Below are positions 1 to 28,160 of a DNA stretch of 28,160 nucleotides, one piece after another (position 1 is the stretch's first letter; each line of letters starts with the position of its first letter). Under the pieces are notes generated by a model. It did not search any database, was not told the origin of the DNA, and was given only the letters and a program-made list of their open reading frames with translations. Origin of the DNA: a virus. Where the stretch lies: the IMG/VR virus record IMGVR_UViG_3300036770_005527, positions 1 to 28,160 of that record. One strand, 5' to 3'. The position numbers were made by a program, and so were the translations under genes.

Positions 1-53
1 CGTCAAGTAAGCAAATGTGGATCCCTGCAGCCTCTGGTGGGAAACTGGGAGGG

Positions 54-82
54 TTGCGGGGATTCACCCTTTTTGATATAAT
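54..82 (+). promoter_or_regulatory. Promoter before the first plus-strand gene
   Basis: TTGCGG (54-59), a 17-nt spacer and TATAAT (77-82); the -10 box is extended (TGATATAAT, 74-82). The predicted transcript starts near 89 and has an AAAGGCGGA ribosome-binding site before ATG 101. Bases 1-81 are also open in two plus frames (frame 1 to TAA at 79-81, frame 3 to a TAG near 124), so the tail of an upstream gene may run through here. I could not decide which frame, if either, is real. Confidence 0.55.
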
Positions 83-100
83 GACAAAGAAAGGCGGACA

Positions 101-385
101 ATGTCAAAATATAGCAAATCTATAGATATCAAAGCAATTGAATCTAATCTAGCAAATGAAATGTCACAAGCAGTTGATTGGCACTATTTCAATTTTGCTG
201 TATTAGCAGATATTATCTCAACTGATACACCTTTATACACCCAAGATAGAATAATGGAACTCGTCAAGTGGATTATCAAATATGAAGCGAGGCGGTATGA
301 AGTAGAATGGGAAAATGGAAATACTACAGAAGGTCTAATGCTAGCAGATGCTTTGAATGATGTATTAGAAGCACTTGGTAAATAA
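101..385 (+). CDS. Hypothetical protein, 94 aa
   Basis: Not recognised. A small acidic soluble protein, probably mostly helical, with no Cys pairs and no membrane segment. The start is supported by AAAGGCGGA about 4 nt upstream of the ATG and by a consensus-like promoter at 54-82. The same AAAGGCGG ribosome-binding motif precedes the metalloprotease gene at 5419, so it seems to be used by this genome. The next gene starts within 2 nt of its stop, so the two are co-transcribed up to the terminator at 671-711. These are among the very few rightward genes in the window. Confidence 0.7.
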   Translation: MSKYSKSIDIKAIESNLANEMSQAVDWHYFNFAVLADIISTDTPLYTQDRIMELVKWIIKYEARRYEVEWENGNTTEGLMLADALNDVLEALGK

Positions 386-386
386 T

Positions 387-644
387 ATGAAAGTATTTCA
401 ACCAATTCCATTACATTTATCTAGATCTACTTTTTTGGGAATATTTTGGACGGTATTGATATATCTTTTAGATAAGGCTGTTACAAATGAGCCTTTACCA
501 ATCATATCTTTAGTTATTTCTTATATATTCTTTTGGATTGCCTCATTTTTTGTAATTTTAATAAATGAAGAAAAGTATACCTATGAAGGATATCTATTAA
601 ATAATTTAGATAAATTCATAGCTAGTTGGGTCCCACATAAATAA
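387..644 (+). CDS. Small two-helix membrane protein, 85 aa
   Basis: Function unknown. Two clear hydrophobic segments, roughly residues 14-30 and 38-60, are joined by a short polar loop, and the C-terminal tail carries charged residues. This suggests a hairpin inner-membrane protein. The frame is open back to a TTG at 375 that overlaps the upstream gene. I chose ATG 387, which lies 1 nt after the upstream TAA, because the extra residues add nothing. It is the last gene of a two-gene rightward unit and is followed within 30 nt by a strong intrinsic terminator. A holin-like or superinfection-exclusion role is possible but not shown by sequence. Confidence 0.7.
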   Translation: MKVFQPIPLHLSRSTFLGIFWTVLIYLLDKAVTNEPLPIISLVISYIFFWIASFFVILINEEKYTYEGYLLNNLDKFIASWVPHK

Positions 645-670
645 TCTATAGATCCCACTTGGATCTAATT

Positions 671-711
671 AACCCTATATATTAAATCTAATTTAATGTA
701 TAGGGTTTTTT
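671..711 (+). terminator. Rho-independent terminator, 17-bp stem
   Basis: Arms 671-687 and 691-707 pair over 17 positions with one G-T pair and a 3-nt loop (CTA). The stem runs directly into a T tract (706-711). It ends the rightward unit 101-644. The leftward strand after the hairpin lacks a T run, so termination should be mainly one-directional. Confidence 0.9.
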
Positions 712-723
712 CATGATCAAATT

Positions 724-912
724 ATGGGCCAAATTTTCCTATTACGATGATATATATAAATTCCCCAGAATTTGCAGCATATTGATCTATTTTTGTCAAG
801 AATATATATAAAATATAACAAAATGTTATAAGAATTAGACAGAATTAGATCTATTTTTATGCAAAAAATATGGGCCAAAATTGTCTATTACGATCATATA
901 TAAAAATTTCCT
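724..912. repeat. Two imperfect direct repeats, 146 bp apart, in a non-coding region
   Basis: The gap 645-1108 has no convincing gene. Copy 1 begins at 724 and copy 2 at 870. Both read ATGGGCCAAA, then a short variable stretch, then CTATTACGAT(G/C)ATATATA, followed by a TTCC run; about 40 bp align. A second repeat inside the interval is GATCTATTTTT at 784-794 and 848-858, with AGAATTAGA in tandem at 831-849. The GGCCAA core recurs in the palindrome at 929-944. The spacing and AT-richness fit regulator sites or iterons. No coding or mobile-element signature is present. Confidence 0.75.
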
Positions 913-922
913 GGAAAATCTA

Positions 923-951
923 TTGACAAATATTGGCCAATATTGTATATA
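923..951 (+). promoter_or_regulatory. Promoter with a perfect 16-bp palindrome as spacer
   Basis: TTGACA (923-928), exactly 17 nt, then TATATA (946-951). The spacer contains AATATTGGCCAATATT (929-944), a perfect dyad that would place a repressor directly between the -35 and -10 boxes. A second TTGACATTA at 952-960 follows. The promoter points rightward, into 1047-1318 and toward the convergent minus-strand genes. It could drive the small ORF at 1109 or an antisense or regulatory RNA. Confidence 0.65.
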
Positions 952-1046
952 TTGACATTACGGGGTTAAATTTGATATGCTCAATTACTCATATATCTTT
1001 TTGTTATATATATAATAGTAATTAGACATAAATTAATAGCATAATT

Positions 1047-1076
1047 CTCCACTTTACTCCACAATACTCCACTTTA
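1047..1076. repeat. Three 10-bp tandem repeats (CTCCACNNTA)
   Basis: CTCCACTTTA, CTCCACAATA and CTCCACTTTA lie head to tail with a period of 10 bp, close to one helical turn. A short dyad, GGCCTT-AC-AAGGCC, follows at 1080-1093. Both lie in the leader of the 1109 ORF. The CTCCA units are complementary to the TGGAG at that ORF's start codon, so either protein binding or RNA pairing is possible. Confidence 0.6.
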
Positions 1077-1108
1077 AATGGCCTTACAAGGCCAATAGAG
1101 AGGAGCAA

Positions 1109-1318
1109 ATGGAGGGGGGAATGAGAAGTGTTATCTACTCTTCAAATGAAATTTGTGTAGCCCATATAGCGTCTTGTTCTTTATTTTCTTTATTTTCAGC
1201 TATCTTTGGGCAATATTCAGGATTCCTATTACATTTAGGAAACAAGGGGGATTTATCACATTTACATAATATAGATGATGTAGACATTAGACTATTGTAC
1301 TATTTATCTTTTTTATAG
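1109..1318 (+). CDS. Possible small protein, 69 aa
   Basis: Not recognised. The ATG has a good GAGGAG ribosome-binding site 4 nt upstream and a promoter about 150 nt upstream (923-951). The central part is hydrophobic (roughly residues 17-42), so it may be membrane-associated. Against it: it is isolated, it lies head-on against the minus-strand operon, and no terminator follows. A second in-frame ATG occurs four codons in. It may be a real small gene or a chance ORF in a regulatory transcript. Confidence 0.4.
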   Translation: MEGGMRSVIYSSNEICVAHIASCSLFSLFSAIFGQYSGFLLHLGNKGDLSHLHNIDDVDIRLLYYLSFL

Positions 1319-1338
1319 TTACTGGACCACAGAGATTG

Positions 1339-1404
1339 TTATATCTTTGTTCGTCCCGCTCTCTTTTTTCCTTCTCCGCCTTTTTGACCATTTGATACTC
1401 CCAT
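1339..1404 (-). CDS. Possible 21-aa basic peptide
   Basis: A very short ORF starting ATGGGAGTATC, with AAAGG just upstream and a Gly/Lys/Arg-rich product. It lies 16 nt downstream of the 93-aa gene, at the 3' end of the leftward operon. The composition resembles small nucleic-acid-binding peptides, but 21 codons are too few to separate it from chance. The hairpin AGCCT-N-AGGCT at 1404-1420 overlaps its start and may instead be an operon-end structure without a T tract. The rest of 1319-1419 holds nothing else I can identify. Confidence 0.28.
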   Translation of the reverse strand: MGVSNGQKGGEGKKRAGRTKI

Positions 1405-1419
1405 AGCCTTTGCTTAGGC

Positions 1420-1701
1420 TTATTCCTGGTCGTCTTTCTTGCTAGTGCCACGAAATCCTCCTATATTTGGATTCATCATATGTTCTGGAACATCCTTCCC
1501 ATCTGGATAGGTGTAGTGTAGTATATTAGGCATACTTGTGTCAAGGATTACTCTGGGTTCCCGCCTCAAATGATCCTCGCAGACAAATTTGATCTCATGC
1601 TTATATGCATTTATTCCAGTCGACTGCTTTTTACAGATATGGCATTTAGAGGCTATAGCCTTATTTTGCTCTCTGATGAAATCAAGATATTTGTGGCTCA
1701 A
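1420..1701 (-). CDS. Small Cys/His protein, 93 aa, putative zinc-binding
   Basis: Not recognised by name. Residues 19-22 form CHIC, followed about 18 residues later by CEDH. This CxxC-n-CxxH arrangement would bind one zinc. The C-terminal half is polar with no domain I know. The start is TTG at 1701, overlapping the TGA of the 26-aa ORF upstream (TTGA), which implies translational coupling. It is the last well-supported gene of the leftward operon from 5472. Similar C-C-n-C-H/C mini-proteins occur at 8964 and 12779, so this may be one of a family of small metal-binding phage proteins. Confidence 0.7.
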   Translation of the reverse strand: MSHKYLDFIREQNKAIASKCHICKKQSTGINAYKHEIKFVCEDHLRREPRVILDTSMPNILHYTYPDGKDVPEHMMNPNIGGFRGTSKKDDQE

Positions 1702-1778
1702 TATGCCCTACCCTGTAGCCATGCAAAATAATTAAGTAAGGCAAATATGAATAATAATATACCTACAGCCCATTTCAT
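1698..1778 (-). CDS. 26-aa single-pass membrane peptide
   Basis: A very short ORF of 27 codons, Met-Lys-Trp followed by an unbroken hydrophobic stretch of about 17 residues and a short Gly-Arg tail. A GGGGAG sequence lies in the end of the upstream oxygenase gene about 15 nt before the ATG, and its stop overlaps the TTG start of the next gene. Length, hydrophobicity and coupling fit the small membrane peptides common in phage operons. The function is unknown. Confidence 0.5.
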   Translation of the reverse strand: MKWAVGILLFIFALLNYFAWLQGRAY

Positions 1779-1781
1779 AAA

Positions 1782-2489
1782 TTATTCAGAATCTCCCCAT
1801 TTACTAGTGTCTATTAATAAATCATATTCTAGAATTTTATCTTTTTCTTTTTCAGCATATGGCGTATATCCCGCACCAGGACCTGTACTCCAAAATTGAG
1901 CCATATAAACTTTATGGTTTGTATCCTCATAAGATTTTTGTGCCACATGAAAATAAGGGTCATAAGATGGAAATATAAGAAGACTATTAGCTTTAGGCTT
2001 AAAAGATATATTAAAACTAGGGAATTCTATTTTCCCGCCATAATAATCATCATTAAAATAGTAAACTAGTGAGTACTCTTCGTATTCTCCTTCTATATCT
2101 ATGTGACCACTCAGATCGTGCCATTCAGAGTTATTTCTATATGAAGTTATTACATATTCTGGTTTATCATTATAAGGCAACTTAATACTATACAAATCCT
2201 TATACTTATTAGCACATGCCTTTATATCTTCTTTAAATTCTCCAACAACGTCAAAATCTTCTAAACCATCGTTCGATATAGTTGCCGATGACACAATATC
2301 TCTTTTCCCACCCCAGACATTTTTCTTTATACCGTAATCGTGCAAGATATCACCCTGCCACTTACTCCAAATAGCCCAATCAGACATATAATCTGATTTT
2401 TTATTTAAAAGAAAATCTGACACATATTTAAAGTTATTAACGACATCTTCAAAATAAACTATTTTTTCATCAAGTATATTATATTTCAT
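1782..2489 (-). CDS. 2OG-Fe(II) oxygenase, prolyl-4-hydroxylase-like
   Basis: 235 aa with the double-stranded beta-helix pattern of 2-oxoglutarate/Fe(II) dioxygenases. The facial triad is H129-x-D131 and H181, and K193 is the likely 2OG-carboxylate binder (Lys, as in collagen prolyl hydroxylases, instead of the commoner Arg). A GGKIEFP strand and a LLIFPS turn precede the distal His, as in this family. It would couple 2OG decarboxylation to hydroxylation or a related oxidation; the substrate is unknown. Its ATG overlaps the TGA of the 43-aa ORF upstream (ATGA). It stands apart from the five clustered oxygenases at 5484-9790, at the end of the protease/nuclease operon. Confidence 0.8.
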   Translation of the reverse strand: MKYNILDEKIVYFEDVVNNFKYVSDFLLNKKSDYMSDWAIWSKWQGDILHDYGIKKNVWGGKRDIVSSATISNDGLEDFDVVGEFKEDIKACANKYKDLYSIKLPYNDKPEYVITSYRNNSEWHDLSGHIDIEGEYEEYSLVYYFNDDYYGGKIEFPSFNISFKPKANSLLIFPSYDPYFHVAQKSYEDTNHKVYMAQFWSTGPGAGYTPYAEKEKDKILEYDLLIDTSKWGDSE

Positions 2490-2617
2490 ATATTACTTAG
2501 ATCCTCTTCTTCATCCCAATCAAAATCTTCAATTGCCTCCGCCAAACTTTTAACTGCAGCATATGCGCCAAATGCTGCCGTAAAGGCAGCTATGGCTAAT
2601 AATCCTGCTTTTTTCAT
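2486..2617 (-). CDS. 43-aa single-pass membrane peptide with acidic tail
   Basis: A short ORF starting MKKAGLLAIAA, with one hydrophobic segment (about residues 4-22) and a strongly acidic C-terminus (Asp/Glu run). The ATG lies 2 nt after the TAG of the nuclease gene and the TGA overlaps the oxygenase ATG (ATGA), so it sits exactly between two coupled genes. Its N-terminus could also be a weak signal peptide. The function is unknown. Confidence 0.6.
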   Translation of the reverse strand: MKKAGLLAIAAFTAAFGAYAAVKSLAEAIEDFDWDEEEDLSNI

Positions 2618-2619
2618 CT

Positions 2620-3075
2620 CTACTTTTCGCCTTCACTTTCGAGTTTAAATAAATCTAATTGTGTATCAATTAGCTCTCTATCAGTAATATATCTTACTTC
2701 ATCTATAATTTTATGGCAAAGTGCTGTGTGTATCATTTTATCAGATGAAGATCCTGTTATTGGCTTTGCCGAGAAATATACTACAAAGTAGGTTTCTGGG
2801 CGTACTGCTTTAATCAGGGCTCCATTGGCTACCGCCTTCTTAACATTATCCGTTCTTTGGGCTCCTGGACGCTTCCCATCCTCCGCCCTACCACCTTTTG
2901 CCTCAACGTATTCTAAGGGCCACTGAGGGCCATATGCGACGAAATCTACCTCACATCCAGCCTGCTCTATATAAACATTTTTTTTAATTAAACCAAATCC
3001 ACGCTCTTTTAGATCATTTAGGACTAAGTCCTCAAATTCATCTCCTGAGCGTTTAGATTCAGATTGAAAATTCAT
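2620..3075 (-). CDS. PD-(D/E)XK-type nuclease-like protein
   Basis: 151 aa. An N-terminal helix carries an acidic GDEFEDLV motif (E13). Next comes CEVDFVAYGP with D44, then a strand ending in E58-A-K60 (VEAKGG). D-n-ExK in this arrangement is the core of PD-(D/E)XK nucleases such as phage exonucleases, resolvases and restriction-type enzymes. The size fits a minimal single-domain endonuclease. No specificity domain is visible, so Holliday-junction resolvase, repair nuclease or host-DNA degradation are all possible. It lies 2 nt from the 58-aa Cys-rich gene upstream, in the same leftward operon. Confidence 0.7.
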   Translation of the reverse strand: MNFQSESKRSGDEFEDLVLNDLKERGFGLIKKNVYIEQAGCEVDFVAYGPQWPLEYVEAKGGRAEDGKRPGAQRTDNVKKAVANGALIKAVRPETYFVVYFSAKPITGSSSDKMIHTALCHKIIDEVRYITDRELIDTQLDLFKLESEGEK

Positions 3076-3077
3076 CT

Positions 3078-3254
3078 CTACTTTTTCGCTTCACTTTTCG
3101 GCGGATTAATTATGTCTAATATAATTAATTTCATTCCTAATGCATTAAGCTGAGATGTGCTGTTTATGTCTATTTCTTCTATGGCTTCGGTTATACGGGA
3201 TCTTTCTTGCTTTACCGCCTTTGCACAGCCGTTACAAGGGCACTTCCAGGTCAT
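3078..3254 (-). CDS. 58-aa Cys-rich mini-protein (CPCNGC)
   Basis: The product begins MTWKCPCNGCAK, with three Cys at residues 5, 7 and 10, followed by two amphipathic helices. The frame is open further upstream, but I chose ATG 3254 because it overlaps the TGA of the preceding gene (ATGA) and because proteins starting this way are, from memory, common in actinophages. The longer reading adds an Arg-rich N-terminus that overlaps the upstream gene and looks like noise. It probably binds a metal; the function is unknown. Confidence 0.65.
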   Translation of the reverse strand: MTWKCPCNGCAKAVKQERSRITEAIEEIDINSTSQLNALGMKLIILDIINPPKSEAKK

Positions 3255-3604
3255 CTGAGCACCCTGAAGGCATCGCCCGTCTCTTCGTCTTCGAAGTCCC
3301 ATGGATTATAATCTGGATCAACTACAGCCAGCTTTTCCCAATAGGGAACTCCGTTCTCATCGTAATCGTCCCAGGATTTTCCAGACATATCAATATCCAA
3401 TTCATAATAAGTCCCATATTTATACCACAATGGCATGAATATGTCATAAACTTTTATGTAGAAGTCATATCTTCGGTTCCAGTTAGCATCTTCGTCTAGA
3501 AAAGAGGCTTTTAAGAGAGCACCGCTTCCAATATTTCCAAACATATTTGCAACCCACCTTAATGGTGGTTTAGATTTATGTTTTTTTATACTGTTATCAA
3601 GCAC
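3251..3604 (-). CDS. Hypothetical acidic protein, 117 aa
   Basis: Not recognised. It is rich in aromatic residues (Trp, Tyr) and acidic residues, especially from residue 60 on, with repeated D-x-D and WD patterns and no Cys or membrane segment. The start is GTG at 3604, overlapping the TAG of the DUF2061-like gene (TAGTG), which shows coupled translation. From memory similar proteins occur in actinophages without known function. Confidence 0.65.
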   Translation of the reverse strand: MLDNSIKKHKSKPPLRWVANMFGNIGSGALLKASFLDEDANWNRRYDFYIKVYDIFMPLWYKYGTYYELDIDMSGKSWDDYDENGVPYWEKLAVVDPDYNPWDFEDEETGDAFRVLR

Positions 3605-3822
3605 TACTTAATTTCGTTTCCGAACTTAGCCCACAATCTTTCATGAATATAAAAGAATGTCATTTCTAAAGCTAAATAAGAAAGTGCATATAGTCCTACA
3701 TATTCCCATTCTGCTTCACCATAAATCAAATGACTTGCTCCAAAAATAATTCCTGAAACAAATGTAAAGTGAACAAATGGCCAGCTAATTGTTTTCAATA
3801 AACTCTTTTTTCTTGTTTCCAT
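3604..3822 (-). CDS. DUF2061-like inner-membrane protein
   Basis: 72 aa. It matches the DUF2061 pattern: N-terminal basic SLLKTISWP, two hydrophobic helices (about residues 16-32 and 43-60), a conserved glutamate in the second helix, and the closing motif HERLWAKFG. The frame is open to 3840, but ATG 3822 has GGAGGG 6 nt upstream and overlaps the TAA of the preceding 49-aa gene (TAATG). The family is widespread in bacteria and phages and has no settled function. Confidence 0.75.
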   Translation of the reverse strand: METRKKSLLKTISWPFVHFTFVSGIIFGASHLIYGEAEWEYVGLYALSYLALEMTFFYIHERLWAKFGNEIK

Positions 3823-3971
3823 TAATACCCTCCAAGGCATATATTTCTTGTATGATATAGCCTATTAGCTATATATTCAGATTTTGTAGGTGCAAATAAT
3901 TCTTCTTTACAACAAGCGCAAAATCCTTGCCACTCCCTGCCAAAAAAATCATACCACATCCACTTACTCAT
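3822..3971 (-). CDS. 49-aa Cys/aromatic mini-protein
   Basis: A coupled micro-gene. It begins MSKWMWYDFFG and carries CACC near residues 18-21 and a further Cys near the C-terminus, so it may bind a metal or form disulfides. Its ATG overlaps the TGA of the metalloprotease gene (ATGA) and its TAA overlaps the DUF2061 start (TAATG). Both junctions argue strongly that it is translated. No family is recognised. Confidence 0.65.
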   Translation of the reverse strand: MSKWMWYDFFGREWQGFCACCKEELFAPTKSEYIANRLYHTRNICLGGY

Positions 3972-5419
3972 GATTTTCTTTCTATCAAAACAGTATCGGT
4001 TTTATCCGATTCAAGTACTTTAATTATAACATTTTCAAACGACAATGTCATCCCCTTTTTTAGGAAATAATTTCTGTAAGAATGTTGATGAAATACGTTT
4101 TCATATATCTGTGGGTTATCTGGAATTAAATAATAAGACCATTTTGAATAGTTTCTATCGTTTCCATTGTCAATTGGACCTCTTGTGCAACTACTTTCAC
4201 AGCTTCTATCATTGTCTAGTCTTGTGTCTACTATGCTGGCAAGAATTCCTGAAGAGCCTTTATCCCAATCAGAAGAAAAACCAATAGGTCTTCTCGAATC
4301 AAGTACTATAGACCTATATTTATCTAATGGTATTGCTACTATTTTATTTTTATCTCCAGAAACTTCAAGGGGTGTCATCTCAACTATATTAGATTTAATT
4401 TTTTCTACTGGGAGGCAATATATTTGATTATCATTTAGCCAATCAAGCAGAAATAATTCCCAGGAAGTTGAAATTGAAAGCGAGTCTCCTTGTTGATTAG
4501 TTCCAACCCCTATTTGCCACCCATTTCCAGGGGCATGAACAGCTAATCCGTGTGAGTGTAATATTTCGTGAAGCCAAAATCCCCATATTCTAGAATAAGG
4601 ATTTTTTAAATTCTTTTCAATACCGTACGGCTCTTTCCCGCCACCAGAATACATAAACTTTTTCTTTCCTTGTGGGGTATTAAATTCAATATTGTGCCTT
4701 CCCAATATGTCAGACTTTATATTATCAGTTGATCCTGGTGGAAAATAAAATAAAACAACATCTACATTGGTAAAATCATAGTGATTTCCAGTGGAATTTA
4801 TAAAATCTTGTGCAAAGCTATCCCACTGTGAAGCATAAGGATTATCCATATTTGGCCCAAGTTTTCCAGTGTTATAGTATTCAGATTTTTGACTAGCAGT
4901 AAACCACTTATTTGAAGTTTGATAACTTACTTTTAATTTATTGTTAGAAAAAAAACTATACCAATTGTTTATTTTATCAATATGATATTGTAATTTGTCT
5001 AAAAAATCCTGATTTCCTTTAAAATCTGGAAAATCAATAGGTATATAAATCATATTAATTGTACCAAGATTTTTTAAAACTGTATTGTTTTCATCTGTTT
5101 TAGTTAATGGAAATCCAACACTACTAGGTTGAGTTTTTATTACTCTAGCTTCTTTAAGCTGACATTCCGATTTATCTGCAACCTTATCAGAATAAACTAA
5201 ATCAACTTGTGATTTAATTGGCTCAATATTATTTACTGGCGTCCATCTGTATTTTTTACCATTTTTAGTACATATTAAATTATCTTTAATCTGATTTAAT
5301 TTTGATTTTGGACATGGCCTTGATATATTTATGTTTTTCTCTACAGGTTGTATTTCTGCTGGAACAGTAGGAGACAGGAAGGAAACCGCTGTCAGGGTAG
5401 CCACACAGGCAACGCACAT
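3968..5419 (-). CDS. Secreted zinc metalloprotease, M6-like
   Basis: 483 aa. The N-terminal 20 residues are hydrophobic and likely form a signal sequence. Residues 34-62 carry a C-n-C-x(7)-W motif (CPKSK ... CTKNGKKYRW) that I associate with cell-surface proteins of freshwater Actinobacteria. The catalytic site is H284-E-I-L-H288, continuing S-H-G291-L-A-V-H295. This is a zincin HExxH with a following Gly and third His one position further than in classical metzincins, closest to M6/immune-inhibitor-like proteases. The C-terminal third has paired Cys. AAAGGCGG precedes the ATG. It is first in the operon reading to 1420. It may act on the host envelope or on external protein; it could also be host-derived. 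Confidence 0.75.
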   Translation of the reverse strand: MCVACVATLTAVSFLSPTVPAEIQPVEKNINISRPCPKSKLNQIKDNLICTKNGKKYRWTPVNNIEPIKSQVDLVYSDKVADKSECQLKEARVIKTQPSSVGFPLTKTDENNTVLKNLGTINMIYIPIDFPDFKGNQDFLDKLQYHIDKINNWYSFFSNNKLKVSYQTSNKWFTASQKSEYYNTGKLGPNMDNPYASQWDSFAQDFINSTGNHYDFTNVDVVLFYFPPGSTDNIKSDILGRHNIEFNTPQGKKKFMYSGGGKEPYGIEKNLKNPYSRIWGFWLHEILHSHGLAVHAPGNGWQIGVGTNQQGDSLSISTSWELFLLDWLNDNQIYCLPVEKIKSNIVEMTPLEVSGDKNKIVAIPLDKYRSIVLDSRRPIGFSSDWDKGSSGILASIVDTRLDNDRSCESSCTRGPIDNGNDRNYSKWSYYLIPDNPQIYENVFHQHSYRNYFLKKGMTLSFENVIIKVLESDKTDTVLIERKS

Positions 5420-5443
5420 AATTCCGCCTTTCTATATAGTAAT

Positions 5444-5472
5444 ATTATACTAAATAAACCTGATATTGTCTA
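5444..5472 (-). promoter_or_regulatory. Promoter of the metalloprotease operon
   Basis: TAGACA (5467-5472), a 17-nt spacer and TATAAT (5444-5449) on the minus strand, giving a leader of about 18 nt before ATG 5419 that contains the AAAGGCGGA ribosome-binding site. It lies in the 64-bp gap after the oxygenase gene, so the ten or so genes down to 1420 form their own unit. Confidence 0.75.
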
Positions 5473-5483
5473 TAGCCTATAAA

Positions 5484-6224
5484 CTAATACCAATCTAGGG
5501 GTAAATCCTGATTTGATTTTCTCCAAAATTCGGAGACTAAATATTTTGTTCCAGATAGCACTATATGGGCTGCATGCATGTATGGATAACCAGATGGGAA
5601 AATTACTATACTTCCAGTTTCTGGTTTAATAAAAAAATCTATTACATCTTTATTTTTTTCATGAGATACTGGGTATTGTGCGTATTGCCTTCTATTATCG
5701 TTGTCATCTTTAAACTTAACCCAGGAGATCTCTCCGCCCCTGCATTCCCTACCCATATATAATAATACGGTGTATTTTATATTAGGATTACCAGATTCTT
5801 GTCTTTGAGGTTTTTCAGTTTCTGGATGATCATAGTGTACATCTAAAAAGCCTCCAGGTCTATATAAAGATATCCTGTAATCATGATACCTAAACACTTC
5901 TTCTTTAATGTTTTTTTCATTCTTATAGTGCTCTATAGCTTTGTCAAATGCATCACTCATAGAATTTATAATATAAAGTATTTTGTCTTGAGCTTCCTTA
6001 GATACATTTAAATCTTTAAATTGATCTTCTAATGATTTCTCATTGTTAAATGTTTTTTGTAATCCCCTATGGTGATCTGGATGAGGCCAAAGTTTCCACT
6101 CGCTTATTATTTTTTTTAACTCATCATCGTATTCTGAATCTTCTATAATGTTCATAACTAATTCAGATTCTTTTATAATCGACTTATAGTAATAAACATT
6201 ATCATCTATTTTAATTACTTCCAT
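5484..6224 (-). CDS. 2OG-Fe(II) oxygenase, P4H-like
   Basis: 246 aa. Triad H130-Y-D132 and distal H217, with K227 as likely 2OG binder. The core is RISLYRPGGFLDVHYDHPE followed by a strand and an IFPSGYPYMH turn, typical of prolyl-4-hydroxylase-like oxygenases and the phage 2OG-Fe(II) family. The N-terminal 100 residues are helical and charged. It is the last gene of a run of five oxygenases transcribed leftward from the halogenase side, 1 nt from its upstream neighbour. The substrate is unknown. The Lys in place of Arg links it to the 1782 gene, not to the duplicated pair. Confidence 0.85.
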   Translation of the reverse strand: MEVIKIDDNVYYYKSIIKESELVMNIIEDSEYDDELKKIISEWKLWPHPDHHRGLQKTFNNEKSLEDQFKDLNVSKEAQDKILYIINSMSDAFDKAIEHYKNEKNIKEEVFRYHDYRISLYRPGGFLDVHYDHPETEKPQRQESGNPNIKYTVLLYMGRECRGGEISWVKFKDDNDNRRQYAQYPVSHEKNKDVIDFFIKPETGSIVIFPSGYPYMHAAHIVLSGTKYLVSEFWRKSNQDLPLDWY

Positions 6225-6225
6225 T

Positions 6226-6831
6226 TTATTTTACCCTATAGTCCTCTGGAACATTAGATGGAGCGTTATCGACATTTTCCCAAACATGTCCGTATAATGT
6301 GTGTCTTTCTCCATAAGTTACATTTTTTACTGCATGCTCGTACTCGACTGTTGGAGGAATACAAATTAGCATACCAGATTCTGGTAAAACTGTTATATTT
6401 TTATTTTTAAATACCAGCTCACCACCGCCAAAATTATCATTTAAATAAATTATAATACCCGCAGTCATTGATTTGTTATTACCGTTACTTTGCTCTGCAT
6501 GAAAAGAAAGCCCCAAATCTGATTGGCAAGGAACTATTTTTTGTAAAGTATAATTTTTTTTATAATTACCATATTCTAAAAATTCTTTTTGTATTCTATC
6601 AAATATTCCATTTTCTTTTTCAAGTAGGCGTCTTGGACTCTCTTCTCTTAAAACTTTTATCTGAATACTATTAGTTTTTCGAGTAATTGATTCATCTTTA
6701 AATATCCAACCGCCCTCATCAAAAGAAAGTCCATTATTTTTTATTGATTCCGACATGATTGTATCTATTTCTTCTTTACTTAAGAAATTTTTTATAACCC
6801 AAATATTGTTATCTAGATACTCTCTATGCAT
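6226..6831 (-). CDS. 2OG-Fe(II) oxygenase with HxE triad
   Basis: 201 aa from ATG 6831. That start is chosen because the N-terminus MHREYLDNNIWVI lines up with MERKYLDENVWVI of the gene at 9131; the frame is open to 6855. Iron ligands are H111-A-E113 and H166, and R176 binds 2OG. Glu in place of the usual Asp is shared with the 9131 paralogue. The GGGELVF and GMLICIPP strands are typical of the fold. It overlaps the end of the 119-aa gene upstream by 8 nt. The two HxE enzymes clearly derive from one ancestor. Confidence 0.82.
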   Translation of the reverse strand: MHREYLDNNIWVIKNFLSKEEIDTIMSESIKNNGLSFDEGGWIFKDESITRKTNSIQIKVLREESPRRLLEKENGIFDRIQKEFLEYGNYKKNYTLQKIVPCQSDLGLSFHAEQSNGNNKSMTAGIIIYLNDNFGGGELVFKNKNITVLPESGMLICIPPTVEYEHAVKNVTYGERHTLYGHVWENVDNAPSNVPEDYRVK

Positions 6832-7183
6832 CCTTTTCTGGATTCCAGTCATCAATAGCGCTAGTAGATAAAATTGGCTTAACTGTTTTTGAAAAATATT
6901 CAGACGAAGGATCTTTAAACCATGACAATATTTGATCGAAGTCCATTATTCTTTTTTCTATAGTATTGTTATCGTATCTTAAATTTACATCATACTTGTT
7001 GTCTTCTAGCATTACATATGTTACTCTGGCACAGAACTTTCCATCAACAAAAACTCTGAATCCATAATCTGAAGAATTAACTGTGGATCCAGAAATTGGA
7101 ATTGTGCTAAGACTTACTTTTTTTCTAATTGAATCTATAACTTCTGATTCAATTAACAAATCATAGTTTTCTTGCTCTTCCAT
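6824..7183 (-). CDS. Hypothetical protein, 119 aa, inside the oxygenase cluster
   Basis: Not recognised. A soluble protein with several short beta strands (about residues 40-80) and one Cys. It has no iron-binding motif, so it is not a degenerate oxygenase. It is packed between two oxygenases with a 3-nt gap on one side and an overlap on the other, so it is co-expressed and may be an accessory or substrate-handling factor. It is the only gene of unknown fold among the clustered oxygenases apart from the 55-aa Cys protein at 8964. Confidence 0.6.
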   Translation of the reverse strand: MEEQENYDLLIESEVIDSIRKKVSLSTIPISGSTVNSSDYGFRVFVDGKFCARVTYVMLEDNKYDVNLRYDNNTIEKRIMDFDQILSWFKDPSSEYFSKTVKPILSTSAIDDWNPEKDA

Positions 7184-7186
7184 TAT

Positions 7187-8050
7187 TTACTCCTTTATAA
7201 TAAGATCAACAACTATGCCCTCTGGCACAGTTCCTTCTTTTATTGCATTTTCTTGATTTCTTCTTGCATTAGATTTAAGCTGAACGTTGCTCAAATCAAC
7301 ATCATCAGTCATTTCATATGGATCTGAACCTAAAAATTTTCTAGTTCCTTCTGCATCATTTTCAAATGGCTCTAATATTTTATCTTTCCATTTAGACTTT
7401 AATTTATCTTGAAGAATTCTTTCTTTAAATATTAGTGATTCCATTTCTTGAAGTTCTTCTTCGTTGTACCATGAATCTGCATAGTCCCAAAAAACACATA
7501 TTGTATATCTTGTTCCTTCGGTTACTTCTGTGACTCCATGTATATTTTCTACTCCTCCTGGAAAAGCTAAAAATGTTCCGCTTTCAAGCTTTAGGCTAAT
7601 ATCATGATCTCTAAATGTTAATATTCCTCCACTGTAGTTTTCATTAAGGTAAAGTCCGCTAAACCATTTATTATCTCTCCATCCAGAGTCATTGCCTTCT
7701 AAATCTGAATTATCGGAATGATCCCTTGCAAAAGCTCCGACTTCCCATTTTTGTGCATGCATGCTGTTAATTTTCATAGGCCTTCCAGCAGCATCAGATA
7801 CGTACTGTATCATCTTTTGTCTAAGTTCTTCTAGATACTGTTCTGATATTTTTGTTTTATGATTTACTTTTAAAGGTTCTTTTATATGCATTCCATATGA
7901 CTCATAAAAACAAATTTGATTCCAGTCTGAGTATGCGGCGTTAAAAAAGTTAATTAATTCATTACATTCCTCTAAACTAATGAAATTATTGTATTTTGTA
8001 ATACTATTTCCACCTAGAATTTGTTTATCTATAGAATCTAATTGAACCAT
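7187..8050 (-). CDS. 2OG-Fe(II) oxygenase, duplicated pair member A
   Basis: 287 aa. Triad H111-S-D113 and H171, and R181 for 2OG. The core carries SGGILTFRDHDI and the FLAFPGGVENIHGV turn. It aligns along its whole length with the gene at 8051, including a C-terminal extension of about 90 residues after the catalytic domain that ends in SNARRNQENAI. That extension is not part of the usual P4H fold and is rich in charged helices. A 71-bp stretch (7743-7813) and a 41-bp stretch (7236-7276) are identical in DNA to member B. The start is 1 nt from the stop of the upstream gene. Confidence 0.85.
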   Translation of the reverse strand: MVQLDSIDKQILGGNSITKYNNFISLEECNELINFFNAAYSDWNQICFYESYGMHIKEPLKVNHKTKISEQYLEELRQKMIQYVSDAAGRPMKINSMHAQKWEVGAFARDHSDNSDLEGNDSGWRDNKWFSGLYLNENYSGGILTFRDHDISLKLESGTFLAFPGGVENIHGVTEVTEGTRYTICVFWDYADSWYNEEELQEMESLIFKERILQDKLKSKWKDKILEPFENDAEGTRKFLGSDPYEMTDDVDLSNVQLKSNARRNQENAIKEGTVPEGIVVDLIIKE

Positions 8051-8962
8051 TTAGAGCTCCTCATTATATTTATTTAGGTCCATATCTACAATAACTCCCT
8101 CTGGAACCCGATTCTCTTTTATTGCATTTTCTTGATTTCTTCTTGCATTAGATTTCATTTGACCTGGAGTCAGCGTATCTTTAAATCCAGGTGGTAAAAG
8201 ATCTGGATTGTCTAACCCAGCATAAGGGTCATCCAATATAGGGTGAGCTTCTCCTAGCTTCCATCTCTCTTTCAATCTATACTGATGAATTCTTTCTTTC
8301 ATTATAAGTCTTTCCATTTCGGTTAATTCTGCTTCTGAATACCAAGCATCAGCATAATCCCAAAATATCACAATAGTATATCTTGTGCCAGACTCAACCT
8401 CAGTGACAGAATGTATGTTTTCCATTCCTCCAGGAAAAGATATAAACGTTCCAGTTTCTGGAGAAACATCTATATTATGATCTCTAAACTTTAAAACACC
8501 TCCAGAATAATCTGGTTGGGCATTCAAATAGATTCCAGCAAACTGTTTGTTATCGCTCCACCCCATATCATTTCCTTCTAAGTCTGAGCTATCTGAATGA
8601 TCGTTTGCGTATGCGCCTTTCTCCCATTTTTGTGCATGCATGCTGTTAATTTTCATAGGCCTTCCAGCAGCATCAGATACGTACTGTATCATTCTCTGAC
8701 GCAAGTTTTGTAAATATTCTGGAGTTATTGATGTTCCGTGACCATTAGGATTGTCAAATGGTGCGATTACATGCATCCCGTAAGATCCATAAAAACAAAT
8801 TTGTCTCCACTCATCATAGAATGAATCAAAAAACTTTATTAGTTCTCTACATTCTTCTTCTGATAAAAAGTTTTTATATTCCCATATTCCAGTTCCGCCA
8901 CCACCTAAACAGATTCCATTTAGCTGACTTACTGGGTAACTTGTTTCCATTTTTGTTATCAT
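8051..8962 (-). CDS. 2OG-Fe(II) oxygenase, duplicated pair member B
   Basis: 303 aa from ATG 8962, which has GGAG 7 nt upstream; a further ATG at 8974 lies inside the preceding gene. Triad H122-S-D124 and H184, and R194 for 2OG. Compared with member A it has a Gly-rich insert (LGGGGTG) near residue 20 and an extra loop before the ISTP-like segment. It shares the C-terminal SNARRNQENAI tail. The very strong protein similarity plus two identical DNA blocks show a local tandem duplication, possibly followed by gene conversion. Confidence 0.85.
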   Translation of the reverse strand: MITKMETSYPVSQLNGICLGGGGTGIWEYKNFLSEEECRELIKFFDSFYDEWRQICFYGSYGMHVIAPFDNPNGHGTSITPEYLQNLRQRMIQYVSDAAGRPMKINSMHAQKWEKGAYANDHSDSSDLEGNDMGWSDNKQFAGIYLNAQPDYSGGVLKFRDHNIDVSPETGTFISFPGGMENIHSVTEVESGTRYTIVIFWDYADAWYSEAELTEMERLIMKERIHQYRLKERWKLGEAHPILDDPYAGLDNPDLLPPGFKDTLTPGQMKSNARRNQENAIKENRVPEGVIVDMDLNKYNEEL

Positions 8963-8963
8963 T

Positions 8964-9131
8964 TTATTCTCCATATTGCATTGATTTTAATTTTTCAAAG
9001 TGCTTGTCGCACAATGGCACCTGATTGTATATATTATCATAAGTGTGAGTAGCTGAATATTCACAGTGTGCGATAGCACAACAATTTTTTGCAGATTTAC
9101 TCATTTCATAATCATTTTTTATTCTAAACAT
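8964..9131 (-). CDS. 55-aa zinc-finger-like mini-protein
   Basis: Starts at ATG 9131, overlapping the TAA of the oxygenase upstream (TAATG); the longer frame to 9173 lies inside that gene. It contains CCAIAHC near residues 17-23 and LCDKH near 40-44, a C-n-C-n-CxxH set that could hold one zinc. The layout resembles the mini-proteins at 1420 and 12779. It ends at the ribosome-binding region of the next oxygenase. It may be a regulator or a metal carrier; there is no direct evidence. Confidence 0.6.
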   Translation of the reverse strand: MFRIKNDYEMSKSAKNCCAIAHCEYSATHTYDNIYNQVPLCDKHFEKLKSMQYGE

Positions 9132-9790
9132 TAACAATCCTCCGAAAAAGGAGCTAGCTCTACTTTTTTCCAAACATGGCCGTAAAGAATAAACCTGCTT
9201 CCAGAAGTAAGATCTTCTAGTCCATGAGTGTATTCTTTTTCAACTGGAACATTAATAAGCATTCCTTTTTTAGACTTTATTCTAATATTATTATACTTAA
9301 ATACTAAATCTCCACCCTCGTAATCATCATTTAAAACTAAAACAAGTCCCGTTGACATTATATCTTTCTGTTCTTTGGGGGACCAATGCGGAGCGCCTTC
9401 AAAATGCCATTCTAAAGTTAAATTGCTATTGTATGGATTAATAATAACTCCATTTTCATCTACTGCAGGAATATCGTATCTAGTAAATGTATAAGTTTTT
9501 TTATAAACTCCATAATCTTTAAATTCTTCTTCAATTTTAGGCATTATTGTATCACTAAGAAGTCTTACAGCCTGTGATTCATTGTCATCATATGTTGAGT
9601 TATTAGCATTTAGCCACCTGTTCCACATATTTGCTTTTGCCCCTCTTGCATGTGATCTCATAGTCCAACCGCCATCATTCATTTCCCTTTCGGTTTTATC
9701 TTTTAGGCATGCGAGTATAGTTTCGCACTCGCTATCTGAGATAAAGTCTTCTATGACCCAAACATTTTCATCTAAGTATTTTCTCTCCAT
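9131..9790 (-). CDS. 2OG-Fe(II) oxygenase with HxE triad
   Basis: 219 aa from ATG 9790, preceded by AAGGAG at 7 nt; the longer frame to 9811 lacks support. Iron ligands H129-F-E131 and H189, and R199 for 2OG. Its N-terminus and closing strand (LYGHVW) match the 6226 enzyme, so these two form a second paralogue pair in the cluster. It differs by an insert of about 15 residues (DENGVIINPY) before the HxE motif. A promoter at 9816-9845 lies just upstream, so the oxygenase run can be expressed separately from the halogenase. Confidence 0.83.
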   Translation of the reverse strand: MERKYLDENVWVIEDFISDSECETILACLKDKTEREMNDGGWTMRSHARGAKANMWNRWLNANNSTYDDNESQAVRLLSDTIMPKIEEEFKDYGVYKKTYTFTRYDIPAVDENGVIINPYNSNLTLEWHFEGAPHWSPKEQKDIMSTGLVLVLNDDYEGGDLVFKYNNIRIKSKKGMLINVPVEKEYTHGLEDLTSGSRFILYGHVWKKVELAPFSEDC

Positions 9791-9815
9791 GACACTCTCC
9801 TTTATAGACATTACT

Positions 9816-9845
9816 ATTATACCAAAAAGTGCTTAAGAACAGCAA
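9816..9845 (-). promoter_or_regulatory. Promoter for the oxygenase run
   Basis: TTGCTG (9840-9845), 18-nt spacer and TATAAT (9816-9821) on the minus strand, inside the 3' end of the membrane-protein gene. The leader of about 20 nt before ATG 9790 contains an AAGGAG site. It would give extra transcription of 9790-5484. Confidence 0.55.
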
Positions 9846-10101
9846 TTACGGATAAACCTATCCATATTATATTAAAAATGATGATAGTTGGAAGGGTTTT
9901 TAGTGTAGAGGTCCATATAAGAGCTAAACTAGATAGCATAGCAAATAAATATAGCCACCACCATTGCATGCCAAATAAAAGACCAGGAAATATTATAGCT
10001 ATTTTAGTCATAAAAGCAAAAAATTCTATAGTATTTTCTTTATTCCAATATGAACTTTTTTTCATAGAATATAAAACTATTGACATATCACTAATTTTCA
10101 T
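9817..10101 (-). CDS. Small membrane protein, 94 aa
   Basis: Three hydrophobic segments, roughly residues 28-45, 47-62 and 70-90, with a Trp-rich motif (MQWWWLY) between the first two. No family recognised. It overlaps the 3' end of the halogenase gene by 11 nt and is therefore in the same operon. It could anchor a modification complex at the membrane or act independently. Confidence 0.65.
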   Translation of the reverse strand: MKISDMSIVLYSMKKSSYWNKENTIEFFAFMTKIAIIFPGLLFGMQWWWLYLFAMLSSLALIWTSTLKTLPTIIIFNIIWIGLSVIAVLKHFLV

Positions 10102-11623
10102 TATACACGCTGTCTCTCAGATATTCGTAGTGAGTAGGGCACTGATCAATAAACTCATTTGCTTTGGATATTTTATATCTTCTCATTTTTTCAAATGGCT
10201 CTATGTCCATAATATTTTTATTAAAAGTTCTTCTTGCATGTTCGAAGCCCAAAGCGTTTTTTTCTAGGTGTCCCCAACCAACGTATACTTGACTAATAGA
10301 AGACCCATAAGAATTTTTAATACTATCGTGCATTTCATAGCTATAATTTTGTGATGTAAGATCTTTCCAGTATCTAGTGTCATCTCTTAATGACAATGCA
10401 TAGTGGGCTGACACAAAAGAAAAAGCAGACTTATAAACTTCAGTTATGTAGTAATTAAATCTATCACAATCCCAGGTTGTATATTTCTCTCTAGATAAAC
10501 AATTAACTAGGTACATAGCAGCCACATGAATAAACATAAGCCCTGTACTTTCCATTGGCTCTAAAAATCCATGAGACAATCCTATAGCCACAACATTTTT
10601 TATCCATGGAGTTTTATAATATCCATTTTTTATCTGGATATTTTTGAAATCCATGTTTTTAGATCTATTTTTGTTAACAACATCCATATTTTCAGAATCT
10701 AAAAACATTTTAAATTCTTCTAAAGCCTCATCATCACTAATATATTTATCTGAATACACATATCCACAGCCAACTCTTGACCATAGCGGTGTTTGCCAAA
10801 CCCATCCGTTGCTTAATCCCGTACACTTAGTAACCAATCCTAGTTCTTTGTTTTTATCTAAATAATCATATGGACCAAACCAAGCTTTATTGTTAGGAAG
10901 ATAGCTGCTAGTGTCTACAAAGTCTGAGTTCATTTCTTTACCCAATATTAAAGATTTAAAGCCAGTGCAATCTACAAAAAGATCAGCAAAAACACTATCT
11001 CGGTTTGATAAAGATAAACTTTCTACACAATCTTCATTTTTATTTACTTTAATTACGTCTGCAACTATTCTAGTAACTCCCTTTGGAATACAATAATTAT
11101 CCCTTAGCCAATTAGCAAACTTTATAGCATTTATTTGAAAAGCTGTGTCTCTTTCAAAAACAAAAGGTTCTAAGTAATCATTTTTTTCTAATGGAATTCT
11201 ATTTGTTTTTACCGCATAAGAATGTTTATAATAATAATCTGTAAAATCTGTAAATGGAAGTTCTGGATTTTTAAATTTTAAAATATACCAATCTTCAAAT
11301 CCATTACGTGTTTGATTTAAATCAGCATTACCAAATATATATCTACGTGTTGATCCGTTTAATTCCGCAAAGTTATCAAACGATATTCCCAATTTAAACG
11401 AAGCATCACACCCTACCATTAAGCTTTTGATATCTAAATCTAAATATCTTAACCATTCATTAAATTCTAATAGCGTTGATTCTCCTACCCCAACTGTAGG
11501 TATATTTTCGCTTTCTATAACAAATATTTTCTTTTTAGGAAAACTTTTTATAAGAGTGGCAGCAGTCATCCAGCCAGCTGAACCTCCGCCAACAATTACT
11601 ATTTTTTCTGAACTAAAAGACAT
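10091..11623 (-). CDS. Flavin-dependent tryptophan-halogenase-like protein
   Basis: 510 aa, the usual length. The FAD-binding GGGSAGWMTA lies at 12-21 and GVGEST at 45-50. K77 (FKLGI) matches the catalytic lysine that forms the chloramine in PrnA-type enzymes. The family motif WxWxxP appears as WVWQTP at 274-279, and LEPMESTGL holds E357, near the PrnA catalytic glutamate. All key residues are present, so an active halogenase or related flavin monooxygenase is likely. The family chlorinates or brominates tryptophan, indoles, other aromatics or peptides and needs a flavin reductase, which is not visible here. The start is 2 nt after the DUF1660-like micro-gene. Related genes are known in marine cyanophages. 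Confidence 0.88.
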   Translation of the reverse strand: MSFSSEKIVIVGGGSAGWMTAATLIKSFPKKKIFVIESENIPTVGVGESTLLEFNEWLRYLDLDIKSLMVGCDASFKLGISFDNFAELNGSTRRYIFGNADLNQTRNGFEDWYILKFKNPELPFTDFTDYYYKHSYAVKTNRIPLEKNDYLEPFVFERDTAFQINAIKFANWLRDNYCIPKGVTRIVADVIKVNKNEDCVESLSLSNRDSVFADLFVDCTGFKSLILGKEMNSDFVDTSSYLPNNKAWFGPYDYLDKNKELGLVTKCTGLSNGWVWQTPLWSRVGCGYVYSDKYISDDEALEEFKMFLDSENMDVVNKNRSKNMDFKNIQIKNGYYKTPWIKNVVAIGLSHGFLEPMESTGLMFIHVAAMYLVNCLSREKYTTWDCDRFNYYITEVYKSAFSFVSAHYALSLRDDTRYWKDLTSQNYSYEMHDSIKNSYGSSISQVYVGWGHLEKNALGFEHARRTFNKNIMDIEPFEKMRRYKISKANEFIDQCPTHYEYLRDSVYNEN

Positions 11624-11625
11624 TG

Positions 11626-11742
11626 TTACTTTTCAATAACCTTTTCACATCTTTCGCAACCAATATAATTTTTTCCAGTATAAGGGCACGAACCTATATT
11701 AATATACTTGTGGCTAAGTATTTTGCAGATAATTTTTTTCAT
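11626..11742 (-). CDS. 38-aa Cys-rich peptide, DUF1660-like
   Basis: Starts MKKIICKILSHKY, then CPYTGKNYIGCERC, in all four Cys and one His. The C-n-lls-HK-n-C-n-CxxC layout resembles prophage DUF1660 proteins. The ATG lies exactly 6 nt after the -10 box of a strong promoter (11749-11777), so it should be the leaderless first gene of the halogenase operon. Its ATG also overlaps the TAA of the upstream ORF (TAATG). The stop is 2 nt before the halogenase ATG. Confidence 0.65.
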   Translation of the reverse strand: MKKIICKILSHKYINIGSCPYTGKNYIGCERCEKVIEK

Positions 11743-11963
11743 TAATATATTGTACTGTCTACATTATGACCTGTCAATAGATTTTTAAAATTATTTTTTA
11801 ACCTTTTCCACTTACCCCACTCATTTGGACTGTTTAATCCTCTATACATTTGTCCAGTTTCCAAATCTATTAAAAGCCATTTTTCTGGGGCCCTGGTATG
11901 AACTGTAAGATCTATTGAGTTGTCAAAATCCTCTACAGATTCTCCATTGATTAAGTTTCTAAT
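11742..11963 (-). CDS. ORF of about 73 aa without a normal start codon
   Basis: The reading frame is clearly protein-like (polar, with Trp-rich RAPEKWLLIDLETGQMY near the middle) and ends in TAATG over the next gene. No ATG, GTG or TTG lies at its 5' end: the frame begins after a TAG near 11984, and the only early candidates are ATT at 11978 or 11963. The 31-aa ORF that ends at 11965 is in the frame 1 nt away, so a +1 shift near GGGCCTATAA would join the two into one protein of about 105 aa. Alternatives are an AUU start, a frameshift mutation, or a sequencing error. No family recognised. Confidence 0.5.
   Translation of the reverse strand: MRNLINGESVEDFDNSIDLTVHTRAPEKWLLIDLETGQMYRGLNSPNEWGKWKRLKNNFKNLLTGHNVDSTIY
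11749..11777 (-). promoter_or_regulatory. Strong leaderless promoter of the halogenase operon
   Basis: TTGACA (11772-11777), 17 nt, TACAAT (11749-11754), then 6 nt to ATG 11742. Transcription should start at or next to the A of the ATG. It lies inside the 3' end of the preceding ORF and drives 11742 down through the halogenase and likely the oxygenases. Confidence 0.8.
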
Positions 11964-11964
11964 T

Positions 11965-12060
11965 TTATAGGCCCAAATCCTCTAAAGCGTCTACTTGATC
12001 ATCAATAGACTTAATTATATCAACTGTTAGTTCGTCTGAACTATTGTTTACCTGACACAT
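11965..12060 (-). CDS. 31-aa micro-ORF, possibly the N-terminus of the next ORF
   Basis: Begins MCQVNNSSDEL and is acidic and helical. It overlaps the end of the 49-aa gene by 20 nt and has no clear ribosome-binding site. Its TAA (11965-11967) lies just where the following ORF lacks a start, 1 nt out of frame. It may therefore be the first part of a single gene read by a +1 shift or broken by an indel. I list it separately because that is what the sequence shows. Confidence 0.4.
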   Translation of the reverse strand: MCQVNNSSDELTVDIIKSIDDQVDALEDLGL

Positions 12061-12190
12061 TTTTATGTTTAGGCTTATACTCATCAAGGATAGCTTTTAC
12101 TGTCCCGTCTTTTCTAAGCCTAACAATTTTACCATCTTTAATAACTGTAGAATTAAAAGACTCATGTCTCTTATATTTACCAGATGACAT
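12041..12190 (-). CDS. 49-aa basic micro-protein
   Basis: Begins MSSGKYKRHES, Lys/Arg-rich throughout, with a short beta-hairpin-like middle (VIKDGKIVRLRKDG). The ATG overlaps the TAA of the upstream gene (TAATG). Basic character and coupling suggest a small nucleic-acid-binding protein, but no family is recognised. Confidence 0.6.
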   Translation of the reverse strand: MSSGKYKRHESFNSTVIKDGKIVRLRKDGTVKAILDEYKPKHKNVSGKQ

Positions 12191-12363
12191 TATACTTTTT
12201 TCCTACCAGTCCTTTTTGGTTGCATATTTGTTTCTCTACGAATCCCATGCTTATTAACATCTATTCTCATTGTATGTTTCTTATCTTTAATTCCAGACCT
12301 AAATTTACCTTGAGCTGGATGTTTTTTAGTAGCATCTCCAGAAGTAACTGTATTCTCTGACAC
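12190..12363 (-). CDS. 57-aa basic micro-protein
   Basis: Starts with GTG at 12363, overlapping the TAG of the Cys-rich peptide gene (TAGTG), and ends in TAATG over the next. It is strongly basic, with KKHPAQGKFRSG near the N-terminus and an RTGRKK tail, and has no Cys. Like its neighbour at 12041 it may bind DNA or RNA. Not recognised. Confidence 0.58.
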   Translation of the reverse strand: MSENTVTSGDATKKHPAQGKFRSGIKDKKHTMRIDVNKHGIRRETNMQPKRTGRKKV

Positions 12364-12461
12364 TAGTTACCCTTTACTGATTGTGATGTTACAACATTAC
12401 GATCAGCGGCAGACTCTCTTTGAGTTTCTTCTACGCTTTCGCAACCACATTCTTTACACAT
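12363..12461 (-). CDS. 32-aa peptide with MCKECGC N-terminus
   Basis: Paralogue of the adjacent 30-aa ORF. Both begin MC(I/K)ECGC (Cys at 2, 5 and 7) and then diverge into short polar tails without further Cys. The ATG overlaps the TAA of that ORF (TAATG) and the TAG overlaps the next GTG. A CxxCxC cluster at an N-terminus can bind metal. A conserved N-terminus with a variable tail is also what a leader/core peptide might look like, but there is no direct evidence for modification. Confidence 0.58.
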   Translation of the reverse strand: MCKECGCESVEETQRESAADRNVVTSQSVKGN

Positions 12462-12553
12462 TAGTTATTCCCTTGATTGGATACATCCTGGACATTAACA
12501 TCTTTAATTCCAGTTTCGCTGCCAACCATTTGGCAACCACATTCAATGCACAT
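12461..12553 (-). CDS. 30-aa peptide with MCIECGC N-terminus
   Basis: First of two tandem Cys-rich peptides, with Cys at 2, 5 and 7 followed by a polar tail ending in NQGNN. The ATG is 2 nt after the TAA of the 53-aa ORF, whose last codons give GGGCGGAAAG as a possible ribosome-binding site. Both overlaps and the paralogy with the 12363 ORF argue that it is translated. Function unknown. Confidence 0.58.
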   Translation of the reverse strand: MCIECGCQMVGSETGIKDVNVQDVSNQGNN

Positions 12554-12555
12554 TG

Positions 12556-12717
12556 TTACTTTCCGCCCTGTCCAAGTCCAGCACCATCTTGTGTTGACTT
12601 ATCTGTTGACGGGAAAGCTCCCTTTGGGTCTTGTGCATACTGAGGATTATTTCCCCATGGGGTTGTTCCTGCTGGCTTAGTGTTATTAAAGCCGTCTAAA
12701 TTTTGTCCTTCTGACAT
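12556..12717 (-). CDS. 53-aa Gly/Asn/Pro-rich protein
   Basis: Begins MSEGQNLDGFNNT, low in hydrophobics, probably unstructured, ending GLGQGGK. AGGAG 7 nt upstream gives a clear start. It opens the run of overlapping micro-ORFs that leads to the halogenase. Not recognised. Confidence 0.6.
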   Translation of the reverse strand: MSEGQNLDGFNNTKPAGTTPWGNNPQYAQDPKGAFPSTDKSTQDGAGLGQGGK

Positions 12718-12742
12718 TTTATTTCTCCTATAGGTTTTATTT

Positions 12743-12764
12743 AAGCGGGTCTAGAAGTCCGCTT
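12743..12764 (-). promoter_or_regulatory. Hairpin and extended -10 box between micro-ORFs
   Basis: AAGCGG (12743-12748) pairs with CCGCTT (12759-12764) around a 10-nt loop; no T tract follows. It lies 20-30 nt downstream (leftward) of an extended -10 box, TGATATAAT at 12773-12781, so it would be near the start of a transcript and may protect or regulate the micro-ORF message. Confidence 0.45.
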
Positions 12765-12778
12765 ATCAATCAATTATA

Positions 12779-12901
12779 TCATTTCTTGTATATTTTACTA
12801 TAACAGTCTCTACATACTTGAATTATCTTAGTTTCTGTAGAGGTAATTCTTTCTGCTTTTCTACTACAATCAGGAATTTCACATAAATCTAGTATTTCCA
12901 T
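12779..12901 (-). CDS. 40-aa Cys mini-protein, zinc-finger-like
   Basis: Begins MEILDLCEIPDC with CRDC about 20 residues later, a C-x4-C-n-CxxC set. It resembles the mini-proteins at 1420 and 8964 in spacing. The ATG is 3 nt after the TAA of the KKKAPA-repeat gene. It may bind one zinc; function unknown. Confidence 0.58.
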   Translation of the reverse strand: MEILDLCEIPDCSRKAERITSTETKIIQVCRDCYSKIYKK

Positions 12902-12904
12902 ATA

Positions 12905-13153
12905 TTACTTAATTTGATGAGGCTTTGATCCTCCGCCAGACTTCTTCTTGGCTGGTGCCTTCTTCTTGGCTGGTGCCTTCTTCTTGGCTGGTGCCTTCTT
13001 CTTGGCTGGTGCCTTCTTCTTGGCTGGTGCCTTCTTCTTGGCTGGTGCCATCTTGATGTCTTCTTTTTCTAAATCAATCTCTTCAAAAAAGCTGAGGCTA
13101 TCTACTGCTTCTGGGAAACCAAACCATCTTTTTAACTTTTTGTTCCAACTCAT
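12905..13153 (-). CDS. Histone-H1-like basic repeat protein
   Basis: 82 aa. The first 34 residues are mixed, with two Trp and an acidic stretch (EEIDLEKED). They are followed by six copies of a Lys-Lys-Lys-Ala-Pro-Ala hexapeptide and a Gly/Ser/Lys tail. The repeat matches the Lys/Ala/Pro tails of histone H1-like and actinobacterial HU-type nucleoid proteins, so DNA binding is likely. An internal ATG at residue 35 would give a pure tail protein. The ATG overlaps the TGA of the 50-aa gene upstream (ATGA). Each unit is 18 bp and identical or nearly so. Confidence 0.75.
   Translation of the reverse strand: MSWNKKLKRWFGFPEAVDSLSFFEEIDLEKEDIKMAPAKKKAPAKKKAPAKKKAPAKKKAPAKKKAPAKKKSGGGSKPHQIK
12941..13048. 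repeat. 18-bp tandem repeat, six units
   Basis: CTTCTTCTTGGCTGGTGC is repeated head to tail six times with almost no changes. It encodes the KKKAPA tail on the minus strand. The near-identity suggests recent slippage expansion. It is not a CRISPR, since the units abut with no spacers and are in frame. Confidence 0.92.
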
Positions 13154-13302
13154 ATTTTTTTACCCTTATCTTCTATCTTTCTTATTACAAAGCCTAAGAC
13201 GTCTCTTGGGCTCCATTCTGGAGGCAATTCTAAATCTCTTAATTCACTTGTAAGATCATAAATAAATTTCTTTTTTATGCTTGCAAAATTATCCCACTCC
13301 AT
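13150..13302 (-). CDS. 50-aa hypothetical protein
   Basis: Begins MEWDNFASIKKK, helical and charged, with LPPEWSPRDVLGF in the middle; Cys-free. A -10-like TAAAAT lies exactly 6 nt before the ATG (13309-13314) with TTTCCA 17 nt further up, so the mRNA may be leaderless. Its TGA overlaps the start of the KKKAPA gene. Similar small proteins occur in actinophages from memory; no function known. Confidence 0.62.
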   Translation of the reverse strand: MEWDNFASIKKKFIYDLTSELRDLELPPEWSPRDVLGFVIRKIEDKGKKI

Positions 13303-13308
13303 CTTACT

Positions 13309-13337
13309 ATTTTACCATATGTTGTATAAAATGGAAA
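13309..13337 (-). promoter_or_regulatory. Probable leaderless promoter
   Basis: TTTCCA (13332-13337), 17 nt, TAAAAT (13309-13314), 6 nt, ATG 13302. The -35 is weak (4 of 6), but the spacing equals that of the other leaderless starts here. Confidence 0.45.
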
Positions 13338-13937
13338 TTAATGATTATTAATCCATTCAGAAGTAAAATTAAATATTAAACCGCATCTTGGGCCAATAAC
13401 ATCTATTGAATGATAACACTCTTGAGGAAAAAATAAAAAATCTCCCCTACTCATTAAAAATTCTTCTTTAAAACCATTGTCATTAGAAATAATCCACTTT
13501 GTTTCTCCTTCGCACTGTATAGTAAATGCGTCCCAAGGGTCTCTATGCAATCCTACAAATCTATGACCAACTGAGAATTTAGGTCCAGCAAATCCAATCC
13601 CACCTTTTACGCCTTCTGGAAACAATATTTTAGATATGATCAAAGAATCACTTAATATTGATTTAAAATGTGGAAGTAAATCCTGTTTTTGAGGGGCAAA
13701 GTATACTTTATCTATTATTAATGTATTCCCAACAAGTGACTCTTCTTCTTGTGCTGTTGGAGACAGCGATAAATCTTTATGTGTTTGTTGTTTACATGAG
13801 TCATATATGTTATTTAAAAAATTTTCCCAATTAGGTATGCTGTCTTCAGAAATAAAATTTTTAAAAAATACTGGCATAGAAGATCTTTTAGCATTTATAA
13901 AAGCATCTTTTATTTCGTTTTCGGAATAATTTATCAT
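13338..13937 (-). CDS. JmjC/cupin-like 2OG-Fe(II) oxygenase
   Basis: 199 aa. H131-R-D133 in GLHRDPWDAFTIQ and H176 in CYHSIDV give the iron site. The surrounding pattern (HxDxxD-n-GxKxW-n-GDxLxxP-n-H) is that of cupin-like/JmjC hydroxylases such as FIH- or RoxA-type enzymes, not of the P4H type in the main cluster. It would hydroxylate a protein or small molecule. No good ribosome-binding site is visible; TACAAT lies 8 nt upstream of the ATG. It sits between a terminator (13964) and the small-gene operon, apart from but close to the halogenase island. Confidence 0.72.
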   Translation of the reverse strand: MINYSENEIKDAFINAKRSSMPVFFKNFISEDSIPNWENFLNNIYDSCKQQTHKDLSLSPTAQEEESLVGNTLIIDKVYFAPQKQDLLPHFKSILSDSLIISKILFPEGVKGGIGFAGPKFSVGHRFVGLHRDPWDAFTIQCEGETKWIISNDNGFKEEFLMSRGDFLFFPQECYHSIDVIGPRCGLIFNFTSEWINNH

Positions 13938-13963
13938 ATTTTTATATTGTAAAGTTTATATAT

Positions 13964-13990
13964 AGGTGTATGGGAATTTCCCATACACCT
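13964..13990 (-). terminator. 12-bp hairpin terminator after the Ala-rich gene
   Basis: AGGTGTATGGGA (13964-13975) and TCCCATACACCT (13979-13990) pair perfectly around a 3-nt loop, 6 nt after the stop of the 386-aa gene. The following leftward strand is A/T-rich (TATATATAAAC) but not a clean T tract. It likely ends or stabilises the transcript of the secreted protein gene. Confidence 0.75.
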
Positions 13991-13995
13991 AAATA

Positions 13996-15156
13996 TTACT
14001 TAATCAAATTAACCTTTGCAGAAGGGTTTTTCTTATTCCACTTCTTTGCTAATTTATTAAATGCCTTCTTTAGATCCGCAATTGCAGAATCATTATCAGC
14101 CTTAACCTTAGCCAATTCTGCAACGTGTGCAGCAGTAGCGTCTGCCAGAGCCTTGTCAGCAGCAGCCTTTGCAGTTACTGCTTCAGCTTTTAGCTTTGCA
14201 ACTTCAGCATTTGCAGTTACAAGTTCTGCAGCAGCCTTAATCGCAGCAGCGTCAGCCTCAGCCTTAGCATCTGCTAGAGCCTTATCGGCAGCAACCTTAT
14301 CAGCAGCACGTGCTGCCTTTTCTGCAGCAAGATCTGCTTCTTTAGCGGCTAGTTCTGCAGCAAGATCACGAACTGCAATCTCTGCATATGGTGCTAGTGT
14401 ACGAGCAGTTAAACCTGCTACGTCAGCAGACTCTCCATCGCCAGCAGTTGTCAACGAGAACTCTACAAGAGAACGTGTTGAAGTTGTTGGAAGGGTTAGC
14501 TTAAATTCTGCTACTCCAAAGGTTGAAAGAGTTGCACCAGTTGTAGCGGTTGTTGTTTCAAGCGTTCCACCTGATCCAAATACACGACCAGTAATTGACT
14601 TTCCAGAAACCTTGTTTCCGAATACGTCAGTTGCTGTAATTGTGATGGTCTGCTTTGTTCCAGCGGCACCATTTGCGGGAGCTGATACAGCAAGAGTATT
14701 AATCTTGCCGACAGTTCCTTGTACATAATATGTTAGGGTTGTTCCCTGATTTGTCACAACAACAGTACCAATGGCTGTCGTTTTAGTATATACATAAAAC
14801 GTTGCAGTTGTTCCTGTGCCAGTTGCAATTGTAAGGCTTGATGAGCCTGAGCTTGCAGTAACTGGTGCAGCAGCAGCATGCAATGCTGATACGATAGTTG
14901 CATTTGTAGCAGTTACAGTAACGGATGTTCCTGTATCTACAGTTGCAACAAACTTCAAAGCATCAGCAGCATCTACTGTGTTGTCAGAAGGTACTGGTAA
15001 TTGTGCTGGCGTAGCGAGAGCGGAAGCAGTTGTATTCGCAGTTCCGTTAACGTCTAGCGCAACAGTCATTACAGCAGCACTTGCAGGTGTTGCAATAAGT
15101 GTACCCGTAGTCATGGCTGCAACCAAAACTAGAGCGATTTTCTTGAATGATTTCAT
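13996..15156 (-). CDS. Secreted Ala-rich coiled-coil surface protein
   Basis: 386 aa. Residues 1-27 form a textbook signal peptide (KK, hydrophobic core, ATPASA cleavage). Residues 30-265 are Thr/Ser/Gly/Val-rich beta sandwich, probably Ig-like repeats with a DVFGNKVSGK segment. Residues 266-365 are an Ala/Glu/Lys/Asp coiled coil. The last 20 residues are basic (FNKLAKKWNKKNP). I recall this architecture and tail from secreted proteins of freshwater Actinobacteria. By eye it is clearly richer in G+C than its neighbours, which suggests recent capture from a host. It has AAAGGAG upstream and its own terminator. Possible roles are a cell-surface mimic, superinfection block or virion decoration. 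Confidence 0.75.
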   Translation of the reverse strand: MKSFKKIALVLVAAMTTGTLIATPASAAVMTVALDVNGTANTTASALATPAQLPVPSDNTVDAADALKFVATVDTGTSVTVTATNATIVSALHAAAAPVTASSGSSSLTIATGTGTTATFYVYTKTTAIGTVVVTNQGTTLTYYVQGTVGKINTLAVSAPANGAAGTKQTITITATDVFGNKVSGKSITGRVFGSGGTLETTTATTGATLSTFGVAEFKLTLPTTSTRSLVEFSLTTAGDGESADVAGLTARTLAPYAEIAVRDLAAELAAKEADLAAEKAARAADKVAADKALADAKAEADAAAIKAAAELVTANAEVAKLKAEAVTAKAAADKALADATAAHVAELAKVKADNDSAIADLKKAFNKLAKKWNKKNPSAKVNLIK

Positions 15157-15206
15157 TCTTTTTTATTTCTCCTTTTATATTCTACAATCTATTGCGATTG
15201 AGAATT

Positions 15207-15377
15207 CTATTCTAATTCCCACACTCTTACTTGAAAAGAACAGGGGTCTCCGCCTTCGTTCCACTCATATTCTTCTTCTGGAAGCATAGGTGGTCCGTCA
15301 TGTGTATTGCAAAAAACATCTGATATCCAGCCTTTGTCATAACCAAATTTAATCCAATCATCAAAGTTTAGATCCAT
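15207..15377 (-). CDS. 56-aa actinophage-type protein (NTHDGPP motif)
   Basis: Begins MDLNFDDWIKFGYDKGW, with CNTHDGPP near residues 23-30, a run of Glu, and GGDPC before the end. I recall this C-THDGxP-EEE-GxDPC pattern as a frequent small protein of actinophages and their hosts, without known function. Two Cys and one His could bind metal. It overlaps the 3' end of the thioredoxin gene by 10 nt. Confidence 0.7.
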   Translation of the reverse strand: MDLNFDDWIKFGYDKGWISDVFCNTHDGPPMLPEEEYEWNEGGDPCSFQVRVWELE

Positions 15378-15670
15378 TCTTTAATCTCCTCCATCATAAT
15401 ATGTTTAGGCTTGGCACCAATAATTTTTTTTACTGGCTTTCCGTCTTTAAACAATATGGTGGTAGGGATACTTGTGACATGATGTTCGACAGACTTAATA
15501 AGTTCATTGTCGACATTCAATTTTCCCAACCATATTCCAGTTTCTTGAGAAACTTCTTCAATGATTGGAGAAAACATTTTACATGGCCTACACCATTCGG
15601 CCCAAAAATCTATCATTATCAACTTATGTGTTGCTATAATGTCATCAAAATTATCATCTGTTACAATCAT
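15368..15670 (-). CDS. Thioredoxin
   Basis: 100 aa, full thioredoxin length. The active site is WCRPC (C27, C30), Arg replacing the usual Gly, which may shift its redox potential; the cis-Pro is P69 in TSIPT. The fold pattern (FWAEWC, KLNVD, PTTILFKDGKPV, GA) is intact. It reduces disulfides in the cytoplasm; in phages it can support ribonucleotide reductase or peroxidases. It overlaps the glycosylase-like gene upstream by 4 nt. The three peroxidase-type proteins elsewhere in the window are possible partners. Confidence 0.9.
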   Translation of the reverse strand: MIVTDDNFDDIIATHKLIMIDFWAEWCRPCKMFSPIIEEVSQETGIWLGKLNVDNELIKSVEHHVTSIPTTILFKDGKPVKKIIGAKPKHIMMEEIKEWI

Positions 15671-16137
15671 AACGCCTCAACATGAGTTGGCCAATAATAG
15701 CTGCAGGACACGCAGCAAGTATATCCTAGTTGTCTATAATCCGCAAACTCTGAATAAAAATAATACTTATCTGGGTCTTTTTCATATAATCTACCCTTGT
15801 GAGAGTAATGAAGGCGCTCATCTCCTAGCCACCAAGGAGCTTCTGATTCAAGCATCATGAAGTTATCTTGATAAATTTGTTCGAACTGTTCCATTGTGCT
15901 GTTTTTATAGCCTCTCATGATGATCTCTTTAACGATAGACTCATTATATAAGAATAGCCAGTCTTCATGCCCCCGCCACATTTTTACTGCAGGATGATTT
16001 TTCCATGCACCAGAACTATAAAGCCCAGCTAAAGACTTTAGCACTTGTAAATTTTCAACACTTTGCTTGATTAATCTTTTTCTGTCTAAGTGTTTAGCAG
16101 TTTTTGCGAAGTTTTTATGAGGTAAAAAGGTTTGCAT
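15667..16137 (-). CDS. Pyrimidine-dimer DNA glycosylase-like protein
   Basis: 156 aa. It begins MQTFLPHKNFAKTAKHLDRKRL and carries NHPAVKMWRGHEDWL and HYSHKGRLYEKDPDKY. This pattern (Leu-Asp-Arg-Lys-Arg near the start, NHPA-x-x-MWRG, S-H-K-x-x-L) is that of phage proteins annotated as pyrimidine-dimer glycosylase (Pyr_excise family, related to T4 endonuclease V). It would cut at UV-induced dimers, useful to a phage in sunlit water. Two Cys pairs near the C-terminus (CCVSC) are unusual. The promoter at 16144 puts its ATG 6 nt after the -10 box, so it is probably leaderless. Confidence 0.75.
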   Translation of the reverse strand: MQTFLPHKNFAKTAKHLDRKRLIKQSVENLQVLKSLAGLYSSGAWKNHPAVKMWRGHEDWLFLYNESIVKEIIMRGYKNSTMEQFEQIYQDNFMMLESEAPWWLGDERLHYSHKGRLYEKDPDKYYFYSEFADYRQLGYTCCVSCSYYWPTHVEAL

Positions 16138-16143
16138 AAGTGT

Positions 16144-16172
16144 ATTCTACTAAATTGATATTATCTAGTCAA
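16144..16172 (-). promoter_or_regulatory. Leaderless promoter of the glycosylase/thioredoxin unit
   Basis: TTGACT (16167-16172), 17 nt, TAGAAT (16144-16149), 6 nt, ATG 16137. The -35 overlaps the stop of the 70-aa gene. Confidence 0.75.
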
Positions 16173-16377
16173 TAGACTTTAATTCTTCAGCAGCGTCATT
16201 AAACTTTTGCATAAATAGCTGTATCACAAAGAATGTGGTTTCACCTGCATTTTTTGCCATTGCTTCAGAAGATTCTGAATTTTTTTCATTTTCTGGTAAA
16301 GCGTTGTACCATTTTTGATAAAGAGAAGCAGAAACCTCTTTAATAATTTCTTCTAAAACTGTCATATTATTACCCAT
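16165..16377 (-). CDS. 70-aa helical hypothetical protein
   Basis: Not recognised. Nearly all-helical and acidic, with an aromatic patch (TTFFVIQLFMQKF) that could mediate dimerisation. Two starts are possible: ATG 16377, overlapping the subtilase stop by 8 nt, and ATG 16365, 5 nt after it. I keep the longer one. Co-transcribed with the subtilase. Confidence 0.6.
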   Translation of the reverse strand: MGNNMTVLEEIIKEVSASLYQKWYNALPENEKNSESSEAMAKNAGETTFFVIQLFMQKFNDAAEELKSID

Positions 16378-17284
16378 TTATAATTTTATCCATATCTATT
16401 ACTTTTCCTAACATCCCTTTAGAGTTAGTTATTTGATACATGTTGCTATAAATTAATTTATTTATATCCTTTACATTATATTCTGGATATCTATTTAATA
16501 TTTTTATAAAATTTGCTGCTGCAATTTGAGTAGAAATAGAGGTACCCTTTTGCTTCTCCTCTACCCCTCCTGGGCTAACAACATTGTAGTTTATCTTTTC
16601 CCACACGTCTATTAGAGTCTTATCATAATTACTATATTCAGAAACCGTACCGTCATCTTCATAACCTCCTACTGCTACAGCCTCTGGTATGCAGGCTGGC
16701 CAATCTATTCTGCTATGATCAGACTGATTGCCAGCTGGTAAAAATACTGGTATGCCTCTAGCCAGTAGGTACTGAATATAATAATTATTTACAGTAAAAG
16801 GGCAATAGTTTTTATATTTTTTACCAAAGTTGTGGCTGCCCTGCGACATAGAAACAGCTTTTATATTATATTGTTTGTGGTTATCTAATACCCACTTAAG
16901 TGCATTAGGTAGGGTTTTAGAGGTAGTAGGTCTTCTTGAACCATTGTTATAGTGTCCTATTATTCTGATAAAAACTATATTTAAATCACTATTTGACTTT
17001 ATGGCAACAGATGTCATTTGAGTTCCATGTTTAAACCCATTAGATCTTATTATTTTGTCTGGTAATGAGGCTGCTTTAGGCCCCTCCATAAAAGATTTAC
17101 CGTTTGAACAGTATGGTCCATCTAGTATGCATACTTCATGAATAACTTTTTCTTTAATATCTAAAATAGAGGTATCCAACGCTGTATCTATAATAGCTAA
17201 AGATCCAGTATTAGAACTTGCCTTTGAACCATATTGAATTGGAAATAGTAATATCAAAATAGTAATAACAAGTATCTTTTTCAT
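16370..17284 (-). CDS. Secreted subtilisin-like serine protease (S8)
   Basis: 304 aa. Signal peptide at 1-22 (MKKILVITILILLF core). The catalytic triad is D33 (IIDTALD), H86 (HGTQM) and S249 (GTSIST), with the oxyanion Asn at N186 (PAGN). All are in the order and spacing of subtilases, though the N-terminal part is short, with no propeptide. The S249 motif is GTSIS in place of GTSMA, a common divergence. It should act outside the cell; four Cys suggest disulfides. The promoter at 17291 places the ATG 6 nt after the -10, so it is leaderless. Possible roles are processing of host surface proteins or nutrient scavenging during infection. Confidence 0.88.
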   Translation of the reverse strand: MKKILVITILILLFPIQYGSKASSNTGSLAIIDTALDTSILDIKEKVIHEVCILDGPYCSNGKSFMEGPKAASLPDKIIRSNGFKHGTQMTSVAIKSNSDLNIVFIRIIGHYNNGSRRPTTSKTLPNALKWVLDNHKQYNIKAVSMSQGSHNFGKKYKNYCPFTVNNYYIQYLLARGIPVFLPAGNQSDHSRIDWPACIPEAVAVGGYEDDGTVSEYSNYDKTLIDVWEKINYNVVSPGGVEEKQKGTSISTQIAAANFIKILNRYPEYNVKDINKLIYSNMYQITNSKGMLGKVIDMDKIING

Positions 17285-17290
17285 AAGATA

Positions 17291-17319
17291 ATATTACTAA
17301 ATTATGCGATTACTGTCAA
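17291..17319 (-). promoter_or_regulatory. Leaderless promoter of the subtilase
   Basis: TTGACA (17314-17319), 17 nt, TAATAT (17291-17296), 6 nt, ATG 17284. It follows the stop of the 56-aa gene by a few bases. Confidence 0.8.
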
Positions 17320-17322
17320 TAG

Positions 17323-17493
17323 TTATTGTTGTGGTGGCAGTCTACGTGGATACCATTTTCCAGCATCCATATTTTGTGACTTTAATTCTTGTGCTTGAAC
17401 AAATCCGTGCATAATTTCATGCATTAAATCTATTTCTATTCTAAGCTTATACAATTCAAGTTCAAGCTGGTTTATTCTATCTCTGTTTCTCAC
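17323..17493 (-). CDS. 56-aa coiled-coil mini-protein
   Basis: Begins with GTG 17493, overlapping the TGA of the zinc-ribbon gene (GTGA). Residues 3-35 form a heptad-like amphipathic helix (RINQLELELYKLRIE), then a short Pro/Arg tail. Met/His-rich MHEIMHGF in the middle. Coupling to the upstream gene supports translation; function unknown. Confidence 0.6.
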   Translation of the reverse strand: MRNRDRINQLELELYKLRIEIDLMHEIMHGFVQAQELKSQNMDAGKWYPRRLPPQQ

Positions 17494-17714
17494 TCTGATC
17501 CGTCTCTATCAATAGGCGTTGGTGCCGTTGCAAGTGTACCGCATTCGGCACACTCCATGTCTAAGAAATAACTTGCTATCTCAAAGTTATAAAAAATTAC
17601 TTTTAAGTTCCATACTTCACATCCGCATGGGCATATATGGGTTGGGACTCCTCTAACATCCATTGATCTACTATAATCTGGATAAAGATCATTAATGTCT
17701 TTAGGTTCTTCCAT
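17490..17714 (-). CDS. Zinc-ribbon protein, 74 aa
   Basis: CPCGC at about residues 28-32 and CAECG at 54-58 form a four-Cys zinc ribbon. The segment between (IASYFLDMEC) and the ATAPTPID tail match a small protein that I recall from many actinophages. The ATG is exactly 6 nt after TATAAT (17721-17726), with TTTACA 17 nt further upstream, so it is probably leaderless. It may be a transcription-associated zinc protein; function unproven. Confidence 0.75.
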   Translation of the reverse strand: MEEPKDINDLYPDYSRSMDVRGVPTHICPCGCEVWNLKVIFYNFEIASYFLDMECAECGTLATAPTPIDRDGSE

Positions 17715-17720
17715 AAAAGA

Positions 17721-17749
17721 ATTATACCTTATACCTCTATTATTGTAAA
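17721..17749 (-). promoter_or_regulatory. Leaderless promoter inside the Ntn hydrolase gene end
   Basis: TTTACA (17744-17749), 17 nt, TATAAT (17721-17726), 6 nt, ATG 17714. The -35 lies in the last codons of the Ntn hydrolase gene. Confidence 0.78.
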
Positions 17750-18295
17750 GGGAGGTTTTACGCTCATAATAAATTTTGATGCCGCTTCTAGCGCTATTCT
17801 GACACGTTTACGTGGGGTTTTAATAGAAGATGTTGAGGCAAGTGATCCTAGCGCTATTTGCTGTCCGCTTCCTTCAGCATAATAATCAGTACTTAACTCT
17901 GATACGTGATAGTCTACATCCATAGAAAATATTCTTCCTGTGTTTTGAACAGCAATTATTATAATTCCACCCTCATCCCCATCTTCGGTGTTTGAGCCAA
18001 ATTTTCCGTATCCATTTTCCTGGTAAGCTTCTTTGACAGACTCTACAAATTTGGTACGCATGAACTTGTCTAAGTTTTTAAATCCTGCAGTAGGCTTATA
18101 AATTGGTGGAGTCCAGTTGTACTGCAATATCTGTCCCATTCTAAAACTATCAACAAACCCTATACCAAATTGACCTACTTTAAAAACTTTTGGATCTGTT
18201 ACTTGTAAAACAAGTCCAGACTTATCATCTGATGCGGCGGAGTCTCCGCCAAGATATACTTTATTTCCATGAGATAGGGCTACTATGCAGGTCAT
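17729..18295 (-). CDS. Ntn-hydrolase, proteasome-beta/HslV-like
   Basis: 188 aa. The product starts MTCIVAL, so removal of Met would expose Thr as the nucleophile. Counting from that Thr, D17 (GGDSAAS) and a Lys at 35 (DPKVF) match the Thr1/Asp17/Lys33 proteasome triad. YAEGSGQQIALGSL matches the GSG-x-x-ALG turn of the family. There is no propeptide, as in HslV. Actinobacteria carry a proteasome, and phages of this group often encode such stand-alone subunits. No ATPase partner (HslU, Mpa) is visible here. It could be a protease, or an amidohydrolase of the same fold. Confidence 0.8.
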   Translation of the reverse strand: MTCIVALSHGNKVYLGGDSAASDDKSGLVLQVTDPKVFKVGQFGIGFVDSFRMGQILQYNWTPPIYKPTAGFKNLDKFMRTKFVESVKEAYQENGYGKFGSNTEDGDEGGIIIIAVQNTGRIFSMDVDYHVSELSTDYYAEGSGQQIALGSLASTSSIKTPRKRVRIALEAASKFIMSVKPPFTIIEV

Positions 18296-18308
18296 ATACC
18301 CTATTTTA

Positions 18309-18632
18309 CTATTTTAAATATTCCGAGTCCAGCTCCTCGTGCATTTCTATATGATTAAGCATTGTCAGGGCATTTTCTAATTCCGCCTTAAGGGCAATTA
18401 ATTCCTGAATTGAAGAATAATATTTATCCTTCCATTGATTTAATTCTTTTTCTAACTGATATAATTCTATTTTTAGGTCTTTTACCTCTAATTTTAGATG
18501 GTCTTTTTCTCGCTCTTCCCGCCTTATTTTTTCTTTTTTAGAATCTCTAAGCCCTGCAATTACAGCAGTTCCCATACCACTTAAAACAGCCGCTAAAAGC
18601 GACAAAACAATTGTCACATAATTAATTTCCAT
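18309..18632 (-). CDS. Membrane-anchored coiled-coil protein
   Basis: 107 aa. One N-terminal helix (about residues 6-27, with GMGTAVIAG) is followed by a basic patch (KKEKIRREEREK) and a long coiled coil (residues 40-92). The layout, a short anchor plus an extended cytoplasmic coil, is like phage Rz/spanin-type or septum-associated proteins. No lipobox or second membrane segment. TATAAT lies 9 nt before the ATG but its -35 is weak. Function unknown. Confidence 0.65.
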   Translation of the reverse strand: MEINYVTIVLSLLAAVLSGMGTAVIAGLRDSKKEKIRREEREKDHLKLEVKDLKIELYQLEKELNQWKDKYYSSIQELIALKAELENALTMLNHIEMHEELDSEYLK

Positions 18633-18660
18633 TATGTAACAATTATACCTTATAATTAAA

Positions 18661-18897
18661 CTAAATTAATAATTCAGACGCTGTAATTTCATTTCCAAGA
18701 TATCTTTTTTTCTGAATAATATCTTTTACAGTGTCATGTCCGTTTGATCTTCCTGCTAAAATTACCGCCCATCTTGGTTCGTATTTAGCGTCTATGCATG
18801 TCTGGCATAAAAATAAATTAATATTTAAAACAGTTGATTGTTTTAACGATAGTTTATTTTTACTTTTGTTGCAGGAATAGCACAATATTTTTTCCAT
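18661..18897 (-). CDS. Zinc-finger protein, 78 aa (actinophage type)
   Basis: CYSC (residues 6-9) and CQTC (31-34) give a four-Cys zinc site. The tail EPRWAVILAGRSNG and the KKRYLGNEI segment match a conserved actinophage small protein that I recall, of unknown function. Its start is 1 nt downstream of the preceding gene's stop. It may bind nucleic acid or a protein partner. Confidence 0.75.
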   Translation of the reverse strand: MEKILCYSCNKSKNKLSLKQSTVLNINLFLCQTCIDAKYEPRWAVILAGRSNGHDTVKDIIQKKRYLGNEITASELLI

Positions 18898-19056
18898 TTA
18901 CTCTCCTATAAAAAGCAAATCGTCATTTTCCAATAGCTCCTCGTATTGGATTCCATCTATTTCATATTTTACCATTGAGGCAAAGGCTCCCATCTTTTCG
19001 ACAGTGCCGTATACTTGTTCTGATTGTATATATACATTAATTGATTGATTTTCCAC
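18898..19056 (-). CDS. 52-aa hypothetical protein
   Basis: Starts at GTG 19056, with GAGGGGG 6 nt upstream inside the end of the preceding gene, which it overlaps by 20 nt. The product is acidic, with a beta-rich first half (INVYIQSEQVYGTVEK) and an acidic helix at the end. No family recognised. It could be a small OB- or SH3-like fold, but that is only a guess from the strand pattern. Confidence 0.6.
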   Translation of the reverse strand: MENQSINVYIQSEQVYGTVEKMGAFASMVKYEIDGIQYEELLENDDLLFIGE

Positions 19057-19357
19057 CAGGAACCCCCTCAAGTTCGCATCTTACACCGTATGATTCAATC
19101 ATCTTTTTTACCTTCATAACATAATCTATAACTTCTTCTTTTTTACTTCCAGTAAACTGTATAAAGTTATCCTCATATAATCTTAAGGCGAGAAAATCTG
19201 GATATTTAACTACATCCATCATGAGAAGCAGTGGCTTCTTTATTTCTCTAAGTTTCTTTTTCATTTCTTCGTTGTAAAATACTGGCTTGTTAGGTTCACC
19301 AGTCCACAGGTTTACTCCATGTTTAAAATGACCTTTGTCATATAAATTAGAATTCAC
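19037..19357 (-). CDS. Hypothetical protein, 106 aa
   Basis: Not recognised. A mixed alpha/beta protein with a run of helix (EEMKKKLREIKKPLLLMMDVV) and a likely beta-sheet core (YPDFLALRLYEDNFIQF). It overlaps WhiB by 11 nt and is read from the same promoter at 19910-19939. WhiB-linked position and size suggest an early regulatory or takeover protein, but no motif shows this. Confidence 0.65.
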   Translation of the reverse strand: MNSNLYDKGHFKHGVNLWTGEPNKPVFYNEEMKKKLREIKKPLLLMMDVVKYPDFLALRLYEDNFIQFTGSKKEEVIDYVMKVKKMIESYGVRCELEGVPGGKSIN

Positions 19358-19661
19358 TGTGCCTCTTTTTTAATTCTGCCCAAATTTGTTTAGTCTTATG
19401 AGAATTTCTCATTTTATCCAATGAACCAGAGCTCAAATATACTCCGCCCCAAACTCCGTACTCATTATTTTCTATTCCAGATTCATAACACATGTTGATC
19501 ACTGGGCAAGACAAACATGCTTGATCTATATTTTTAGCTATATTAATATCTAGTTCATATTTATCAAAAAATAAATTAGTATCTATACCTCTACAGGCAG
19601 CTAGATGCCACCAGTTAATAGACTCTTCATCTGTATTTAAATTATTTAAAATATTTGACAT
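19347..19661 (-). CDS. whiB: WhiB-like iron-sulfur regulator
   Basis: 104 aa. Four cysteines C23, C49, C52 and C58 in the WhiB order C-n-C-x2-C-x5-C bind a [4Fe-4S] cluster. WWHLAAC before the first Cys and the turn GVWGG (69-73) followed by a basic C-terminus (KMRNSHKTK) complete the family signature. WhiB proteins are limited to Actinobacteria and their phages, so this gene is the best host marker in the window. It would act with the host sigma factor. It overlaps its upstream neighbour by 20 nt. Confidence 0.93.
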   Translation of the reverse strand: MSNILNNLNTDEESINWWHLAACRGIDTNLFFDKYELDINIAKNIDQACLSCPVINMCYESGIENNEYGVWGGVYLSSGSLDKMRNSHKTKQIWAELKKRHSEF

Positions 19662-19875
19662 ATTTTAGCGGAAGAGACCATGTCCCTTTATCGTTAATTG
19701 AGATAGTATTTGCTATTCCCCAACTATTATTTCTAAATACACCATCTGTATTTGAATATCCGCCTATATCTTTTTTCCATATAATAAAATTATAGTTATC
19801 CCAATAGGTATCTACATTTTTATTTGATATTTTTTTACGAAGTATCTCTACCCCATTTTCATATAAGTGCAGCAT
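19642..19875 (-). CDS. 77-aa hypothetical protein upstream of whiB
   Basis: Not recognised. A small beta-rich protein with several Trp/Tyr/Asn and a WGIAN motif near residue 52. First gene of the whiB unit: the promoter at 19910 gives a leader of about 28 nt, but no clear ribosome-binding site precedes the ATG. From memory, proteins of this look recur in actinophages. Confidence 0.6.
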   Translation of the reverse strand: MLHLYENGVEILRKKISNKNVDTYWDNYNFIIWKKDIGGYSNTDGVFRNNSWGIANTISINDKGTWSLPLKYVKYFK

Positions 19876-19909
19876 TGGTCCAATTTGTATTGTTTTGTAC
19901 CTATATACT

Positions 19910-19939
19910 ATTATACAGGAATTAAATAGCGGTTGTCAA
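19910..19939 (-). promoter_or_regulatory. Promoter of the whiB operon
   Basis: TTGACA (19934-19939), 18 nt, TATAAT (19910-19915), both perfect. It lies in the 72-bp gap after the GPx-like gene. It should read 19875, whiB and the genes down to about 17729. Confidence 0.88.
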
Positions 19940-19947
19940 CTATTTTA

Positions 19948-20784
19948 TTATTTCCACTTAAACCCAAAGGCTGGGTTTAATTCTGAAATTCTATTTTCAG
20001 ATAATTCTTTTATTAAATTTTTTGTATATGCGAGTTCTTCTTCAAATATCTTTGAGGACCTAGCAAAGTGCGAGAATCTTTTAAATTTTCTACCGTCCTG
20101 CTCATGTGATTCTTTAATTGTTTTTTCTGCATCATAATTTAATGCATTACAATGTAAATGTCTTACAAGGTATCCGTCTTTGTCAAAAAAATACTTTTCG
20201 TAGTTCCCACCCATATTTATTCCAGAATCTTTTTGGTTAAGCCACCATGAATAATATTGATCTGTATCGGATTCGTAGTCATCGCCTTCAGTTTGTTTAT
20301 GATATGAGTAAAGCCATGCAGCATGATTAGAAGCTTCAACATAAAGGTCATGTGGCTCCCCAAGGTCTTGGCCAACACCATTTTTCCCTGGGTGGGTGCT
20401 TACTTGAGCAATAACTTCAGCGTTAGGGTTAGAAGAAATCATTTCAGAATACTTAAACGTAGTTCCGTAAACATCCTCTCCATACTTTTGAGAGTCCATT
20501 CCGCATGTGATGCCCTCTGACCACTTGCCCTTAGTAATTCCAGGTCCGCAATAATCGTTAGTTGGTATGCCAACTACTTGAAATTTGTCTCCACCAAACT
20601 CATCTTGCAACCACTGTAAAACTTCTAACTGATTAGCGTTTCCGCAACCAACTGTTGTGTTTACAAGCATTATAGCCTTGCCTTTAAACTGCTGTAAAAA
20701 ATTTGGGGTTCCGTCTGCGGCGTTTAAATCTATATCATAGATAGATTTGATATCCGTCATTGCTTCCCAAGAAAACTCTTTCAT
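19948..20784 (-). CDS. Glutathione-peroxidase-like thiol peroxidase
   Basis: 278 aa from ATG 20784, which has AAGGAG 8 nt upstream; a TTG 12 codons earlier is less likely. The first 80 residues match GPx: IYDIDLNAADGT, FKGKAIMLVN, then VGCGNANQ with C47 as peroxidatic Cys and Q52, and IPTNDYCGPG for the Asn loop. The remaining 190 residues are much longer than a normal GPx and include HLHCNALNYD and several Trp; they are unrecognised. It likely reduces peroxides using thioredoxin. Confidence 0.7.
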   Translation of the reverse strand: MKEFSWEAMTDIKSIYDIDLNAADGTPNFLQQFKGKAIMLVNTTVGCGNANQLEVLQWLQDEFGGDKFQVVGIPTNDYCGPGITKGKWSEGITCGMDSQKYGEDVYGTTFKYSEMISSNPNAEVIAQVSTHPGKNGVGQDLGEPHDLYVEASNHAAWLYSYHKQTEGDDYESDTDQYYSWWLNQKDSGINMGGNYEKYFFDKDGYLVRHLHCNALNYDAEKTIKESHEQDGRKFKRFSHFARSSKIFEEELAYTKNLIKELSENRISELNPAFGFKWK

Positions 20785-20848
20785 ACTTTTACTCTCCTTA
20801 AAGGCTTCTACCTCTGCCAATACCTCTATTTTACAGTATATTTATTTA

Positions 20849-21466
20849 TTATACAGTCTTATTATTTGACCCACCACCAGAAGGTTTAATTACCTTATAT
20901 CCATTTCCTTCTAGCAAGCTAATAGCAGATTGAATCTCTGGAGATGCTGGGGTTTCAGCTTTGACCCCCTTAAATTTAGGTCTTCCAAAGCCTACTATTG
21001 AAACCATTACACCTTTTTTATTCTTTTTATATGCACGAAGTTGGCGACAAACCTCTCCACCGTTTCTTTGGCTGCCAGATTTTTTGCTAGTTGTATTACC
21101 TTCAATGCACCACACAGTTCCGTCTTCATTATCTTTAACAACAATGCCAACATGTGAGATTCTCTCAACTCCATCTCCAGGGAAATCAAAATACGCTATG
21201 TCTCCAGGCTCTGGATCTGCAATCTGAGGATCGTGCCAGCGACCAGCCTTTTTAAATGCTGCTGCTCCAGAGGGTGTATAAACAGTATTTGGCACTTTTA
21301 CTCCAGCTTGGTCTGCACACCACATGACAAAAGATCCGCACCATGGCTGAAAGTTAGCTTTAGTAAATTTTCCATACTTAGTTTCATTGTCACGAGGACC
21401 TTCTACGGTTCCAATCTCTGCTTTAGCAACTTCAATTAACTTTTCTGCTGTACCCAAATCAGCCAT
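20849..21466 (-). CDS. CHAP-domain endolysin
   Basis: 205 aa. CHAP (Cys/His amidohydrolase/peptidase) triad C43 (WCGSF), H105 (SHVGI) and E122 (IEGNT). The N-terminal helix (TAEKLIEVAKAEIGTVE) is typical. A C-terminal region of about 50 residues with a Gly/Ser/Asn linker may be a binding domain (IQSAISLLEGNGYKVIKP). It cleaves peptidoglycan peptide bonds at lysis. It is in an operon with four small membrane or lipoprotein-like genes upstream (22114-22547), consistent with a lysis cassette. Confidence 0.9.
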   Translation of the reverse strand: MADLGTAEKLIEVAKAEIGTVEGPRDNETKYGKFTKANFQPWCGSFVMWCADQAGVKVPNTVYTPSGAAAFKKAGRWHDPQIADPEPGDIAYFDFPGDGVERISHVGIVVKDNEDGTVWCIEGNTTSKKSGSQRNGGEVCRQLRAYKKNKKGVMVSIVGFGRPKFKGVKAETPASPEIQSAISLLEGNGYKVIKPSGGGSNNKTV

Positions 21467-21726
21467 TATTTACCCCTTCCAAAAATTCCTTTTTTAACTT
21501 TTGGTACACAATTTGGTACCTTTTTACCGCCCTTTGTTTTCCAACCAACTTGCTCATAACCATCCCAGCAAGGGTTAGCCTTATTCACTTCGCTAGCATA
21601 AAGAGCACGTAGCTGGGCTTTTGCCTTAGTTTCACTTTCATGGCAACCAACCAATTCATTTGTTCCTTCTTTTATAACAGCATAACCTTTACATCCAGCT
21701 GCGCCTTGTTTAATATTCCATGGCAT
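21466..21726 (-). CDS. 86-aa actinophage structural-type motif protein
   Basis: Starts at ATG 21726, just after the upstream stop codons; the longer frame to 21888 lies inside the upstream gene. GCKGYAVIKEGTNELVGCH then a helix (KAQLRALYASE) resembles a segment I know from actinophage portal/maturation-protease proteins. NPCWDGYEQVGWKTKGGKKVPNC resembles the C-terminal tail of the same proteins. Here they form a free-standing gene. Its ATG-to-stop junction overlaps the endolysin by 1 nt. It may be a duplicated or detached tail of a structural protein. Confidence 0.65.
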   Translation of the reverse strand: MPWNIKQGAAGCKGYAVIKEGTNELVGCHESETKAKAQLRALYASEVNKANPCWDGYEQVGWKTKGGKKVPNCVPKVKKGIFGRGK

Positions 21727-21730
21727 ACTA

Positions 21731-22114
21731 TTACTCTTTATCCCAATCTTCATCAATTTCTGTTTCTTCTGGCATTTCGTCATTTGGCTTTCCAGTTGGC
21801 TCTGGATTAGTTGGAGCTGGTACTGGAGCTTCTGGTGCCTCTGGCTCATCAAATTTAATCTGGCTTTCATTTCCGCCACTCTTGCCAATTAACAATCCCG
21901 CAAGGGTTCCTGTAATAAATGTTGCTACCGAACCTAAAACATTAAAGAACATCTTATCATTTTCAGACTGCTCTCCAATTGGCTGTGTAACAAAAATAAG
22001 AGCATAAAGTATGCCCATAGTTGTAAATAATAAAATAGTTCCAAGGATTAGACCAAGGGTGAATTTTAATCTTGCGTCTAAGTCCGATGGAGTTAATCGT
22101 GGTCTTTTGGCCAT
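21731..22114 (-). CDS. Two-helix membrane protein, holin candidate
   Basis: 127 aa. Two strong hydrophobic helices (about residues 18-42 and 58-76) with a short loop, then an acidic Pro/Glu-rich cytoplasmic tail (EPEAPEAPVPAPT). The N-terminus is basic (MAKRPRLTPSDLDARLK). Position directly beside the endolysin and size both fit a class II holin, or a holin regulator. It overlaps the lipoprotein stop by 1 nt. Confidence 0.65.
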   Translation of the reverse strand: MAKRPRLTPSDLDARLKFTLGLILGTILLFTTMGILYALIFVTQPIGEQSENDKMFFNVLGSVATFITGTLAGLLIGKSGGNESQIKFDEPEAPEAPVPAPTNPEPTGKPNDEMPEETEIDEDWDKE

Positions 22115-22335
22115 TACTCGTTACCGTTCTGTTGTATAGTTGGTGCTTCCCCCGTCTTGGGGTCGAATCCTAGTATATCTATTGTACACTGTCCCTCAAC
22201 CTTACACAAGGGTGGGTTGCACTCTGGATTATCGAAATTGGCAGGGTCCTGACATGGATATCTGAAAACTCCATCATATCCACATCCTGACAGCATAAAT
22301 AGCCCTGCAAGGGCAAGTCCAATTAGTCTTACCAT
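22114..22335 (-). CDS. Small lipoprotein
   Basis: 73 aa with an N-terminal hydrophobic helix and a lipobox LSGC (Cys at about residue 18). Five more Cys follow in a Pro/Asn-rich mature part, so disulfides are likely. A lipoprotein next to a two-helix membrane protein and an endolysin is typical of phage lysis units, but actinobacterial hosts lack a standard outer membrane, so an o-spanin role is doubtful. A surface immunity role is the alternative. The ATG is 7 nt downstream of TATAAT (22343-22348), so it may be leaderless. Confidence 0.72.
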   Translation of the reverse strand: MVRLIGLALAGLFMLSGCGYDGVFRYPCQDPANFDNPECNPPLCKVEGQCTIDILGFDPKTGEAPTIQQNGNE

Positions 22336-22342
22336 ATTGGTA

Positions 22343-22351
22343 ATTATATCA
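22343..22351 (-). promoter_or_regulatory. Extended -10 box before the lipoprotein gene
   Basis: TGATATAAT on the minus strand, 7 nt before ATG 22335. The -35 region is poor, so the extended -10 would carry the promoter. The predicted start is at or within 1 nt of the ATG. Confidence 0.55.
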
Positions 22352-22352
22352 T

Positions 22353-22546
22353 TTATTCGTCTTTACGAAGAGGGATAGTTGCGAGCCAAATAATAGTTGC
22401 AGCTATTGTTGCCACCCCTACTACTTGCTGAGCTGTCCCTGTAAGGGTTAACCAAGCAATAAAAAAGCCCAATAGAGTCCAAACTTGAGCAATGCTTTCT
22501 TTAACTGCCTCCCAGAAATAGTTCAGGATAGCCTTAATTATTTTCA

Positions 22547-22547
<1 letters not shown>
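22353..22547 (-). CDS. 64-aa membrane protein, possible holin
   Basis: Two hydrophobic stretches (about residues 21-36 and 42-58) and a charged C-terminus (LRKDE). The size and layout fit small phage holins. The ATG overlaps the TAA of the PA14 gene (TAATG), and its ribosome-binding site AGGAGG is inside that gene. Either this or the 127-aa protein could form the lysis hole. Confidence 0.62.
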
Positions 22548-24649
<2,102 letters not shown>

Positions 24650-24660
24650 CTAGATAACCC

Positions 24661-24695
24661 CTTGTTACAAATATTATAACAAGTTAATTATATCA
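24661..24695 (-). promoter_or_regulatory. Extended -10 promoter and CTTGTTA-N9-TAACAAG dyad
   Basis: TGATATAAT at 24687-24695 is followed leftward by a perfect 7-bp inverted repeat, arms 24661-24667 and 24677-24683, with a 9-nt spacer. One arm flows into AAGGGG, the ribosome-binding site of the PA14 gene, so the hairpin could either mask translation or bind a regulator. The same TGATATAAT plus N9-dyad layout is seen before Hsp20. Confidence 0.55.
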
Positions 24696-24700
24696 TTTAA

Positions 24701-24883
24701 CTATTTTGAATTATCTGTTTTGTAAAACCCTGTACCTTTAAACTGAACGCCAACTGTTCCATAAACTTTATTCATTGCGTTTCCACATTTTTCACACATC
24801 TCAACAGAATCAGCTTCTGAAAAAGATTTTGTTATCTCCATGCCAAAATCACATTCGATGCAGGCATATTCATATCTTGGCAT
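24701..24883 (-). CDS. FmdB-like zinc ribbon protein
   Basis: 60 aa from ATG 24883, with AGGAG 7 nt upstream; the longer frame to 24919 is not supported. MPRYEYACIECDFG with C8 and C11, then C30 and C33 (CEKCG), and the tail FKGTGFYKTD are the FmdB/CxxC_CxxC_SSSS family signature. These short zinc-ribbon proteins are linked to transcriptional control; they are common in actinobacteria and their phages. It lies between Hsp20 and the PA14 gene. Confidence 0.85.
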   Translation of the reverse strand: MPRYEYACIECDFGMEITKSFSEADSVEMCEKCGNAMNKVYGTVGVQFKGTGFYKTDNSK

Positions 24884-24911
24884 ATTTCTCCTATATGTTG
24901 GTGAGCAGTTT

Positions 24912-24973
24912 ATACACATGCTCAGGTGTATCCTAAGGCGTAACTATTCGGCCCGTGTCCATCTTCATGGACA
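24912..24973 (-). ncRNA. Two-hairpin leader between Hsp20 and the FmdB gene
   Basis: The 103-nt gap 24884-24986 has no real gene. TGTCCAT (24956-24962) pairs with ATGGACA (24967-24973) around a 4-nt loop, and ATACAC (24912-24917) pairs with GTGTAT (24926-24931) around 8 nt. TATAAT (24979-24984) precedes them. It may be a short structured leader; no riboswitch class fits. A 15-codon ORF here is too short to call. Confidence 0.35.
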
Positions 24974-24986
24974 TAACCATTATACC

Positions 24987-25409
24987 TTATTTGATTTTAA
25001 TTGCTTTTGGCTTTTTTTCTTCTGGGACGATTCTTTCAATATTAATCTTAAGAATTCCATCGGCCAATTGTGCACTCTGCACCTCCATATATTCAGATAA
25101 TGCAAATGTGCGAACAAATTTTCTTGCTGCAATACCTTTGTGTAGATAAGATTTTGGAGCCACAACTGACTCTTTTAATCCTTCTACAATTAAAGATCCA
25201 TTATCAATGTGTATTGATAAATCATCTTTAGTAAATCCTGCAACTGCGAGAGAAATCTCATAAGAATCTTCATCCACCTTTAATACATCATATGGCGGAT
25301 AAGATTGATTAGTTGCTTCACGATATACATTATTAATACGCTCTAACTCTCTGTTAAAGCCAATAAAAAAAGGATCTTTAAAAAGATCCATGGCAAATTG
25401 TGTTACCAT
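24987..25409 (-). CDS. Hsp20 small heat-shock protein
   Basis: 140 aa. The alpha-crystallin domain spans about residues 38-130: YEISLAVAGFTKDDLSIHIDNGSLIVEG, then GIAARKFVRTFAL and the LADGILKINIER strand. The C-terminus ends in KAIKIK with an I-x-I motif that plugs neighbouring subunits. It is of the IbpA type. As an ATP-independent holdase it would protect proteins during infection; Hsp20 genes are frequent in cyano- and actinophages. GGAGG lies 6 nt upstream of the ATG, and a leader of about 45 nt starts in a promoter plus inverted repeat. Confidence 0.92.
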   Translation of the reverse strand: MVTQFAMDLFKDPFFIGFNRELERINNVYREATNQSYPPYDVLKVDEDSYEISLAVAGFTKDDLSIHIDNGSLIVEGLKESVVAPKSYLHKGIAARKFVRTFALSEYMEVQSAQLADGILKINIERIVPEEKKPKAIKIK

Positions 25410-25438
25410 TTATTCCTCCTTGAGCGAATAAGTTAAAT

Positions 25439-25493
25439 TAGGTCCCATTTGGCGACCTATTTATATTATATCAAATTATGTAAACTTTGTCTA
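25439..25493 (-). promoter_or_regulatory. Hsp20 promoter and TAGGTC-N9-GACCTA operator-like dyad
   Basis: TAGACA (25488-25493), 17 nt, TATAAT (25465-25470; extended TGATATAAT). Right at the predicted start lies TAGGTC (25439-25444) and GACCTA (25454-25459), 9-nt spacer, with an inner CC-AAAT-GG pair that lengthens the stem as RNA. The spacer equals that of CIRCE, but the arms differ, so an HrcA site is unlikely. HspR inverted repeats (CTTGAGT type) also do not match. It may be a new operator or an RNA thermometer. Confidence 0.65.
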
Positions 25494-26165
25494 TTAATTA
25501 AATATTTTACTATATGTAGGAGCAATCTCAAGATAGTTTATATTACATCTTTTAGGCATAGAAGAAATCCACAATATTGCACTTGATAAATCTTCAGACT
25601 CTAAAGCTACAGGCTTTATTTGGTCACTATGAGTGTTTATCGAAGCTGGGCAAATCTCCGTTACCTTTATCCCATAACCAGAATATTCAAGCCTGAATAA
25701 CTCAGATAATCCACTAACAGCCTTTTTTGAATTACAGTAGCTAGCTTGTCCAATATACGGATATCTACCCGCAAATGATGTTATAAATATAACAGTAGAG
25801 TTTTCTGAATTCTCTAAGTTTTTAGTGAACATCCTAGTTAAATACATTGGCCCACTTACATTCAAGGCATAAGCTAAGGTAAAGCTTTCTGGATCTGAAT
25901 TCACTAAAGTTTTTGGATCTACCCCACCTGCAGCATTATTAACTAATAAATCTAAAGTTATATTCTTATACTTTTCATAAAAAAATTTTATTTGCTCAAA
26001 ATTAGTTAGATCTAATTCTTCTATGCTGACATTTTCAGATTCTAAATCTTTTATGTTACTGATATTTCTTGATGTAGCAATAACCTTATATCCATTATCA
26101 ACTAAATCAATTACTGTTTTTCTTCCGACACCATGTCGAGTTCCAGTTACTATTGCTGTTTTCAT
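25494..26165 (-). CDS. Short-chain dehydrogenase/reductase
   Basis: 223 aa from ATG 26165 (AAAGGAG upstream); the longer frame to 26186 runs into the tRNA-Leu. TGTRHGVG (about residues 8-15) binds NAD(P), NNAAG sits near residue 80, and the catalytic Ser-Tyr-Lys is seen in ITSFAGR followed by YCNSK. Later CPASINT matches the PG-type loop. It reduces or oxidises a small hydroxy/keto substrate; the substrate cannot be told. The ATG is 14 nt downstream of the tRNA 3' end, so its message is likely freed by tRNA processing. Confidence 0.87.
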   Translation of the reverse strand: MKTAIVTGTRHGVGRKTVIDLVDNGYKVIATSRNISNIKDLESENVSIEELDLTNFEQIKFFYEKYKNITLDLLVNNAAGGVDPKTLVNSDPESFTLAYALNVSGPMYLTRMFTKNLENSENSTVIFITSFAGRYPYIGQASYCNSKKAVSGLSELFRLEYSGYGIKVTEICPASINTHSDQIKPVALESEDLSSAILWISSMPKRCNINYLEIAPTYSKIFN

Positions 26166-26178
26166 TTTATCTCCTTTG

Positions 26179-26251
26179 TGCCCCAAGTTGGGATCGAACC
26201 AACGCTTGTACGATTTTAAGTCGCATGCCTCTACCGCTGGGCTATAGGGGC
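26179..26251 (-). tRNA. tRNA with UAA anticodon, leucine by anticodon
   Basis: 73 nt, minus strand. Acceptor GCCCCTA/TTGGGGC with one T-T mismatch, anticodon stem TGCGA/TCGTA, loop CTTAAAA (anticodon TAA), T arm GTTGG/CCAAC, discriminator A; no CCA encoded. The D arm pairs at only 3 of 4 positions. The variable loop is 5 nt, whereas bacterial tRNA-Leu normally has a long variable arm, so identity is uncertain. Confidence 0.85.
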
Positions 26252-26254
26252 TTG

Positions 26255-26328
26255 CGATCCGTATCGGACTTGAACCGACGGCCTCTACCGTGACAGGGTA
26301 GCGCTCTAACCAACTGAGCTAACGGACC
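26255..26328 (-). tRNA. tRNA-Asp (GUC)
   Basis: 74 nt, minus strand. Acceptor GGTCCGT/ACGGATC, D arm GCTC/GAGC, anticodon stem CTACC/GGTAG with loop CTGTCAC, T arm GTCGG/CCGAT, discriminator G as expected for Asp. No CCA encoded. It is 3 nt from tRNA-Leu and 6 nt from the end of ahpD. Confidence 0.95.
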
Positions 26329-26334
26329 ACTTAA

Positions 26335-26844
26335 CTAAGAATTTAATATCTTAGCTAATGCATTTATTGTTGCGGCAATTCTTCCAATATCTCTTAATTG
26401 CTCAACACTAAATCCTTCTTGTTTTAATGTTTCATAATGTGCTTTAACACAAAAATGACATTTGCCAATTATTGAAGAGGCTAATGAGTATGCTTCAAAA
26501 TTAGCTTTTGTAGTTCCTCCATGAGAAGCAATTGCATTCATTCTTAATTGTGCAGGAAGACCTGAAAGATTTGGATCGTCCGCCATTTCAAGATATGGAT
26601 ACCACACATTATTTTGAGCCATTAGGGCGCCAGCTGTCATTGCTGCATTCTTTTCGACTTCGTTTGTAGAAGAAGCGGCAATAAACCCAATAAGCTTTCC
26701 ATTTCCAGTAGCAAATGAGGCTGCCAAAGCTAGGTGGGTCGCTAGCTCTGGATCAACCGTACTACGATTAATGACAGCATCAAGGTTTAATTTTATATCT
26801 TTGGCATATTCTGGCAAAGATTCTTTTAGCTGTTCAACCCACAT
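26335..26844 (-). CDS. ahpD: AhpD-like alkyl hydroperoxide reductase partner
   Basis: 169 aa. The active set E117, C129-H-F-C132 and H136 lies one position from the Mycobacterium AhpD residues E118, C130, C133 and H137, over a closely similar length. AhpD reduces AhpC in actinobacteria with the help of lipoyl-dihydrolipoamide proteins. The ATG overlaps the ahpC stop (TAATG), the usual ahpC-ahpD gene order. A lipoamide source must come from the host. Confidence 0.93.
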   Translation of the reverse strand: MWVEQLKESLPEYAKDIKLNLDAVINRSTVDPELATHLALAASFATGNGKLIGFIAASSTNEVEKNAAMTAGALMAQNNVWYPYLEMADDPNLSGLPAQLRMNAIASHGGTTKANFEAYSLASSIIGKCHFCVKAHYETLKQEGFSVEQLRDIGRIAATINALAKILNS

Positions 26845-27419
26845 TATAGAGTTTCTCCGCCTAGGCTTCTGTTACACGCACAAAGTTCTCCTGTTTGGAG
26901 AGCATCTAAAATGCGTAATGTTTCTTCTGGGCTTCTTCCAACATTAAGGTTGTTTACTGTTACATGCTGAATAACATTATCTGGATCAACAATAAATGTC
27001 GCACGAAGAGCAACACCATCATTTGTAAGGATTCCAAGCTGTTCTGCTAGACCAGTATACGATTCATCATCAATTTCTGAATAACTCCATTCACGAATTT
27101 GATCTGCAAATGACCATGAATTTGTCTTTTTTAAATCTTCATGTGCGTTACGCCATGCAATTTTACAGAATTCATTGTCGGTTGATCCTGTAAGCAGTAC
27201 TGCATCACGATCATTAAAATCATTTACAAGCTTGTCATATGCAACAATTTCTGTTGGGCAAACAAAAGTAAAATCTTTTGGATAAAAAACAATTACCTTC
27301 CATTTTCCTGGAAAAGATTTTTCATTTAATACTTCAAAAACATCGTCAGAGGCATCTAGTCTTCCTGGCTTTACGCCAACAATTCTAAATGGACTTAGTT
27401 TATTTCCTACTGTTTTCAT
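26844..27419 (-). CDS. ahpC: AhpC peroxiredoxin, mycobacterial three-Cys type
   Basis: 191 aa. Peroxidatic C54 in TFVCPTE, and C180 and C182 in GELCACNR near the C-terminus. Three cysteines, the last two as C-x-C, are the layout of Mycobacterium AhpC (C61, C174, C176) that works with AhpD and not AhpF. It reduces H2O2, organic peroxides and peroxynitrite. AGGAG lies 6 nt before the ATG. A weak TATATA lies upstream, 33 nt from tRNA-Asn, but the gene is probably read through from 28078. By eye it is slightly richer in G+C than its neighbours. Confidence 0.95.
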   Translation of the reverse strand: MKTVGNKLSPFRIVGVKPGRLDASDDVFEVLNEKSFPGKWKVIVFYPKDFTFVCPTEIVAYDKLVNDFNDRDAVLLTGSTDNEFCKIAWRNAHEDLKKTNSWSFADQIREWSYSEIDDESYTGLAEQLGILTNDGVALRATFIVDPDNVIQHVTVNNLNVGRSPEETLRILDALQTGELCACNRSLGGETL

Positions 27420-27452
27420 TTATCTCCTATATATAGTTTGGGATTGTTCCCG

Positions 27453-27525
27453 CTGGACCACCAGGGCTCGAACCTGGGACATTAGAGTTAACAGCTCTAC
27501 GCTCTGCCAGCTGAGCTATGGTCCA
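27453..27525 (-). tRNA. tRNA-Asn (GUU)
   Basis: 73 nt, minus strand. Acceptor TGGACCA/TGGTCCA fully paired, anticodon stem TAGAG/CTCTA with loop CTGTTAA, T arm CCAGG/CCTGG, discriminator G. No CCA encoded. It lies 5 nt from tRNA-Arg and precedes ahpC by 33 nt. Confidence 0.95.
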
Positions 27526-27530
27526 CTGTG

Positions 27531-27603
27531 CGCCCCTGAAAGGAATCGAACCTCTGACGCAGGCCTTAGAAGAGCCTCGCTCTATCCGCTGAGCTACAAG
27601 GGC
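27531..27603 (-). tRNA. tRNA-Arg (UCU)
   Basis: 73 nt, minus strand. Acceptor GCCCTTG/CAGGGGC with one G-T pair, anticodon stem AGGCT/GGCCT with loop CTTCTAA, T arm AGAGG/CCTTT, discriminator G. It reads AGA and AGG, rare in GC-rich hosts but frequent in AT-rich phage genes. Confidence 0.94.
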
Positions 27604-27615
27604 TTATAATTATAT

Positions 27616-27951
27616 CTAATTTAATTCGAATCCGTCAATATCTTCTATTGGAATAATTCCTTTTTCTTTAGCTATTTCAAAACCTTCTGGTGTAAAATGC
27701 ATTATTGCTTCCAGATTTTCATCATATTCAACTTCCATTAAACCCTCTTTATAAAGTTCGACAAGATTATTGTCTACATATTCCATATGAGCCTCCCATA
27801 ACTCTGGTGCCAAATTCTTTGTTATTGACTCATTTAACTCAAACATAGCCTCGCCATTTTCATTATATCCTGCAAATCTAATTGCACCTATCTCTAGATA
27901 ATGTTCCATTCTTTGAAATGCAAAGTGATCTTCTTCATCGTCATCAAACAT
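27616..27951 (-). CDS. 111-aa phage hypothetical protein
   Basis: Starts at ATG 27951 after AAAGGAG; the longer reading to 27969 enters the tRNA-Met. Very acidic (FDDDEEDHFAFQRMEHYLE at the start). A helix and beta segment with MEVEYDENLEAIMHFTPEGF near the end suggest a small winged fold. I recall close relatives in phages of marine bacteria, without known function. It lies between tRNA-Met and tRNA-Arg. Confidence 0.7.
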   Translation of the reverse strand: MFDDDEEDHFAFQRMEHYLEIGAIRFAGYNENGEAMFELNESITKNLAPELWEAHMEYVDNNLVELYKEGLMEVEYDENLEAIMHFTPEGFEIAKEKGIIPIEDIDGFELN

Positions 27952-27964
27952 CTTATCTCCTTTG

Positions 27965-28038
27965 TGCACCAGGTAGGACTTGAACCTACGACTACCCGAT
28001 TATGAGTCGGGGGCTCTAACCAACTAAGCTACTGGTGC
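27965..28038 (-). tRNA. tRNA with CAU anticodon, elongator Met or Ile2
   Basis: 74 nt, minus strand. Acceptor GCACCAG/CTGGTGC, anticodon stem CCCGA/TCGGG with loop CTCATAA, T arm GTAGG/CCTAC, discriminator A. G1-C72 is paired, so it is not an initiator. Met versus lysidine-modified Ile cannot be told without tilS identity elements. Confidence 0.93.
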
Positions 28039-28048
28039 TTAGTTGATA

Positions 28049-28078
28049 ATTATATATTTGAACTATTGGTATTGTCAA
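28049..28078 (-). promoter_or_regulatory. Promoter of the tRNA/ahpCD unit
   Basis: TTGACA (28073-28078), 18 nt, TATAAT (28049-28054), both perfect, on the minus strand. It reads tRNA-Met first and then the gene and tRNA string down to 25494. The -10 overlaps the stop of the partial gene. Confidence 0.85.
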
Positions 28079-28160
28079 TAGAAGACTCCACTATGCCTTG
28101 TACATAATCTGAAAAATGTTTTCTAACACTTCCTGGAGGTCTTTTACCCAATTCATTCCA
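28050..28160 (-). CDS. C-terminal part of an upstream phage protein (cut by window edge)
   Basis: Only the last 36 codons are in the window. The product reads WNELGKRPPGSVRKHF, then SDYVQGIVE, and ends in TAA at 28050-28052. Codon pattern and position fit the 3' end of a leftward gene. Too little is present for a family assignment. Confidence 0.6.
   Translation of the reverse strand, partial: WNELGKRPPGSVRKHFSDYVQGIVESSIDNTNSSNI

Follow-up and report, generated by a model that had tools for sequence, protein, structure and literature searches.

A putative genome terminus with a candidate host MraZ operator in uncultured actinophages related to the Stanwilliamsviridae

The genome termini of phages with direct terminal repeats (DTR) are an already known kind of site. 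In the cos site of phage lambda the cut adjoins phased repeats, and cos also contains a site for the host protein IHF. The regulator MraZ is widespread in bacteria; it represses the genes clustered for cell division and cell wall, and its loss gives little phenotype in E. coli. The MraZ binding site has been published as (AAAGTGKN3)3 (PMC5282649). For Streptomyces phages of cluster BE1 the genome ends have been mapped physically, with read starts piling up at a single base together with doubled coverage (PMC5764925).

The locus described here is an odd non-coding stretch (645-1120; the gap was given as 645-1108 in the preliminary description) of the IMG/VR record IMGVR_UViG_3300036770_005527, of which positions 1 to 28,160, the whole stretch of DNA analysed, are referred to as the window. 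Sequence comparison indicates that the region is most likely the genome terminus, i.e. the concatemer junction and terminase processing site, of a large actinophage akin to the Stanwilliamsviridae. As in lambda cos, a cut would lie beside phased repeats with a candidate site for a host protein; in distinction to lambda cos, the ends would form a DTR and not cohesive ends, and the host protein would be MraZ. The joint explanation that fits best is a terminus with a DTR of about 11-12 kb and an operator for host MraZ beside the cut, to which we assign a probability of roughly 0.8.

Organisation of the region and conservation in relatives

On its left the gap is bordered by a short rightward gene arm (ORFs 101-385 and 375-644), on its right by a long arm of leftward genes. 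The short arm is closed by a terminator-like hairpin (Table 1), and comparable hairpins are found at the corresponding place in relatives. The sequence features reported in the preliminary description were all recovered. The two imperfect direct repeats (708-770 and 854-916; 63 nt, 79% identical) are spaced by 146, and the top 40-nt self-match of the region reaches 35/40, the highest value in 100 dinucleotide shuffles being 27. The dyad does occupy the 17-nt spacer of a TTGACA/TATATA promoter; a palindrome of 16 nt was found in 3 of 100 shuffles, and the dyad is thus borderline with respect to chance, while the remaining listed elements exceed it. The CTCCAC motifs, followed by a GC-rich hairpin, start at 1047, 1057 and 1067 in exact 10-nt steps, an arrangement seen in none of 100 shuffles. 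ORF 1109-1318, without a family match, was considered as a gene controlled from the region and rejected, the right-hand neighbours in relatives being on the opposite strand. Elsewhere the minus strand of the window carries a tryptophan halogenase gene (10091-11623; phrog_2928, E 4.9e-134), at least four 2OG-Fe(II) oxygenase-like genes (1782-2489, 5484-6224, 7187-8050 and 8051-8974) and five tRNA genes (26179-28038, Rfam), the latter consistent with the tRNA-rich BE phages.

Table 1. Features of the non-coding region in window coordinates; the caret marks the predicted cut.
Feature	Position	Strand	Remarks
Terminator-like hairpin and T run	671..711	+	Arms 671-687/691-707, 94% complementary, 3-nt loop
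Terminus repeat unit 1 (TATGGGCCAAATTTTCCTATTACGAT..TTCCCCAGAA), about 48 bp	723..770	+	Putative DTR side
Terminus repeat unit 2, about 48 bp	869..916	+	Putative DTR side; from repeat search and unit consensus of relatives
Perfect dyad AATATTGGCCAATATT	929..944		Lineage-specific; between TTGACA 923-928 and TATATA 946-951
Cut-site motif TTGACATTACG-N15-TGCTC^AATTACTCA	952..991	+	Predicted terminase cut (DTR boundary) 982^983
Direct repeats AATAGTAATT / AATAGCATAATT	1014..1046	+	From alignment of 64 copies
Putative MraZ operator array, 3 x CTCCAC (GTGGAG on minus strand)	1047..1072	-	10-bp period; putative non-DTR side
Short GC-rich hairpin GGCCTTACAAGGCC	1080..1093		
AGGAG and GGAGGGGGG purine run	1101..1119	+	Conserved edge of the element

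Relatives were collected via a structural protein and their whole records were then searched; a protein search with the 89-aa left neighbour gave no relatives, and at the DNA level the region showed no similarity to cultured phages. The non-coding part aligns at 67-85% identity in relatives, and the adjoining genes often fail to align. At least 119 viral contigs of IMG/VR matched in a scan for the CTCCAC array. Five long relatives carry the element as a single copy each, at the convergent junction of a genome of about 105-120 kb. Because the flanking genes of relatives point into the region from both sides, the rightward TTGACA/TATATA promoter has no obvious gene to drive. Kinship to Streptomyces phages, together with the background expectation for IMG/VR contigs, suggests that these are freshwater actinophages.

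An alignment of 64 diverse copies was used to derive the layout of the element. Two GGGCCAAAttt..TTTACGA..AAAATCCCTGAAA repeats are followed by TTGACATTACG and, about 20 nt further on, by a near-invariant ATTAC; then come two ATAGTAT-type direct repeats, the three CTCCAC motifs at 10-bp steps, the GC hairpin and the purine run. The repeat consensus, built from 164 units in relatives, is aTgTGGGCcAAATtT.cc.TTTACGA..AAAAatCCctGAAA, and exactly two TTACGA units are present in 70 of 84 non-redundant copies (6.0/kb, as compared to 0.19/kb elsewhere). The direct repeats next to the array co-vary between lineages, being either ATAGTAT twice or ATAAC twice, and the arms of the GC hairpin vary by lineage (AGCCTCTAGGAGGCT, AGCCTTTAAAAGGCT and others), with the hairpin usually retained. 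Conservation in relatives, proposed in the preliminary description as a check on both the CTCCAC and the GGCCAA sites, is thus very strong for the array and the repeats and poor for the dyad, since a palindrome of at least 14 nt is present in the promoter spacer of only 13 of 84 relatives. Lying outside the conserved core, the dyad was rejected as a conserved operator.

Correspondence with the genome ends of cultured phages

The connection to cultured phages came via portal protein homology and inspection of cultured genome ends. The portal protein is 57-60% identical to those of Streptomyces phages of the Stanwilliamsviridae, and the large terminase of one long relative (G014) is 59% identical over 607 aa to that of StarPlatinum; no terminase gene was seen within the window. 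In all five cultured Stanwilliamsviridae the deposited genome end, which is the start of the DTR, reads ^[CT]ATTAC[AC]C, the boundary being ^CATTACACAC in StarPlatinum, Yaboi and Tomas, ^CATTACCCAC in Muntaha and ^TATTACCCTC in Francob. The StarPlatinum genome is likewise laid out as a short and a long arm that converge on a junction, and this junction contains the boundary of its 12,199-bp DTR; in the orientation of the window its end reads TTACG...CTGCAC^CATTACACAC and is preceded by three TTTACGA..TTCCCGGAA-type repeats. Because these homologous ends fall at the ATTAC motif, the cut in the window is predicted between 982 and 983, with a margin of a few bases.

What the freshwater phages share with the ends of Streptomyces cluster BE phages is ATTAC[AC]C at the deposited end, the convergent junction and a homologous terminase; with the long-DTR members StarPlatinum, Yaboi and Tomas (DTRs of 12,199-12,757) they further share the TTTACGA repeats, found there as a TTTACGA..AAATTCCCGGAA unit on the DTR side, and a DTR of about 12 kb, predicted in the freshwater phages. 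They differ in being AT-rich with the putative MraZ operator at +64, a place taken in StarPlatinum and Yaboi by DnaA boxes at +60; the array is absent from the terminus site of the Streptomyces phages.

The 12-mer TAGTGCGCCCAT occurs about 35 nt inside the other DTR end in all five cultured phages, and in three uncultured relatives it marks the predicted other DTR end. It is present as a single, correctly oriented copy at 12,019 (G012), 11,304 (G014) and 11,704 nt (G008) from the array, and a copy with two mismatches lies at 12,073 in G004. The search gave no copy in G013, and for G023, a possibly incomplete contig, the distance is uncertain. The spacing of 11.3-12.0 kb in the three relatives fits DTR lengths of 12.2-12.8 kb in the three cultured phages. 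Around the 12-mer the same three relatives have a conserved block of about 75 bp (AAATGTTAATA..TGTATGATACA..CGGACATTT.GGATAGTGCGCCCAT) at the predicted other DTR end. In the window this second end would be out of view, because the contig begins inside the presumed DTR. The first 110 nt of the window form a block 86-88% identical to the relatives L084/L112; the block comprises the end of a small gene and, behind it, a terminator-like hairpin. This small gene has a weak Lsr2 DNA-binding match, below the Pfam cut-off, in L085/L113, and BE phages likewise have an lsr2-like gene in the DTR.

The CTCCAC array and the operators of mraZ

With the array pattern derived from the phages, 84,980 bacterial and archaeal genomes (257 Gb) were scanned. 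There were 28 matches, one of them a phage element (L279); all 27 others lie immediately upstream of mraZ, as established by inspection and HMM, and a Pfam MraZ is encoded in 20 of the 20 match genomes checked. The 27 non-phage matches span Actinomycetota, Bacteroidales, Atribacterota, Syntrophomonas, desulfobacterial and other lineages. The phage array fits the published (AAAGTGKN3)3 site, and it has at least three direct GTGG-type boxes at a 10-bp period, as MraZ operators do. Its three GTGGAG boxes, their period and the short AT linkers are the same as in the MraZ operator of the dcw cluster; in distinction to that operator, the phage array is upstream of neither mraZ nor any other gene and stands at what appears to be the genome terminus. 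As it adjoins no mraZ in the phages, it is to be regarded as operator sequence rather than as an mraZ promoter.

To guard against circularity, elements were found anew with a cut-site pattern free of the CTCC array (n=66). The array is present in 65 of them, starting 64 or 65 nt beyond the cut, with a core identity of 0.99 compared to 0.74 in both flanks. In the divergent lineages L133, L202, L203 and G013 (L264) it is still present and shifted so close to the cut that it nearly touches it; many AAACCATCAAACC/GGTTTGATGGTTTG repeats are found upstream in these lineages. None of the 21 phage genomes searched encodes MraZ, and the array, taken as a 40-mer, has nothing comparable in cultured phages. 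Because the phages searched lack MraZ and the array matches mraZ operators, it is most likely an operator-type sequence that would bind the MraZ of the host. The conservation of the array, its position at the genome end in relatives and its identity with mraZ operators are all supported by these comparisons.

Alternative readings and possible function

The array could instead be the recognition site of a ring formed by the phage's own small terminase, its likeness to MraZ operators having arisen by convergence. Three sites phased by 10 bp beside a cut do resemble the R sites of lambda cosB, and the nearly constant distance of 64/65 nt between array and cut would suit such a function; on the other hand the pattern with its linkers retrieved, among non-phage matches, mraZ operators only, and StarPlatinum does without the array despite its 59% identical large terminase. 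We consider this explanation rather unlikely. Still less probable is that the convergent junction houses an origin of replication which host DnaA opens, the repeats being iterons, the AT-rich part melting and the boxes recruiting the helicase. The window has no DnaA box, and the GC-skew analysis suggested in the preliminary description gave a skew that only tracks gene orientation. None of 20 genomes encodes a DnaA domain IV and there is no adjacent initiator gene, while the deposited genome ends already explain the position of the element. What speaks for an origin is that the region is AT-rich and repeat-rich, occurs once in each of the five long relatives and is 15.7-fold enriched in TTATCCACA over its flanks (89 boxes in 47 of 132 copies, which are not phylogenetically independent). 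These boxes are often paired 11-12 bp apart, and in StarPlatinum and Yaboi they take the position that the array has in the freshwater phages; many, however, are located upstream in a terminator-like hairpin near -390, other copies adjoining the cut. Clusters of TTATCCACA near the cut, often with this spacing of 11-12 bp, are seen in L140, L172, L156, L166, L187 and L214. Terminus and origin could overlap, and host DnaA may also act at the terminus.

Two further readings place transcription at the centre. A structured non-coding RNA gene, read rightward from TTGACA-N17/18-TATGCT, is very improbable: the fold of the stretch in the window does surpass those of shuffles (z -3.96 to -5.3) and the arms of the small hairpin differ across lineages, but RNAalifold gave no consensus pairs across 64 sequences, L164 folds no better than shuffles, Rfam has no match in the region, and the direct repeats that make up the invariant parts suggest DNA-binding sites. 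Least credible of all is the switch favoured, besides an origin, by the preliminary description, in which a phage regulator on the GGCCAA dyad represses the promoter around it. The window does show this arrangement of TTGACA-17-TATATA and dyad exactly, but a conserved downstream gene is absent, the flanking arms converge, and the dyad is gone from most relatives, an outcome that the same description had held to make an operator role unlikely. The notion of a repressor operator does survive in another form, as CTCCAC would be one, that of host MraZ. The reading as switch or origin was largely wrong, although the region is indeed special and contains operator sites.

For a terminus with a MraZ operator, the following course of events can be proposed. 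All sequence up to about 982 would belong to the repeated DTR, and what follows would be unique. The terminase would cut replicated concatemers at TTACG-N20-TC^ATTAC; the two TTTACGA repeats of the DTR side, as likely recognition sites, would probably guide it to this place. We infer that host MraZ would bind the near-invariant operator 64 bp past the cut, on the unique side, with one of two purposes. It may play an architectural part at the junction during packaging, much as IHF does at lambda cos; alternatively the array may be a sink, with the multiplied phage DNA titrating MraZ off its own operator. The near-fixed spacing of array and cut speaks slightly for the architectural part, and the displaced array of the divergent lineages slightly for titration. 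On balance we lean, by little, towards the view that a widespread group of actinophages has built a host MraZ operator into its packaging terminus, where MraZ acts or is titrated; host MraZ would then be a factor in packaging or junction processing, or its titration would alter the expression of host division and cell-wall genes.

In the open literature searched, subscription papers lying outside its scope, we found neither a report of a MraZ operator in a phage nor the cut or terminus motif of these uncultured phages, and both the motif and the MraZ operator as its host-factor component appear to be new. If the interpretation is true, a cis-acting motif for genome ends would be available for the first time in a large group of uncultured actinophages, and the virion genome length and the size of the DTR would become predictable from contigs. 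It would also tie a phage terminus to MraZ, and the near-unchanged operator would offer a direct lead on the meaning of MraZ occupancy during infection.
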